Below, piece by piece: positions 1 to 64,000 of a stretch of 64,000 bases of DNA. A model generated the notes under the pieces. That model was not told the DNA's origin and did not search any database. It worked only from the letters and a program-made list of their open reading frames with translations. Numbering within the stretch: the first letter of the stretch is position 1; each line of letters opens with the position of its first letter. Source of the DNA: Kangiella sp. TOML190 (GTDB taxonomy: Bacteria; Pseudomonadota; Gammaproteobacteria; Enterobacterales; Kangiellaceae). The DNA lies in contig NZ_BQYL01000001.1 of the NCBI RefSeq assembly GCF_023706045.1, forward strand, positions 1,612,001 to 1,676,000, written 5' to 3'. Both the position numbers and the translations under genes were made by a program.

Positions 1-143
1 GACCTACAGGAGGTAGGGAATGCAATAGCCTTGCTCCAAACAAGGTTGCCTTGGCGGTCGTTCGCAGGAGTTTCGTTGGTAGGTTAGCGGTGAGCTTGCG
101 AACCCTAACAAAAGGCACTGCTATTTTGTCGGACTATATAAAC
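1..143. other. Structured non-coding segment at window edge
   Basis: No convincing gene is visible here. The stretch holds several short complementary arms: cctac/gtagg (3-7 with 13-17), cttg/caag (30-33 with 41-44) and a long-range aatagc/gctatt pair (24-29 with 120-125). This looks like a folded repeat or the edge of a dispersed element rather than coding sequence. It is cut by the window boundary, so its nature cannot be decided from here. Confidence 0.3.
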
Positions 144-527
144 TCACTTCAATTCATGTTTACTGGTTAATAAATAACTCAGCCACACAATACCCATAAA
201 TAAGTCTACCAATCCCATCATCACAGTTTGTAAGGCAATTTCTGAATGACACCAACTGATCAGCAGGGCAATAAAAAAGTTAAACTTTCCTACGGTGCCT
301 ATCCATAACAATGGTCGATTAAACTCCTTTTGACGCGCTAAATATAGGTAGCCAAATGCCCATATAAGAATAGTTCCAGCGACAAAACTTGAATAAATCA
401 ATTGTGGCGGAACTGGTAAGCCAGCAGATTTTCCTAGAGTTTCAGGAAAGGCGAAAGACACGAACCCAAAAAGGTTAAAGATAAAAGAGAAGTACAATAA
501 CATTCTAGCTAGAGATTTTAGCTTCAT
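144..527 (-). CDS. Small four-helix membrane protein, unknown function
   Basis: I do not recognise the family. The product is about 127 aa with four hydrophobic stretches separated by short polar loops, so it should be an inner-membrane protein of four helices. An in-frame ATG lies 15 nt further upstream (540-542), but the AGGAAA Shine-Dalgarno sequence overlaps that codon and is well spaced for the ATG at 525-527, so the shorter start is preferred. It appears to be a single-gene unit followed by a structured segment. No catalytic motif is visible. Confidence 0.6.
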   Translation of the reverse strand: MKLKSLARMLLYFSFIFNLFGFVSFAFPETLGKSAGLPVPPQLIYSSFVAGTILIWAFGYLYLARQKEFNRPLLWIGTVGKFNFFIALLISWCHSEIALQTVMMGLVDLFMGIVWLSYLLTSKHELK

Positions 528-815
528 ATGGACTTTCCTCATTTTGTAGATAAGGTTTTAGGTTGCCATAGTTGCTAACGGTTATGCAACAATCCTAAGT
601 AAGCAAGGCAGGGTAATTTCTTGGGGTTTGTAAGGTGTCCATTTAGCCCATTGGTTTTGCTACGGACTTACTTGGTTGCAAAGTCAATGTCCAGCTTGAC
701 TGAGCACTTTTCATAATGACGGGTAAAAATAAAGCTCGTCATTCTGCGGTATCCAAGGGCACTTCCGGCGGTCGCTTACCGCAGAATCCAGTGTTAAACA
801 ACCAGAACCTTTGAA
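528..815. other. Intergenic region holding a REP-like palindrome
   Basis: This gap between two minus-strand genes shows no ORF with a ribosome binding site. Its distal part carries the 54-nt palindromic element at 738-791, listed separately. The rest holds a loose inverted pair (aagtaag near 597, cttactt near 667) but nothing else I can name. Confidence 0.4.
738..791. repeat. 54-nt REP-like palindrome, copy A
   Basis: Arms attctgcggta (741-751) and taccgcagaat (777-787) are perfect 11-bp complements, framed by gtc and ccag. A second copy of the same length lies at 29245-29298, identical at about 41 of 54 positions, with paired changes in the stem. Conserved flanks and covarying arms fit a dispersed palindromic (REP-type) family. 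Confidence 0.6.
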
Positions 816-3557
816 TCAAGATGTTAATTGGCTGTATAGCTCAAACAGGTGTTTGACTCTGGCGAGCGGGCTACTAAAAGGTTTGTCGCGGTAGAGTTTA
901 TCCACGGCTTTGTCCATGGCGTTATGGGCCTTGCGCAATTCGGGCGGCATCAAGTCGGGATCATAGAGATCAGCCAAACTGGTGCTGGCGTCTTTGTCCA
1001 CTTCCTGCTGCCTCGCGTCTAAAATGGCTTGAGCCAATTGTTCGATCTGGGCTTTTTGCGCATCTGTGGCTTGCGGCCAAGGGAAATTGTTATACACCAG
1101 TTTAATAGAGTAACGATAATCACTTTTTAGGCGACCTGCCACGGTGCGCATCCAGTCCATATGCATCTGGCTGGTTAAAACGCCAAATTCATAGAGGCTG
1201 GCATTGGGGATTATTAGTGCTGCATCGGTTACAACAGTATTTTGATCGAAAAAGCCCATAGGAACATATTCTCGTCTTTCAGAAGAAACGCGGGGGACAA
1301 GAATATAAGTTCCTTGTTTTGGGTGGCGTATCTCACCAAAAAGCCAAGGTGCTTCTGCTAGTTTTTTGGTAGAGGCTCGGTTACTAGTTGAACGCATTTG
1401 AAACACGCCCTCAATACGGCGCTTAACTTCTGGAATTTGCATCAAGTCACGTCGTTGTTTTGCACTTGAATCCGCTAACCAAAGACAATAGCGTTGAATA
1501 GAATTGATGTATTCACGAGCACCGAGCGCTGGTTTTATCCAGTGTTCTAGTTCTGGATTTGAGTTGATAAGGGCTTGTTTTTCCTCGGCATTAAGTAGTA
1601 AACAGCCACCATCATTTGGCATGCTGCCAAAAACCATTTCAGGTACAGAGCAAATGGGCTTTGCTCGGTTTGCGATGATTTTATCTATTGCATCCACTAA
1701 GTAAGGATTGATTGCTTCAGCCTTAATTGGCAATGCTTCAGATCTAACATCTGGGTAATCAAAAATGGTTTTAGTGGCTGAGTCTTGCAAGCCAAACCCC
1801 ACAATAATGCAGTGCACGGCAGCTTTGCCTTTGGCATCGTTATGCCATTGGAAGGTGCGGTGAGCAAAGTTGATTTTATATCCCATGTCTAAAATCGGTT
1901 GCCAGAGAATGGCTACTTGTTCGCCCATAGTTATAGAGTTAGTAGAAACTAGGGCAATTTTTATTTTGGTGTTTCGAGCAAAAATAGCAGATTTATAAAA
2001 CCAAGCCGCTACAAAGTCGAGATTTTTATGCTTTTTTATTGAGTCAAAAGCAATTTCCATGCTTTTGACTTGTTCTGGCGTTCTATATTGCTTACCGACA
2101 AATGGCGGATTGCCAATAATATAATCCAATTGTTGGGCGGCAATGATTTCAGCCCAATCTTGGGTTAATGCATTGGCGTGGTGAATATTGGCGTGTTGTT
2201 TTAGCGGCAACAGATCCGGCTCGCGGCCAAAGGATTTGGCAAATTCGCGGTTCATTTGCTGTTGGGTCAGCCACATGGCGACTTCGGCAATCCGCGCTGG
2301 CCATTCGTCGATTTCGATGCCGTAAAAATTGTTCAGGCTAATTTGCGGTTCAATATCAATGGCAAAATGCGCCTGTTGGTCGCTTTGCAGTTGTGCCTGC
2401 ATGATTTTTAGCTCTAGGCGTCTGAGTTCGCGGTAGCTGATGATCAGGAAGTTGCCACAGCCACAGGCGGGATCGAGCAGTTTTAGGCTGCGGATCTGGT
2501 TCATCAGTTCGATAAATTGGCGATCGCGGGTTTTCAGTTGTTTGAGTTTGTTGATGCGCTCGAATTCGGCGTTTAAGTCGTTTAAAAATAAAGGCTCAAT
2601 CACTTTAAGGATATTGGCTTCGCTGGTGTAGTGGGCGCCGAGATTGCGTCTGAGGGTTTTATCCATAATCGATTGGAATAAACTGCCGAAAATGGCGGGG
2701 CTGATGTCTTTCCAGTTGAAATGGCAACATTCGATCAATTGCTCACGCATGGACTGGTTAAAACTCGGCAGATCGATCCTTTCCTCGAATAGATGACCAT
2801 TGACGTAAGGAAAGGCGTTTAGTTCTTCACTTAGGTTAAGGTTGCGCTCTGATTCTGGCTTATCCAATATTTGAAATAGCTTGTGTAGGTGCATATCCGT
2901 ATCAAGCCCAGATTCGTCAGTGAATCGCTTGAGATAGAGGGTAAATTGGTTTTGGTTGAAAACGCCTGTATCCTCGGCAAATAAGATAAAGAGGATACGC
3001 ACCATAAAAATCTGTAACTGATGCCCTTGGTAGCCGCTGGCTTCAAGCGCATCATGCAAGTTGCCTAATAAATAAGCAGCTTTTTCATTGAGCTCATACT
3101 GTTCAACATCAATTAACTCTTTATCCTGCATAAAGTCGAACAAATGCAGGTTATCGACCAGCTGGTCGAGCGTGAAGCGGTAATCTTTATCCTTGTTGAG
3201 ATCATAGAGGCGGAAATCATTAAGATCGCAAACCATAACAAAGCGTGGCAAATCCTCGTCTTTTAAGCCTTTAAAGTAGTTAAACCCTTGTTGATAGGCT
3301 TTATCAAGATTTTGTCCAGTGGACTTCATTTCAATCAGCAGTTTTCCTGGCCATAGATGATCGATACGCTTGGTTGAACGACTGTTGTCGGTTTTGACGG
3401 CTCGTTCAAATTTTCCTATGCGACGAGAATCCACCCCGAAAATTTTGAAAAAGGCATTAAGGAATAATTGCGATTCAGCATTTTCTTTTACCGCATCGGC
3501 AAAATCGATAGTGAATTGGTGGGCGCGGTTTTTAATTTCGGTTTGGGATAAGTTCAT
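816..3557 (-). CDS. Type IIL/IIG restriction-modification enzyme (MmeI-like)
   Basis: A 913-aa single-chain enzyme expected to methylate adenine in, and cut near, its recognition site. The N-terminal domain has a PD-(D/E)xK nuclease motif with MmeI-like spacing: D66, nine residues, then E76-x-K78. The helical linker contains GAHYTS (about 307-312). The N6-adenine methyltransferase core has motif I DPACGCGNF (362-370) and motif IV NPPF (483-486). The remaining ~400 residues should hold the target recognition domain. Nuclease and methylase motifs are both intact, so it may be active and self-sufficient. No separate specificity or methylase gene is adjacent. Its Shine-Dalgarno sequence is weak. 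It diverges from relA across a 188-bp gap. BREX PglX-type methylases also match the methylase core, but they are longer and lack the N-terminal D-x9-ExK. Confidence 0.85.
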   Translation of the reverse strand: MNLSQTEIKNRAHQFTIDFADAVKENAESQLFLNAFFKIFGVDSRRIGKFERAVKTDNSRSTKRIDHLWPGKLLIEMKSTGQNLDKAYQQGFNYFKGLKDEDLPRFVMVCDLNDFRLYDLNKDKDYRFTLDQLVDNLHLFDFMQDKELIDVEQYELNEKAAYLLGNLHDALEASGYQGHQLQIFMVRILFILFAEDTGVFNQNQFTLYLKRFTDESGLDTDMHLHKLFQILDKPESERNLNLSEELNAFPYVNGHLFEERIDLPSFNQSMREQLIECCHFNWKDISPAIFGSLFQSIMDKTLRRNLGAHYTSEANILKVIEPLFLNDLNAEFERINKLKQLKTRDRQFIELMNQIRSLKLLDPACGCGNFLIISYRELRRLELKIMQAQLQSDQQAHFAIDIEPQISLNNFYGIEIDEWPARIAEVAMWLTQQQMNREFAKSFGREPDLLPLKQHANIHHANALTQDWAEIIAAQQLDYIIGNPPFVGKQYRTPEQVKSMEIAFDSIKKHKNLDFVAAWFYKSAIFARNTKIKIALVSTNSITMGEQVAILWQPILDMGYKINFAHRTFQWHNDAKGKAAVHCIIVGFGLQDSATKTIFDYPDVRSEALPIKAEAINPYLVDAIDKIIANRAKPICSVPEMVFGSMPNDGGCLLLNAEEKQALINSNPELEHWIKPALGAREYINSIQRYCLWLADSSAKQRRDLMQIPEVKRRIEGVFQMRSTSNRASTKKLAEAPWLFGEIRHPKQGTYILVPRVSSERREYVPMGFFDQNTVVTDAALIIPNASLYEFGVLTSQMHMDWMRTVAGRLKSDYRYSIKLVYNNFPWPQATDAQKAQIEQLAQAILDARQQEVDKDASTSLADLYDPDLMPPELRKAHNAMDKAVDKLYRDKPFSSPLARVKHLFELYSQLTS

Positions 3558-3745
3558 AAGTATTTTTAGTTTTTAGATGGTAATGGCGCGTCCTGCTTAA
3601 ATTGTGAATTTAATATATCAAAGTCTATGGTCAGAGGCATTATCATTTTTGTGTTGCTGATACAGAAATTCATTATCAATCTTGCTATTTTTTTGTTAAA
3701 ACATCTGTTCTGGTCATAATTTCTAAAATTTAAGTCATTTAGGCG

Positions 3746-5980
3746 ATGAAGCGTAAAGATCACGATATTTTTGAGTTGGTGGAGCAGGGCAAGTTTGAGT
3801 TCGAGGCTTGGCTTGCTTTAAATCAATTACAACTGCCGGCTAAGGCTATTAAGAAAATGGCTTTGGCGGTTGAGCTTGCCCAGAAGAATGTGTCGCAGAC
3901 TCCGACCTTGAAGTTAAATACCTTAGCGGCAGGTTTGGAGCTGGCAGAGGTATTGACTCATTTTAATGCGGATTCGGATACTTTAACCGCGGCAATTTTG
4001 TTGCCGGCGGTGATTGCGGATGCGATCAAGGTCGAGACGATTAAGGAGAAAGTCGGCAAGCCGATTGCGGATCTGGTGCAGGGTGCTGGTCAGATGGAGG
4101 CTATTCGCGCGCTGCAGCAAGAAACCCAGCAGCAAACTGGAACGGGGCAAGACGATCAGCAAGTGGAGAGTTTGCGTAAAATGCTGTTGGCGATGGTCGA
4201 TGATGCGCGGGTGGTGTTATTGAAGCTGGCGGATCGGGTGATTTCTTTGCGCCATATCAAACATTCAAGCCGTGAACTTCAGGTTGCGTTTGCAAAAGAA
4301 ACTCGCGATATTTTCGCGCCATTGGCCAATCGTTTGGGGATTGGCCAATTAAAGTGGGAACTGGAAGACTTTGCGTTTCGTTATTTAGAACCTGAAACCT
4401 ACAAAAAAATCGCCAAAAGCTTGAAAGAAAAGCGAGTAGCACGAGAACAATATATTGAAGAAGTGATCGGCTTACTAAGCGATAAGCTTAAAGCGGAACA
4501 AATCACTGGCGAGGTTTCGGGGCGAGTAAAGCATATCTACAGCATTTGGAAAAAGATGACCCGTAAAAATCTACCCTTTGAGGAGATTTATGACGTTCGT
4601 GCGGTGCGGATTTTAGTGGAAAAGGTGCAGGACTGTTATGGTGCTTTGGGCATTGTGCATGGCGAGTGGCAGCATATTCCAAAGGAGTTTGATGACTATG
4701 TGGCGACACCCAAAGAAAACGGCTACAGCTCGATCCATACCGCGGTGCTGGGACCAGAAGGCAAGGTGTTAGAAGTGCAAATTCGAACCTTCCAAATGCA
4801 TGAAGAAGCGGAAAAAGGAATTGCTGCCCACTGGGCTTATAAAGAAGGCGCGAACCTCGCCAAGGCTGGCGTGGACGATAAAATCGCTTGGATGCGTCAG
4901 CTGTTAGAGTGGCAGTCGGAATTGGCCGATGCCAATCCTGATGAGTTGATGGAGGAGTTTCAAACTTCGGTCTCTGAAGATAGAGTCTTTTGTTTTACTC
5001 CAGGGGGTAAGGTGATCGATTTACCATTGGGGGCAACACCGATTGATTTTGCTTATCGAGTACATACGTCAGTCGGGCATCGCTGTATTGGCGCTAAAGT
5101 TAGCGGTCGTATTGTGCCTTTGACTTATCAGGTGCAAAGCGGCGATGTGATTGAAATTATGACCAAAAAAGAAGAAGCACCAAGTCGTGATTGGCTAGTG
5201 CCGTATAATGGTTACATCGCTGCGCCGCGAACTCGCCACAAGATCAATCAGTGGTTTAATAAGCTCAATAAAGAAGACAATGCTAATGCTGGACGTTTGT
5301 TGTTGGATAAGGAACTAGCGCGTCTTGAATTAAAAAATATTGATCTGCTGCAATTGGCGGCTAAGTTGCATCTGGCCAGTGAAATCGAGTTGCTGGCTAA
5401 AATCGGTACTGGCGACTTAGGAATTAATCAGGTTATTAACCGCGCTAAAGAGTTGTTCCAGTCGACTCAGCAGGCGAGTGAAAAAATACAAGACATCACG
5501 CCAACCCTGCGCAAAAAGTCCAAGCGTAATTCCATGAGCGATATTTCAGTGTCGGGAGTGGGCGACTTGCTGACTAATATCGCTAAGTGCTGTAAACCAG
5601 TGCCTGGTGAGGGCATTATTGGCTACATTACTCAAGGTCGCGGCATTGTGATCCATAGCAAACATTGCGTTCATGCTAAGAAGGCTTTGGAGCAAAAGCC
5701 GGAAAGAGTCATTCCCGTAGAATGGCAGGCAGATTCGAGCAATCATTATTCGGTGGACTTGGTTATTCATGCTTTTGATCGACGCGGTTTGCTAAAAGAC
5801 ATTACCACGGTTTTGTCTAATGAGGACGCGGCCATAACCGATATGACCACCCGTAAAATTAAGGAGCAAGTTGTGATTCATTTGGAAGTGGAGTTGTCCG
5901 CGGCTAAAGATCTGCAGCGGATCCTAAGTTTGTTGAAACAACTGCCGAATATTTTTGAGGTGGCTCGCAAACGTGGCTAA
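3746..5980 (+). CDS. relA: GTP pyrophosphokinase RelA, (p)ppGpp synthetase I
   Basis: 744 aa, the usual RelA length. It makes (p)ppGpp from ATP and GTP/GDP on ribosomes stalled with uncharged tRNA. The N-terminal hydrolase domain has lost its HD metal motif (the region around residues 80-90 reads LLPAVIADA), as in monofunctional RelA. The synthetase domain carries EFDD at 314-317, the acidic EXDD signature of RelA rather than the RXKD of bifunctional SpoT. TGS (about 405-465), a zinc-finger-like Cys region (K-C-C-K near 615) and a C-terminal ACT domain follow. mazG lies 27 bp downstream on the same strand, the usual relA-mazG linkage, here without mazEF. Confidence 0.96.
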   Translation: MKRKDHDIFELVEQGKFEFEAWLALNQLQLPAKAIKKMALAVELAQKNVSQTPTLKLNTLAAGLELAEVLTHFNADSDTLTAAILLPAVIADAIKVETIKEKVGKPIADLVQGAGQMEAIRALQQETQQQTGTGQDDQQVESLRKMLLAMVDDARVVLLKLADRVISLRHIKHSSRELQVAFAKETRDIFAPLANRLGIGQLKWELEDFAFRYLEPETYKKIAKSLKEKRVAREQYIEEVIGLLSDKLKAEQITGEVSGRVKHIYSIWKKMTRKNLPFEEIYDVRAVRILVEKVQDCYGALGIVHGEWQHIPKEFDDYVATPKENGYSSIHTAVLGPEGKVLEVQIRTFQMHEEAEKGIAAHWAYKEGANLAKAGVDDKIAWMRQLLEWQSELADANPDELMEEFQTSVSEDRVFCFTPGGKVIDLPLGATPIDFAYRVHTSVGHRCIGAKVSGRIVPLTYQVQSGDVIEIMTKKEEAPSRDWLVPYNGYIAAPRTRHKINQWFNKLNKEDNANAGRLLLDKELARLELKNIDLLQLAAKLHLASEIELLAKIGTGDLGINQVINRAKELFQSTQQASEKIQDITPTLRKKSKRNSMSDISVSGVGDLLTNIAKCCKPVPGEGIIGYITQGRGIVIHSKHCVHAKKALEQKPERVIPVEWQADSSNHYSVDLVIHAFDRRGLLKDITTVLSNEDAAITDMTTRKIKEQVVIHLEVELSAAKDLQRILSLLKQLPNIFEVARKRG

Positions 5981-6007
5981 TAGCAGTTTAAGAGTGAGGC
6001 TGTTTTA

Positions 6008-6823
6008 ATGGCTGTGAATGAAAACTTGCCAGAAACCGCGCGGCTGTTAGCCATTATGCGTGCTTTGCGTGATCCTGAAACGGGTTGTCCTTGGGATAAA
6101 AAGCAAACTTACGCCAGCATAGCTCCCTACACCCTCGAGGAAGCTTATGAAGTGGCGGACGCTATTGAGCAGGGCGATTTTGAAGAATTGCATGGCGAAT
6201 TGGGTGACTTATTGTTTCAGGTGATTTTTTACGCTCAGATCGGTCAAGAAGAAGGGCGTTTTGATTTTGAGTCTATCGCCAAAGCAATGGCTGATAAGCT
6301 GGAAAGGCGGCACCCGCACGTCTTTGCCGATCAGCAATACATTTCGGACGCAGAATTAAAGCGCAATTGGGAACAACAAAAGCAGCAAGAGCGGCAAAGT
6401 AAAAATAACGCTAATCAAAGCTTATTGGATGATTTACCGAAAGGCTTTCCGTCGCTTTCCATTGCTCAAAAAATACAAAAGCGAGTAGGGCGGCATGGTT
6501 TTGATTGGCCAAGTCTTGATGGCGTAATCAATAAAATTGAAGAAGAAATGGCCGAACTAAAACAAGCCGTTGCTAACCAAGATAAAGTCAATATCGAAGA
6601 AGAGATTGGGGATCTGCTCTTTGCCGTAGTAAATTTATCTCGTCACTTAGACTTTGATGCAGAAACCGCTTTGCGCAAGGCTAATCGAAAATTTGAAACA
6701 CGGTTTCGACAATTAGAAACCATTATTCAGACGCAAGGCCTATCCGTAGATACAGCTAACTTAGAGCAATTAGAACAAGCTTGGCAACAAGCGAAAGCTA
6801 TAACAAGTTCGCTATCAATCTAA
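6008..6823 (+). CDS. mazG: Nucleoside triphosphate pyrophosphohydrolase MazG
   Basis: 271 aa, two tandem MazG domains. Each has the metal-binding EExxE...ExxD pattern: EEAYE...GELGDLL in the N-terminal half and EEEMAE...EEIGDLLF in the C-terminal half. The family hydrolyses (d)NTPs to NMP and PPi and in E. coli moderates ppGpp during starvation, which fits its position directly behind relA. A GTGAGG Shine-Dalgarno precedes the ATG. It ends 10 bp from the stop of the convergent SH3 gene. Confidence 0.95.
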   Translation: MAVNENLPETARLLAIMRALRDPETGCPWDKKQTYASIAPYTLEEAYEVADAIEQGDFEELHGELGDLLFQVIFYAQIGQEEGRFDFESIAKAMADKLERRHPHVFADQQYISDAELKRNWEQQKQQERQSKNNANQSLLDDLPKGFPSLSIAQKIQKRVGRHGFDWPSLDGVINKIEEEMAELKQAVANQDKVNIEEEIGDLLFAVVNLSRHLDFDAETALRKANRKFETRFRQLETIIQTQGLSVDTANLEQLEQAWQQAKAITSSLSI

Positions 6824-6832
6824 AAAAGCTGA

Positions 6833-7222
6833 CTAGCGAAAGATTCTAGGATCTTTGACTTCACTAACATCCTCGGTCGCAAGATTGATGATTTCTAAAA
6901 ACTGAGAATCGGCTTTTACAAAGCAGGCAAAATTGGTTAAAAACCAAGTTGAGCCATGGGGTAGAGTTCTAACCGCCATAACTTCAGTGCCGTTATCTAA
7001 CTTTCGAGTGATGGGGAATTTTTTTCCTGGGCCAGAGCGACAATTTAAATGCTGACTTTGTCCTTTTAACACAACTTTGTAGGTGCCAATTTGCTGAATT
7101 TCTTCTGCGTTAGCCTGAGTTAGCAAAGCCGCTACTGCAAAAAGTATCAGCACAAAAAGAACGTCTCTAAAAGCGCATTTTCGTAAAGGCGTTATCAGAG
7201 CTGTAGAAGTTGTTTGATTCAT
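6833..7222 (-). CDS. Exported SH3b-domain protein
   Basis: 129 aa. A basic N-terminus and a hydrophobic segment ending in A-N-A (about residue 39) give a plausible Sec signal peptide, so the mature part should be periplasmic. The mature domain contains LNCRSGPGKKF and KLDNGTEV, typical of bacterial SH3 (SH3b) folds that bind peptidoglycan or peptides. Its partner is unknown. It is a single gene convergent with mazG. Confidence 0.7.
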   Translation of the reverse strand: MNQTTSTALITPLRKCAFRDVLFVLILFAVAALLTQANAEEIQQIGTYKVVLKGQSQHLNCRSGPGKKFPITRKLDNGTEVMAVRTLPHGSTWFLTNFACFVKADSQFLEIINLATEDVSEVKDPRIFR

Positions 7223-7389
7223 AAGCTAAACCTTATTCCGTTAACGATTTAACTGGTCACCTTCACTAGTCTATAACTTATGCCATAATTGAGCAAATTA
7301 ACTAGAAAAGGGCGCAAAAGTAACGATTGGCTTATCCTTGCGTCTAAACAGCCTAAATAGGTATTTAATGTCGTTCATGCCAAGTCTAT

Positions 7390-8262
7390 ATGAGCCTTGT
7401 CGGTGTGGATGAAAATGCTAGGAATCAAAGTATGACAACTGATAAAGAATTTGAATTAGCAACTTTTGGTGGCGGCTGCTTTTGGTGCGTTGAAGCGGTG
7501 ATCCAAAAGCTTAATGGCGTTGCAAAGGTAGTGTCTGGCTATGCTGGTGGTCATGATCCAGAGCCAAACTATACTTCAGTCTGTAGCGGCTCAACTGGGC
7601 ACGCTGAAGTGATTCAGGTGAGCTTTGATGCCAGTGTGATAAGTTACAAAGACTTATTGGAAGTGTTTATGACTAGCCACAACCCCACCCAAAGAGATGG
7701 TCAAGGGGCCGATATTGGCACTCAGTATCGTTCAATCATTCTTTACCATTCGGACAAACAAAAACAAGTTGCTAATACAGTTCTTGAAGAAATGGCTTCT
7801 TTATTTGAACAACCGATTGTGACCGAATTAGTGCCATTGGAAATTTTCTATCCGGCAGAGTCTTATCATCAAGATTACTATAATCGAAATCCTGAAAACC
7901 GCTACTGCTCGATTGTGATAGAGCCAAAATTGGCTAAACTAAAACAAAAACACGCGGACAAACTGATGCCAAATCAAGCAGCGGAGCTACCCAAAGTGAT
8001 CCATCAAGCGGATAAAGAGCAATTTTTAGTAGAGTTAGAGCCTAATCAGTTCGCACTACTGCGCTATACTAATCATGGCGGTTACTTATCTTTGGACTAT
8101 ACGGAAGTCCCTATGGAGCTGCGCGGAAAAGGTTACGGATCGGTTTTAATGAAAATGACGCTAACGGAAATCGAAAAGTTAGGTTTTAAAGTCGAGCCAA
8201 TTTGCAGCTATACTAAAATTTATTTGCAGCGCCACCAAGAGTGGCAGCATTTACGAGTTTAG
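7390..8262 (+). CDS. msrA: Peptide methionine sulfoxide reductase MsrA fused to a small GNAT domain
   Basis: 290 aa. The first ~190 residues are MsrA, which reduces methionine-S-sulfoxide: the catalytic motif GGGCFWC has the nucleophile Cys30, and the HQDYY segment is typical. The remaining ~85 residues form an extra domain with RGKGYGSVL followed by V-E-P-I-C-S-Y and H-Q-E-W, the pattern of the small YjdJ-type GNAT-like acetyltransferases (Acetyltransf_CG). MsrA is usually 150-220 aa without this tail. An alternative ATG at 7432 would remove 14 poorly conserved residues and may be the true start. A cataat box with an upstream TG near 7281-7289 is a possible promoter. Confidence 0.9.
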   Translation: MSLVGVDENARNQSMTTDKEFELATFGGGCFWCVEAVIQKLNGVAKVVSGYAGGHDPEPNYTSVCSGSTGHAEVIQVSFDASVISYKDLLEVFMTSHNPTQRDGQGADIGTQYRSIILYHSDKQKQVANTVLEEMASLFEQPIVTELVPLEIFYPAESYHQDYYNRNPENRYCSIVIEPKLAKLKQKHADKLMPNQAAELPKVIHQADKEQFLVELEPNQFALLRYTNHGGYLSLDYTEVPMELRGKGYGSVLMKMTLTEIEKLGFKVEPICSYTKIYLQRHQEWQHLRV

Positions 8263-8268
8263 CAAACA

Positions 8269-9078
8269 CTAGATACTCGGGAGCCATTTAATTACCGATA
8301 CTGCGAAAATGCCGATAGCCATAATAAGGGTGAAACTGGCTATGGTCACTGCGGTGATGACTTTAACTGCTGCTGTTGCTTTATCTTTGGCATAGAAATA
8401 GAGTTCTAAAATTGCTAAGGGTATTAAATATTGGGCGAATGATATAAAGGTTACGAAGGGGCCAGAAAAAGTTTCAGGATCAAACCCTACTGGGCCTTGA
8501 TTAATCATTAGCCAGCCAAAAAAGCCGACCCGAAAAAACCAAACAGCGCTGGCAACCATAAAGGTTCTTAGTGCCCAACGTCGGTGTATAACGAATTTTT
8601 TAGCTGATGCATATTTCCAAGCCAGAAGACCGAAACAAAAAATTAAGATACCGTCTAGGGTGATAGCATATTGTAAAATAACGGGTAAGTGCTGTTCGCG
8701 TAACCAGATAAGGTAAAGCCCCGCTAGGGTGGTTAAAAAAGCGCTGACCAAATAAGCTCGACCTAACCAGCGGTGGAAGCTTGGATAGCGGTTTCTTAGC
8801 GCTGGAATTAATTGCAGCGGGCCACCGCCAATAATAATGACGGCTAATAGGATATGAGTTGCAAAAGAGAAATTGCCAATCAGATCATTTTCCAGAATGC
8901 CGCCATTGGAGAGATTATTCCATTCTTTCAAATCGCCACTGACAGCATATCCGCCATAGCCCAACACAAGATAAGCAACGAATAACCAAAGCCCAATAGT
9001 GGCGATGATATACCAAAAGATTACCGAGCTTTTTACACAATTATCAGCGCTTAGCCAGTTTGATTTTGAGTTTTCCAT
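8269..9078 (-). CDS. DUF2306 family integral membrane protein
   Basis: About 269 aa with seven or so hydrophobic helices. The sequence RYPSFHRWLGRAYL and a later HRRWALR are hallmarks of the DUF2306 family, whose histidines suggest haem or metal binding; function is not established. An ATG six bases upstream (9082-9084) is also in frame, but AAGGAG is only one base from it and seven from the ATG at 9076-9078, so the latter is preferred. It is convergent with msrA and six bases separate the stops. Confidence 0.75.
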   Translation of the reverse strand: MENSKSNWLSADNCVKSSVIFWYIIATIGLWLFVAYLVLGYGGYAVSGDLKEWNNLSNGGILENDLIGNFSFATHILLAVIIIGGGPLQLIPALRNRYPSFHRWLGRAYLVSAFLTTLAGLYLIWLREQHLPVILQYAITLDGILIFCFGLLAWKYASAKKFVIHRRWALRTFMVASAVWFFRVGFFGWLMINQGPVGFDPETFSGPFVTFISFAQYLIPLAILELYFYAKDKATAAVKVITAVTIASFTLIMAIGIFAVSVIKWLPSI

Positions 9079-11091
<2,013 letters not shown>

Positions 11092-11121
11092 AAAATTTTT
11101 AAAGATTTATTAGGTTAGCTT

Positions 11122-11982
11122 ATGAAGTTATTGGATTGGAATGTTGGACTGGATCAACCATTTTTCTTGATCTGCGGCCCTTGTGTCATCGAGAGCGAGC
11201 AACTTGCGATCGATACTGCTGGCTACATGAAAGAAATTACGGACAAGTTAGAAATTCCTTATATTTACAAGTCATCTTTCGATAAGGCTAACCGTTCTTC
11301 AAGCAAAAGTTTCCGTGGCCCAGGTCTTGAAAATGGCCTAAAGATTTTGCAAAAGGTTAAAGAGCAGGTGGGCGTGCCAGTATTAACCGATGTGCATGAA
11401 GATACGCCGATGCAAGAAGTCGCCGATGTTGTGGATGTGATGCAAACACCAGCCTTTTTATGCCGCCAAACTAATTTTATTCGTCGGGTTTGTGAGCCAG
11501 GGATCCCTGTGAATATCAAAAAAGGACAGTTTTTATCGCCGTGGGATATGAAAAACGTGATAGATAAAGCTAAAGAAACTGGCAATGAACAGGTTATGAT
11601 TTGTGAGCGTGGCGTTTCTTTTGGCTACAATAACTTAGTTTCAGATATGCGCTCTTTATCCATCATGCGTGAGTCGGGAGTGCCGATTGTTTATGATGCA
11701 ACCCATTCAGCGCAATTACCAGGTGGCCAAGGTTCATCTTCGGGCGGTTTGCGTGAAGTGATTCCGGTGCTAACCCGAGCGGCTATAGCTGCAGGGGTTT
11801 CTGGCGTTTTTATGGAGTCGCATCCGGATCCGGCTATTGCCAAATGTGATGGCCCAAATTCTTTCCCCATGTATCGTATCGAAGAAATGTTAGCGACCAT
11901 GAAAGAATTGGATATAGTGGTAAAAAAAGCAGGTTTTGTTGAAGACTCCATTACCGAGTTTGGTAGTGGTGATTTGATCTAG
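11122..11982 (+). CDS. kdsA: 3-deoxy-8-phosphooctulonate synthase (KDO-8-P synthase)
   Basis: 286 aa, full length. It condenses phosphoenolpyruvate with arabinose-5-phosphate to KDO-8-P for lipopolysaccharide core synthesis. Visible family segments are CGPCVIES, the KSSFDKANR phosphate/metal region, LTDVHE and [10 protein letters not shown]. The C-terminal metal-binding and PEP loops are intact. It starts 30 bp after pyrG and is probably co-transcribed with it. KDO synthesis confirms a Gram-negative host. Confidence 0.97.
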
Positions 11983-12061
11983 GTTATTAGTTTAGTTTTT
12001 GGTTTAAATAAAAGTAGCAAATGACTAGCACTTGATGTGCAGATTTTGCATAGAGGAATAA

Positions 12062-13339
<1,278 letters not shown>

Positions 13340-13373
13340 AACAGGCTAAAATACTTAACTTCTTCGTTATAAA

Positions 13374-13423
13374 GTTAATGGAAAATGCTCAAATAGTTAC
13401 CTATGTTCCGCTTTTCCATTAAC
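13374..13423. repeat. Long inverted repeat between eno and ftsB
   Basis: Arms gttaatggaaaa (13374-13385) and ttttccattaac (13412-13423) are perfect 12-bp complements around a 26-nt loop. There is no T-run immediately after the 3' arm, so this is not a standard intrinsic terminator. It lies about 80 bp upstream of ftsB and could be an operator, an RNA-stability hairpin or a repeat remnant. Confidence 0.5.
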
Positions 13424-13502
13424 TCAAAGCCTCGAATTTAAGCATTTTTTCACTGTTTTATGTTATAAATAACTTAATAACGCTTATATAAGAAATAAGA
13501 TA

Positions 13503-13784
13503 ATGAAGTGGATAGCCTTAGTATTATGTGTGATTTTAATATCACTGCAATACCGACTTTGGTTCGGCCAGTCCTCTTATCAAAAAATTCAGCTGCAACA
13601 GCAAAAAATCCAACAAATATCAACAGAAAACCAAGAACTCGCCAACCGTAATAAAAAACTCTTCGCTGAAATTGAAGACTTGCGCAAGGGTGTCGAAGCC
13701 GTCGAAGAAAGGGCGCGCTACCAATTGGGCATGATTAAAGAAGGCGAAACCTTTTTTAGATTACTAAACAAAGATCCTGATTAA
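13503..13784 (+). CDS. ftsB: Cell division protein FtsB
   Basis: 93 aa. A single N-terminal membrane helix (about 3-20) is followed by a glutamine-rich coiled coil (about 25-65) and the conserved FtsB tail A-R-Y-x-L-G-M-I-K-x-G-E-x-F-F. It bridges FtsL and FtsQ in the divisome. The stop codon overlaps the ispD start (TAATG at 13782-13786), so the two are translationally coupled, and ftsB-ispD order is conserved in gammaproteobacteria. Confidence 0.94.
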   Translation: MKWIALVLCVILISLQYRLWFGQSSYQKIQLQQQKIQQISTENQELANRNKKLFAEIEDLRKGVEAVEERARYQLGMIKEGETFFRLLNKDPD

Positions 13785-14506
13785 TGCCTGAGACCAGTTC
13801 TTCTAATCCTCAGTCTGCTGAGCAACGAATATGGGCGCTACTGCCAGCGGCCGGAATTGGTTCAAGAATGCAGTCTGAGCTGCCGAAACAATACCTTGAA
13901 ATTGGCGATAAAACCATTTTAGAGCATAGTTTAAGTAATTTTCTTAAACACCCTGCGATATATAAAGTGGTAGTAGCTATTAACCCTAATGATCAACATT
14001 GGCCTCAACTCGAAGTCTCTAGTCACCCAAAAATGGTAACAGTAGAAGGTGGTGCTGAGCGTGCCGACTCGGTAGCAAACGGTTTGGCTGCCATTCGGCA
14101 AATGGGTGGTGAAGATGATTGGGTAATGGTGCACGATGCTGCTCGGCCTTGTCTCTATTCTTTGCATATTGATAACTTGATTATGGCCAGAGATACTTCA
14201 CCCGATGGTGTTATTTTAGCAATTCCATCGTTTGATACAGTTAAAGTTACCAATAATCAGCAGACCATTGATAAGACTATAAACCGCGAAAAAATTTGGC
14301 TCGCGCAAACGCCGCAGTTTTTTCCCGTCGCTAAATTAGCTAAAGCAATTCAAGATACAAAGCAACAGCAACAAAGGATTACTGACGAAGCTTCAGCGAT
14401 GGAAGCACAAGGCTATCATCCAGCGTTAGTGGTTGGTTCAAAAAGGAATATCAAAATTACTGAGCAAGAAGATTTGATCTTGGCATCAATTTCTTTGAGT
14501 ATTTAA
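13784..14506 (+). CDS. ispD: 2-C-methyl-D-erythritol 4-phosphate cytidylyltransferase
   Basis: 240 aa. It transfers CMP to MEP in the non-mevalonate isoprenoid pathway. The nucleotide-binding loop LPAAGIGSRM (about 16-25) with PKQYLEI, then VHDAARP and the C-terminal TDEASAMEAQG are all family motifs. Its usual partner ispF is not adjacent: the his operon (14549-21741) separates them, and ispF appears at 21760. Confidence 0.97.
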   Translation: MPETSSSNPQSAEQRIWALLPAAGIGSRMQSELPKQYLEIGDKTILEHSLSNFLKHPAIYKVVVAINPNDQHWPQLEVSSHPKMVTVEGGAERADSVANGLAAIRQMGGEDDWVMVHDAARPCLYSLHIDNLIMARDTSPDGVILAIPSFDTVKVTNNQQTIDKTINREKIWLAQTPQFFPVAKLAKAIQDTKQQQQRITDEASAMEAQGYHPALVVGSKRNIKITEQEDLILASISLSI

Positions 14507-14513
14507 AAAAGTC

Positions 14514-14542
14514 TTGCAAAAGATATTAACATCAGTTTTAAT
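14514..14542 (+). promoter_or_regulatory. Candidate his operon promoter
   Basis: TTGCAA (14514-14519) and TTTAAT (14537-14542) are separated by 17 nt and match the sigma70 boxes at about 4/6 and 5/6. Transcription would begin around 14549, essentially at the first leader ATG, implying a leaderless or nearly leaderless leader ORF. A more distal promoter within ispD is therefore possible. Confidence 0.3.
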
Positions 14543-14548
14543 CGAGCC

Positions 14549-14623
14549 ATGAATAAGATTTATTTGCAAAATCGCACTCATCACCATCATCCGAGTTTGA
14601 TGGCGGTGTCTTATTGTGTATAA
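14549..14623 (+). CDS. hisL: his operon leader peptide 1 (four consecutive His codons)
   Basis: A 24-codon ORF too short for routine gene calling. Codons 8-14 read N-R-T-H-H-H-H, followed by P; the four His codons are at 14579-14590. The His run followed by proline resembles the enterobacterial HisL peptide. It lies 30 nt before a strong intrinsic terminator and upstream of hisG, so ribosome stalling on the His codons should set which RNA helix forms. The Shine-Dalgarno is poor (GAG only two bases before the ATG), so either translation is leaderless or the peptide begins further in, for example at TTG 14564. Confidence 0.85.
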   Translation: MNKIYLQNRTHHHHPSLMAVSYCV

Positions 14624-14663
14624 AAAATAAATCGTTTTATATAAGAATACATAAAGCCCCGCC
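14602..14663 (+). promoter_or_regulatory. Candidate antiterminator helix of his attenuator 1
   Basis: By hand pairing, 14602-14614 (ggcggtgtcttat) can pair with 14651-14663 (ataaagccccgcc), giving 11 base pairs interrupted by two single mismatches. The 3' strand is the left arm of terminator 1, so the helices are mutually exclusive, as attenuation requires. The 5' strand lies in the leader ORF just after the His codons. Confidence 0.6.
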
Positions 14664-14682
14664 AACCAGCGGGGCTTTTTTT
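14653..14682 (+). terminator. Intrinsic terminator of his attenuator 1
   Basis: A perfect 10-bp stem, aaagccccgc (14653-14662) with gcggggcttt (14669-14678), has a six-base loop and runs into seven T residues (14676-14682). It lies between leader peptide 1 and leader peptide 2, so readthrough leads to a second control module rather than directly to hisG. Confidence 0.9.
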
Positions 14683-14705
14683 ATGGTTAATTTAGAGTTA
14701 AATCA

Positions 14706-14771
14706 ATGAGTTATTTATTTTCAGTACATCATCATCAAATACTGGGTAAGCGACGGTGGGATCGGTTGTAA
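14706..14771 (+). CDS. his operon leader peptide 2 (three consecutive His codons)
   Basis: A second short ORF of 21 codons beginning ATG AGT TAT. Codons 8-10 are His-His-His (14727-14735), followed by Gln, and the C-terminus is basic (K-R-R-W-D-R-L). It follows terminator 1 by 23 nt and precedes terminator 2, so it mirrors the first module. A weak AGAG (14694-14697) lies about eight bases before the ATG. A His triplet in a short ORF directly before a terminator and hisG is unlikely to be chance, but translation is not proven. Confidence 0.7.
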   Translation: MSYLFSVHHHQILGKRRWDRL

Positions 14772-14798
14772 CTGATAAATGCTTGATAAACCCCGTTG
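14751..14798 (+). promoter_or_regulatory. Candidate antiterminator helix of his attenuator 2
   Basis: 14751-14759 (cgacggtgg) can pair with 14791-14798 (ccccgttg), giving eight pairs with one bulged T and one G-U. The 3' strand is part of the left arm of terminator 2, so the two structures compete. This pairing is weaker than in module 1 and was found by eye. Confidence 0.45.
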
Positions 14799-14822
14799 CT
14801 CCGAAAGGTCAACGGGGTTTTT
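14788..14822 (+). terminator. Intrinsic terminator of his attenuator 2
   Basis: Arms aaaccccgttg (14788-14798) and caacggggttt (14810-14820) form a perfect 11-bp stem with an 11-nt loop and run into a T-rich tail (14818-14822, then atttat). It ends 36 nt before the hisG ATG. Confidence 0.88.
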
Positions 14823-14857
14823 ATTTATAGGTTTTAAATTAATATTTGGAGTAGAAA

Positions 14858-15706
14858 ATGACACTAAAAATGGTGATCCCTAAAGGCAAGCTATACGATA
14901 AAGTTGCTGAATTGCTTTCTGATATCGGTTTGTCTTTGGTAGGGGACAGCCGAAATTATAGGCCTACTTTGTACGGCTGTGATATCGAAGTAAAACTTCT
15001 AAAAAGTCAGAATATTCCTGAACTGGTCGCTTTGGGTCAGCATGATATTGGCTTCGCTGGACTAGATTGGATAGAAGAAAATAATGCGGATGTTGAAGTT
15101 TTAGAAAATCTTAACTTTAATCCAGTGCAAGTTGTTGCCTGCATTCCAGAGAATTGGGATTTTAAATCGGTGATGCAAAAAGAAATTATTGTAGCTTCGG
15201 AATATAACAGGATAGCCAAAAACTACCTTGATTCCCTTCAAGTTAAATATAAGTTGCTAAGAGCTTATGGCGCTACTGAGGTTTTTCCGCCGGAAGATGC
15301 CGATATGGTGATTGATAATACTTCTACTGGTTCAACCATTAGAGCCAACCGGCTAAAGGTAGTAGGCACAGTATTACAAAGCTCTACTCAGTTAATAGCT
15401 AATAAATCTGTGTTAAAAGATCCAAAAAAGCGTAAACAAATAGATGATTTGTTACTACTTATTCGAGCGGTATTAAATGGGCGCAAGCGAGTTTTATTGG
15501 AAATGAACTGTAATAAAAAAAATATAGAGCAGATCGTTGAGTTGCTACCTGCTATGCGCGCCCCAACGGTTAGTGAGCTATATAAATCTGACGGGTTTGC
15601 AATAAAAGCAGCAGTAGAAAAGCGATTAATTAAGGACTTATTGCCAGAGCTGATTGCCGCTGGTGCTACTGATATTTTGGAAACCCCTATTAGGAAAGTG
15701 TTATGA
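14858..15706 (+). CDS. hisG: ATP phosphoribosyltransferase HisG, long form
   Basis: 282 aa. It catalyses the first, feedback-inhibited step of histidine synthesis, ATP + PRPP to phosphoribosyl-ATP. The periplasmic-binding-like catalytic domain begins with MVIPKGKLYDKV and includes the PRPP loop D-N-T-S-T-G-S-T (about 151-158). The last ~70 residues match the C-terminal regulatory domain (PAMRAPTVSELY...GATDILETPIRK), so no HisZ is needed. GGAG lies seven bases before the ATG. The stop overlaps the next start as ATGA. It is the first structural gene after the double attenuator. Confidence 0.95.
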   Translation: MTLKMVIPKGKLYDKVAELLSDIGLSLVGDSRNYRPTLYGCDIEVKLLKSQNIPELVALGQHDIGFAGLDWIEENNADVEVLENLNFNPVQVVACIPENWDFKSVMQKEIIVASEYNRIAKNYLDSLQVKYKLLRAYGATEVFPPEDADMVIDNTSTGSTIRANRLKVVGTVLQSSTQLIANKSVLKDPKKRKQIDDLLLLIRAVLNGRKRVLLEMNCNKKNIEQIVELLPAMRAPTVSELYKSDGFAIKAAVEKRLIKDLLPELIAAGATDILETPIRKVL

Positions 15707-17373
15707 ATATTACCTATAAAAATACACTTAAGCTTGATTTTAACGAACGCTCAGATAATCCGCCTGCATGGCTAGATCCTATCACTATAGCTAACAGTAC
15801 ATTATGGTCTTATCCAGACAAATCTTTATTAGAAAAGATCATCTGCCAGCAGTTGGTAATTGATAAGGAGCAATTACTGATCACCAATGGCGGCGATGAA
15901 GCAATTGAGTTGCTATTTAAATCAGCCAAAATCAACAGTTCCGATGTTATTTTACCATTACCAGCTTTTAGCCAATATATACAGGCTGAAACAAGTTGGC
16001 GACTTAGGCTTAATAAAGTGGATTCTAACGACGATTTAACTATCAATATTGACGCTACTCGTCGTTGTATCAAGAAAGCCAAATCTGGTGACATAGTTAT
16101 TATAACTAGTCCTAATAACCCAACTGGCGAAACACTTTCATTGCAAGTGATAAAGCAGTTATGCGCGGATGCTAAACAAGCTGGTGTCATAGTTTTTCTT
16201 GACCAAGCTTATATTGAATTTACAGAGCAAGCGCAGCAAAGCTTAGAGCTAATTGATGAGTTTAATAATTTAATTGTATTAAGAACTCTTTCCAAAGCCT
16301 ATGGTTTAGCGGCAATTCGTATAGGTTATATGCTTGGCAATAAGCAACTTATTAGCAATTTTAAAAACATAGCATTACCTTTTAATAATTCGCAGCCTAG
16401 CATCGATCTGGCAAAGATAGCTTTTACTAAAAAAGCTCAGCTAGAAATTATTAGTTATAGGAAAGTGATTGCTGCTAATAGGAAAACAATTACCAACTAT
16501 CTACAACAAAAGCAATTGCAGCTGGTAGAGAGTGAGGCCAATTTTATCCTGATAACGGGAAATACTCTTAAACTTCGATTGATCAAGGCCGCTTGTGCTA
16601 AAAATAACATTGACATCAAAACTGGGCTGATAGGTCTGTCAATAAACCAGCAATTGGATGCTATCAGGATAAGTATTCCCCATAACATTGAGCGGTTGAC
16701 ACTGGCATTAAAAATTGCACTAGAACCCATGCTTGTTTGTTTCGATATGGATGGTGTATTGATTAATACGCAGAAAAGTTATGATCAATCAACAATTGAA
16801 ACAGTTGCATTTTTTACCGGCCAGCGAATTTCAAATGATGAGATTAAGCAACTAAGAAACTCAGCGGGTTTTAATAATGATTGGAAGTTGACAAGGCAAC
16901 TCATTAAACGTCGTGGAATGAAAGTATCTCTTGAAGAAGTGATCAATAAGTTTCAGGAGTATTATCAGGGGACGAAAAAAACAACTGGTTTTAAGCTAAA
17001 TGAAATCCCTCTAATAGAAGATCGCAATAGGCAAAAGTTTTTTATTCAAAAAAGTCGGACACTAAAAACGGCTGTGGTTACAGGGCGGCCGCTTGCAGAG
17101 GCAAAGCAAGGTTTAGAACTGTTAGGGATTAAAAATACGCTTCTGATTAGCGATGATGATGTTATTAATTCTAAACCAGATCCTGAAGGTGTGATTAAAG
17201 CGAAACAGTACTATAAAGCCGATTCTTGTTGGCTGATCGGTGATTCAGCCGATGATATGTTAGCTGCATGTAAAGCGGGCGCGATAGCTATAGGAATTGG
17301 CGATAAAGGTTTAATGGACTTTGGTGCTGATCTAGTTTTAGAAAGTGTTAACCAATTGGGAGAGCTACTATGA
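15703..17373 (+). CDS. hisC: Histidinol-phosphate aminotransferase fused to a HAD phosphatase domain
   Basis: 556 aa, about 200 longer than ordinary HisC. Residues ~1-343 are a PLP-dependent class I/II aminotransferase with TSPNNPTGE and the Schiff-base lysine K198 in TLSKAYGLA. Residues ~344-556 form a HAD hydrolase: motif I D348-x-D350 (CFDMDGVL), motif II VVTGRP, motif III lysine in SKPDP, motif IV GDSADDM. The downstream hisB lacks the phosphatase domain and no hisN/PHP phosphatase lies in the operon. The likely reading is that one chain transaminates imidazole-acetol-P and then dephosphorylates histidinol-P. The phosphatase assignment is inference from motifs and context. Start and stop overlap hisG and hisB by ATGA. 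Confidence 0.88.
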   Translation: MNITYKNTLKLDFNERSDNPPAWLDPITIANSTLWSYPDKSLLEKIICQQLVIDKEQLLITNGGDEAIELLFKSAKINSSDVILPLPAFSQYIQAETSWRLRLNKVDSNDDLTINIDATRRCIKKAKSGDIVIITSPNNPTGETLSLQVIKQLCADAKQAGVIVFLDQAYIEFTEQAQQSLELIDEFNNLIVLRTLSKAYGLAAIRIGYMLGNKQLISNFKNIALPFNNSQPSIDLAKIAFTKKAQLEIISYRKVIAANRKTITNYLQQKQLQLVESEANFILITGNTLKLRLIKAACAKNNIDIKTGLIGLSINQQLDAIRISIPHNIERLTLALKIALEPMLVCFDMDGVLINTQKSYDQSTIETVAFFTGQRISNDEIKQLRNSAGFNNDWKLTRQLIKRRGMKVSLEEVINKFQEYYQGTKKTTGFKLNEIPLIEDRNRQKFFIQKSRTLKTAVVTGRPLAEAKQGLELLGIKNTLLISDDDVINSKPDPEGVIKAKQYYKADSCWLIGDSADDMLAACKAGAIAIGIGDKGLMDFGADLVLESVNQLGELL

Positions 17374-17954
17374 ATACCGATAAAGCTATTCAAATAGAAA
17401 GGCAAACCAAGGAAACCCAAATTGATATCCAGCTCAAAATTAGAGGCTCGCAGCAATTAAAAATTAATACGGGATTAGCGTTTTTTGACCATATGCTAAG
17501 TCAATTGGCATTGCATGCGGGTTGGGATTTGCGACTAAAGGCTAGCGGAGATTTAGAGGTGGATGATCACCATCTAATTGAAGATGTGGCAATTTGTTTA
17601 GGTCGAGCATTTAATCAAGCTTGGCGGCAACAAAGTAATATAAAGCGTTTTGGTCAAAGATTATTACCTATGGATGCAAGTTTAGTCATGGTAGCAGTAG
17701 ATGTTGCTGGGCGTAGTTATTGTGTCTGTGATCTTCCTTTTGATCGTGAAATGCTCGGGGGGATTGCTACCGAAATGTGGAAGCATTTTTTTTACAGTTT
17801 TGCGATTAATGCACACATTAGTTTGCATATTAAAACGGAATATTTCGACAATAATCATCACCTTATTGAAGCCTGCTTTAAAGGTTTGGCTTTTGCTCTT
17901 AGCGAGGCGCTAGAGAGCAATAATAAAGAAAACAGTTCTAAGGGAGTTTTGTGA
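17370..17954 (+). CDS. hisB: Imidazoleglycerol-phosphate dehydratase, monofunctional HisB
   Basis: 194 aa, only the IGPD domain. It dehydrates imidazole glycerol phosphate to imidazole acetol phosphate. The two manganese-binding repeats are present: DDHHLIED near residue 65 and NNHHLIEA near 162, plus FDHMLSQ. Many gammaproteobacterial HisB proteins carry an N-terminal histidinol-phosphatase domain; here it is absent, and a HAD domain sits instead on the C-terminus of the upstream HisC. It is coupled by 4-nt overlap to hisC and by a TGATG junction to hisH. Confidence 0.95.
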   Translation: MNTDKAIQIERQTKETQIDIQLKIRGSQQLKINTGLAFFDHMLSQLALHAGWDLRLKASGDLEVDDHHLIEDVAICLGRAFNQAWRQQSNIKRFGQRLLPMDASLVMVAVDVAGRSYCVCDLPFDREMLGGIATEMWKHFFYSFAINAHISLHIKTEYFDNNHHLIEACFKGLAFALSEALESNNKENSSKGVL

Positions 17955-18547
17955 TGACAAGCTCAAGAGTAGCTGTAGTTGATACAAAAGCAGGAAATCT
18001 ATTCAGTATTTTATCGGCATTAGAGCGAATTGGATTTACCCCAATATTAGTTGGCTCTGCTGATGATATACAAAAGGACACTGCAGTTTTTAATGCACTG
18101 GTGATTCCCGGTCAAGGTCGTTTTGGCGCTGTGATGAGAAGTTTGCGAACCAATGGCTTAGATAGTTTGATTAAGGACTGGTACTTATCTGGAAGAAAGT
18201 TATTAGGTATTTGCGTAGGAATGCAAATCTTTTTTGCAGAATCAGAGGAGGACATAGGGGTTTCAGGCTTAGGGCTTCTAGAAGGTCAGGTAAAAAGACT
18301 TCAGTTGCCAAAACGGCCTATGGTGGGCTGGTGTGAGTTAGATTCAAAGCAACTTTGGTTAGATAAGAAATGTGTTTATTTTGTTAATGGTTATGGAGTT
18401 TCAAAAACTGAAAGTGAAACTTCCAGAGTGGAGTATGGCGAAGGTTTTGTTGCCAGTATTCGCTCCAAAGGGCTTACCGCTTTTCAATTTCACCCTGAAA
18501 AGTCAGGCTCCGTCGGCGAGGAGATGTTAAGACAATGTTTAATTTAA
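17954..18547 (+). CDS. hisH: Imidazole glycerol phosphate synthase, glutaminase subunit
   Basis: About 197 aa, a class I glutamine amidotransferase that supplies ammonia to HisF. The nucleophile Cys is in GICVGMQ and the catalytic His-Glu in FQFHPEKSG near the C-terminus. GTG 17951 is an alternative start one codon earlier; GGAG at 17942-17945 favours the ATG at 17954. The coding end overlaps hisF by 13 nt, supporting coupled production of the two subunits of one enzyme. Confidence 0.94.
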   Translation: MTSSRVAVVDTKAGNLFSILSALERIGFTPILVGSADDIQKDTAVFNALVIPGQGRFGAVMRSLRTNGLDSLIKDWYLSGRKLLGICVGMQIFFAESEEDIGVSGLGLLEGQVKRLQLPKRPMVGWCELDSKQLWLDKKCVYFVNGYGVSKTESETSRVEYGEGFVASIRSKGLTAFQFHPEKSGSVGEEMLRQCLI

Positions 18548-19296
18548 AACCCAGAGTTATTGTCTGTCTTGATGTCGCTAACGGTAGGGTGGTCAAGGGT
18601 GTTAATTTTAAGCAGCTGGTTGATATGGGTGATCCGGTTGAGTTAGCAATGGATTATCAGCGACAGGGGGCTGATGAAATTGTTTTTTTAGATATTAAAG
18701 CCTCTGTTGAGAATCGCTCCACAGCATTAGATGTAGTAACAAAAGTCGCAAAGCACTTGTCGATTCCTTTTACCGTGGGCGGGGGATTAAATTCATTAGA
18801 AGATGTTTCCCAGTTTCTAATGGCTGGTGCTGATAAGGTGGCTTTAAATTCTGCTGCTGTGATTTCTCCTAGTTTAATTAATCAGATCAGCGATAACTTT
18901 GGAGCCCAATCCCTAGTGGTTGCGGTTGATATAAACAAAGAGCCGGATGGTTTAAAGGTTTATATCAAAGGTGGAAAGGAGAAAACGAGCCTGTCAGCGT
19001 TCAACTGGCTAAGAGAAGTCGAGCAACGCGGAGCGGGAGAAATACTTTTAACTGCAATGCATAAAGACGGAACCAGTTCTGGGTTTGATAATGAGTTGAT
19101 GAATCGAGTGACGCAAAATTCGACAGTACAAATTGTCGCATCAGGCGGTGCTTCAATACCAAAGCATTTTGTTGAAACCTTTAATGCGGGTAGCGATGCT
19201 GCTTTAGCTGCCGGAATGTTTCATCGAGGTGAATATACCATTCAACAAGTGAAATCTGAGTTAATAAACAATCAAATAGAGGTAAGAGAATGCTAA
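18535..19296 (+). CDS. hisF: Imidazole glycerol phosphate synthase, cyclase subunit
   Basis: 253 aa TIM barrel. It uses PRFAR and HisH-derived ammonia to make IGP and AICAR. Catalytic aspartates are visible in IVCLDV (D13) and VAVDI (about D130), with phosphate-binding GGG (TVGGGLNS) and ASGGAS loops. In most proteobacteria hisA lies between hisH and hisF; here hisF directly follows hisH and hisA comes next as a fusion, overlapping by 7 nt. Confidence 0.95.
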   Translation: MFNLKPRVIVCLDVANGRVVKGVNFKQLVDMGDPVELAMDYQRQGADEIVFLDIKASVENRSTALDVVTKVAKHLSIPFTVGGGLNSLEDVSQFLMAGADKVALNSAAVISPSLINQISDNFGAQSLVVAVDINKEPDGLKVYIKGGKEKTSLSAFNWLREVEQRGAGEILLTAMHKDGTSSGFDNELMNRVTQNSTVQIVASGGASIPKHFVETFNAGSDAALAAGMFHRGEYTIQQVKSELINNQIEVREC

Positions 19297-20528
19297 TTCC
19301 ATCAATCGATATCTTAGATGGCAAAGCCGTGCAGTTAGAGCAAGGTGACCCCAATAAAAAGATTGTTGAGAAAGATGATGTGTTCGAATTGTTAGAAGAA
19401 TACTCTGTCTATGGTGAGGTCGCTATTATCGATCTCAATGCAGCCTTAGGCTTGGGTGATAACAGAGCGCTAATCACACAAATGCTAAAAAAACAGCCGG
19501 CTAGAGTCGGTGGTGGTATTCGCAGTTATCAAGTGGCTAGAGAATACCTATCGGCAGGAGCAACGAAAATTATTATTGGTACTCGTTGCCGAGATGACTT
19601 TGTTAAAAAGTTACCAAAACAGCGATTAATATTTGCTATAGATGCTTTTGGTGACAATTGGGCTGTGAACGGATGGCAAGACAAAACTCATGAAAAAATC
19701 CTCGATATTATCCCTGAACTTGAAAAAGATTGTGGAGAGTTTCTATATACTCAAGTCAATAAGGAAGGCTTATTGCAGGGAATTGATAAGAAAAGAGTCA
19801 AATCGGTTATCAAAAAATCAGGAATAACTGTCACTATTGCTGGTGGCATTAGTTCTTACCACGATATCCAGTTTATCAACAAACTTGGTGCTAACAGCCA
19901 AATTGGGATGTCGCTGTATACTCAAAAAATCTCGTTAGCTGAGTCTGTTTTAGCATGCTTAGATTTTACTAAGTCGTCACTGATACCAACCATAGTTCAA
20001 GATCAAGATTCGGGTCAGATATTAATGTTGGCCTATTCCAGTCAAGAGTCTTTAAGCCTTGCTATGCGCGAAAAGAAAGGGGTGTACTTTAGTCGTTCAA
20101 GAAAGCAGCTGTGGGAAAAGGGTTCAACTAGTGGTAATTATCAAGAATTAGTCAATATTGATTATGATTGTGATGGCGATAGTTTAATTTTTAAAGTAAG
20201 GCAAAAAGGAGTAGCTTGTCATTTCGATAGGTATAGCTGTTTTGCTAGGCAAGAAAAACAGTTCTCACTCAACACACTTGACCAAGTGTTAAGTGAACGA
20301 CAAATGATACCCTCGGAGTCTTCCTATAGCAGTCAGCTATTTTCTGATACATCGCTACAAGTAGATAAGCTTAATGAAGAGTGTCAAGAACTTATCGAGG
20401 CTCAAGAGTTTGCTGATGTCCGCTGGGAAGCTGCTGATTTAATGTACTTTACATTGGTCTATGCTAAGTCTAGGGGTGTTTCTGCTGAGCAAATTATTCA
20501 AGAGTTGGGAGCACGTAATGCAAATTAG
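19290..20528 (+). CDS. hisA: Trifunctional HisA-HisI-HisE fusion
   Basis: 412 aa carrying three enzymes. Residues 1-~225 are HisA (ProFAR isomerase), a TIM barrel with D7 in SIDILDG and D118 in FAIDAF, and phosphate loops RVGGGIRS and IAGGISS. Residues ~228-335 are HisI (PR-AMP cyclohydrolase) with DYDCDGDSLIF and the zinc motif ACHFDRYSC. Residues ~345-412 are HisE (PR-ATP pyrophosphatase) with KLNEECQELIEA and WEAADLMYF. HisI-HisE fusion is common; adding HisA at the N-terminus is unusual and joins steps 2, 3 and 4 of the pathway. No internal stop or frameshift breaks the fusion. The end overlaps hisD by 11 nt. Confidence 0.92.
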   Translation: MLIPSIDILDGKAVQLEQGDPNKKIVEKDDVFELLEEYSVYGEVAIIDLNAALGLGDNRALITQMLKKQPARVGGGIRSYQVAREYLSAGATKIIIGTRCRDDFVKKLPKQRLIFAIDAFGDNWAVNGWQDKTHEKILDIIPELEKDCGEFLYTQVNKEGLLQGIDKKRVKSVIKKSGITVTIAGGISSYHDIQFINKLGANSQIGMSLYTQKISLAESVLACLDFTKSSLIPTIVQDQDSGQILMLAYSSQESLSLAMREKKGVYFSRSRKQLWEKGSTSGNYQELVNIDYDCDGDSLIFKVRQKGVACHFDRYSCFARQEKQFSLNTLDQVLSERQMIPSESSYSSQLFSDTSLQVDKLNEECQELIEAQEFADVRWEAADLMYFTLVYAKSRGVSAEQIIQELGARNAN

Positions 20529-21741
20529 AAAGCTTACAAGTTGCAATAGCCGGCGAGCTTCCAACCTAGTGGCTACGGCGGATATAACGGCACTGGTTGC
20601 TAAATTGATGGAAGAAATTGAATCTGGCGGCGATGATAAAATTATTGAGTTGAGCAGGCGCTTCGATGGTTTTGAGCCAAGATGGATAGGTTTGCGTCCT
20701 TTTAATGAGTATCGGTTAGAGCGGAGTTTGCGCGACTCGATCAGTGCTGCCGCTAACCGAATAGAATTTTTCTGCCAATTTCAAAAGGAGCAATATCAAG
20801 ACCGTTATTTTGAAGATGAAGTCGGCAGCTTTGGATATTGTTATAAACCGGTTAAACGTATCGGAGCCTATATTCCTGGCGGTCGGTATCCATTGATTTC
20901 TTCGGCATTGATGACACTAATTCCAGCTACTGTCGCCGGAGTAAGCCAGCGTATAGCCTGTTCGCCTTCAAAACATCCGGCTATATTAGCCGCCGCTAGC
21001 TTAGCCGGTGCAACTAGATTTCTACATATCGGAGGGGTGCAAGCCATTGCCGCTATGGGGCTGGGTTTTTGTGAAAGCGATCCTGTGGATATGCTAGTTG
21101 GGCCAGGCAATCAATATGTCAATGCGGCTAAGCAATATTTACAAGGCCGACTTGCGGTTGATACTGCGGCGGGGCCAAGCGAACTGTTGATATTGGCTGA
21201 AGACAGCACTCATGGTGAGTGGCTTATCGCTGATATGGCAGCACAAGCTGAGCATGATCCGCAAGCTATTAGCTTATTGGTCAGTGACAGTAAAGCTTTA
21301 TTAGACAAGGTGTTAGTAATGATTAAAAGGGATAAACACTTGTCTCATCTGTATAAAACGGAACAAATTAATTTATTACAAGCAACGGATATTGAGCAAA
21401 TGATAAAGTTTAGCGATGACTTTTCTCCTGAACATTTATTGTTAGCTGACTCGCGAATAAATCCAGATTTATTAAACCACTATGGAGCAATTTTTATTGG
21501 TGAAAACAGTGCAGTGGCTTATGGTGATTATTGTTCAGGGCCAAATCATACCTTACCCACTGCTGGAGCTGCACGCTATTCAAGTGGCTTAAGTGTGGCT
21601 AATTTTTTAAAGATTCAAACCCAACAGAAAGTGAGTGATGACGGCCGAACGCAACTTGCTCAAATCGCTGAAAATTTGGCTCAAGCAGAGCAATTAGTTT
21701 GGCATCAACGCAGTATGCAGGTAAGATCAAAAGCAAGTTGA
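20518..21741 (+). CDS. hisD: Histidinol dehydrogenase
   Basis: 407 aa from the ATG at 20518, which has GGGAG upstream; a longer reading from 20461 would add 19 residues without homology and is rejected. It oxidises histidinol to histidine in two NAD-dependent steps. Recognisable segments are YIPGGRYPL, VGPGNQYVN, the zinc/catalytic region SPEHLLL, and GPNHTLPTAGAARYSSGLS near the C-terminus. It is the last gene of the operon, whereas hisD usually follows hisG. Confidence 0.96.
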   Translation: MQIRKLTSCNSRRASNLVATADITALVAKLMEEIESGGDDKIIELSRRFDGFEPRWIGLRPFNEYRLERSLRDSISAAANRIEFFCQFQKEQYQDRYFEDEVGSFGYCYKPVKRIGAYIPGGRYPLISSALMTLIPATVAGVSQRIACSPSKHPAILAAASLAGATRFLHIGGVQAIAAMGLGFCESDPVDMLVGPGNQYVNAAKQYLQGRLAVDTAAGPSELLILAEDSTHGEWLIADMAAQAEHDPQAISLLVSDSKALLDKVLVMIKRDKHLSHLYKTEQINLLQATDIEQMIKFSDDFSPEHLLLADSRINPDLLNHYGAIFIGENSAVAYGDYCSGPNHTLPTAGAARYSSGLSVANFLKIQTQQKVSDDGRTQLAQIAENLAQAEQLVWHQRSMQVRSKAS

Positions 21742-21759
21742 TTAGCTTTTTAGCGTAAT

Positions 21760-22239
21760 ATGTTTCGAATTGGGCATGGTTTTGATGTGCATAAATTTGG
21801 TGGCGATAAGCCGCTAATATTAGGTGGGGTAGAATTTCCTAATGAGCAGGGCTTGATAGCTCATTCTGATGGCGATGTAGTTTTGCATGCGATTTGTGAT
21901 GCTTTGCTGGGTGCTATCGCTAAAGGCGATATTGGGCACCACTTTCCCGATACGGATGATGAGTTTAAGGGTGCTGATAGTAAACAATTGCTGAATCATG
22001 TTATGGATTTGGTCGCGGATGCAGGCTATCAGTTAGGCAATTTAGACGTGACTATTATTGCTCAAGCACCCAAGATGGCTTCCAAGATCGAAGGTATGCG
22101 CGGTATTATTGCGGCGGCTTGCGATGTGGATTTTCCTCAAGTTAACATCAAAGCGACTACTACCGAAAAACTGGGTTATATAGGGCGCAAAGAAGGAATA
22201 GCCGTGCATGCAGTTTGTCTATTGCTGCAAAAATCATGA
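21760..22239 (+). CDS. ispF: 2-C-methyl-D-erythritol 2,4-cyclodiphosphate synthase
   Basis: 159 aa trimeric zinc enzyme. It cyclises CDP-ME-2-phosphate in the MEP pathway. N-terminal [11 protein letters not shown] supplies metal ligands, [10 protein letters not shown] and the C-terminal [16 protein letters not shown] complete the signature. In related genomes it directly follows ispD; here it follows hisD by 18 bp and may now be read from the his operon transcript. ATGA overlap couples it to truD. Confidence 0.97.
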
Positions 22240-23297
22240 CCTTAGCACTATACGATTGGCCGCGAGTTACTGGCGAACCGGCTGGCACTGCAGTTTTTAG
22301 ACATAAACTTAGCGATTTTCAAGTGAGCGAAAGCTTAAGGTTTAAGCCTTCTGGCGAAGGTGCTCATCACTTACTTTTTATTGAAAAAAGAAACGTTAAT
22401 ACCGATATTGTCACTCATAAATTGAGAAAGTTTGCTCAAGTTAAGCCGCTGGATATTGGTTATGCGGGGAAAAAAGATCGGTTTGCCATCGCTCGCCAAT
22501 GGTTTAGTGTTCAGCTACCACTGCTTACCGAAATCGACTGGCAAGACTGTAACGATGACGAAATTCAGGTATTAGACGTTATTCGCCATCACAAGAAGTT
22601 ACGGATTGGTGCAGTTAAAGAAAACCATTTTAGGATCCTTTTGCGTGACTTTGCTGGTCAAAAAGAGGTACTTGAGCAGAAGCTTGCAAGATTGCAACGG
22701 ATCGGCTTTCCGAACTATTTCGGCGAGCAGCGTTTTGGGCATAATGGCGATAATTTGGCTCGTGCGCTAGATTTATTAGCAACCAACAAGCGATTAAAAA
22801 ATCGTAATTTACAGGGCTTGTTATTTTCTTCGGTACGATCGTTTTTATTTAATCATCTGCTGTCGCAGCGCATAAACAATAATTTGTATGAACAGCTGCT
22901 GGAGGGTGATTTTGTACAACTTGAAGGTTCTGAATCGGGTTTTGTGATTGAAGATCTTGGCAAAGAACAGCCACGCTTTGATGCAAAGGATCTTCATCCC
23001 ACCTTACCGTTAGTCGGTGGCGGCAGAGCGCAAACACAAGCTAAAGCTTTAGAGTTCGAAAGTGAACAGCTGGCTGAATATCAATGGCTTATAGAACAAC
23101 TTACCAGTAGAAGGCTGAATAGCGAGCGTCGAGCAATAAGGGTATTTCCCAAAAATGTCTATTGGCAATGGCATAATACCGAAAAACCGCAACTTGAACT
23201 GAGTTTTAGTTTGCCTAAAGGTGCTTATGCCACGGCTTTTTTGCGCGAGCTGATGGATTTACAACAAGTGAGGCATGATGAAAATATTGTTAAGTAA
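22236..23297 (+). CDS. truD: tRNA pseudouridine(13) synthase TruD
   Basis: 353 aa from the ATG at 22236, which overlaps the ispF stop as ATGA; a TTG start 21 nt upstream is less likely. It isomerises U13 in tRNA-Glu. The catalytic aspartate lies in [17 protein letters not shown], and NYFGEQRFG and [12 protein letters not shown] are characteristic TruD segments. The ispF-truD-surE order is the standard gammaproteobacterial cluster. Confidence 0.96.
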
Positions 23298-24045
23298 CGA
23301 CGATGGTTATTTTGCTCCGGGGATTAATGAACTTTATGACCATTTATCCAAAATTGCTGAGGTGACGGTAGTGGCACCTGATCGCAACCGCAGCGGTGCT
23401 TCTAACTCGCTAACGCTTGAGCAGCCCATTCGAGCGCACCAAACCGAGCGTGGATTTTATTCTGTAACTGGCACACCGACGGATTGCGTACATTTAGGTA
23501 CGCACCATTTAATGGATGCCGCGCCGGATATGGTGGTGGCTGGTATTAATACGGGCGCTAACCTTGGTGATGATACTCTATACTCGGGTACGGTTGCTGC
23601 GGCGATGGAAGGGCGTGCCTTGGGTTATACGGCTGTGGCAGTATCGCTGAATGGCCATCACTGTAAGCACTTTGCCACTGCCGCGCGGGTAGCTGTAGAA
23701 ATTATTGAGCAGCTTATTGAGTCACCTTTAACCAAGAATCGAGTGATCAATATTAACGTTCCTGATCTACCTTATGAAGAAATTAAAGGAATTCGATTAA
23801 CCCGCTTGGGAAATCGCCATCGGGCTGATACTATTATTCCAGCAAAAGATCCTAAGGGACGCGATATTTATTGGTTAGGGCCATTGCCGGAAGGTCAGGA
23901 TGTGGGAGAGGGCACCGACTTTCATGCAGTAGAGCAAGGTTACGTTTCGATAACGCCGATCAATGTGGATCTAACCGCTTATAATAGTTTCGATGAAATC
24001 GAGCAATTCTTGACGAATTTTAATAATTTTAATAATCGCACTTAA
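23278..24045 (+). CDS. surE: 5'/3'-nucleotidase SurE
   Basis: About 255 aa. A metal-dependent nucleotidase/exopolyphosphatase; the N-terminal [13 protein letters not shown] holds the DD metal ligands, followed by [10 protein letters not shown] and a GTPTDC loop. Two adjacent ATGs occur (23275, 23278); the AGG at 23271-23273 is better spaced for the second. The gene starts inside the end of truD. Protein ends with a low-complexity Asn-Phe tail. Confidence 0.96.
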
Positions 24046-24079
24046 TTTTTTATAACAGCTTAACTTTAAAGATTGATTT

Positions 24080-24748
24080 ATGAACGCAACTCGACTTTCT
24101 GGCATTGGCATGACTTCACAACGCACCCGCAGTCGTTTGGTGCAATGGTTATTGGATGAAGGGATCCAGAACCAGCAGGTACTTACTACGGTAGAGGCTA
24201 CTCCGCGGCACTTGTTTATCGACGAAGGCTTATCGCACCGTGCCTACGAAAATACGGCCCTGCCAATTGGCGAAGGGCAAACCATTTCCCAGCCCTATAT
24301 TGTCGCTCGCATGACCGAGCTGCTGTTGGAAACCGGCGCTAGCGATAAGGTTTTGGAAATTGGTACCGGTTGTGGCTATCAAACCGCAATTTTAGCTAAG
24401 CTCTGCAAAACCGTGTTTTCGGTCGAGCGGATCCGCAAATTACACATGCAGGCTCGTAAAACCCTGAAAGGTCTCAATCTGCATAATATCCAGCTATTAT
24501 TTGCAGATGGTTTTAATGGTTGGCAACAAAATGCGCCTTTTGATGGCATTATCGTGACTGCCGCTCCTGCGCAAATTCCTGAGAAACTGTTATTACAGCT
24601 AGCCGATGGTGGCCGTATGATCATTCCCGTGGGTAGCCAAGAAGCGGAGCAAGAGTTGTATTTGGTTGAACGCCAGGGCGATAAATTTCGTAAAACCTTT
24701 ATCGAAAAAGTTAAATTTGTACCGCTAGTTGGGGGCGTTGCTCGTTGA
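24080..24748 (+). CDS. pcm: Protein-L-isoaspartate O-methyltransferase
   Basis: 222 aa. It methylates isoaspartyl residues to start repair of aged proteins. The N-terminal substrate segment ENTALPIGEGQTISQP and SAM-binding motif I VLEIGTGCGYQTA are diagnostic. It lies between surE and yqaA in the conserved surE-pcm-nlpD stationary-phase cluster. The stop codon overlaps the TTG start of the next gene. Confidence 0.96.
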   Translation: MNATRLSGIGMTSQRTRSRLVQWLLDEGIQNQQVLTTVEATPRHLFIDEGLSHRAYENTALPIGEGQTISQPYIVARMTELLLETGASDKVLEIGTGCGYQTAILAKLCKTVFSVERIRKLHMQARKTLKGLNLHNIQLLFADGFNGWQQNAPFDGIIVTAAPAQIPEKLLLQLADGGRMIIPVGSQEAEQELYLVERQGDKFRKTFIEKVKFVPLVGGVAR

Positions 24749-25332
24749 AGATCTTCACTAGTCTTTATGACAAATGCCTAGAATGGGCGCGCCATCAATA
24801 CGCCGTTTATATCCTAGGTTTTATTAGCTTTATCGAGTCGATTTTCTTTCCAATCCCAACCGCCATCATGTTTGCGCCAATGGCTTTGGCGAAACCGAAT
24901 AAGGCTTTATCCCTAGCTTTAATCGCCACCGTGTTTTCAGTATTGGGCGGTATTGCCGCTTATTTTTTAGGCCTGTATGCATTTGACTCCTTTGTCGTGC
25001 CGTTGGTGGAACAGTTTGGTTGGCAAGGCAAAATTGCCAAAGCCCAAGGTTGGTTCGATACTTACGGCATTTGGATTGTGGTGATTGCGGGCTTTTCACC
25101 GATCCCCTATAAGATTTTGACCTTAACTGCCGGTGCCATGCAGATGGCTTTCTTGCCGTTTGTTATTGCTTCAATTATCGGTAGAGCTGCGCAATTTTTC
25201 TTGATTGGTGGTCTTGCCAAGTGGGGCGGTAAAGCAATGGAGCATAAATTGCGTCAATATATGGAAATTATTGGTTGGTCTGTATTGGTGTTAGGGGTTG
25301 TCGGCTACATTATTTATCAACTTTATCAATAA
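24745..25332 (+). CDS. yqaA: YqaA family (DedA/VTT-like) inner-membrane protein
   Basis: 195 aa with about five hydrophobic segments. The VTT/DedA-type pattern is visible: FIESIFFPIPTAIMFAPMAL in the N-terminal half and a GFSPIPYKILTLTAG re-entrant motif in the middle. Likely a membrane transporter or lipid scramblase-type protein; the exact substrate is unknown. Start is TTG (24745) with GGGGG at 24731-24735, overlapping the pcm stop. Confidence 0.85.
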   Translation: MKIFTSLYDKCLEWARHQYAVYILGFISFIESIFFPIPTAIMFAPMALAKPNKALSLALIATVFSVLGGIAAYFLGLYAFDSFVVPLVEQFGWQGKIAKAQGWFDTYGIWIVVIAGFSPIPYKILTLTAGAMQMAFLPFVIASIIGRAAQFFLIGGLAKWGGKAMEHKLRQYMEIIGWSVLVLGVVGYIIYQLYQ

Positions 25333-25351
25333 TTGTTTGTCATAAAGGTAT

Positions 25352-26368
25352 ATGCAAAAAGAGCCGCCCAAACCCTTATCCAAAATACTCAAGCAGTCCG
25401 CCGTTCGTGCTTTATGGTTGGTGGCGATTGTTTTTGCGGTCTACTTGCTGCAGGGTTGCGGTAACGAGCGTTTGGCTTCGGTGGAAGAGCGCCATACCAA
25501 AAAATCCAATGTTGTTGCCAATAAAGATCGGGATTATTCTGCGGTGGATGCGCAGATCAGCCGCTACCAAGTCAAAGCTGGTGATACCCTCTACTCGATA
25601 GCCTTTCGTTTTGGACTGGACTATCGAGATTTAGCCAAAGCCAACGGTATTGGTTCAAGCTATTTTATTCGCATTGGTCAATGGCTCGATATAGATAAAG
25701 CAAGAGACTATCAAGCGAGAGATTCTCAGGCGGCGAGCGAACAAGTTGCGGCTAATAGCGCTAGTCCTATCAGTCGCAGAACTAAGGTGGATTCGAGTTC
25801 GGCTAAACCGCAAACAGCTTCTGCAGCTAGCAAGCCACAAATAAAGCCCAGCACAAAACCGAACCAAAAGCCGGTTAATAAACCTAAGGTTGTTGATAGT
25901 ACTAATCCGCCCAAAAAACCTACTGCTGGTAAGCCCGCGACTAAACCTGCGACCAAGCCTGCGGTTAAGCCAAGAGTAGTAAAAGCGGATCCAAATCGTC
26001 CAGTAAAGTTTTGGATCTGGCCGAATATGGGACGGGTGATTAAAAGCTTCCGTGGTTCGGGTAATAAAGGGATCGACATTGAAGGGAATATTGGTGACAC
26101 GGTAAGAGCGTCGGCCGCCGGAAGGGTGGTTTACGCGGGGCGTGGCTTACGCGGTTATGGCAATCTAGTGATCATCAAGCATAACGAAAGTTTTATTAGC
26201 GCCTATGCCCACAATCGTCGTATTTTAGTCAAGGAAAACGAAATCATTAAAGCTGGTCAAAAGATCGCCGAAATGGGCAATTCCGACGCTGAACAACCGA
26301 AGTTACATTTTGAAATCCGCTACAAAGGCAAACCCACCGATCCGATGCGTTACTTGCCTAAACGTTAA
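25352..26368 (+). CDS. nlpD: Murein hydrolase activator NlpD (lipoprotein)
   Basis: 338 aa. A basic N-terminus, membrane segment and lipobox L-L-Q-G-C (about 30-35) mark an outer-membrane lipoprotein, though the n-region is long (~20 residues). A LysM domain (YQVKAGDTLYSIAF, about 70-113) is followed by a Lys/Pro/Ala-rich linker of repeated KPxxKP (about 150-205) and a C-terminal M23/LytM domain. The first zinc histidine is lost (NKGIDIEG), as in activator-type NlpD/EnvC proteins that turn on AmiC rather than cut. Normally rpoS follows; here it does not. Confidence 0.93.
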   Translation: MQKEPPKPLSKILKQSAVRALWLVAIVFAVYLLQGCGNERLASVEERHTKKSNVVANKDRDYSAVDAQISRYQVKAGDTLYSIAFRFGLDYRDLAKANGIGSSYFIRIGQWLDIDKARDYQARDSQAASEQVAANSASPISRRTKVDSSSAKPQTASAASKPQIKPSTKPNQKPVNKPKVVDSTNPPKKPTAGKPATKPATKPAVKPRVVKADPNRPVKFWIWPNMGRVIKSFRGSGNKGIDIEGNIGDTVRASAAGRVVYAGRGLRGYGNLVIIKHNESFISAYAHNRRILVKENEIIKAGQKIAEMGNSDAEQPKLHFEIRYKGKPTDPMRYLPKR

Positions 26369-26392
26369 TTATAAATCTTTTAACAGCGCCAG

Positions 26393-26656
26393 CTATAAAA
26401 CCTTAATCGCGAGCGCGTGAATATCGGTTTGCATCAAATCGCCAAGCGCTTGATAAATAGCCCTGTGTTGTTGCAGCATTCGTTTGCCGGCTAAAGCCTC
26501 GCTTTGGATAATGACGGTAAAATGGCCTAACCCGCCTTTGGCACCTTCATGGCCAATATGCTTGTGGCTATCGTCGACAATTTCTAAATGGCTAGGTGCT
26601 AAACTCTGCGTTAAGCGTTTGGTCATTTCTGCGATACGGCTGCTGTTGTCAATCAT
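26393..26656 (-). CDS. bolA: BolA family protein
   Basis: 87 aa. The conserved core EIVDDSHKH...GHFTVIIQSEAL and QQHRAIYQALGDLM...IHALAIK matches BolA proteins, which partner monothiol glutaredoxins in Fe-S handling and influence cell shape. It is longer than nothing else in the family and lacks extra domains. It is convergent with nlpD across 24 bp and occupies the spot where rpoS normally lies. yciI follows upstream on the same strand, a bolA-yciI-yciB group. Confidence 0.88.
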   Translation of the reverse strand: MIDNSSRIAEMTKRLTQSLAPSHLEIVDDSHKHIGHEGAKGGLGHFTVIIQSEALAGKRMLQQHRAIYQALGDLMQTDIHALAIKVL

Positions 26657-26673
26657 GTTTCTTATTCTCTTTT

Positions 26674-26973
26674 TTAGGGTAATACTTTATTGTAAGGCTT
26701 TACGGTGACGCTTTTATAAATGCCCATTTCAATATAAGGATCAGCTTCAGCCCATTCTTGGGCGGCTGCTAGCGAATCGAATTCGGCGACGATCAAGGAG
26801 CCAGTAAACCCCGCTTCGCCAGGATCAACTACGTCAATCGCTGGGGTAGGCCCTGCGATAATCAAGCGGCCTTGCTGCTTTAAGGCTTGCAGTCTTTCTA
26901 CATGTGCAGGACGCGCTTGTTTGCGTAAAGGTAGCGAATTTTCAACGTCTTCGGAATAGATTAAATACAGCAT
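26674..26973 (-). CDS. yciI: YciI family protein
   Basis: 99 aa from the ATG at 26971-26973; the longer frame to 27021 would overlap yciB and adds 16 unconserved residues. Family features are MLYLIYSED at the N-terminus, R-P-A-H-V-x-R-L, a G-P-x-P loop and the C-terminal W-A-E-A-D-P-Y. YciI is a small ferredoxin-like fold protein with a His/Asp pair of unclear function, usually beside yciB. Confidence 0.9.
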   Translation of the reverse strand: MLYLIYSEDVENSLPLRKQARPAHVERLQALKQQGRLIIAGPTPAIDVVDPGEAGFTGSLIVAEFDSLAAAQEWAEADPYIEMGIYKSVTVKPYNKVLP

Positions 26974-26983
26974 AGTATGTTTC

Positions 26984-27562
26984 TCAAGAGTCACTTTCGG
27001 TTGAAGTGGTTTCTTCGTCATCGAATTTCAAATATTTTGCCAAGGAGACAAAGCTAGCCACCATCAATCCCATTAGGGTTAAAAACAAACCGATCATTTT
27101 GAAATAAAACCAAAAATCGGTGGAAAAATTATAGGCTACATACAGATTTAAGGCGCCAAAAGCGGCTAAGGTCATTATCCAAATGGCGTTAATGGATTCA
27201 AGTTTCTTAATTGGCGGCTCAGCTTTAAACTCAATCGACGATTGCGTCAAATCCATAAAAACATATTTTTTGCTGACGAGTTGCCTGATTAAAATTACCA
27301 CCGCGCCAGCCCATACCATAACGGTGGTTTTCCATTTGATAAAACTTTCATCGTTAAAATAGTAGGCCATAGCTAGCAAGGCTAAACCCAGTACAAAATA
27401 GGCAAGATGTGATTTTTTTACGGGCTCTTTTAACACTAAACTGGTCAAGATCTGCAACAGCGAGCCCGCGCTCCAGACTGCTGCGGCGAGGATTAAATTT
27501 TTTGTGACGATATAGGCAACTAAAAAGCCGACTAAGGGGTAGTTTTCTTTCAGAAATTTCAT
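26984..27562 (-). CDS. yciB: Inner membrane-spanning protein YciB (septation protein A family)
   Basis: 192 aa with five or six hydrophobic helices and a short acidic cytoplasmic tail (DDEETTSTESDS). The N-terminal F-x-x-Y-P-L-V-G-F and central KYVFMDLTQSSIEF align with YciB, which interacts with elongation and division proteins and affects envelope integrity. yciB-yciI order is conserved. It diverges from the PHP phosphoesterase gene. Confidence 0.9.
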   Translation of the reverse strand: MKFLKENYPLVGFLVAYIVTKNLILAAAVWSAGSLLQILTSLVLKEPVKKSHLAYFVLGLALLAMAYYFNDESFIKWKTTVMVWAGAVVILIRQLVSKKYVFMDLTQSSIEFKAEPPIKKLESINAIWIMTLAAFGALNLYVAYNFSTDFWFYFKMIGLFLTLMGLMVASFVSLAKYLKFDDEETTSTESDS

Positions 27563-27675
27563 GCTTTTAAGGTAAGTCTAAAGCCGCTAATGATTTGCCG
27601 CTCAGTGTACTCCTTGTTTACCCTGACTGCAAAGCAAGGCACAATGGCGCTATAACCTTAAGAAATCATAACCTC

Positions 27676-28494
27676 ATGATCGATTTGCACAGCCATACTT
27701 ACTATTCCGACGGTAGCCTATCGCCGTCGGAGTTGATAGCTATGGCGGTTGAATCGGGGATTGAACAATTGGCGATTTCCGATCATGACTCGATCGAGGG
27801 GCTATTAAGCCTCGAAAAAATGCCTAAGGAATTACGGCTAATTCCCAGCGTAGAAATTTCCGCTAGTTGGAACAAGCAAGGCTTACATATTTTAGGCTTA
27901 AATATTGATACCCAACACCAAGGATTACAGGCTTTTCTAAAACAACAGCAGCGAAGTCGCCAAGAAAGAGCGATGCAAATAGCCGATAAACTGGCTAAAG
28001 CTGGCGTAACTCATGCAATCGATGATGTTGGCTATTTGGTAGATTCGCAGCCGATGGTGTGCCGAACTCATATCGCCCAATTGTTAGTTGAGCAAGCCTA
28101 TGTAAAAAATTTCCAAGAAGCCTTTAAGAAGTATTTAGCCAAAGGCGGCAAGGCGCATATCAAAGAGGATTGGTTTGACTTAGAAGACGTTATTGCCATC
28201 ATCAAATCTGCAGGCGGTCAAGCAGTGCTGGCACACCCGATGCGCTATGGTCTTGGAACCAATAAACTCAAAGCCTTAGTTGAGAAGTTTAAAATGCTCG
28301 GTGGTGATGGTTTGGAGATTTGTTATCCAAATATTCAACCTGGGCATAAAAATTTATTGGCAACTTGGGCAAAAGCCTATAAATTGTGTGGCTCGCAAGG
28401 CTCGGACTTCCATAGCCCCGATAAGGCTTGGATTAAATTGGGTAAGTTTGCGGCCATGCCCGATGATGTGGAGCCAGTTTGGACTCGCTGGTAA
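27676..28494 (+). CDS. rnm: PHP-domain phosphoesterase, RNase AM/YciV family
   Basis: 272 aa from the ATG at 27676; a TTG start at 27595 would add 27 non-conserved residues. Four PHP metal motifs are visible: DLHSHTYYSDGSL, ISDHDS, PSVEIS and the late GSDFHS. The E. coli homologue (RNase AM, formerly YciV/TrpH) acts 5'-3' on 5'-monophosphorylated RNA, including maturation of 5S and 23S rRNA 5' ends. It is followed by yciO after 15 bp, matching the enterobacterial arrangement. Confidence 0.88.
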   Translation: MIDLHSHTYYSDGSLSPSELIAMAVESGIEQLAISDHDSIEGLLSLEKMPKELRLIPSVEISASWNKQGLHILGLNIDTQHQGLQAFLKQQQRSRQERAMQIADKLAKAGVTHAIDDVGYLVDSQPMVCRTHIAQLLVEQAYVKNFQEAFKKYLAKGGKAHIKEDWFDLEDVIAIIKSAGGQAVLAHPMRYGLGTNKLKALVEKFKMLGGDGLEICYPNIQPGHKNLLATWAKAYKLCGSQGSDFHSPDKAWIKLGKFAAMPDDVEPVWTRW

Positions 28495-28509
28495 GTAAGA
28501 AAATTATTT

Positions 28510-29133
28510 ATGACACAACTGATTGAAATACATCCTGATAATCCGCAGCCACGCTTAATAAATCAAGTCGCTGCGATGATCCGTAATGGTGGCTTGGTGG
28601 TTTATCCTACCGATTCGGGCTATGCCTTGGGCTGTCATATTGGTGACAAACGAGTGCTGGACAAGATTCGCCGGATTCGTGATTTGGATAAAAAACATAA
28701 TTTTACCCTAGTGTGTCGTGATTTAACCGAGTTGGCGGTGTATGCGCGAGTCGATAATTTGGCCTTTCGGCTAATTAAAAACAATACTCCAGGGCCCTAT
28801 ACCTTTGTTCTGCGCGCCACTCAGGAAGTACCCAATCGCCTCAAGCACCCTAAAAAGAAAACCATTGGTATTCGGGTGCCGGACAATAGCATTGCCCAAG
28901 CGATGCTCGAAGCGCTTGGCGAACCCATGATGAGTACCTCCTTGATTTTGCCGCAACAAGAAGACGATGAGGTGTTAGCGCCGCATGAGATTTTTGACTT
29001 GCTCGATGGGCGAGTGGATGCGGTGATTGATGGTGGCTATTGTGGGCATGAAGAAACTTCGGTGATTGACTTAACCTCGGGCTATCCCGAAGTGATTCGT
29101 TATGGCGCGGGCGATCCGAGTTTGTTTGAATAG
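28510..29133 (+). CDS. yciO: YciO, Sua5/YrdC-family protein
   Basis: 207 aa. It has the YrdC-like fold of threonylcarbamoyl-AMP synthases: YPTDSGYALGC, the KxR pair in IRRIRDLDKKH, and S-T-S-L-I-L. YciO is a paralogue of TsaC and its biological role is less clear. Adjacent genes rnm upstream and trpS further downstream reproduce the conserved yci cluster. Confidence 0.9.
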   Translation: MTQLIEIHPDNPQPRLINQVAAMIRNGGLVVYPTDSGYALGCHIGDKRVLDKIRRIRDLDKKHNFTLVCRDLTELAVYARVDNLAFRLIKNNTPGPYTFVLRATQEVPNRLKHPKKKTIGIRVPDNSIAQAMLEALGEPMMSTSLILPQQEDDEVLAPHEIFDLLDGRVDAVIDGGYCGHEETSVIDLTSGYPEVIRYGAGDPSLFE

Positions 29134-29317
29134 ACTGTTTTAATAATTATCGTCATTCCCGCGAAGGCGGGAATCTATCTAACACTCAATAGTGATTTCT
29201 AGGTGGACTCCTGCTTCCGCGGAGCTTCTGTCCTTAGTAAGTCTGTCATCCTGTGGTACCTGAAGGTACTTCCTTTGGTCGCTAACCACAGGATCCAGAA
29301 AATAACAAAGAAACAAT
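29134..29317. repeat. Composite intergenic region with two REP-like elements
   Basis: A hairpin at 29155-29174 (attcccgc and gcgggaat with a gaag loop) is flanked by CGTC and begins a widespread gammaproteobacterial dispersed palindrome. A degraded right half (tggactcctgc...gcggag) follows to about 29225. The 54-nt palindrome of copy B occupies 29245-29298, resembling copy A at 738-791. The two element types share the framework GTCATtc...gaATC. Confidence 0.55.
29245..29298. repeat. 54-nt REP-like palindrome, copy B
   Basis: Arms atcctgtggta (29248-29258) and aaccacaggat (29284-29294) pair except at one position. Compared with copy A (738-791) two stem pairs have changed together (T-A to C-G and C-G to T-A), so the fold, not the letters, is conserved. 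Confidence 0.6.
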
Positions 29318-29629
29318 TTGCATATTTTTTTACACTTTGCCATTCCCTTGCTAGTAGCACTACTGTTTTTCCGAAAGCAGTGGCAAAAAGCGTTTATAAT
29401 CATGATTTTAGCTATGTTAATAGATATTGACCATTTATTAGCAGCGCCAATTTATGATGCTTCTAGGTGCAGTATCGGCTTTCATCCGCTACACACAATA
29501 ATTCCAATCACTGCTTATTTTCTAATGTGTTTTTTTAAGAAAACTCGTCTAATCGGTATTGGTCTGATGATCCATATCATTCTGGATTCGATCGATTGCC
29601 AGATGACGAATGGGGTTTGGTGGGTTTAG
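29318..29629 (+). CDS. DUF6122 family small membrane protein
   Basis: 103 aa, TTG start at 29318 directly behind the repeat region, with only a weak AAAGAAA upstream. Three hydrophobic segments and the conserved M-L-I-D-I-D-H-L-L-A, R-C-S-I-G-F-H-P-L-H and H-I-I-L-D-S-I-D-C motifs identify DUF6122. The paired Asp/His motifs resemble membrane-embedded metal-dependent hydrolases (YdjM/LexA-regulated type), but function is unknown. The stop is followed immediately by the stop of the convergent cold-shock fusion gene. Confidence 0.72.
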   Translation: MHIFLHFAIPLLVALLFFRKQWQKAFIIMILAMLIDIDHLLAAPIYDASRCSIGFHPLHTIIPITAYFLMCFFKKTRLIGIGLMIHIILDSIDCQMTNGVWWV

Positions 29630-30241
29630 TTACATGGTAGTTAAAAAATTAAGCAAGTCTGTTTTGCCAGTGCTCATAAAGTATATCAATAGACCTATAT
29701 TGCAAAGCACTGTTAGCCAAAAAATGGCTCGAAAAGGTTGTTTTTTGGTTTTATGGCGAAAGTGTTGTTGAGCTAATACTGCGCCAAGCCAGCCACCCAA
29801 AAGAGCAAAAAGGTGTAATGTGCTTTCAGGAACTCGCCAATGATTCTTTTTAGCTGCTCTTTTATCTTTCCAATATAAGCCATAGGTGATAAGTGATAGA
29901 GTTAAGTATATCGTTAAAATGATTGGTGATAACTTTCCCCAAAATACCGATAGCACTAAAAGTATAACAGCGACAAACAAAAAGACTATTGCAGGGTTAG
30001 GTTCGCTTTTACGTTTAATATTTTTGTTGATATCTGTTGGTAAGAAGGCATTTATGGCGCATCTTCTACCTTTGGAGTCAGTAGATAATTCAAATGTTAC
30101 TACTTGGTTTGCTTGGGGGCGGTTTTGTTTGTTTTTAAATGCGCTGATGTGTATGAAAACTCGATGTTTTCCGGCATTAGGGGTAATGAATCCATAGCCT
30201 TTATCATCATTCCATACAGTAATTATTCCTTTTTGTTTCAT
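29630..30241 (-). CDS. Cold-shock domain fused to DUF1294 membrane domain
   Basis: 203 aa. Residues 1-~68 form a cold-shock OB fold with the RNP1 motif DKGYGFITP and V-F-I-H-I-S, expected to bind single-stranded nucleic acid. After a basic linker come about four membrane helices matching DUF1294 (R-V-P-E-S-T-L-H-L-F-A-L-L-G-G-W-L-G-A). The domain pair is recurrent in proteobacteria; it would hold an RNA-binding module at the cytoplasmic membrane face. GGAG lies ~11 bases before the ATG. Confidence 0.82.
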   Translation of the reverse strand: MKQKGIITVWNDDKGYGFITPNAGKHRVFIHISAFKNKQNRPQANQVVTFELSTDSKGRRCAINAFLPTDINKNIKRKSEPNPAIVFLFVAVILLVLSVFWGKLSPIILTIYLTLSLITYGLYWKDKRAAKKNHWRVPESTLHLFALLGGWLGAVLAQQHFRHKTKKQPFRAIFWLTVLCNIGLLIYFMSTGKTDLLNFLTTM

Positions 30242-30345
30242 ATATGGTAATTTTCTCCGTTGTTTGATTATATTTAATTTTATCTTTGCACTAAAATCAA
30301 GGGCTTAGCAAGGTTCTTAGCCATAGCCTTTTCGCTTAATCTCGC

Positions 30346-30351
30346 TATAAT
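30346..30351 (+). promoter_or_regulatory. -10 box, probable trpS promoter
   Basis: A consensus TATAAT precedes trpS by 47 nt, with transcription expected near 30358. The -35 region (about 30323-30328, atagcc) is poor. No Trp-rich leader peptide or terminator follows, so no attenuation is evident. Confidence 0.45.
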
Positions 30352-30398
30352 AGTTCACTTTCGTAAACCGTATAAAATTACAAACAAAAGGTATTCCA

Positions 30399-31616
30399 TT
30401 GAGTTCAGTTTCTGTTGGTCAGCAGCGCGTTTTATCAGGTATGCGTCCGACCGGGCCTCTGCATTTAGGCCATTATCACGGGGTTTTAAAGAATTGGGTT
30501 AAGTTGCAGCACGAGTATGAATGTTTCTTCTTTGTGGCCGATTGGCATGCGCTAACCACCAATTACGACGATACCTCGAAAGTTGAGGAGTACGTTTGGG
30601 ATACGGTGATCGATTGGTTGGCAGCGGGCATTAGTCCCAGCGCTTCCAATATTTTTGTGCAATCAAAAGTGCCTGAGCACGCCGAGTTGCATTTACTGCT
30701 TTCGATGACGACGCCTTTGGGCTGGCTTGAACGAGTGCCAACATACAAAGAGCAGCAGGAAAAGCTTAACAATAAAGATTTGGCCACCTATGGCTTTTTA
30801 GGCTATCCAGTGATGCAGTCGGCAGATATTTTGATGTATAAAGCGGGTAATGTGCCGGTGGGCGCGGATCAGGTACCGCACGTGGAGATGACTCGCGAAA
30901 TCGCCCGTCGTTTTAACCACTTTTACGGCAAAGAACCCGGCTTTGAAGAAAAAGTCGAGCTAGCCATTAAAAAGATGGGCAAGAAAAACGCCAAGCTTTA
31001 CAAAAGCTTACGCAAAAAATTCCAAGAAACCGGTGATCAAGAGGCGCTAGAAACTGCGCGCGCGCTAGTGGAAGCGCAAGGCAGTGTTTCACTCAATGAT
31101 CGCGAGCGTTTGTACGGTTATTTAGATGGAGCAGGTAAAATTATTTTACCGGAACCGCAAGCCTTATTAACGCCAGTGTCGAAAATGCCAGGGCTTGATG
31201 GGCAAAAGATGTCCAAATCGTATGGTAACGCCATTTCCATGCGCGAGTCGAAAGAGTCTGTGGAAAAGAAAATTCGTACCATGCCAACGGATACCAAGCG
31301 GGTGCGCTTGACCGATCCGGGCAATCCAGAAGACTGTCCAGTGTGGGAATTCCATAAGATTTATTCTTCCGAGGAAGTCAAAGACTGGGTGCAAAAAGGC
31401 TGCACCAGCGCTGGGATTGGCTGTTTAGAATGTAAAGGGCCGGTGATTGATGCGGTTTGTGCCGAACAGCAGGTGTTTGTGGAGCGCGCCAAAGAGTACC
31501 AAGAGTCGCCTGAAATCGTGCGCAATATTGTGTCGGAAGGCTCTGAAAGAGCGCGTGATGTGGCGCGTGAGACTATGGATGATGTGCGTTCTGCCATGGG
31601 GTTAGCCTACAAGTAA
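30399..31616 (+). CDS. trpS: Tryptophan--tRNA ligase
   Basis: 405 aa, a class I synthetase of the longer bacterial type with an insert of ~60 charged residues before the KMSKS loop. The HIGH-like motif is GPLHLGHYHG and the second signature is GQKMSKSYGN. Start is TTG at 30399 with AAAGG seven bases upstream. Position between the yci genes and scpAB is typical of gammaproteobacteria. Confidence 0.96.
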   Translation: MSSVSVGQQRVLSGMRPTGPLHLGHYHGVLKNWVKLQHEYECFFFVADWHALTTNYDDTSKVEEYVWDTVIDWLAAGISPSASNIFVQSKVPEHAELHLLLSMTTPLGWLERVPTYKEQQEKLNNKDLATYGFLGYPVMQSADILMYKAGNVPVGADQVPHVEMTREIARRFNHFYGKEPGFEEKVELAIKKMGKKNAKLYKSLRKKFQETGDQEALETARALVEAQGSVSLNDRERLYGYLDGAGKIILPEPQALLTPVSKMPGLDGQKMSKSYGNAISMRESKESVEKKIRTMPTDTKRVRLTDPGNPEDCPVWEFHKIYSSEEVKDWVQKGCTSAGIGCLECKGPVIDAVCAEQQVFVERAKEYQESPEIVRNIVSEGSERARDVARETMDDVRSAMGLAYK

Positions 31617-31837
31617 CGCGAATACTGCAAGGCTCGATAAGTTTGTTAAAATGTTTATTAAACTGCTCATTTACTAGAGTAAACTGCGCTTTTAATAAAA
31701 ATTTTGCCGCCTTCTCAAGCCTTTCGTAATCCGCTCTAGGGTAATACTGTGGTTCCTCGCTCGGCGTTAGATTGGGGCATTGCGAGCCATTGAAAATGGC
31801 GTCGAAAATAAAGTAAAACTAGTAATAGTAGATACAG

Positions 31838-32791
31838 ATGAATAACGAAACTCCTGATAATCAAGAACTTAGCGCTGCCGAAGCGGAAGCGGCGGGCGCT
31901 GGCGTGGTGGCCGATGCGGCTCTGGTGGCTGATAAAGCTGCGGATGCGCAAGTGGTTCAGGAGGAGATGCCGTTTCATTTGGTTGGTGGCGAGCAATTAG
32001 AAAAATTCCCCGATGATTTGTATATTCCGCCAGAGGCACTTGAGGTCTTTTTAGAGGCTTTTGAAGGTCCGCTGGATTTGCTCTTGTATTTAATTAAGCG
32101 CCAAAACGTGGATATTTTGGATATTCCGTTAGCTCATATTACTGAGCAGTATATGGAGTATGTGGAGTTGATGAAGGCTTTGCATTTAGAGCTGGCGGCG
32201 GAATATTTGGTGATGGCGGCGATGTTGGCGGAAATTAAAAGTCGTGTGTTGTTGCCAAGACCTAAGACGGATGATGAGGATGAGGAAGATCCGCGGGCTG
32301 ATTTGATTCGCCGCTTGCAGGAGTACGAGCAGTTTAAAAAAGCCGCTGAAGAGTTGGATGAAATTCCGCGGATGGGACGCGATGTGTTTGCGGTTAGCGC
32401 GAAAAAACCTGAGCTGAGGATCATTAAGCCTGATCCAGAAGTGGATATGAAGGAAATTTTACTGGCTTTGCGGGATGTGTTGAAGCGTGCGGAAATGTTT
32501 TCGAGTCACCAAATTTCCTTTGAAGCTTTGTCGGTGCGCGAAAAGATGGGTAAGGTGTTAGAGCAGCTTTCGGCGCAGAGTTTTTGTGATTTCAGCCAGT
32601 TATTTCAGCCCGAAGAAGGGCGCATGGGGGTTGTGGTGACTTTCTTGGCAATTATGGAGTTAGCCAAAGAGTCACTGCTTGAGCTTATCCAAACCGATGA
32701 TTATGGGCCGATCCATGTTCGTGCCAAGGTCGATGAGGCGAGTTTAAGTTTGGACAGTTTGCCCGACATCAGTTCAAGTGATGATGAATAG
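31838..32791 (+). CDS. scpA: Segregation and condensation protein A
   Basis: 317 aa, the kleisin subunit of the SMC-ScpAB condensin. After an Ala/Glu-rich, probably disordered N-terminus (1-~60) comes the ScpA core FEGPLDLLLYLIKRQNVDILDIPLAHI, then AAEYLVMAAMLAEIKSRVLLP and a C-terminal winged helix. It is followed by scpB after 34 bp. Using ScpAB together with SMC, rather than MukBEF, is usual outside enterobacteria; smc itself is not in the window. Confidence 0.95.
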   Translation: MNNETPDNQELSAAEAEAAGAGVVADAALVADKAADAQVVQEEMPFHLVGGEQLEKFPDDLYIPPEALEVFLEAFEGPLDLLLYLIKRQNVDILDIPLAHITEQYMEYVELMKALHLELAAEYLVMAAMLAEIKSRVLLPRPKTDDEDEEDPRADLIRRLQEYEQFKKAAEELDEIPRMGRDVFAVSAKKPELRIIKPDPEVDMKEILLALRDVLKRAEMFSSHQISFEALSVREKMGKVLEQLSAQSFCDFSQLFQPEEGRMGVVVTFLAIMELAKESLLELIQTDDYGPIHVRAKVDEASLSLDSLPDISSSDDE

Positions 32792-32825
32792 ATAGCGCAA
32801 TAAAAGAGTATTTGAGAAAACATTC

Positions 32826-33587
32826 ATGAAGCAAGAGAAAATAGTCAGAATTATTGAAGCCGCTTTATTGGCTGCGGGTTCAAGCTTGAATAACGATCGT
32901 ATTTTAGCTTTGTTTGGCGAAGACGAAGGGGTTAAGCCAGCGGATATCAAACAAGCGTTGGAAACTTTGCAGCAAGAAACCCAAGGGCGCGGTGTTGAGT
33001 TGGTCGAAGTCGCTAGCGGCTATCGTTACCAAGCACGCCAAGACTACGCTGAGTGGATTGCCCGTTTGTGGGAAGAGCGTCCGGCTCGGTATTCGCGAGC
33101 TCTGTTGGAAACTTTGTCATTGATCGCTTATCGTCAACCGGCAACGCGCAGCGATATCGAGCAGGTGCGAGGAGTTAGCGTTAGCTCATCCATCGTCAAA
33201 ACCTTATTAGAAAGGGAGTGGGTGCGGGTCGTTGGACACAGAGATGTTCCGGGAAAACCTGCGCTTTATGCTACAACCAAGCAATTTTTAGACTACTTTG
33301 GGCTTAAAAGCTTGGACGAATTACCGTCGCTTGCGGAAATCCAAGATTTGGATAACCTCAATCCAGAGTTGCAATTTGAGCAAGATGAGGATGACTCTGG
33401 GGCTAAAACTGATGCGCAAAACGAGCTGGCAGAGACTTCTGAGAAGCAAGAGCTAGAAGAGTCAGGCGAGCAACCCGCTGCAGAAGTTACCAAGATTGAC
33501 CCTGAATCGTCCAATGAATCGCAAGAGCTTAGCGAAGAACAGCAAGATCTTGAGCAGGAAATTGCCTTGCGTAGCGTTAAGCCTTAA
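32826..33587 (+). CDS. scpB: Segregation and condensation protein B
   Basis: 253 aa. Two winged-helix domains fill residues ~1-175: EAALLAAGSSL, ALLETLSLIAYRQPATRSDIEQVRG and GHRDVPGKPALYATT are family markers. The last ~75 residues are a Glu/Gln/Ser-rich acidic tail, probably disordered. It partners ScpA at the SMC heads. The scpA-scpB-rluB synteny is conserved, here interrupted by a coiled-coil membrane protein gene. Confidence 0.95.
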   Translation: MKQEKIVRIIEAALLAAGSSLNNDRILALFGEDEGVKPADIKQALETLQQETQGRGVELVEVASGYRYQARQDYAEWIARLWEERPARYSRALLETLSLIAYRQPATRSDIEQVRGVSVSSSIVKTLLEREWVRVVGHRDVPGKPALYATTKQFLDYFGLKSLDELPSLAEIQDLDNLNPELQFEQDEDDSGAKTDAQNELAETSEKQELEESGEQPAAEVTKIDPESSNESQELSEEQQDLEQEIALRSVKP

Positions 33588-33698
33588 CTTCCAGCCATCT
33601 TGATCGACAATTTATGTCACTTTATCACTTATCTCGTTTAAACTTTTTCTTTTAACTCATTGATTTATATATAAAATCGAATTTTACACTTGTTAACC

Positions 33699-33713
33699 GT
33701 TCAAAATTTGAAC
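33699..33713. repeat. Short palindrome upstream of 33773 gene
   Basis: GTTCAAAATTTGAAC is a perfect palindrome around one central base, 60 bp before the next start codon. It could be an operator, but no regulator is identified and chance cannot be excluded in AT-rich DNA. Confidence 0.3.
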
Positions 33714-33772
33714 TGATTCACATTTTTTGCTAATTTGGGTCTCAAGGGTACTGTTATCTTGAGGAAGGACTC

Positions 33773-34351
33773 ATGTTAGAAAGCATCAGTAACATTTATT
33801 TTATTGTCGGCCTAGTGGCTACGCTGCTGATTGCGGTTATGGTTTATTTCGCGAAAAGGAGCTATATCAACTCTTTGCATCAAAAGATCAATGAGCAGCA
33901 AGAAATGATGGGTAAAACTATCAATCAGTTAGCTGCGACTAAAACCATGATCCGTAATCTGGAAGACAATAGCGCTCAACAGCTCAAACAAATTAACGAG
34001 ATGACTAAAGTTAACCGTGTCCACAGTGATAAATTAGCAGAATCCTATAACCAGTATCAGGAGCTGTTATCGGAATTGGAAAATACCAATCAATTAAAGT
34101 CGGACTTACAAAGTCAGCTTTTTGAAAAAGAACAGCAATTTGAAAAGCTCTTATCTGAAAAATCTGAAGAATTTAATCGTGTCGAGCAATCTTATAAAAA
34201 GGTTAGCCATAGCTTTGATATCGTGCAAAAAAGTAATGATAATTTGCGACAAGAGCGAGATTTCTACCGCCAAGAGTTTATCAAATTGCGGGACGGGGAT
34301 TTTGATTTGAATCAATTGCAAGAATCAATGAAATTACAACAGACTGCCTAA
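33773..34351 (+). CDS. Membrane-anchored coiled-coil protein, unknown
   Basis: 192 aa, family not recognised. One N-terminal membrane helix (about 8-27) is followed by an almost continuous, Gln/Glu/Lys/Leu-rich coiled coil from ~33 to ~185. Topology predicts a long coiled coil projecting into the cytoplasm or periplasm, like RmuC or YhcB-type proteins but without their catalytic or family motifs. GAGGAAGGAC lies just before the ATG, a strong ribosome binding site. It stands between scpB and rluB and ends at its own terminator, so it appears to be an independent unit. Confidence 0.7.
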   Translation: MLESISNIYFIVGLVATLLIAVMVYFAKRSYINSLHQKINEQQEMMGKTINQLAATKTMIRNLEDNSAQQLKQINEMTKVNRVHSDKLAESYNQYQELLSELENTNQLKSDLQSQLFEKEQQFEKLLSEKSEEFNRVEQSYKKVSHSFDIVQKSNDNLRQERDFYRQEFIKLRDGDFDLNQLQESMKLQQTA

Positions 34352-34377
34352 AGTTAAGATTTCACCTGAGTTAAGTT

Positions 34378-34403
34378 AAAAAGGAGCTATCGAGCTCCTT
34401 TTT
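34378..34403 (+). terminator. Intrinsic terminator after coiled-coil gene
   Basis: Perfect stem aaaaaggagct (34378-34388) with agctccttttt (34393-34403) and a four-base loop. The symmetric A- and T-runs allow it to work in both directions. It insulates rluB from upstream transcription. Confidence 0.85.
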
Positions 34404-34468
34404 AACTTCTGTACCTTAAGGATCGAAAGCTCTACAATAGTCCTATTACTTTTTAGTCTAATAGATTG

Positions 34469-35278
34469 ATGTCTGAAAAATTACAAAAAATCCTCGCCAA
34501 TGCTGGCTTAGGTTCACGCCGTGAAATTGAGAAGTGGATTGCTGCTGGTCGCGTTAGTGTTAATGGTAGCATTTCGACCCTAGGCGATAGGGCGACCGAT
34601 AAAGATACCATTCGAGTAGATGGTCAAGTGATTTCGATTAAAGCCAAAGACGAAATCTATACTCGGGTTATTGCGTATCATAAGCCACTCGATCAAGTTT
34701 CTACCGCCAAAGATCCCCAAGGTCGAGAAACGGTTTTTGATAGTTTGCCAAGAACTAAATTTGGTCGCTGGATCAGTATTGGGCGGCTCGATATTAACAC
34801 TACAGGTTTGTTGTTGTTTACCAATAATGGCGAACTGGCACATCGCTTGATGCATCCTTCTTATCAGGTGGAACGTAAATATGCGGTGCGGGTGTTTGGT
34901 GAAGTGACTCAAGAAATTCTGAATAATTTAAAAGCGGGAGTGTTAATCGATGGCGATTTATGTCACTTTGATTCGATTATCGAGAAAGGTGGCGAAGGCG
35001 CTAACCATTGGTATGAAGTTAGCCTCGCTGAAGGCAAAAATCGCGAAGTTAGAAAACTGTGGCAATCGCAAGGTGTTGAGGTTTCACGTTTAATCAGAAC
35101 TCTGTATGGCCCAGTTGAACTACCAAAAGATTTAAGCCGTGGTCGTTGGCGTGATCTTGATGCGGATCAAATTAGTAAACTCGCTGAGCTGGTTAAATTG
35201 AAAGTAACTCCGCGAAAGGAACAAGCGGTACAAAAGAAGCATAAAAAATCTAATTTTAAATGGAAAAAGCCGCGCTAA
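34469..35278 (+). CDS. rluB: 23S rRNA pseudouridine(2605) synthase RluB
   Basis: 269 aa from the ATG at 34469 (a TTG one codon earlier is less likely). An N-terminal S4 domain (SEKLQKILANAGLGSRREIEKWI) precedes the RsuA-type catalytic domain with G-R-L-D-I-N-T-T-G-L-L, which contains the catalytic aspartate. The highly basic C-terminus (KKHKKSNFKWKKPR) fits RNA binding. RluF/RsuA are close relatives; the scpB neighbourhood favours RluB. Confidence 0.93.
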   Translation: MSEKLQKILANAGLGSRREIEKWIAAGRVSVNGSISTLGDRATDKDTIRVDGQVISIKAKDEIYTRVIAYHKPLDQVSTAKDPQGRETVFDSLPRTKFGRWISIGRLDINTTGLLLFTNNGELAHRLMHPSYQVERKYAVRVFGEVTQEILNNLKAGVLIDGDLCHFDSIIEKGGEGANHWYEVSLAEGKNREVRKLWQSQGVEVSRLIRTLYGPVELPKDLSRGRWRDLDADQISKLAELVKLKVTPRKEQAVQKKHKKSNFKWKKPR

Positions 35279-35342
35279 TGTGTGCTATGGGTTTTATTAA
35301 AATGTTATCAATAAAAGTTATACTGGTTATTTTAAATTACTA

Positions 35343-37463
35343 ATGAGTTGTATGGGCGCTGAAGAAAATAAGATTGTTGAGTTAAAACCGGACTTGGAGC
35401 AGCAAAGCCCGAATTTGGAAGATCCCGAGTTATATTTTGAACGGGAAATTAGCTTATTACGCTTTAATTGGCGGGTATTGCGCCAAGCGCTTGATGAATC
35501 AATGCCTTTGCTCGAACGGATACGTTTTGTTTGTATTTGCAGTAATAATTTGGATGAATTTTTCGAAGTCAGAGTCGCTGGCTTACGCCATAGGATTGAT
35601 CGTGGTGATACCAAACCAAGTTTAAATGGCGAATCGCCAGAAGAAACCTTAAACAATATTCGTGATTTTTCTCATCGTTTAGTTGAAGAACAATACCAAA
35701 TTCTGAACGAACAATTATTGCCAAAACTAGAAGCTGAAAATATTCGTTTTTTGCTTGCAGATGACTGGTCGGATAAACAAAAATCGTGGCTGAAAAAGTA
35801 TTTTAAACAGCAAATCATGCCTGTAATTTCTCCTATAAGTTTGGATCTAGCACATCCTTTCCCGCGACTAGTGAATAAATCACTGCACTTTTTAGTGCAC
35901 TTGCATGGCAATGATGCTTTCGGTCGTGATTTGGAATATGCCATCTTACATATGCCACGATCGTTACCACGAATTATCGAACTGCCGGATGAAATTGCTG
36001 CCAATCCAGGTCAAGATTTTGTGTATTTATCGAGTATTATTTCGGTGTTCGCGGAAGATCTGTTTCCGGGTATGGAAATTAACGGTTGTTACCAGTTCCG
36101 ACTAACCCGCGACAGTGATTTGTTAGTCGATGAGCAACTTACTGATGATTTAGCAAGCGCGTTAAAACGTGAGTTACAATCACGCCATTTCGGTGCGGCG
36201 GTGCGGTTAGAGGTCGAGAAATCTTGCCCCAATAAGCTGGTTAATTTCTTGCTGCAAAAATGTAACTTAACTCAAGACGAACTGTATTTAGCCGATGGCC
36301 CTGTCAACCTAAATCGCTTGATGTCCCTGCCCGATTTGGTAGAGCGAGCTGACTTAAAGTTTACTGGTTTTACACCAAAAACCCCCAAAGACTTAAAAAT
36401 GGGGCGGCCAGTTTTAGAGGTATTGCAAGAAAACGATATTTTTTTACATCACCCGTACCAAAGCTTTGTGCCAGTGATTGAGTTTGTTAAGCAAGCGGCA
36501 AGTGATCCGGAAGTGCTGGCGATGAAACAAACGCTTTACCGAACCGGCAGTGATTCTCCTATTGTGGCGGCTTTGATCGATGCGGCACACGCAGGCAAGG
36601 AAGTCACGGCGGTGATTGAGTTGCGGGCGCGTTTCGATGAAGAGGATAATATTGAACTGGCGCAAAAGCTCCAAGAAGCAGGAGTCTTGGTAGTTTATGG
36701 GGTGGTTGGTTATAAAACCCATGCCAAAATGAGTCTGGTGGTTCGTCGTTTTAAAAAGAAATTAGTTCGTTTTGTTCACCTAGGCACGGGTAATTATCAT
36801 GAACGTAATGCGCGGCTTTATACGGATTATAGTTTGCTGACTTCGGATAAGGAAATAGGTGAAGATGTGCACAAGGTTTTTCAGCAACTAACCGGTATGG
36901 GTAAGGTTTATAAGCTTAATAAACTCTGGAATGCGCCTTTCAATCTGCACAAAAAACTGATTAAAAACATCAATCATGAAATCGCCATTGCTGAATCGGG
37001 AGAACCGGCGGAGATTATCTTAAAGGTCAATGCGTTAACCGATCCGCAGCTTATTATGAAACTCTATCAAGCTTCAATGGCGGGTGTGCAAGTTAGATTA
37101 TTGGTACGCGGGATTTGCTGTTTACGACCTGATGTGGCTGGCGTTTCCGACAATATTGAAGTGACTTCGATCATTGGACGCTTCCTAGAACATTCTCGAG
37201 TTTATTATTTTTCCAATGGCGGAGATTCGAATTTATATGCTGCTTCTGCCGATATTATGGAACGTAATTTATATCATCGAGTTGAAGTGGCTTTTCCGAT
37301 CTTAGATCCTGACGCTAAGCAGCAAGTCATTAAGGATTTACGTTTGATGTTGCGTCCGCACCAACAAAGTTGGCGCTTGTCGCACAACGGCTTATATGAA
37401 ATTCAAGCTATCGAAGATGAATACAAAGTGCAAGATCGACTGCTTGAAGCTTTAGCGCTTTAA
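35343..37463 (+). CDS. ppk1: Polyphosphate kinase
   Basis: 706 aa, usual PPK1 length. It polymerises the gamma phosphate of ATP into polyphosphate. Recognisable are the N-terminal YFERE-LSLL-like EREISLLRFNWRVL, LDEFFEVRVAGL, the MKQTLYRTG...SPIV segment, and the catalytic histidine region KTHAKMSLVVRR in the first PLD-like domain; the second has MERNLYHRVE. It is convergent with ppx, overlapping by 4 nt at the stop codons. Confidence 0.97.
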   Translation: MSCMGAEENKIVELKPDLEQQSPNLEDPELYFEREISLLRFNWRVLRQALDESMPLLERIRFVCICSNNLDEFFEVRVAGLRHRIDRGDTKPSLNGESPEETLNNIRDFSHRLVEEQYQILNEQLLPKLEAENIRFLLADDWSDKQKSWLKKYFKQQIMPVISPISLDLAHPFPRLVNKSLHFLVHLHGNDAFGRDLEYAILHMPRSLPRIIELPDEIAANPGQDFVYLSSIISVFAEDLFPGMEINGCYQFRLTRDSDLLVDEQLTDDLASALKRELQSRHFGAAVRLEVEKSCPNKLVNFLLQKCNLTQDELYLADGPVNLNRLMSLPDLVERADLKFTGFTPKTPKDLKMGRPVLEVLQENDIFLHHPYQSFVPVIEFVKQAASDPEVLAMKQTLYRTGSDSPIVAALIDAAHAGKEVTAVIELRARFDEEDNIELAQKLQEAGVLVVYGVVGYKTHAKMSLVVRRFKKKLVRFVHLGTGNYHERNARLYTDYSLLTSDKEIGEDVHKVFQQLTGMGKVYKLNKLWNAPFNLHKKLIKNINHEIAIAESGEPAEIILKVNALTDPQLIMKLYQASMAGVQVRLLVRGICCLRPDVAGVSDNIEVTSIIGRFLEHSRVYYFSNGGDSNLYAASADIMERNLYHRVEVAFPILDPDAKQQVIKDLRLMLRPHQQSWRLSHNGLYEIQAIEDEYKVQDRLLEALAL

Positions 37464-38956
37464 GTAAGCTTCCAATCCAATTTGAGATTGTGAAAATCAA
37501 GGTAAGCCTTCTCTTTTTCCAATTCCAGCATTAATAATTGATTTTCCTGCGCCCAGTCTTGTGGGATCTCAATCGTCAGTTGATTGTCTTGGTCAGCATT
37601 AAATTGTAAAGGACTAATATCAGTAGCGGTTCTTTTTATATTCAGCAAAATAGAAAGACGCAGAATTTGCGCTATGGCTAATAGTGCCTGCTTCGGTTCG
37701 TAGCGGTTTTCAAAGGTATCTGGATAGATTTTTTTGTTTTGCGCTTGGATGATGCAGGCCAGTGATTCTTTTGTTTGCTGACTAAAACCAGGCATGTCAG
37801 CATATTGCACGATATGGGCGCTATGAAAACGCATTTTAGAATAGCTGATAGAAAGGCCAACTTCGTGTAAACGGCAAGCCCACTTCAATAGGTTAACGTA
37901 GTGCGGATCATAAATTCCCCACAGATCGGCAACGCTGGCGAAAATATCCAAAGCAGTGGTTTCGATATTCGTTGCATAGTTGCTATCAACATCAAAACGT
38001 TTACTTAAACTTTCGACCGTTTGGTTGCGATTATCATTACCTCTTAATTCATCAGCCAATTCAAGCAAAATACCTTCACGCAACGAAGCGTTGGAAACGT
38101 ACAGTTCTTGAATTTTTAGCTCTTGGAATAACGCCAACAAGATCACTAAGCCGGTGGTAAAGGTATTCACTCGGGGTTTGGACAAACCTTCCAAATTGAT
38201 ATTGTCGAAGCTGCCAATTTCAATCAATTTAGATTTTAAAAACCGCAAATGATGCAATTGAATGCAGTTATCCTTAAAGCCGAAGCCCTGAATGACTCGG
38301 TATATAGCTTCGATACTGCCTGATGAACCTAAGCAATACTGTAAACTTTCGGCAAGGTACTTATGCTCAACCGGTGAAATAATCAAAGTTGCGTTTAATA
38401 AGGCTCGTTCAAAGTTAGCTTCGTTAATGATATTGTCAGGGAAGAATCGTTGATAGGTCACACAACCTAAAGATAAGCTATCTAAAAATAAAGGTTCAAA
38501 CTTATCACCAAGTACAATTTCAGTACTACCACCGCCAATATCGATGACTAAAGTTTTTTCAATATCCGGATGGTTATGAGAAACGCCATTATAAATAAGT
38601 CGGGCTTCTTCCTTGCCGGGAAGGATCTCAATCGGAACCGATAGAATTTCTTCGGCTTGATGGATAAAACTTTGGGCATTTTTAGCCTTACGCAACGTAT
38701 AGGTAGCAACGACTTTAATTTGTTCTTTCGGAATATCCCTTAAGCGCTCCGAAAACAGTTTAAGGCACTCTAGACCACGATCAATCGCCTCTTCTGATAA
38801 GATGTCATCTTGATTAAGGCCGCTGGCAAGCTGTACTTTTTCTTTATGCTTACCTATTTGGTGAAAGGTTTGGCCATCGTATTTAACAATAACCAGATGA
38901 AAGCTGTTTGAGCCTAGATCCAGAGCCGCATAATGTTTGATCGATTGATTATCCAA
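37460..38956 (-). CDS. ppx: Exopolyphosphatase (Ppx/GppA family)
   Basis: 498 aa. An ASKHA-fold phosphatase that removes terminal phosphate from polyphosphate, or from pppGpp in GppA paralogues. Visible are AALDLGSNSFHLV, the GGGSTEIVLG phosphate loop and a C-terminal HD-like helical domain. Neighbouring ppk1 supports the exopolyphosphatase call. In E. coli ppk-ppx form one operon; here they face each other, so expression could be antagonistic. Confidence 0.93.
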   Translation of the reverse strand: MDNQSIKHYAALDLGSNSFHLVIVKYDGQTFHQIGKHKEKVQLASGLNQDDILSEEAIDRGLECLKLFSERLRDIPKEQIKVVATYTLRKAKNAQSFIHQAEEILSVPIEILPGKEEARLIYNGVSHNHPDIEKTLVIDIGGGSTEIVLGDKFEPLFLDSLSLGCVTYQRFFPDNIINEANFERALLNATLIISPVEHKYLAESLQYCLGSSGSIEAIYRVIQGFGFKDNCIQLHHLRFLKSKLIEIGSFDNINLEGLSKPRVNTFTTGLVILLALFQELKIQELYVSNASLREGILLELADELRGNDNRNQTVESLSKRFDVDSNYATNIETTALDIFASVADLWGIYDPHYVNLLKWACRLHEVGLSISYSKMRFHSAHIVQYADMPGFSQQTKESLACIIQAQNKKIYPDTFENRYEPKQALLAIAQILRLSILLNIKRTATDISPLQFNADQDNQLTIEIPQDWAQENQLLMLELEKEKAYLDFHNLKLDWKLT

Positions 38957-39000
38957 AATCTAAATGTTTATTTATAATCGATTATTGCAATGTAGCCTAA

Positions 39001-39750
39001 TTAGCTTAAAAAATCACGTGCATTGATGGCTTGACCATGGCTTTCGAGTTGCTCAAGATCCATCAGCCACAAATAAGCGGGCATGATAGCTTCAGTGGTT
39101 GGCAGTGTTTGCGGATCTTCACCAGGAAAAGCGTTGGCGCGCATTTTCGTTTGGGTTGCACCAGGGTTGATGCTATTGACCTTGATGGTTGTTTTTTCTA
39201 GCTCATCGGCTAACACCTGCATCATTCCTTCCGTGGCAAACTTAGAAACTGAGTAAGCGCCCCAATAAGCACGACCTTGTTGGCCGACTCCTGAAGAGGT
39301 AAACACCATCGAAGCTTTATCAGCTTTTTTTAGCAAAGGTAGGCAGTATTTGCTCAGTAAGTAAGTGGCATTAACGTTCACCTGCATGACCCGAAACCAA
39401 GTTTCTTCGTCGAAATGTTCAATCGGGCTGAGTAAGCCCAAGTCGCTCGCGTTATGTAAAAGGCCATCCAGTCGCCCAAACTCTTTTTCTATAACCTCTG
39501 CAACTTGCTGGTATTGCTCTGGAGCCGTATTTTGCAAATTCAGCGGGATAAATGCGGGTTGTGGGTAGCCCAAGCCTTCAATTTCGTCGTAAACCATTTC
39601 GAGTTTACGGGTATTTCGACCCAGCAGTATGACCGTTGCCCCGTAAGAGGCGTAGTGGATGGCGGCTTGTTTGCCAATACCATCAGTTGCGCCTGTTACC
39701 ATAATGATTTTATTGGCTAAAAATTGATTTGGAGCTTGATAATTTTTCAT
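39001..39750 (-). CDS. yciK: YciK-like short-chain dehydrogenase
   Basis: 249 aa from the ATG at 39748-39750; the frame remains open to 39810 but those 20 residues lack family similarity. Rossmann motif TGATDGIGKQAA, NAS (LLHNASDLG), catalytic Ser in FTSSGVG and Y-x-x-x-K in YSVSKFA are intact. The likely cofactor is NADP(H). YciK is an SDR of uncertain substrate often linked with the yci genes. Confidence 0.87.
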   Translation of the reverse strand: MKNYQAPNQFLANKIIMVTGATDGIGKQAAIHYASYGATVILLGRNTRKLEMVYDEIEGLGYPQPAFIPLNLQNTAPEQYQQVAEVIEKEFGRLDGLLHNASDLGLLSPIEHFDEETWFRVMQVNVNATYLLSKYCLPLLKKADKASMVFTSSGVGQQGRAYWGAYSVSKFATEGMMQVLADELEKTTIKVNSINPGATQTKMRANAFPGEDPQTLPTTEAIMPAYLWLMDLEQLESHGQAINARDFLS

Positions 39751-39864
39751 AGAAGTCTTGAGTAGGGCCAAGTAAAGCGGTATTTTACTGAAATGGTACT
39801 TGGCTAACAACCGCTGTTAGCAGGTCAATGCAAAATACGAGAAGGCAACCCGAGAAAAACAACA

Positions 39865-40560
39865 ATGGTAAAAAGAATTGCTCTAGTCGAAGACGAACCC
39901 ATCTTACAGCAGAATTATAAGCTGGCGCTCGAAAAGTCAGGATACGAAGTGGCCGTTTATGCGGATAAAGGTGCTGCTTTAGCGGCTTTTAATCAGCGAT
40001 TACCGGAATTAGTGATTTTGGATATCGGTTTAGGCACTGAGCCAGAAGCGGGCTTTGAAGTTTGCCGTGAATTACGACAAAAATCTAAACATTTGCCAAT
40101 AATTTTTCTAACTGCTTTAGATAGCGACTTTGACATCATTTCAGGCCTGCGTTTGGGGGCGGACGATTACCTAACCAAAGACATTAGTATGCCGCATTTG
40201 TTAGCTCGGATCTCGGCGTTATTTCGGCGGATTGAATTGATGCAACAAGCCCCTGAGCAGGAAAATATCAAGACGGTTGGTTTACTGGAAATCGATAACG
40301 AACGTTTATCGGTGAAGTGGGATAAGCAATTGGTGGATTTAACCGTGACTGAATTTTGGATTGTATCCTCATTGGCGACTAAACCCGGTCATGTGAAAAG
40401 CCGTGACCAATTGATGCAAGCAGTTAAGGTGGTGGTAGACGACAGTACCATTACCTCACACATCAAAAGGATCCGTCAGAAATTCCAAGCTATTGATACA
40501 GCTTTCGATCATATCGATACGGTTTATGGTATGGGTTACCGCTGGAATAGTAGCGGATGA
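39865..40560 (+). CDS. pdsR: OmpR-type response regulator, dedicated-sortase-system type
   Basis: 231 aa. A receiver domain with the acidic pair EDE near residue 9, phosphoacceptor D53 and K of LTKD, then a winged-helix DNA-binding domain. The segment LPIIFLTALDSDFD...GLRLGADDYLTKDISMPHLLARI strongly recalls the proteobacterial dedicated sortase system regulators. It is coupled by ATGA overlap to its kinase. No sortase or LPxTG-type gene lies nearby. The family call rests on memory of motifs; a generic OmpR-type regulator is the alternative. Confidence 0.72.
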   Translation: MVKRIALVEDEPILQQNYKLALEKSGYEVAVYADKGAALAAFNQRLPELVILDIGLGTEPEAGFEVCRELRQKSKHLPIIFLTALDSDFDIISGLRLGADDYLTKDISMPHLLARISALFRRIELMQQAPEQENIKTVGLLEIDNERLSVKWDKQLVDLTVTEFWIVSSLATKPGHVKSRDQLMQAVKVVVDDSTITSHIKRIRQKFQAIDTAFDHIDTVYGMGYRWNSSG

Positions 40561-42575
40561 GCAATTGGTCTTTGACAGCCAAAATCCTTGTTCGGTTATT
40601 ATTGCTATTGGCTTTGTTGGCAATAATTGGCTGGGCTTACGCTTTTGGCCAAAAAACCATTGAACAGCAAACGTTGGAAGCTAATCGACAAGATTTAAAA
40701 TTTTATCGCAATATCTTCCAACAGCTATTGGAAAAAGATAAAAATTTTGTCGCAAACTTTAATCAAGAGCAACAACAAAACGCTATATTAATTCTGAATA
40801 GAACCACACCAATTTTGCTTGATGGTTATGGTGATGAGTGGTTTTCATATAAACAACAATCGTTAGCGGTTCGTAATGATAAAACACCCTCTAGTTTAAG
40901 TTTAATTGAAGATAAGCGATTTTTTTACGGCCTACTCGAAGTCACTGATAATCATCTGGTCTATCGGAAAAACCCTTACTCTAACCAATCCACTGATATG
41001 TTCCGGGTTGATTTTGGGCAAGGTTATTGGTTATTTCAACCTCAAGCACCTGGAAAGATGATGGTATTAAAAGAAAAAGATAATGGTTTTTCGCCAGTAG
41101 CCTCGGTGTTAGCAATATTGCAAGAAACTCAGGCCGGCTATCAAATTGAGTTTCGAGCACCAAAGGCTTTAATAGGCGATAGGCTTAATGCTGTGTTATA
41201 CGATGCCGATGATAAGACTTTAGCCAATTTTAACGAGCAATACCAAGGCATATTTTCGTTTACCAACTTTGAAAGCTATTCAATGTTGAGCGAAAACAAA
41301 TCCGATTGGCTATTAAGCAATGATTTAAGTGAGCAGCAATTGATATTAGCAGACGCTAGTGGTCAGCAAGTCTTTTCCGTGGGTAGCTTGTTTGAACAAA
41401 GAACTAATCGCAGAATGAGCAGCTTTAGCAGCAGCGATAAAGTGCAAGCACATATTAATAAACTTAAACAAACTGCTAGTTTTGAGCTAAATGATCCCAA
41501 TCGCGTTTATCAAGCAAGCGACAAGGCGGGCACGGAGTTTTTTATTGCCAATTCCGGCGTGGCATTAAAGCTCAACGAGCGGCTCCTTGGTTACTTGTTG
41601 GTGTGCGACTCAGCGTACTCCTATAAACGCTTATTGCACAATATAGTATTGATGATAGCGTTAGCTTTTATACTGCTATGGCTGTTAAGTAGTTTTATGG
41701 TGATGAAACAGTCTCGCATCTATAACCGCAGAATTAATCAGTTGCGCCAAGTTACAGAGGATGCTTATGAGCAAGATCTAGACAGCGTCGAAATCAATCA
41801 AGCCGAACTTAAGGGTAGTGATGAAGTTTCGCAACTCTATAATAGCCTGTATTACTTTAATGAACGCGCTGGTCAAAAGCGTGAACATCATAGGAAAATG
41901 GTTTCGCGCCTTAATCATGAACTCAGAACACCAATCGCCATCATTAGTTCTTCGCTGGACAATCTGGCGATGTCGAAGCTTTCTGCTGAAGACAAGGCCT
42001 TGCTAGCTAGCGCACAGCAAGGTAGCAAACGCTTGAGTTTAACTTTGAGTCGACTTAGTGAGGCTAACCGGCTTGAAGAGGCGGTAGCGCAAGTGTCAAT
42101 GCAGCAAACAGAGCTGGTTACTTTGCTAAAAAAGCTTATCCAAAGCTATCAACAAAGCTGGAGCGAGTACAAGTTTGAATTCGTTAGCAATGTAAACTCC
42201 GTCAAGATTAAAGCCAATCAGGAACTGTTTGCGCAAATGCTGGATAAAATTATTACTAATGCACTCGATTTTTCCGATAAAAAAGAACCAATAGTTTTAA
42301 GCTTGAATCAAAATAAGGATTTGCTGGTGCTATCAGTGAGCAATTCAGGCCCTACGATCATTCCTGAACAGTTGAAGTCCATTTTTAACTTAATGGTGTC
42401 CTATCGCGAGAATGCAAAAATACAGCCAAAGTCTGATAATTTAGGCTTGGGTTTATATATGGCAAAATTAATTGCCAGAAAGCACAAAGCTATTATTCAA
42501 GCTAGAAATCGCAAGAATCAGCAGGGCGTAGTGATTAATCTAAGCTGGACAAAAAGTTCTTATGTCGTTTCGTAG
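40557..42575 (+). CDS. pdsS: Sensor histidine kinase, dedicated-sortase-system type
   Basis: 672 aa. One membrane helix (about 10-30), a large periplasmic region (~30-360) containing L-D-G-Y-G-D-E-W typical of CBM9-like sensory domains, a second helix (~362-385), then HisKA with H454 in LNHELRTPIA and a HATPase. The ATPase G1 box reads S-N-S-G-P rather than D-x-G, and is followed by F-N-L-M-V-S-Y-R and NLGLGLYMAKLIA, matching my memory of the sortase-linked kinase family. It probably senses an envelope or glycan signal and phosphorylates the upstream regulator. Confidence 0.75.
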   Translation: MSNWSLTAKILVRLLLLLALLAIIGWAYAFGQKTIEQQTLEANRQDLKFYRNIFQQLLEKDKNFVANFNQEQQQNAILILNRTTPILLDGYGDEWFSYKQQSLAVRNDKTPSSLSLIEDKRFFYGLLEVTDNHLVYRKNPYSNQSTDMFRVDFGQGYWLFQPQAPGKMMVLKEKDNGFSPVASVLAILQETQAGYQIEFRAPKALIGDRLNAVLYDADDKTLANFNEQYQGIFSFTNFESYSMLSENKSDWLLSNDLSEQQLILADASGQQVFSVGSLFEQRTNRRMSSFSSSDKVQAHINKLKQTASFELNDPNRVYQASDKAGTEFFIANSGVALKLNERLLGYLLVCDSAYSYKRLLHNIVLMIALAFILLWLLSSFMVMKQSRIYNRRINQLRQVTEDAYEQDLDSVEINQAELKGSDEVSQLYNSLYYFNERAGQKREHHRKMVSRLNHELRTPIAIISSSLDNLAMSKLSAEDKALLASAQQGSKRLSLTLSRLSEANRLEEAVAQVSMQQTELVTLLKKLIQSYQQSWSEYKFEFVSNVNSVKIKANQELFAQMLDKIITNALDFSDKKEPIVLSLNQNKDLLVLSVSNSGPTIIPEQLKSIFNLMVSYRENAKIQPKSDNLGLGLYMAKLIARKHKAIIQARNRKNQQGVVINLSWTKSSYVVS

Positions 42576-42611
42576 GCGATTGTATTAGAATGGATTAATG
42601 ACAAGGATATC

Positions 42612-45587
42612 ATGCAGGTAGGAATGTTTAACACCAAGCAAAATCAACCGCAAAGCTTGCAAAATCTACTTCAAATTTTAGTTCCTGCGGCTTCCGTTGA
42701 TGCAGCCATAAAGGCGTGCTTGGAATTTGATAATGGGGACTTTCTCATTCAGTCTCTAAATATCTACTCGCAAGCCAATGAGCAAACGCATTGGTCTTGC
42801 CAATATACATCTAATAGCAATGGACTTGCTGAGCAAGCATGTCATTTTATTGATGGTTTTAGAGCAAGCGCCTACTTTGATTCGCAGCAACAAGAAGCCG
42901 CTTTACGAGTTATCGATAACTCCGTATTACCATCTGAAGCCACAGCAGTTTGTTACCAGCATCAGCTTAGCAGTGAACTTAAAATGTTGGTGCTTGCAAT
43001 CGTTAATTCGCAAGCAACGCCAATTCTTAATCATGCCGCTCTTGAGAATATTAAGTTGATCTGTAGTTATCTGGCCGAAGGGCTGCTAGTTGAAACGCTT
43101 GAGCAAAAACTCAAAGAGTGTGACTACTACTTAGCGCTGGAGAAAAAAACTTCCGAGCTGTATAAAGATATTTTTAATCATGTGGGTGATGCACTTTTTT
43201 ATCATGCGCCGAATGGCAAGATCTTAAATGTGAATCAGCAAGCAGTGATTTCATTGGGATATTCTAAGAAAGAGCTGCTTACCATGAATGTAAAAGATAT
43301 TGATGTTCAGGTTTCCGAAAAAACTACTTTGTTGCGGGAAATTCGCGACGATTATAAGCCTGGAGAGCCGGTTGCGATAAACAGCTGGCATCGTCGTAAA
43401 GATGGCAGCGTTTTTCCTGTTGAAGTCACGGTCACGTTGCACGGACCGGAAAATATGTTGGCAACGGTTAAGGATATTAGCCAAAGAGAGTATGTCAGAA
43501 AAGAATTGGAAAAGAGTCGGAAAAAGTACAAGGCATTAATTAACAATGCTTTCGACGCAATAGTCGTTTTCGATAGAGATGCCAATATCAATTATGCTTC
43601 ACATTCTGCCTATAGATTACTTGAATATGACGAATCTTTTCGAGCAATTTTGAATATCACTGAATATTTTGCAGATTCTTGCAAAGAAAAAATCAATAGT
43701 ATTTGGCGAGAAGTTTTAGCATCACCAGAAAATCCAGTCGATATTGAAGAACTGGAACTTAAGAAATTTAATGGTGTTGATACCCTATGGGTTAAGGCAA
43801 CCATTACCAATTTTTTACATGATCCCGATATTAATGGTGTGGTGATTAACTTTAGTGATTTAACTAAAGAAAAAATGGCGGTAGCAGAATTACAAAACCG
43901 TAAACGCTTGTACGAGGCTTTGGTTGAGCGCTCTTTTGATGGCGTAGCCTTGTATGATGTGACTGGCAATATGATATTTGCCAGCGACAGCTCAAAAAAT
44001 ATGCTGGGTTACACCGATTATGAGGTTATGCCAACCAATGCCCTTGACTATGTTTATGAGGCGGACAGAAGTATTCCGATTAAAGCTTGGCAGGATATTG
44101 CTGATAAGCCCGGTAAGTCAGTCGAGCTTAAAGAATATCGGTTGGTGGCTCGGGACGGGCGTTTGCTTTGGGTGCAGAATACGTTAACCAACTTATTGGC
44201 TGATCCCAGTGTTAAGGCAATTGTGAGTAATTTTAGGGACATAACTAAGAATAAAGAAAATGAAAAAACATTACACAAAATCGCTAATTACGATAACTTT
44301 ACCGGGCTGCCTAACCGAAATTTATTACTGAAACACCTTAAAAACTTGATTGAAAAATCTTCCATAAACAAATTATCTTTTGGCTTGATTTGTTTTGATA
44401 TCGCCAGCTTAAATGCGATCAATAATGCGCATGGACGAAGTATTGGTGATAAGGTGATTTTAAAATTAGTCGACATTCTGCAAAAAAATATCAAGGAAGA
44501 AGACTTTGTTGCAAAAACCGGTGATGATGAATTTGCAATAGTTGCAACCGATTTAAATACTTACCATCTATCACGACTAAGCCAAACTATTATTAATGAG
44601 TTTTCTCAACTGCTAAGCGTTGGTGACACTCAAGTTAAGCCTAATTTAAAGGCTGGCGTTAGCCTTTACCCCAAAGATGCTATTCTTGGTGATAAATTAA
44701 TTAGTAATGCTGAAGTGGCTGTAAAAAAAGCAAAAGCCGATGGTGAGCTGTTTGCGTTTTATCAGAATTACGATAGTGAGCAAACTCGTTATCGTTTAAA
44801 TTTAGAAAAAGACTTGCACGAAGCGATTAATAATAACGATCTAAAGTTAGTTTATCAGCCGGTTTTCGATATTGCTTCGGGCAATATTTATTATTGTGAA
44901 GCCTTGCTAAGGTGGATGCATCCTATCCGTGGTCCAATAGATCCAAACTTGTTTGTTAAGCTTGCCGAAGAAACTAGTTTAATCACCAGTCTTAGCCAGT
45001 GGGTTATCCACTCAGCCATCAAGCAGGTTGCTGAACTCAGAGATCAAGGTTTGTCTTTGTCGGTGGCGATTAATTTGTCCCCAAAAGATATAGGTCGCAA
45101 AAACACAGCCTCTTATATTATTGAAACCCTCAAGTCCTATAATTTACAGGGTGATTCTATTCATATTGAAATTACCGAAAGTGAAGAGGTGCGTGATCTT
45201 GATTTTAGTATTTCGCAGATAAAAGAATTAAATCAATTTGGCGTGAAGGTGATTCTCGATGATTTCGGAACAGGTTTTTCTTCGATTTCTCACTTATTGC
45301 AACTACCCATTAGTGGCGCCAAGGTAGACAAGTCTTTTGTTAATAAAATTGATAATGACAATTCAAGTAAAGCCAAAAATTTCTTATCAGCAATTATTAG
45401 CTTAGTCCAAGAAAATGAACTCATCACAATTGTCGAGGGAGTCGAGACAGCGGAGCAATTGAAAGTATTACAAGCTAAGCCCGGAATCTTGGTCCAAGGC
45501 TTCTTATTTGCTAAACCGCAACCGATCAAGGAATTAAAAGCCATGCTAAAAAAAGGTAAACTTGATTTTAATCAGTTGATAAATTGA
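42612..45587 (+). CDS. Cyclic-di-GMP phosphodiesterase with three PAS domains, degenerate GGDEF and EAL
   Basis: 991 aa cytoplasmic protein, no membrane helix visible. Residues ~190-305, ~315-430 and ~440-550 are PAS/PAC units, then GGDEF (~560-725) and EAL (~735-985). The GGDEF signature reads G637-D-D-E-F with Asp in place of the second Gly, so cyclase activity is doubtful. The EAL domain keeps E763-A-L, N-L-S-P, E-I-T-E, D-D-F-G-T-G and E-G-V-E-T, so c-di-GMP hydrolysis is likely. AAGGAT lies just before the ATG. It follows the two-component pair after 36 bp on the same strand and may be co-transcribed. Confidence 0.88.
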   Translation: MQVGMFNTKQNQPQSLQNLLQILVPAASVDAAIKACLEFDNGDFLIQSLNIYSQANEQTHWSCQYTSNSNGLAEQACHFIDGFRASAYFDSQQQEAALRVIDNSVLPSEATAVCYQHQLSSELKMLVLAIVNSQATPILNHAALENIKLICSYLAEGLLVETLEQKLKECDYYLALEKKTSELYKDIFNHVGDALFYHAPNGKILNVNQQAVISLGYSKKELLTMNVKDIDVQVSEKTTLLREIRDDYKPGEPVAINSWHRRKDGSVFPVEVTVTLHGPENMLATVKDISQREYVRKELEKSRKKYKALINNAFDAIVVFDRDANINYASHSAYRLLEYDESFRAILNITEYFADSCKEKINSIWREVLASPENPVDIEELELKKFNGVDTLWVKATITNFLHDPDINGVVINFSDLTKEKMAVAELQNRKRLYEALVERSFDGVALYDVTGNMIFASDSSKNMLGYTDYEVMPTNALDYVYEADRSIPIKAWQDIADKPGKSVELKEYRLVARDGRLLWVQNTLTNLLADPSVKAIVSNFRDITKNKENEKTLHKIANYDNFTGLPNRNLLLKHLKNLIEKSSINKLSFGLICFDIASLNAINNAHGRSIGDKVILKLVDILQKNIKEEDFVAKTGDDEFAIVATDLNTYHLSRLSQTIINEFSQLLSVGDTQVKPNLKAGVSLYPKDAILGDKLISNAEVAVKKAKADGELFAFYQNYDSEQTRYRLNLEKDLHEAINNNDLKLVYQPVFDIASGNIYYCEALLRWMHPIRGPIDPNLFVKLAEETSLITSLSQWVIHSAIKQVAELRDQGLSLSVAINLSPKDIGRKNTASYIIETLKSYNLQGDSIHIEITESEEVRDLDFSISQIKELNQFGVKVILDDFGTGFSSISHLLQLPISGAKVDKSFVNKIDNDNSSKAKNFLSAIISLVQENELITIVEGVETAEQLKVLQAKPGILVQGFLFAKPQPIKELKAMLKKGKLDFNQLIN

Positions 45588-45597
45588 AGGATTTCAA

Positions 45598-46296
45598 TCA
45601 ACTCAAATTTAAGTGCGCGAATAATTCTTCTGGCGAAGCAATCGCCAGATCAAATGGCCAAGCCGAAAAGTTATCCTCTGGATTGATATAGCCGTATTTG
45701 GCGGCGATAGCCAGCATACCAGCGGATTTAGCCGCATGAATATCCCGAATGGCATCTCCAACATAAATTGCTTGATTAGGAGTTACCTTGTCTTGCGAGC
45801 AGGCTAAAAAAAGCGGGGTTGGGCTTGGCTTACTAGGTTTAATCGTATCACCGCTAATTACTGAGGAAGAACGATGGTATAAATTCAAGTCTTTCAGTAG
45901 CGGTATGGTCAAAAACTCAGGTTTGTTAGTCACCACGCCCCACCTTATCTGGCGGGTTTCTAAAGCTTTTAGTAGTTTCTCCATCCCCGAAAAAAGCTGA
46001 GTATTGACCGACAAATTGGCCTGATAAATTTCTAAGTACTCTAAACGGTAACTGTCAAAGTCGCTATGTTCAGGCCTTATGCCAAAACCTAACTTTATTA
46101 AAGCTGCTGCGCCGTGCGATACCCATGGTCGAATGGTTGGATAGGGTAGGGCTGCTTTTCGATGCTTCTCAAGCTGAATGTTGAGTGCAAGCGCCATATC
46201 AGGAGCGGTATCCAGCAAAGTACCATCAAGATCAAAATAGACCGCCTTGACTTGATGTTTTATGGTTTGACTTATGGCGGTTTCTGAACGGCTCAT
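45598..46296 (-). CDS. gph: Phosphoglycolate phosphatase
   Basis: 232 aa HAD hydrolase with nucleophile motif [10 protein letters not shown] (about 20-29), VVTNKP and YVGDAIRDI. It removes 2-phosphoglycolate, formed by DNA repair. Pairing with ubiG, whose stop overlaps its ATG by 4 nt, is a conserved gammaproteobacterial arrangement and supports Gph over MupP or other HAD paralogues. Confidence 0.9.
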
Positions 46297-47030
46297 GCGT
46301 CTTTTGAGCTAGAGCTATTAGAGATTTCTTGAGGTAAGCAATGGACAATATAATTTACATCAACATTATCCGCTAGCCAGTACTTTTTACTTAAGGGGTT
46401 ATAGTGCATTCCGGTCATGTGTTCAAAGCTTAAACCTGCCGGTCTGGCCCAAGATTCAAGCTCTGAAGGGCGGATGAATTTTTTGAAATCGTGAGTGCCT
46501 TTTGGCAGCATTTGCAAAAGGTATTCCGCACCAACAATTGCAAATAAAAAACTCTTAGGATTACGGTTAATGGTCGAAAAAAAGACATGACCATTGGGCT
46601 TGACTAGCTTGCGACAGGCTTTGATGATGGAGCTTGGATCGGGCACGTGTTCCAGCATTTCTAGGCAAGTTACCACATCAAATTGTTCTGCATGCTGCTC
46701 GGCAAACTCTTCCGCGGTGCTGCGTTGGTAGTCGATTTCAAGCTGAGATTCAAGTAAATGCAGCTTGGCTACCTCTAAGGGCATTTCACCCATGTCGATT
46801 CCAGTAACTGTTGCACCTTCCTTCGCCATGGACTCCGTTAAAATTCCTCCACCACAGCCAATATCCAATACTTTTTTGCCAGTAAGGCCATTAGCATGTT
46901 CAAGGATAAAGCCCAAGCGTAGCGGATTGATATCATGAAGCGGTTTAAAGTCACCACTTTTATCCCACCAACGAGAAGCCATTTGCTCAAATTTAGAAAT
47001 TTCATGTTGATCTACATTTTGCGTATTCAT
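46293..47030 (-). CDS. ubiG: Ubiquinone biosynthesis O-methyltransferase UbiG
   Basis: 245 aa. SAM-dependent methylation of both hydroxyl groups in ubiquinone synthesis. [21 protein letters not shown] at the N-terminus, SAM loop [10 protein letters not shown] and ATGIDMGE are diagnostic. It lies downstream of the amidohydrolase-like gene and overlaps gph. Ubiquinone use fits an aerobic gammaproteobacterium. Confidence 0.96.
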
Positions 47031-47063
47031 GCTACTGTCTTTATTGGTTAATATCTTGGTTGG

Positions 47064-48461
47064 TTAATACTTTCGTTGATTGATGGTATTAAGCCATTGA
47101 TTGACGGATTTTTGCTGCTCCTGTATTTCGCTACTACAGAGTCTAGCGTCCACTATTTTTGTTTCACCCTTGTGCCAAAGGTGGCTGATATTGTGCTGGC
47201 CGCCAGTATAAACTATTTGTTGACTAGGATCATGAGCAATAGTTTGTTCTGTTTGAGCCTTGCCATCTAAATTCATAGCAGTGTCTAGGTTAACCGCGCA
47301 AATAGTCGCTTCACTACCTTTGCTAAAGCCAAGAGTCTGGCTACTCACAATGGGCGCCTGCAAGGTGGGCTTCAAAGCGGCAGCAAGCACTTGGTCGGCA
47401 TTGGTCGCGGTTGCTGAATTGGCAATTAGCTTGCTGGTTAAGGCAAGGCTGTTGAGCTCCTTAAGCATATTCAAGTTATGACTCGCTAGATTATCGCTGC
47501 CGATAACAAAACTACCACCTAAAGTAACAAATTCTGAAAGCGGCGGGTAACCGTCGGCTGCTAGGCAAGCTGCGGAGGGACTGACAATAAGTGTGGAGCC
47601 ACTCTCAGCCATAGTTTTTAACTCTTGCCGCTGCAAGCGAACTGGATTGTGAATATTTAAGTCTGGGGACAACAAACCAAAATTGGCTAAACGCTGAATA
47701 GGCCGCTGCTTGGAGTGATCAGTACTGGTCGTTGTTAAACGGTTAAATGAAACATCAATCGAGAGCGCAAGTTCGTTGCTAACCGAAGCGAGCTTGTTGA
47801 GAAAATCATTACTAACCGTATTAAGGTTCGGAATGGAGAAGCCAAACTCGATATGCTGTTGATGTTTGTAGTCGTCTATTAATTGTAGGCCGCTAGCCAG
47901 TTGTTGCTCTGAGCTTAAATTGGGCAGGCTAAAGCTAGGGTTAATGCAGATCCCAATTTTACAATTGAGCTTATGTTTTTTAGCGATTTTTGCAGTTACC
48001 TGCGGAAAAAAATAGTGAGTTGAAAAGTTCGTAGTGGCGGCGAATAACGATTGAGCAATGGAATATTCAGTGGCAACCTCGATCAGTTCTTCACTAACAA
48101 ATTTTTGCTCTGCTGGCATGAGGTAATTTTGCCAACGGAGCTGAGTTGGTAGTTCGAGCCCTAAGTGTTGGAATAAACTTGCGCCCAATGAACAGTAATG
48201 GTTACTCAGTCCGGGCATAAGTAGTTGTTGGCTAAGCTTATAGTGTTGTTTGGTTTGGTACTGTTTGTGGGCTTGAGCGGTAGGAATTACGTCAATAACC
48301 AAGCCTTGGTCGATAATTAAACTGTGATAGTCAAGCCACTGAAAGGCGGCTGAGTTTGCCGCTGGCGCCATCAGCTGTTTAGCATCAATCCGTAGTTCAG
48401 CCTTTTGAGGGCTAATGAAATTGCTCAGTGGTGATGGATTTTGCGGCATAGTGTCGACCAT
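47064..48461 (-). CDS. Degenerate TRZ/ATZ-type amidohydrolase (predicted pseudoenzyme)
   Basis: 465 aa. The position, between ubiG and gyrA, and the overall pattern match the MtaD-like S-adenosylhomocysteine/methylthioadenosine deaminases found here in gammaproteobacteria. The metal-binding H-x-H after M-P-G-L is replaced: residues 87-91 read N-H-Y-C-S where N-A-H-T-H is expected. A later histidine of the family (HCP segment) is also lost (V-S-P). The Asp motif survives as G-S-D-N. The reading frame is open over full length, so this is a retained protein without the usual zinc site rather than a recent pseudogene. Confidence 0.72.
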   Translation of the reverse strand: MVDTMPQNPSPLSNFISPQKAELRIDAKQLMAPAANSAAFQWLDYHSLIIDQGLVIDVIPTAQAHKQYQTKQHYKLSQQLLMPGLSNHYCSLGASLFQHLGLELPTQLRWQNYLMPAEQKFVSEELIEVATEYSIAQSLFAATTNFSTHYFFPQVTAKIAKKHKLNCKIGICINPSFSLPNLSSEQQLASGLQLIDDYKHQQHIEFGFSIPNLNTVSNDFLNKLASVSNELALSIDVSFNRLTTTSTDHSKQRPIQRLANFGLLSPDLNIHNPVRLQRQELKTMAESGSTLIVSPSAACLAADGYPPLSEFVTLGGSFVIGSDNLASHNLNMLKELNSLALTSKLIANSATATNADQVLAAALKPTLQAPIVSSQTLGFSKGSEATICAVNLDTAMNLDGKAQTEQTIAHDPSQQIVYTGGQHNISHLWHKGETKIVDARLCSSEIQEQQKSVNQWLNTINQRKY

Positions 48462-48784
48462 TGTATTAGGCTTTGCGCTGTTATTATTTCTATTTAAGAG
48501 TTCTGCTGTTTGAATTCCATAGCTTATAACTCGAGAGCTTTATAAGCTACAGAAATGGGTAAAAAATGACCACTTTAAGGTTAATTATAACGCGGCTAAT
48601 TTCAGAACTAAAAATTATTTGCTCTAGCCTAGAACACGGGTATTTTCCGCTAGGAAAATCTCGCTAGAAAGGGGGCTTATGCTATAATTTCATGTTTGTA
48701 TTGGGCCATTTTTGCTGCTCAAAAAACAAACAATATATCAAATCTAAAAGTGCCATAACATATTGAAAATAAAAGGTTTTTATA
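48462..48784. other. gyrA upstream region with hairpins and promoter
   Basis: A 323-bp divergent gap. Two perfect hairpins occur: tagcttata/tataagcta (48520-48528 with 48541-48549) and attttcc/ggaaaat (48642-48648 with 48653-48659). An extended -10 box for gyrA follows at 48680-48688. No ORF with a ribosome binding site is visible. Confidence 0.45.
48680..48688 (+). promoter_or_regulatory. Extended -10 promoter of gyrA
   Basis: TG-C-TATAAT (TG at 48680-48681, TATAAT at 48683-48688) is a consensus extended -10 element about 97 nt before the gyrA ATG. The -35 region (48660-48665) is poor. Promoters of gyrase genes are commonly tuned by supercoiling, but that cannot be read here. Confidence 0.5.
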
Positions 48785-51382
48785 ATGGGTGAAGTCGCCA
48801 AAGAAATTCTTCCTATTAATATTGAGGATGAATTAAAAAACTCCTACTTAGATTATGCCATGAGCGTTATCGTCGGACGGGCTTTGCCAGACGTTCGGGA
48901 TGGTTTAAAACCGGTTCACAGACGGGTTTTATACGCCATGGACGTGCTAGGTAATGATTTTAACAAGCCGTATAAAAAATCGGCTCGTGTGGTTGGTGAT
49001 GTCATCGGTAAATACCACCCGCATGGTGACACTGCGGTTTACGATACTATCGTGCGGATGGCCCAGCCCTTTTCGTTACGCTATATGTTAGTAGATGGCC
49101 AAGGAAACTTTGGGTCGGTCGATGGTGATTCTCCCGCGGCGATGCGTTATACCGAAGTGCGAATGGACAAAATGGCGCACCAATTATTGGCGGATCTAGA
49201 CAAGGAAACGGTTGATTTTGAAGAAAACTATGATGGCTCGGAAAGTGAGCCAACAGTTTTACCAACCCGTATTCCCAACTTGCTGGTCAATGGCTCCTCG
49301 GGTATTGCCGTCGGTATGGCGACCAATATTCCGCCGCACAACTTAAATGAGGTTGTAGAGGGCTGCTTAGCGCTGATTGACAACCCGGATATAACCTTGA
49401 CTGAATTGATGGAATATATCAAAGGACCGGACTTCCCAACTGCGGCCATCATCAATGGCCGAGCGGGTATTGTCGATGCTTACAGAACGGGACGAGGTAA
49501 AATTTATCTGCGTGCCCGCAGTCATATCGAAACGGACGAAAGAAGTGGCAAAGATTCGATCGTGGTAACTGAACTGCCGTATCAAGTTAACAAAGCACGT
49601 TTGTTAGAAAAAATTGCCGAACTAGTCAAAGATAAGAAAATTGATGGCATTACTGGTTTGCGCGACGAGTCAGATAAAGACGGTATGCGCATGGTAATTG
49701 AGCTGCGTAAAGGTGAAGTGCCAGAAGTGGTATTGAACAATCTTTACGCCCAATCGCAAATGCAAAACGTTTTCGGTATTAACATGGTGGCTCTTGATAA
49801 TGGTCAGCCACGTTTATTTAACCTTAAAGATGCTTTAGATGCCTTTGTGACTCACCGTCGTGAAGTTGTCACTCGCCGTACTATTTATGAACTGCGCAAG
49901 GCGCGGGAAAAAGCCCATGTTCTTGAAGGTTTAGCGATTGCGCTTGCTAATATCGATGAAGTGATTGAGCTTATCAAGCAGTCGCCAACGCCTAAAGAAG
50001 CGAAAGCGGAATTAATAGCGCGTGCTTGGAAACCAGGGCAAGTTTCTGAAATGTTAGCTCGTGCTGGAACCGAAGCTTGCCGACCAGAAGATTTAGCCGC
50101 TGAGTTTGGTTTTCATGACGATGTTTACAGGCTATCGGAAGCGCAAGCGCAAGCTATTTTGGATTTGCGTTTGCATAAGTTGACAGGGCTTGAGCATGAC
50201 AAAATCTTGGGTGAATATAAAGATTTGTTAGGCGCTATCGAAGAGTTGTTGCACATTTTGATGAGCACTGAGCGTTTACTCGAAGTGATCCGCGAAGAAC
50301 TTAATCAGGTAAAAGAAGAGTTTGGCGATGAACGCCGCTCTGAAATTTTAGAAAGTAAATTGGATCTAACCATTGCTGATCTGATTTCTGAAGAAGATGT
50401 GGTGGTTACCTTATCGCACGAAGGCTATGTTAAGTATCAAGCTTTATCCGAATACAAGGCGCAACGCCGCGGTGGTCGTGGTAAGTCAGCCACTAAGATG
50501 AAGAATGAAGACTTTATTGAAAAATTACTAGTTGCTTCTACCCATGACACCATTCTATGTTTTTCTTCTCGCGGTAAGGTGTATTGGCTCAAGGTATTTG
50601 AGTTGCCTAATGCTGGTCGTGGTTCGCGCGGCAAACCGATTGTGAACGTTTTGCCACTCGAAGAAGGCGAAAAAATTAGCGCTATCTTGCCAATTCGTGA
50701 GTATAAAGAAGATGAATACGTCTTTATGGCAACGGCTAACGGTACTGTGAAGAAAACTTCTTTAGAGCAATTCTCGCGTCCTCGTGCCAATGGCATTATC
50801 GCCTTAACCATTATGGATGACGATGAGTTAATCGGCGTGGCAAAAACTGATGGTAGTAACCATGTGATGATGTTCAGCGATGCGGGTAAAGTGATTCGAT
50901 TTGATGAAGCTAACGTTAGAGCTATGGGGCGTACTGCAAAAGGGGTGCGCGGTATCCGTTTGTTGGATGGCGCTAAGGTCATTGCGATGGTGGTTGTTGA
51001 AGAAAATGGTTCAGTTTTAACCGCTACCGAAAATGGTTATGGTAAGCGTACCGCGATGGAAGATCATCCTCTGCGCGGTCGCGGTGGTCAGGGTGTGATT
51101 TCTATCCAGATGTCTGAACGAAATGGCGCGGTAGTCAGCGCAGTTCCTGTGATTGATGGTGATGAAGTGATGTTGATCAGTAAAGGTGGAACCTTGATTC
51201 GTACTGGGGTTGATGATATTCGCGTAATGGGCAGGAATACCCAAGGGGTTCGCCTGATCAAACTTGACGATGGTGAAAATCTAGTCGGGCTACAGCGAAT
51301 TGTCGAGCTAGAAGACGATGAAGAAATCGATGAGCTTGCTGATGAAGTCTCATCTGAAACTGAAGAAGCTGGTGAAGAATAA
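48785..51382 (+). CDS. gyrA: DNA gyrase subunit A
   Basis: 865 aa. The breakage-reunion subunit of gyrase, with [24 protein letters not shown] near the N-terminus, the quinolone-resistance region [10 protein letters not shown], and the active-site tyrosine in [10 protein letters not shown]. The C-terminal half carries the beta-pinwheel with the GyrA box Q-R-R-G-G-R-G (about 560-566), which separates it from ParC. An acidic tail ends the protein. serC follows after 14 bp. Confidence 0.98.
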
Positions 51383-51396
51383 CCGTTAAAACCGAT

Positions 51397-52497
51397 ATGA
51401 ATAAGGCTGTTAATAATCGCTCTTTTAACTTTTCGGCGGGTCCTGCGGCTATTCCAACCGAGGTGTTACAGCGGGCTCAAGCGGAGTTATTAAACTGGAA
51501 TCAACAGGGCTGTTCGGTAATGGAGTTGGGTCATAGAACGCCGCAATTTCAAGCCCTGCTGGATCAAACCGAAGCAGATTTAAGACAGCTTTTAAAGGTT
51601 CCTGAGCACTATAAAGTGCTCTTTCTGCACGGCAGTGCTTCCCATCAGTTTGCCATGGTGCCGATGAATTTTTTAGCTCCTAATGACAGCGCCAACTATC
51701 TTGAGCAGGCGCATTGGTCTAAGAAGGCAATTAAGGAAGCGCAAGCTTTTGGCACAATTCATGTTCAAACAGCTTTTGAACAAACCGACGCTGGACTTGG
51801 GATAGTGTCTGAAAGTAATTGGCAACTTGATGACTCGGCTAAGTATTTGCACTTTACTTCTAACGAAACCATTGTTGGAGTGCAATTTTCCCAAGAGCCG
51901 CAACAATTTCGAGGGAAATTGGTTTGTGATATGTGTTCGGACATATTGTCACGACCGATTGATATCGAGCAATACGCTTTAATTTATGCCGGTGCACAAA
52001 AAAATATTGGCCCTTCGGGTATGACCTTAGTTATTGTCCGTGAAGACTTGTTTGAACAAATGCAAACGCAACGAGTACCAAGCTTGTATCAGTACCCGCT
52101 GATGGCCAAACATGGCTCTTTGTATAATACGCCGCCGAGCTTTGGGATCTATTTGGCCGGGTTAGTATTCCAATGGTTATTGGAGCAGGGCGGAGTTGAA
52201 GCGATGGAAAAACGCAATCAGCAAAAGGCGCAGATGCTTTACGACTTTATCGATAGCTCCGACTTTTATCATTCACCTGTGGCTGCTGATAGCCGTTCGC
52301 TGATGAACGTTGCTTTTACTTTGCGGCAACCAGAATTGGATCCGATGTTTTTAGAGCAAGCAAAAGCTGCGGGTTTGACAGCCTTAAAAGGCCATCGTGA
52401 TTTTGGTGGGATGCGCGCCAGCCTTTACAATGCGATGCCGATAGAAGGGGTGAAAAAACTGATTGATTTCATGAAGGGCTTTGAAGCGAATCTTTGA
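51397..52497 (+). CDS. serC: Phosphoserine aminotransferase
   Basis: 366 aa. PLP enzyme of serine and pyridoxal-phosphate synthesis. N-terminal NFSAGPAAIPTEVL, the HGSASHQF cofactor segment and the Schiff-base lysine in YAGAQKNIGPSG are visible. gyrA-serC order is common in gammaproteobacteria. Its last 29 nt overlap the tail of the convergent diguanylate cyclase gene. Confidence 0.96.
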   Translation: MNKAVNNRSFNFSAGPAAIPTEVLQRAQAELLNWNQQGCSVMELGHRTPQFQALLDQTEADLRQLLKVPEHYKVLFLHGSASHQFAMVPMNFLAPNDSANYLEQAHWSKKAIKEAQAFGTIHVQTAFEQTDAGLGIVSESNWQLDDSAKYLHFTSNETIVGVQFSQEPQQFRGKLVCDMCSDILSRPIDIEQYALIYAGAQKNIGPSGMTLVIVREDLFEQMQTQRVPSLYQYPLMAKHGSLYNTPPSFGIYLAGLVFQWLLEQGGVEAMEKRNQQKAQMLYDFIDSSDFYHSPVAADSRSLMNVAFTLRQPELDPMFLEQAKAAGLTALKGHRDFGGMRASLYNAMPIEGVKKLIDFMKGFEANL

Positions 52498-53239
52498 AGT
52501 TTAAGCTTTGGGTAAAAGTGACAGTCTGATTTCGGCCATTTCGCTTGGCTTGATACAATGCTTTATCGGCTTGAACCATCAGTTCGTTCAGGCTTGTTAG
52601 ATTCTCTTGGTAACTGCTAATACCAATGCTGGTAGTCAGTTTTATTTCTTTACTGTCATAAATTAAAATAGTGTTTGCTAATTTTTTTCGTACTAACTCG
52701 GCAAATTGCTGAGAGTCTTCGATATCCATATCTATTAAGGCAAAAGCAAACTCTTCGCCGCCGATACGTCCGCAGACGTGATTGCTGATACCCAGATTTT
52801 TGATCAATTGGCCAAATTTATAAAGTACATAATCTCCCGCATCATGCCCAAAGTTATCGTTTATTTTTTTAAAATAATCCAAGTCCAATGCCATAATGCA
52901 AAATGGCTTTTTTTCTGAGTTTGCTGTTTGCAATAATTTTTCGGCTCGCTGTAAAAAGGCTGTTCTACTAAACAGCTGAGTTAGGCTATCGTAGGTAGTT
53001 AGTTTTTTAAGCTCTCTTTCTGTGACGGCTAGCTTAAAAGTGGCTCCTACCAGATACCAAGAAATCATAGGCGCAAGCATGAGCGGAATAAAAGTTGACT
53101 TAAGGAAATCAATGCGAGTAAATTCGCCATGAAAGTAGATGCAAATGAAGTAATTAAAGAGATTGGCTAAAAGAATAGCCATAAGAGTGATAGCTGCTAC
53201 TAGCCCTGGTCGCTTTAGACGCAACAAAAATGGTTTCAT
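52469..53239 (-). CDS. Membrane diguanylate cyclase (GGDEF)
   Basis: About 256 aa. Two N-terminal membrane helices with a short periplasmic loop (within residues ~5-65) precede a GGDEF domain. The active site reads GGEEF (R-I-G-G-E-E-F-A-F-A), a functional variant, so it should synthesise c-di-GMP from two GTP. AAGGAA is well placed for the ATG at 53237-53239; an upstream in-frame ATG at 53264-53266 would add nine residues. No I-site RxxD is obvious five residues before GGEEF. Confidence 0.87.
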   Translation of the reverse strand: MKPFLLRLKRPGLVAAITLMAILLANLFNYFICIYFHGEFTRIDFLKSTFIPLMLAPMISWYLVGATFKLAVTERELKKLTTYDSLTQLFSRTAFLQRAEKLLQTANSEKKPFCIMALDLDYFKKINDNFGHDAGDYVLYKFGQLIKNLGISNHVCGRIGGEEFAFALIDMDIEDSQQFAELVRKKLANTILIYDSKEIKLTTSIGISSYQENLTSLNELMVQADKALYQAKRNGRNQTVTFTQSLNFKDSLQSPS

Positions 53240-53356
53240 ACTGAATTCCTTATTAAAATTTTCCATCAGTCGGTGGCTACTGTTTATTTTTTTTATTATT
53301 AAAGGCTATACTGTTTCTAATGTACCTTATAGTAACCTTCAGGAAAAGTACAAATT

Positions 53357-54097
53357 ATGAGCGAATTAGTACAAGGCTTTGTGAAAAATAGGGTGTTTCA
53401 CCTTGAGCTGCATCGAACGGATAAAAAAAATGCGTTGACTGGTGAAATGTATCAAGCCATGACTAAACTTCTAGCGAAGGCTGAGCTTGATCCTGATGTT
53501 ACGGTAATTTTGTTTAAGGGCGGCCATCACAGCTTTTGCGCGGGTAATGATATTGCGGATTTTTTAGACGAAAGCGTGTTAGATCCCGATGGTCCTATCG
53601 CGACTTTTCTACATAAACTCGCAGATCTTAAAAAACCAATGATAGCGGCCGTTTCCGGCCCTGCAATTGGCATTGGTACTACTCTGTTATTACATTGTGA
53701 TTTAGTTTACGCCACCAATGAAGCAGTGTTTAGCATGCCGTTTGTTAATTTAGGTGTGTGTGCTGAAGCAGGCTCGAGCTATTTACTTTCACGCCAGATC
53801 GGCCAGCTTAGAGCTGCTGAACTGCTCTTAACAGGAGACGCTTTTAATGCGCAAAGGGCTTTAGAATACGGTATTATCAACGCTGTAGTTGCCAGTGAAG
53901 ATTATTGGCAGTTTGCCACTGAAAAGGCAGAAAAACTCGCGGCTAAACCTCAAGCGGCTTTGCTGGCTAGTCGTGAGTTGATGAAGTTTGATCGTGAGAA
54001 GATTCACCAAGTGATCGATCAAGAAATTGCCGAGTTTTCGCGTTTACTAAAAACGGCAGAAGCCAAAGCAATATTTAAACAATTTTTATCCCGTTAG
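53357..54097 (+). CDS. Enoyl-CoA hydratase/isomerase family protein
   Basis: 246 aa crotonase-fold protein. The CoA-binding and oxyanion segments GGHHSFCAGNDI and AVSGPAIGIGTTLLLHCDLV are clear. In the catalytic region F-S-M-P-F-V-N-L-G-V-C-A-E-A-G-S-S only the second of the two hydratase glutamates is present; A-E-A-G-S-S is the pattern of delta3-delta2 enoyl-CoA isomerases (ECI/PaaG-like). I therefore favour an isomerase role in fatty-acid or aromatic degradation over hydratase. It stands alone, with AGGAAA upstream. Confidence 0.85.
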   Translation: MSELVQGFVKNRVFHLELHRTDKKNALTGEMYQAMTKLLAKAELDPDVTVILFKGGHHSFCAGNDIADFLDESVLDPDGPIATFLHKLADLKKPMIAAVSGPAIGIGTTLLLHCDLVYATNEAVFSMPFVNLGVCAEAGSSYLLSRQIGQLRAAELLLTGDAFNAQRALEYGIINAVVASEDYWQFATEKAEKLAAKPQAALLASRELMKFDREKIHQVIDQEIAEFSRLLKTAEAKAIFKQFLSR

Positions 54098-54119
54098 CAG
54101 GAGTAATTCTTACATTTAA

Positions 54120-54266
54120 CTAGCTTTGATCTTCTTCATCCTCATCATAAGGTTGCGATTTAACCCCTTTAGGGATTTTAAATTTATTAGCGGATTGTTT
54201 TAAAACCCAGATCCCGGAAAATAGAATTGCGAAAATGAGTGAAGTAACACCAAAAGCCATCCACAT
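54120..54266 (-). CDS. Small single-pass membrane protein (possibly DUF2897-like)
   Basis: A 48-aa ORF below usual length cutoffs. It has one hydrophobic helix (about 3-22), then V-L-K-Q-S-A-N-K-F-K-I-P-K-G and an acidic tail (D-E-D-E-E-D). AGGACT lies six bases before the ATG, and the start is two bases after the stop of the M15 peptidase gene, so it looks like the last gene of the map-glnD-dapD-yffB-dapE operon. The helix followed by K-x-S-A-K-like residues recalls DUF2897 proteins, from memory only. Confidence 0.6.
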   Translation of the reverse strand: MWMAFGVTSLIFAILFSGIWVLKQSANKFKIPKGVKSQPYDEDEEDQS

Positions 54267-54268
54267 AA

Positions 54269-54991
54269 TTAGTCCTGATTAATGCGATAAACGTATTTTT
54301 GTAGCAAAGATTCCAATCTGGGTAAAACAAACTCTTTACCGCCTAAGTCAGATTCCTCAAGAGTCGCTCGTAGCAGTTGCTGCGGGAATTCTTTTAACGC
54401 AGGCTGAGCGATTGGCTGATAGCTTAAGTGCCAAGGCTCGCAGGCAACACCGCCAAGATCATTGGCATAGGGTTTAAAAAAACCATAATCTTGCATCATT
54501 TCTTCTAACCATTGATGCAAATTGGCACAAGGCCCCTGTTCGGAAAACTCCTGTTCGGTGAGCTTGACTTGATAGCCCTGATCGATAGCGCCAGCATCAA
54601 ATAGATCAAAGTCGGTGCCCCAATGGTGACGGCTGGTTCCTGGAATAGCCGAATAATGCAAAATCGCATCAACTCTTTCTTTGCCCGCTAATTCTTGAGA
54701 AGAAACTTGACTGCCATCGCGTAGATTAAGCAAAATATCTTGGTAGTATTTTCGATTCCAAATGGCTAACTGCTGCTCAAACGAACGGTAGCTACTGACA
54801 ACTCGTAATGGAATCCCATCTTTTTCGGATTGTCGGATTAATTTGGCAAGCGGAATTAAAACTTCGTGATGGCACTGAAATTTTTGCCCCAACAATTCGG
54901 AGTTATCCTCGATCTTAAGCAGGTGTGCTTGATCCAATCCAATCAATTGTTGGTCACTCATCATGCTCGCAGAGCCTGTATCTTGAATCAT
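54269..54991 (-). CDS. M15-family D-alanyl-D-alanine carboxypeptidase-like protein
   Basis: 240 aa VanY/LdcB-type zinc peptidase. The motifs S-S-Y-R-S, S-R-H-H-W-G-T-D-F-D and E-P-W-H give the metal ligands His, Asp, His and the catalytic Glu. No signal peptide or lipobox is visible, so it may act in the cytoplasm on recycled muropeptides, or be exported unconventionally. Its ATG overlaps the dapE stop as TAATG, tying it to diaminopimelate supply for the wall. Confidence 0.85.
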   Translation of the reverse strand: MIQDTGSASMMSDQQLIGLDQAHLLKIEDNSELLGQKFQCHHEVLIPLAKLIRQSEKDGIPLRVVSSYRSFEQQLAIWNRKYYQDILLNLRDGSQVSSQELAGKERVDAILHYSAIPGTSRHHWGTDFDLFDAGAIDQGYQVKLTEQEFSEQGPCANLHQWLEEMMQDYGFFKPYANDLGGVACEPWHLSYQPIAQPALKEFPQQLLRATLEESDLGGKEFVLPRLESLLQKYVYRINQD

Positions 54992-56160
54992 TAAGCCACC
55001 AGTTCTTGCATAATTTGGTAATACACGTCTACCAACAATTGTAAATCCGAAATGTTAACGCATTCATTTACTTTATGAATGGTTTTATTAACCGGGCCTA
55101 TTTCTACCACTTGTGCCCCAGTTTTGGCGATAAAGCGGCCATCCGAAGTACCGCCAGTGGTCAGGGCTTGAGTCTCTAAGCCGCAAGCTTTTTGAATGGC
55201 ATTTTTAGAGGCCTGTAACAAGTCGCCTTGTGGCGTTAGAAAAGGTTCGCCATTGAGCTTCCAGTCCAACTCATAATCAAGTTGGTGTCCATCAAGTAGC
55301 GTTTGAACTCGCGATTTGAGTTGCTCGGCATGAGTCTCGGTAGAATAGCGAAAATTAAATTCGACGTATTTTTCGCCAGGGATCACATTGGTTGCGGTAC
55401 CGGAGCGCTCAATAGCAATTTGAAAGCTAGTTGCAGGGAAAAAATCATTGCCTTGATCCCATTCGATCTGGCTTAAATCTAACAAGGCTTGGTAAGATTT
55501 ATGAATGGCATTATCAGCAAGATGCGGATAGGCCACATGACCTTGATTACCTTTGATAGTCAGAAAACCAGTTAGCGAACCTCGACGACCATTTTTTATC
55601 ACATCCCCAAAGGACTCGCTGCTAGATGGCTCGCCAACAATGCAATAATCAATAGCTTGGTTGCGTTTTTGTAGTTCCTCAACAACTCTTACAGTACCAT
55701 TGATAAAAGGGCCTTCTTCATCGCTAGTAATAAGGTAACCGATAGATCCTCGATGCTCTGGATAGTCATGTATAAACTTCTTGGTAGCAACTAACATGGC
55801 TGCAAGGCTGCTTTTCATATCGGCAGCCCCACGACCAAAAAGATAGCCCTCATTGATGGTGGCGACAAACGGATCCGTGTGCCAGTCGGATAGATTACCC
55901 GCTGGAACCACGTCAGTATGACCTGCAAAAACAAAGACAGGAGTTTGGCCTTGAGTAACGCCATTTTTTAGAGCCCAAAAATTCTTGGTATCTGCAAAAT
56001 TTAGCGTTTCATTTTCAAACCCAAGCTTGGCCAAATAATCCATCATCATCGGTTGGCAACCAGCATCTTCGGGCGTTACTGATTGACGATTGATCAAATT
56101 TTTTGCCAACTCTAAAACTTCGCTGTTGATCATAGTTTCGCTCTTCACAGAAGATGCCAT
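54991..56160 (-). CDS. dapE: Succinyl-diaminopimelate desuccinylase
   Basis: 389 aa dizinc M20 peptidase-family enzyme. It frees LL-diaminopimelate from its succinylated form. [31 protein letters not shown] and the late [10 protein letters not shown] supply metal and catalytic residues. The first ATG overlaps the yffB stop (TAATG); an internal ATG nine codons later (56131-56133) gives a more typical N-terminus. Downstream of dapD and yffB as in related genomes. Confidence 0.95.
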
Positions 56161-56504
56161 TAACTAAAAATCTCTTGATACTGCTCAGGTTTAAAACCTA
56201 AATAGATCGCATCGCCTTTGACTAAAACCGGGCGCTTGATCAAGGTTACCTTATCGAGCATTAGTTGTAAGGCAGACTCACGATCGATAGTATCTTTAAC
56301 GCTTTGTTCTAGTGGGCGCCACGCGGTAGAGCGTTTATTTAATAGAGACTCCCAGCCGATAGCTTTATCCCAGCGCGCGATTTCCGCTTTAGCGAGCGGA
56401 TTTTTTCGATAGTCGATAAACTCATGTTCAATTGCTTGAGCTTCCAACCATTTCACGGCTTTTCGTACTGTGTCACAATTAGGGATGCCATAAATTTTTA
56501 CCAT
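56160..56504 (-). CDS. yffB: ArsC/Spx-family protein YffB
   Basis: 114 aa. A thioredoxin-fold ArsC-like protein with the N-terminal [13 protein letters not shown], where a single Cys (C10) replaces the C-x-x-C of thioredoxins, and a late KRPVLVKGD. YffB binds glutathione in E. coli-type homologues; arsenate reduction is not its established role. It is a constant companion of dapE. AGGAG is eight bases before the ATG. Confidence 0.9.
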
Positions 56505-56514
56505 AAATAAGCTC

Positions 56515-57333
56515 CTAATCCATTCTCAATAAGTCGTTGATAGAGGTTTTTGAGCGGGTTTTAGCATCAACCTGCTTAACGATGACAGCGCAGTTTAAAT
56601 TGTATTTACCATTCTCTGCTAGTAAAGAACCTGGCACCACTACCGATCCGGCAGCTACTCGACCATAAGTGACTTCGTCGGTTAAGCGGTTATAAATTTT
56701 TGTGCTTTGGCCGATAAAAACGCCCATTGATAAGACAGAACCTTCTTCGATCACAACGCCTTCAACCACTTCTGAGCGAGCGCCAATAAAGCAGTTATCT
56801 TCTATGATTGTAGGACCAGCTTGTAACGGTTCTAAAACCCCGCCAATCCCCGCGCCGCCAGAAAGGTGGACGTTTTTACCAATTTGCGCGCAAGAACCCA
56901 CCGTAGCCCAAGTATCCACCATAGTGCCTTCATCAATATAAGCACCAATATTAGTGTAGCTAGGCATCAAGACTACGTTTTTGGCAATAAAAGCACCGTG
57001 GCGTGCGATGGCATGAGGAACTACTCGAGTACCGGCTTGGCGAAACTCTTGTTCGCTCATACCTTGGTATTTCATTGGTACCTTATCGTAAAATTGCGCC
57101 AAGGGCGTATCGATTACTTTATTATCATTTAAGCGAAAAGAGAGTAATACGGCTTTTTTTAGCCACTGATGAACGTGCCATTGGCCATCAATCTTTTCGG
57201 CCACTCGGGCTTTGCCCGAATCAAGCAGTTCAAGCGTTTCGCTAACCGCTTGTTTGATTTCGACAGCTGCATGATCGACAGATAGTTGATCACGGTTATC
57301 AAAAGCAGTTTCGATAGTTTGTTGTAATGACAT
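56515..57333 (-). CDS. dapD: Tetrahydrodipicolinate N-succinyltransferase
   Basis: 272 aa. It succinylates tetrahydrodipicolinate in lysine/diaminopimelate synthesis. The C-terminal half is a left-handed beta-helix of hexapeptide repeats, with [30 protein letters not shown] and [10 protein letters not shown]. Length and order are standard. It lies 31 bp downstream of glnD and 10 bp before yffB. Confidence 0.97.
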
Positions 57334-57364
57334 TTAGGCTTCCTATATTTATGATCGAGCGTGA

Positions 57365-60010
57365 TTAATGATCGAGCAGTTTCAAAATACTTTGCTCGAG
57401 TGCTGCTAATTCTTTTGGATCTGTTATGGGCTGGTTATTATTTTTGCTAATTAGAAAAGTATCTTCTACTTTTTCACCCAAAGTAACAATTTTAGCTGAA
57501 TGAATTTTAACATGACAGTCACGGAATGCTTGCCCAATTTTAGCCAATAAAGCCGGTCTATCCAAAGCGGAAAGTTCCAACACGGTTAGATTGTTCACCT
57601 TGTCTTGGTTAAAACTTATTTTAGTTGGAACATTAAAGTGTTTATAGCGACTAGGTTGGGCGCGGCTAACATCAAGTGAAATAGACTGAATATTATCCAG
57701 TTCTTGAATTAGTTTAGTTTGTATTTCCGTAATTCGTTGTTGATAGGATAAGGGTTGACCTTGTTCATCCAGCACAATAAAAGTATCTAAACACAAGCCT
57801 TTAGGGGAAGTGAATAAAGTTGCCGCCTGAATATTTAAATGGTTTTGGCTAAGAAGGGCAGCAATAGCAGCAAACAGATCTGGCTGATCTTCAATCGCAA
57901 TGAAAACTTCGGTTCCAGCCTGACTGCGGTGATTTTTAATTGCGACATAAGGTTGATCGGTCAGGTGTTGTTGCTGAGGCAGTAGCTGTTCGAGCTGCCA
58001 AATTATTTGTTCAGGATGATAACGCAATAAATATTCATCACCGAGTTCATGTAACAGTTCTCTAACTGGCTCAATACTTTCGCCACTTTTAGCGAACTGC
58101 TCTAACACTTGCTGGCGAGTATCTTGCAGCATTTCTTCTTGATTAGTCCTTGGTGTTGATTGACTTAGATAGTATTTGGTGGCTAAAAACAGCTCTTTTA
58201 GCAAAGACTCTTTCCAAGAATTCCATAAAGTCGGGTTGGTCGCTCTTATATCCGAAACGGTCAGCACGTAAAGTAGTTCCAAGTGTAAAATTGAAGGCAC
58301 TCTTTTAGCAAAAGCTTCGATAACATCAGGATCGCTGATGTCTTTTCTTTGCGCGATTAATGACATGATTAGGTGGTTTTTCACCAGCCAAGAAACCAGT
58401 TGTGAAATTCGCTCTTCAAGCCCTAATGATTGGCAATACTCAAGAGCATCGACGGCCCCTAGCTCGGAATGATCGCCGCCACGACCTTTGCCAATATCGT
58501 GAAAGATGGCAGCCAAGTAGAGCGGGGTAGGATCAACCAAGGTTTGCATGATTTTACTGCAGATTGGAAACTCTAACTGACAATCCGGCTTGTTGTAACG
58601 AATAATGTGACGCAATAAGAACAGGGTGTGCTCATCGACAGTGTAAGCGTGAAATAAATCGAACTGCATTTGACCTTCAATTCGAGCAAACGTTGGAATT
58701 AGAGCACCTAACACATTGGTTCTTTTCATTAAAGCAAAACCACGACTGGTTAGTTGTTTGGTGGATAAGAACTCCAACCAAGCCTTAATATTCAGCGCTG
58801 ATTCTCGGTATTTTTTATTGATGATTTGCTGACTTGAGCGAATTTGTCGTAAAGTTTTTGCTTGAATTTGCTTGATTTCCGGATCGAGGGAAATGTAAGT
58901 AAAAATTTTAATTAAGGTTTCGGGTTTCTTTTTGAATAGTTCGGGATCGTGAGTTCCGATTCGTTTATTTTGAATAAAAAAATCTTCATCCAACGGAATA
59001 ATGTTATCTGCTATAGATTCTGTTAAGTATTCTTGTTCAAAGATTTGAATAAACAGTTCCGTTAAATTCCGAATGGCCATCACTGAACGGTAATAGCGTT
59101 GCATCAAATATTCGACCGCCAGTTTCTTTTCGTCATCTTCATACCCAAGCCATTGAGCAACGGTCTTTTGGTGTTCGAAAGATAAACGATCCTCGCGTTT
59201 GCCGGCTAAGGCATGTAAAGCAAAGCGGATTTTTCTTAGAAATTGTTGATGACTAATTAAGTTTCTATATTCACGCCGAGTAAAAATTTGATGGTTAATT
59301 AGATCATGCAGACTCGTAGATTTAAATTGTCGTAACGAGATCCACTGGATGACCTGAATATCGCGCAATCCTCCAGGGTTCGACTTTATATTCGGCTCTA
59401 AGTTATAGGAAGTATCTTCAAATTTGTTATGGCGATGTCGATGCTCGGTTACTTTGGCCTGAAAAAATGCTTTCGCAGGCCAAAACTCATCATCTTGTAA
59501 TAATGCTGTCAATTGCTTAAACAAATTTTTGTCGCCACACAAATAGCGCGACTCCATTAAGCTGGTGGCAATGGTAATATCGTCGACGGCAAGGGTTTTG
59601 CAATCCTTAAGATTACGTACGCTATGACCTACCTCTAGGCCAATATCCCATAAAAAGGCAATCCAAGCTTCGAGATTTTTGGTGCAACTTTGATCATTAA
59701 CTAAAATCAAAATATCAATATCAGAAAAAGGCTGCAATTCTTGGCGGCCATAGCCACCTACTGGAATCAAGGCGGTATCATTGTCAATGGCGAATTGTTT
59801 CCAGCTAATGCTTAGGATGTGATCAATAAAAGTGCTACGAGCCTTGAGCAACTGGTTGATACTGGTACCTTTTTGGAATTGATCGATAATATTCTCAATT
59901 CCGCGTTTCAAATGCTTCTTATAGGTTTTTAGACGCTCATTGGGTTGTTCGGAAACTTTTAAGATTTCAGAGCTTTTGGGAAGGTACTGATATTTGTCGG
60001 AAGCGGCCAC
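57365..60010 (-). CDS. glnD: [Protein-PII] uridylyltransferase / uridylyl-removing enzyme
   Basis: 881 aa. The sensor of cellular glutamine: it uridylylates and deuridylylates PII. Domains in order are nucleotidyltransferase with GGYGRQELQPFSDIDI (about 86-101), an HD hydrolase domain with A-I-F-H-D-I-G-K-G-R-G-G-D-H-S, and two C-terminal ACT domains (about 700-880) that bind glutamine. Start is GTG (60008-60010). It is co-directional with map (17 bp upstream) and dapD. Confidence 0.96.
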   Translation of the reverse strand: MAASDKYQYLPKSSEILKVSEQPNERLKTYKKHLKRGIENIIDQFQKGTSINQLLKARSTFIDHILSISWKQFAIDNDTALIPVGGYGRQELQPFSDIDILILVNDQSCTKNLEAWIAFLWDIGLEVGHSVRNLKDCKTLAVDDITIATSLMESRYLCGDKNLFKQLTALLQDDEFWPAKAFFQAKVTEHRHRHNKFEDTSYNLEPNIKSNPGGLRDIQVIQWISLRQFKSTSLHDLINHQIFTRREYRNLISHQQFLRKIRFALHALAGKREDRLSFEHQKTVAQWLGYEDDEKKLAVEYLMQRYYRSVMAIRNLTELFIQIFEQEYLTESIADNIIPLDEDFFIQNKRIGTHDPELFKKKPETLIKIFTYISLDPEIKQIQAKTLRQIRSSQQIINKKYRESALNIKAWLEFLSTKQLTSRGFALMKRTNVLGALIPTFARIEGQMQFDLFHAYTVDEHTLFLLRHIIRYNKPDCQLEFPICSKIMQTLVDPTPLYLAAIFHDIGKGRGGDHSELGAVDALEYCQSLGLEERISQLVSWLVKNHLIMSLIAQRKDISDPDVIEAFAKRVPSILHLELLYVLTVSDIRATNPTLWNSWKESLLKELFLATKYYLSQSTPRTNQEEMLQDTRQQVLEQFAKSGESIEPVRELLHELGDEYLLRYHPEQIIWQLEQLLPQQQHLTDQPYVAIKNHRSQAGTEVFIAIEDQPDLFAAIAALLSQNHLNIQAATLFTSPKGLCLDTFIVLDEQGQPLSYQQRITEIQTKLIQELDNIQSISLDVSRAQPSRYKHFNVPTKISFNQDKVNNLTVLELSALDRPALLAKIGQAFRDCHVKIHSAKIVTLGEKVEDTFLISKNNNQPITDPKELAALEQSILKLLDH

Positions 60011-60027
60011 AGTAAAAATTTAAAGTG

Positions 60028-60861
60028 CTAAAACGATTCTTCTTGGCGCTTGGTTAAGACCTCAACACCGTTAGCAGTACACAACAGAGTATGTTCCCAC
60101 TGGGCGGATAAAGAGCGATCTTTTGTAGTCACCGTCCAGCCATCTTTTTTATTAAGTTTTACGTTGCGTTTACCAAAGTTTACCATTGGCTCTATGGTAA
60201 AAGTCATGCCTTCTTGTAGCTCAACTCCAGTACCTGGTCGACCATAGTGGGTTACTTGCGGTTCTTCATGGAATACTTCACCAATGCCATGTCCACAATA
60301 TTCACGTACTACGGAATAGCCTTGCCTTTCCACGTACTTTTGAATCGCATAACCAATATCGCCTAAACGTGCTCCAGGTTTTACCATATCAATCGCCAGA
60401 TAGAGAGACTCTTGAGTAACTTGCATCAGTTTTTTTGCTTGCGGTGTGGCTTCGCCAACTACAAACATTTTGCTGGTATCGCCATGAAAGCCATCTTTTA
60501 TTACGGTCACGTCTAGGTTGAAAATATCGCCATTTTTCAAGGGCTTTTTATTGGGAATACCATGACAAACCACATCGTTAACTGAAGTGCAGATGGATTT
60601 AGTAAAGCCACCTTCGCCAAAAGGAACGGTAGGATTGCCTTCATCATCAAGCGGCATAGGGTAGGGCTGGCCGCCATAATTTAAAGTGGCAGGATAACCA
60701 GCTTGCACCTTAACGATATGCTCATGACAGATCCGGTTTAACTCTTCGGTGGTCACACCTTTTTTGACGTGTTGGCCAATCATTTCCAGCACCTCGGCAG
60801 CTAGGCGACCAGCCACTCTCATACCTTCAATCTGCTCAGGAGTTTTTAATATTATCGACAT
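60028..60861 (-). CDS. map: Methionine aminopeptidase, type I
   Basis: 277 aa from the ATG at 60859-60861; the frame extends to a TTG at 60900 but those residues are not conserved. It removes N-terminal methionine. Metal ligands lie in NLDVTVIKDGFHGDTSKMF (two Asp), YCGHGIGEVFHEEP (His, Glu), FTIEPMV and WEHTL (Glu). In many gammaproteobacteria map diverges from rpsB-tsf; these are not present upstream here. Confidence 0.97.
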   Translation of the reverse strand: MSIILKTPEQIEGMRVAGRLAAEVLEMIGQHVKKGVTTEELNRICHEHIVKVQAGYPATLNYGGQPYPMPLDDEGNPTVPFGEGGFTKSICTSVNDVVCHGIPNKKPLKNGDIFNLDVTVIKDGFHGDTSKMFVVGEATPQAKKLMQVTQESLYLAIDMVKPGARLGDIGYAIQKYVERQGYSVVREYCGHGIGEVFHEEPQVTHYGRPGTGVELQEGMTFTIEPMVNFGKRNVKLNKKDGWTVTTKDRSLSAQWEHTLLCTANGVEVLTKRQEESF

Positions 60862-60966
60862 ACTTGGGGAGAACTGTTTTCGTTGCTCTATTCTAACCAA
60901 TAGCTATGATGAATGGAAATTTAACTCAGGCTTGGCTTTTGAGTGTCCAAATAAGTTAAAAACAAC

Positions 60967-60990
60967 AAAACCAGCCTAAAAGCTGGCTTT
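60967..60990 (-). terminator. Intrinsic terminator of the minus-strand 61044 gene
   Basis: Read on the minus strand, aaagccagc and gctggtttt pair over nine positions (one G-U) around a six-base loop and run into a T-rich tail (ttttgttgttttt). It lies 54 bp after the stop of the exported methyltransferase-like gene and separates it from map. Confidence 0.7.
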
Positions 60991-61043
60991 GCGTCTTATT
61001 CTCTATTTTAAGGCAAGCTTAAACTAGAGAGCTATTTTTTTGC

Positions 61044-61934
61044 TTATTTCTTCCTAAAGAGTAAGGTCATCCGGTTAGATTCACCAATCGCTTGCATTTT
61101 GGCTTTCAGCTCAGGATTATCGCGGCTGGTAGCGAAAGAAGGTGCTAAACGCCATACCACATCAGTAGCGCTGGGTTGATCTTTGGGGTTGGCATGCATA
61201 TCGCTGCTCATGACCAGTTCAAATCCTTGGTTTTCAAACATTTCGATAACATCCGATTGTTTTAAATAACCTCGCTGCCCATTGGCTCCAGCATCATCGG
61301 CAGTTTCGGGGATTTTATGCTGAACCAAGCCGACCATACCGCCTTTTTTCAATAATGCATGCATAGCCTTAATCGCTTTGCTGCGGTATTGGCCTTCGCT
61401 TTCAAAACGGTTGAGATTGTGTAAGGCGCGGATCACTAAGACTCGATCTACCGTTCCGGCAAGCTCATTTGGCGCATTGCTAAAGGTAAAGCCGCGTGCT
61501 TTGACGCCGCTATTACTCACTTTAGCTACGGTTTCAGGGAATTTGGCGGTAGATGCGACCAACTCTTTGATCCGCGCTTCGTTGAAAAATCCAAAGCGTG
61601 GCCAGATGTCTTCATCATAATTAATGCCGTAAAGAGTACCTTGCGAGCCTAAATAATCGGCGATGATTTTACTATACCAGCCGCCGCCCGGAAGGACTTC
61701 GGCCACGGTCATACCAGGCTCGACTCGGAAAAAGGCTAAAGTTTCAGCCGGTTTTCGCCAAGTGTCGCGCTGCTTATCCTCGGCGCTGCGAGCATCCATC
61801 ACACTTTTTAGTTTGGCCGAATTGGCTTTAGCAAATTGATATTCTTTTTTGTAGCTACTGTGCTGTGCACAAGCCGATAACGCGATGGCTAAGGCACTAG
61901 CGGCCAACGCTAATTTCATCTGTCTCAGTTTCAT
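61044..61934 (-). CDS. Exported lipoprotein with SAM-methyltransferase-like fold
   Basis: 296 aa from the ATG at 61932-61934, which has GGGGGAAA upstream; the longer frame to 62000 lacks a ribosome binding site. The N-terminus is a lipoprotein signal: basic residues, a hydrophobic Ala/Leu stretch and lipobox L-S-A-C (C22). The mature part resembles class I methyltransferases (COG4798-like): G-M-T-V-A-E-V-L-P-G-G-G-W-Y-S-K in the SAM-loop position, with Leu-Pro replacing the usual acidic-Gly, and V-I-R-A-L-H-N-L. SAM is not expected in the periplasm, so a non-methyltransferase role is possible. Confidence 0.78.
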   Translation of the reverse strand: MKLRQMKLALAASALAIALSACAQHSSYKKEYQFAKANSAKLKSVMDARSAEDKQRDTWRKPAETLAFFRVEPGMTVAEVLPGGGWYSKIIADYLGSQGTLYGINYDEDIWPRFGFFNEARIKELVASTAKFPETVAKVSNSGVKARGFTFSNAPNELAGTVDRVLVIRALHNLNRFESEGQYRSKAIKAMHALLKKGGMVGLVQHKIPETADDAGANGQRGYLKQSDVIEMFENQGFELVMSSDMHANPKDQPSATDVVWRLAPSFATSRDNPELKAKMQAIGESNRMTLLFRKK

Positions 61935-62013
61935 GATTTCCCCCAATAATGGTGACTTGTTTATCTTAGGTATTTGTTTGTCGATGCTCAATTTTAGCAT
62001 GTAACAAAGTTTT

Positions 62014-62394
62014 TCAGCCTAGGCCAAGGTGCTGCGAAATCCACCAGATATTACCCCATTGATCTCGAATACCGCCTGTCCGATCACCCCAAGGCTCATC
62101 AGTGGCTTGCATCTCACATTGACCTCCGGCAGAAACGGCTTGAGCTATCGATGTATCCGCATCTTCAACATACAAATAAATAGAAGTGGTCATAGCAGGG
62201 TAGTCATCCGTTACGTCGCTAATAAAAAGCCGAGCTTCATTGATAGATAAGCAAGCATTGGTTACTCGCTCTCCACGCATAGTTCGGCTCAGTTCTTCGG
62301 CATTAAAGGCAGCTTTTAAGAAATCAACATATTCACTGGCTTTATCCACGAATAAATAAGGTGTTATGGCGCCAAAGCCATCAGGCATTTTCAT
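62014..62394 (-). CDS. VOC (glyoxalase/PhnB-like) family protein
   Basis: 126 aa, two beta-alpha-beta-beta-beta modules. I-T-P-Y-L-F-V-D-K-A-S-E-Y-V-D-F-L-K-A-A-F at the N-terminus, E-P-W-G-D-R-T-G-G-I-R-D-Q-W-G-N-I-W-W-I-S at the C-terminus are typical of PhnB-like VOC proteins. The substrate is unknown. AAGGAGA lies seven bases before the ATG, a strong ribosome binding site. Confidence 0.85.
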   Translation of the reverse strand: MKMPDGFGAITPYLFVDKASEYVDFLKAAFNAEELSRTMRGERVTNACLSINEARLFISDVTDDYPAMTTSIYLYVEDADTSIAQAVSAGGQCEMQATDEPWGDRTGGIRDQWGNIWWISQHLGLG

Positions 62395-62529
62395 AAGTAT
62401 CTCCTTTCAAAATAACTATACAAGAATTAAGACGTAGGAGTTACGCGAACTTCGACAGCATAAAATTAAGTACCTCATATATCAATGGTACTATTTCTTG
62501 CTGCTTCTTTTTGCGCGAAATCATGGCGT

Positions 62530-63687
62530 TTATTTTACTTTGGTATAAACCTCATTGTATTCACCAATCTCAAGACTGTATCCTGCGCCGCCTGAAACCG
62601 TAAATCCTAGTAGCTCGGGCTGTCCATTTTCTGGCGTAAAATAGCTATACCAGACCCCCACACCAACGCCAAAGTCTGCATTAGTTTCAACGACTAAACC
62701 TTGCGAGTACCCGGTCTCAAAACGGTTCCCCCATATACCTACCGTAATACTTCCATCAATACCTGCAGACACCCCCTTGGTAAAACTATGGGCACCGTAT
62801 TTAACTAACTCTTCTGGTAGAATATTCACGGCTAAACCAAACTCAAATTGTGTACCTATACCTAAAGAAGCATCGCCACCAAAACCAATAGAGACTGATA
62901 CTTGGCCTGCTTCTCTGGCAGTATCGATTAGATCATTATACTCGTCAAACTCTTGTAAAATCGCTACCGCTTCGGCTAATTGCTTTTTCTTGATTTTTTT
63001 CTTGAGTTCTCGAACCTTTTCTTTAGTGGCTTCATCTTGCTGACTTAAGCGTATTACTAAATTCACAATTCCTGCTAATATTTCTGCGGCTTCATCAGCC
63101 CCTGCAGCATTAGCCGCAAAGGTGGTTATATCAAACGGCTCAGAGCACAGCTTTCTCGATTTTAAGCCGAGCCAATTGCCAAACCGATTAAGTAAGTTGT
63201 TAGGAGGTTGTTTTGCTAAAACCAAGCCTGGGTCACAGTAATGCTCCTTGGGTACTTTGCAGTGACCGCTATCAATCCCCGCAACATGTTGTCGCTTAGT
63301 AGCGGGTGGGCAGGATTTACATTTTCTTTTATGTTTAAACTGACCTGAAGGACAGCCAAATGCATCTTTTTGGAAAGACGCAGCCGTATACTCCTTTTTA
63401 AAAAGTCCTCTTTTTTGACAGGCTTGGGGGTGAGTCATTTTACGACCAAGGCTAGCTCTTTTGTATCCTGACGGACAGGTATAACAGTTGCCACCGGATA
63501 AGTAGCTTTGTTTGCCAGGGCAACCTTTTTCAGGATTACCATGAACCGTGGCATCTATTTTCTTGCAAATTTCTTGTCCATATCCACCTTTGTCGGGGCA
63601 GTATCCCTGCTCAGCAGATAGGCTCTGCGGGCTGTATAAAAAAGTCAATAACAATAATGGCCATATTGGCATTAAGAATATTTTCAC
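62530..63687 (-). CDS. Secreted Cys-rich protein with C-terminal beta-rich domain, unknown
   Basis: 385 aa, family not recognised. GTG start (63685-63687) with AAGGAG seven bases upstream. A signal peptide ends near S-L-S-A (about 25). Residues ~28-185 are Cys-rich with repeated C-P-x-G or C-P-P-A-T-K-like units (for example T-C-P-S-G-Y-K, G-C-P-S-G-Q-F, S-C-P-P-A-T-K), suggesting disulphide-bonded repeats. A lysine-rich helical segment (~225-250) leads to ~120 residues of alternating Gly/aromatic/hydrophobic character ending in Y-T-K-V-K, reminiscent of a beta-barrel or beta-sandwich. Probably periplasmic or surface-exposed. It may be a lone gene. Confidence 0.65.
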   Translation of the reverse strand: MKIFLMPIWPLLLLTFLYSPQSLSAEQGYCPDKGGYGQEICKKIDATVHGNPEKGCPGKQSYLSGGNCYTCPSGYKRASLGRKMTHPQACQKRGLFKKEYTAASFQKDAFGCPSGQFKHKRKCKSCPPATKRQHVAGIDSGHCKVPKEHYCDPGLVLAKQPPNNLLNRFGNWLGLKSRKLCSEPFDITTFAANAAGADEAAEILAGIVNLVIRLSQQDEATKEKVRELKKKIKKKQLAEAVAILQEFDEYNDLIDTAREAGQVSVSIGFGGDASLGIGTQFEFGLAVNILPEELVKYGAHSFTKGVSAGIDGSITVGIWGNRFETGYSQGLVVETNADFGVGVGVWYSYFTPENGQPELLGFTVSGGAGYSLEIGEYNEVYTKVK

Positions 63688-63765
63688 GCAGAAACTCCTT
63701 GTTTAGCGTTTAAGTCAGTATAGAGTGCCAATATGTAAACTTTAGTGAACGACTAGACAATTTAA

Positions 63766-64000
63766 TCAGAGAAATTTCTGCCAATAGCCGACATCAATCC
63801 AGCGTTCAAACTTAAATCCGACTTGCTTAAAATGAGCCACTTTTTGCATACCCATGTTTTCGTGCAAAGCTATGCTGGTAGGATTGGGCAAAGAAATGCC
63901 AGCTATGACCGCATGATAATTAAGAGATTCTAACTCCTCGAACAATTGCTGATAGAGTCGGGTGCCATAGCCTTTACCGGTAACATTCGGCGCTAAATAA
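63766..64000 (-). CDS. GNAT N-acetyltransferase, C-terminal part (cut by window end)
   Basis: The frame ending at TGA (63766-63768 on the plus strand) runs out of the window. Its 77 visible residues include G-K-G-Y-G-T-R-L-Y (acetyl-CoA loop), S-L-P-N-P-T-S-I-A-L-H-E-N-M-G-M and F-E-R-W-I-D-V-G-Y-W-Q-K, the pattern of phosphinothricin/methionine-sulfoximine acetyltransferases (Pat/MnaT-like). The N-terminal half and start codon lie beyond position 64000. Confidence 0.8.
   Translation of the reverse strand, partial: YLAPNVTGKGYGTRLYQQLFEELESLNYHAVIAGISLPNPTSIALHENMGMQKVAHFKQVGFKFERWIDVGYWQKFL

Follow-up and report, generated by a model that had tools for sequence, protein, structure and literature searches.

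Two his-type attenuator modules precede hisG in Kangiella sp. TOML190 and probably act in series

The his leader of Kangiella sp. TOML190, a marine bacterium, carries two his-type attenuators upstream of hisG, each made of a His-codon ORF, an antiterminator arm, and an intrinsic terminator, within a span of 276 nt (Table 1). It lies in the window, which is the whole 64-kb stretch of DNA that was analyzed (G000:C1:1612001-1676000) and which belongs to a single-contig genome of 2.45 Mb. We consider it very likely that this leader consists of two complete ribosome-mediated transcription attenuators placed in series on one transcript. Computation gave the anatomy of the two modules, their conservation, a three-way covariation of their pairing arms, a promoter-like site that precedes module 1 alone, and a preference of the nascent RNA for the antiterminator with a ribosome positioned at the His codons.

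Table 1: Features of the his leader and the his operon, in positions of the window.
Feature	Position	Strand	Details
Predicted sigma-70 promoter	14514-14542	+	TTGCAA (14514-14519), 17 nt, TTTAAT (14537-14542); score 8.0, best upstream of ORF1
ORF1, leader ORF	14549-14623	+	24 codons; four His codons 14579-14590; from sequence
Module 1 R2, antiterminator 5' arm	14600-14615	+	Pairs with module 1 R3
Module 1 R3	14650-14665	+	Alternative partners R2 (antiterminator) or R4 (terminator)
Intrinsic terminator 1	14653-14682	+	Stem 14653-14678, T tail to 14682; -18.1 kcal/mol
ORF2, leader ORF	14706-14771	+	21 codons; three His codons 14727-14735; from sequence
Module 2 R2, antiterminator 5' arm	14742-14764	+	Core AGCGACGG 14749-14756; pairs with module 2 R3
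Module 2 R3	14785-14805	+	Alternative partners R2 or R4
Intrinsic terminator 2	14788-14824	+	Stem 14788-14820, T tail; -19.5 kcal/mol
hisG, long form, HisG_C domain	14858-15706	+	Pfam PF01634 + PF08029
Remaining his operon	15703-21741	+	hisC::HAD fusion, hisB, hisH, hisF, hisA::hisIE fusion, hisD

A preliminary description of this DNA had proposed two complete modules before hisG, and the sequence bears this out. In every module the arm R3 can pair either with R2, which closely follows the His codons, or with R4 of the terminator. All the parts of module 1 were found, namely the leader ORF, a terminator stem of 10 pairs (7 G-C), and an antiterminator formed by R2 and R3 (-14.1 kcal/mol, shuffle p 0.035). 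The ORF and the terminator of module 2 were found as well, the latter by reading the leader, the simple pattern scan having caught terminator 1 only and having rated it terminator-like on the opposite strand too. The proposed antiterminator of module 2 also exists, but it cannot be called the weaker of the two, since it reached -18.9 kcal/mol (shuffle p 0.015). The first gene downstream of both attenuators is hisG, and the gene upstream of the leader is ispD, which ends 42 nt 5' of ORF1; this neighbor varies among relatives, being another gene of 331 aa in L016 and a divergently read gene in L019. Two genes of the operon are fusions, in which the aminotransferase gene hisC is joined to a HAD phosphatase domain (15703-17373) and hisA to hisIE (19290-20528); hisH was assigned from a glutamine amidotransferase match and its position in the operon.

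To estimate how often such modules arise by chance, the 64-kb window was shuffled 60 times with its dinucleotides preserved and both strands were scanned, which yielded 2 modules of a His-run ORF followed by a terminator and hence a probability of about 4e-9 for two His modules within 350 nt on one strand. The real window, passed through the same filter, contained exactly two His modules, both in the his leader. A looser scan added a His-run ORF at 40887 on the minus strand, which was dismissed as a chance hit: it is antisense inside a plus strand gene (40557-42575) and is followed by a weak hairpin. A genome-wide preference for tandem attenuators was also rejected, none being found upstream of the ilvB-like gene, leuA, two trpE/pabB-like genes, the thrA-like gene, and lysC, six regions of the same genome. 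At leuA (L091) the match spans 1-382 of 494 with one TAA inside, and the gene may be short or truncated.

The curated leader model RF00514 misses the his leader of the window. Module 1 scored 30.7 bits, below the gathering score of 49, no match to module 2 was listed at E up to 5, and the search of the genome (G000) gave no match at E<=0.001. Neither His_leader nor T-box was among the Rfam matches in the window at the gathering threshold, and none of 52 matches found in region 14450-14900 with E up to 5 was a T-box. Across the order of the window, the Rfam His_leader model matched 225 of 295 genomes, with no adjacent pair among the matches listed.

To determine how far the two modules are conserved, we read 51 distinct leaders, drawn from 31 hisG loci of one search and from 61 genomes of another, of which 54 had a match; same-genome duplicates, loci L027 and L029-L031, all four very distant, and 18 order-level genomes with a HisG match only at E 1e-14 to 1e-28 were set aside. 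Two modules of His ORF and terminator were present in 19/19 leaders of the genus Kangiella and in 11/11 Marinicella-type leaders, terminator 2 of L021 having been missed by the scan and set by hand. The other 21 leaders, three of them from metagenome bins resembling Marinicella (L014, L015, and L028) and the rest from other Kangiellaceae and their near kin, had a single His module each. One of these, L062, has a degraded His run in which no ORF was called; its compact run is lost, and the terminator and the GACGGTG arm are kept. In all 30 tandem leaders, ORF1 carries 4-6 His codons and ORF2 3-6, the His run itself having served as the criterion for calling the ORFs. The ORF2 runs are composed of CAT or CAC (99/100 codons in Kangiella and 46/46 in the Marinicella type). 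The preliminary description had held that relatives with hisG but without a conserved second ORF or terminator would speak against a tandem pair; the comparison failed to refute it, as both ORFs, both terminators, and the antiterminator arms are kept in the tandem leaders. Upstream of eight single-module leaders (L012, L050, L051, L052, L056, L058, L059, and L067) we observed palindromes like TGTATATACA or TGTCTATACA, which resemble a HutC operator and may add protein control there.

The covariance search for paired modules that had been suggested with the preliminary description found them in Kangiella and in some genomes of the Marinicella family, a distant relative. The covariance model of a single module (model R1) was built from 41 modules and was thus partly trained on genomes in which it finds pairs. 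Outside its training were the Kangiella leaders L004, L006, L007, L010, L037, L041, L042, L044, and L045 and the Marinicella-family genomes G779, G785, and G792. Among them, pairs were recovered for L004 (G012), L006 (G011), L010 (G015), L037 (G014), L041 (G019), L042 (G007), L044 (G005), and L045 (G010), the genome of L007 not being among the matches listed in the order-level survey, and in G779, G785, and G792, where all three were confirmed by reading the leaders. In the order of the window, 292/394 genomes matched model R1 at E<=0.01, and adjacent pairs were confined to the genus Kangiella, in all 18 of its genomes, among the matches listed, which leave aside weaker matches and 82 match-less genomes. 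At class level 8/369 genomes matched at E<=1e-4, with a pair only in the genome of the window itself. In the Marinicella family, 26 of 33 genomes matched at E<=1e-4 and 7 did not; the matches comprised 14 adjacent pairs, 11 single modules, all of them read individually, three among the 51 leaders and eight in addition, and one leader cut by a contig edge (G784). Finally, 27/299 genomes of the Marinicella order matched, with pairs confined to the same 14 family genomes. The large surveys used stricter filters and their figures hold among the matches listed, so that pairs that are weaker or of a different build may have escaped them.

The three arms R2, R3, and R4 covary within modules. At position +1 after the C-run-G, the triplet R2-R3-R4 reads G-C-G in 18/19 modules 1 of Kangiella, A-T-A (13/19) or A-T-G (5/19) in modules 2 of the same leaders, and A-T-A in 11/11 modules 1 of the Marinicella type. 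The antiterminator duplex was better than with shuffled R2 (p<0.05) in 26/30 first modules, 27/30 second modules, and 16/20 single modules. For each of the two modules, R3 paired better with the R2 of its own module than with that of the other in 24/30 leaders; the exceptions were six Kangiella modules 1, whose R3 pairs slightly better with the R2 of module 2, and six Marinicella-type modules 2, whose R3 pairs better with the R2 of module 1. Within genomes, R2 and R3 paired no or hardly any better than between genomes in Kangiella (module 1, -16.1 versus -16.8; module 2, -20.7 versus -20.2) and in module 1 of the Marinicella type (-15.5 versus -15.8), module 2 of the latter being the exception (-16.4 versus -12.6). 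A hairpin of the His codons with R2 (R1:R2), which could hold R2, beat its shuffles (p<0.05) in 15/19 leaders for each Kangiella module, in 4/11 and 1/11 for modules 1 and 2 of the Marinicella type, and in 12/20 single modules; in the window it reached p 0.015 in module 1 and, in module 2, was not better than shuffles (p 0.195). A coupling across modules, in which the 3' arm of terminator 1, once freed, would pair with terminator 2, was not supported, pairing within genomes being equal to that between genomes (Kangiella, -11.8 versus -11.8; Marinicella type, -15.2 versus -15.6).

Promoters were scored with a sigma-70 consensus matrix. Upstream of ORF1, the mean score was 10.2 in Kangiella (shuffles 6.1), 9.6 in the Marinicella type (shuffles 5.6), and 7.6 in the single leaders, for which no shuffles were made; L001, at 5.2, fell below the shuffle mean. 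Between the modules, the means were 5.0 versus 5.4 for shuffles in Kangiella and 5.5 versus 5.1 in the Marinicella type, with moderate matches in L022 (8.2, its -10 box ending 7 nt 5' of the ORF2 ATG), L042 (7.9), and L017 (7.1) and a score of 5.7 in the window. As a promoter-like site precedes module 1 and the inter-module scores do not, on average, exceed those of shuffles, the two modules stand most likely in series. The -10 box ended 6-8 nt 5' of the in-frame ATG of ORF1 in 45/50 leaders scored (19/19 Kangiella, 10/11 Marinicella-type, the eleventh, L022, starting at a contig edge, and 16/20 single). Such a distance would place the transcription start on or directly beside the ATG, which makes ORF1 probably leaderless; the same appears to hold for the tandem leaders, which span two orders, and for the majority of the scored single ones. 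To our knowledge, descriptions of his leaders in Gammaproteobacteria do not usually call them leaderless. We had considered ORF2 as the Shine-Dalgarno- (SD-) led counterpart of a leaderless ORF1 and found no support for this as a general rule, the mean SD strength in the 30 tandem leaders being near the shuffle level (-1.9 versus -1.5; 11/30 better by 0.5). The SD of ORF2 is weak in Kangiella, an SD-like GAG in the window, and none is worth naming in 9/11 Marinicella-type leaders; in the remaining two the best candidate is a TTG that overlaps terminator 1 or directly follows it. In Kangiella, hisG has a good SD.

In full-length equilibrium folds of the leader of the window, the terminator formed whichever of the tested ribosome states was imposed, and the switch must therefore be kinetic. 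Equilibrium folding was accordingly dropped as a test of ribosome states, which only truncated nascent RNA discriminated. In the nascent-RNA folds the RNA was cut before R4, the ribosome was represented by a mask, and at least 5 expected antiterminator pairs were required. With the mask on the second His codon, this was reached in 60/60 modules. With the mask at the stop codon, it was reached in 3/19 modules 1 and 10/19 modules 2 of Kangiella, module 2 of the window included (5.8 expected pairs), and in 0/11 of the Marinicella type for each module. Release of antiterminator 2 at high histidine would thus need something else in those 10 Kangiella leaders. When no ribosome was present, at least 5 pairs were expected in 6/19 and 7/19 Kangiella modules 1 and 2 and in 10/11 and 6/11 of the Marinicella type, with 11.0 (module 1) and 12.6 (module 2) in the window, so that untranslated leaders, as far as this crude model goes, need not terminate.

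The HisG tree comprised 46 rows, with the single leaders L062-L067 and some further genomes left aside. The 19 Kangiella rows formed one clade (97/90), and a Marinicella-type clade (99/100) united 11 tandem with 3 single rows, of which L014 was sister to the tandem L018 and L015 and L028 were nested inside. The two clades grouped with each other to the exclusion of the single-module Kangiellaceae rows (94/99, unstarred), on a tree whose root is uncertain owing to a very long outgroup branch. At least three changes between the one-module and the two-module state are needed, and loss of a module by deletion between the similar terminators would be a likely route. The C-terminal codons of module 2 are similar in both clades, being of the RR type as read from R2, a hint of a single origin.

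The mechanism that we propose would work as follows. A ribosome waiting at the His codons would leave R2 free to pair with R3, the terminator R3:R4 would be blocked, and the polymerase would continue; a ribosome reading through would cover R2, or R2 would fold back on the His codons, and the terminator would form. Stalling and termination would thus be expected in each module, the transcript starting at a leaderless ORF1 and ribosomes initiating anew at ORF2. As hisG would be reached only past both terminators, the read-through probabilities of two independent gates would multiply, and two gates on charged tRNA-His would give tighter repression, with lower basal expression, and a steeper response. 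In a race model with a leak of 10 percent per gate, the range rose from 10 to 100 fold with two independent gates, and the maximal logarithmic gain was 4.40 for two gates versus 2.37 and 2.03 singly, all with illustrative parameters. Two gates for the same amino acid in series, if independent, would add their logarithmic gains and multiply their repression.

The two gates could also be unlike, ORF1 being read leaderless by whole ribosomes and ORF2 by SD-poor internal initiation, so that the leader would respond to histidine shortage AND initiation state, which would be more than a squared histidine response; we give this some chance, but a small one. We regard it as unlikely that only one module works, most likely module 1 with its clear promoter-like site, and that module 2 is the relic of a duplication or acts as a constitutive terminator that only lowers the flow into the operon. 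Such a state would fit an ORF2 without a good SD, the stop-codon mask that fails to block antiterminator 2 in more than half of the Kangiella leaders, and the single modules of the Marinicella family, beside (L014) or among (L015 and L028) tandem rows; indeed 11/33 genomes of this family manage with one module, which counts against two gates. A relic, however, would decay, and module 2 keeps its His codons in 30/30 leaders (with ORFs called by their His run), has its own covarying arms, and forms an antiterminator as significant as that of module 1 in two orders; in the Marinicella type its R2 and R3 even pair better within than between genomes.

The two remaining alternatives concern the boundaries of the leader. 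If module 2 had its own promoter, it would govern a second, shorter transcript and would not be in series with module 1. The moderate inter-module matches of L022, L042, and L017 point in this direction, but the mean inter-module scores equal those of shuffles in both clades and only 27-29 nt separate terminator 1 from ORF2 in the window, L001, L005, L006, and L045, and we find this very unlikely. Terminator 1 might instead be the mere end of ispD, leaving only module 2 to his, as the nearby end of that gene and the terminator-like opposite strand would allow. Module 1, however, possesses a His ORF, a promoter-like site, and an antiterminator arm of its own and precedes hisG also where the upstream gene differs (L016 and L019); in L019 that gene reads away from his, and no upstream gene ends at its terminator 1. 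This possibility is largely refuted and hardly credible. We therefore retain two attenuators in series as the best account of the leader, and since the operon occurs naturally with one gate and with two in one clade, the value of the second gate is directly testable.

Each module resembles the enterobacterial his attenuator (HisL, RF00514) in its His-codon leader ORF, its predicted R2:R3 and R3:R4 pairings, a candidate R1:R2 pairing, and its intrinsic terminator before hisG; the Kangiella leader differs in having two modules, most likely in series, and in an ORF1 that is probably leaderless, which suggests a leaderless his leader peptide. Vitreschak and colleagues reportedly made a comparative study of attenuation in proteobacteria (2004). 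Tandem T-boxes, as far as the parts of the literature available to us describe them, also sense an amino-acid signal twice in a single leader; T-boxes are tRNA-binding riboswitches and, unlike the Kangiella modules, have no leader peptide. The preliminary description knew of no described tandem pair of ribosome-stalling his attenuators, and no tandem his attenuator was found in the titles, abstract beginnings, and passages of the open-licence literature, the word "tandem" not occurring in the part of PMC1262725 at hand. For ribosome-dependent attenuators in general, tandem pairs have been described. From the accessible parts of the respective reports, the mgtCBR leader of Salmonella likewise has two ORF-dependent attenuators (mgtM and mgtP), which answer two different signals, ATP and proline, and whose stem-loops are, according to the authors, unlike intrinsic terminators (PMC3641672), whereas in Kangiella both modules have a run of His codons and end in an intrinsic terminator. 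Two leader-peptide attenuators answering the same signal, erythromycin, are described for the streptococcal mefA/msrD, in the sections available, with msrD behind both (PMC10314930); there the mefA gene lies between them and the arrest is drug-induced, whereas the Kangiella pair lies within a single leader ahead of the first gene and would answer amino-acid supply. The trpL attenuator of Sinorhizobium meliloti, in which the leader-ORF ATG is the very start of the transcript, shares the leaderless start but, in the portion seen, is a single Trp module (PMC7298713). In the rimP leader two terminators stand in tandem, the upstream one with a potential antiterminator, and the excerpt at hand describes no leader-peptide system (PMC2965389). 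The model of Elf and Ehrenberg, in the part available, ties the sensitivity of attenuation to a multi-step competition between ribosome and polymerase (PMC1183508). Compared with these systems, each Kangiella module is HisL-like, and what is new is the presence of two proposed gates for the same signal in one amino-acid leader.
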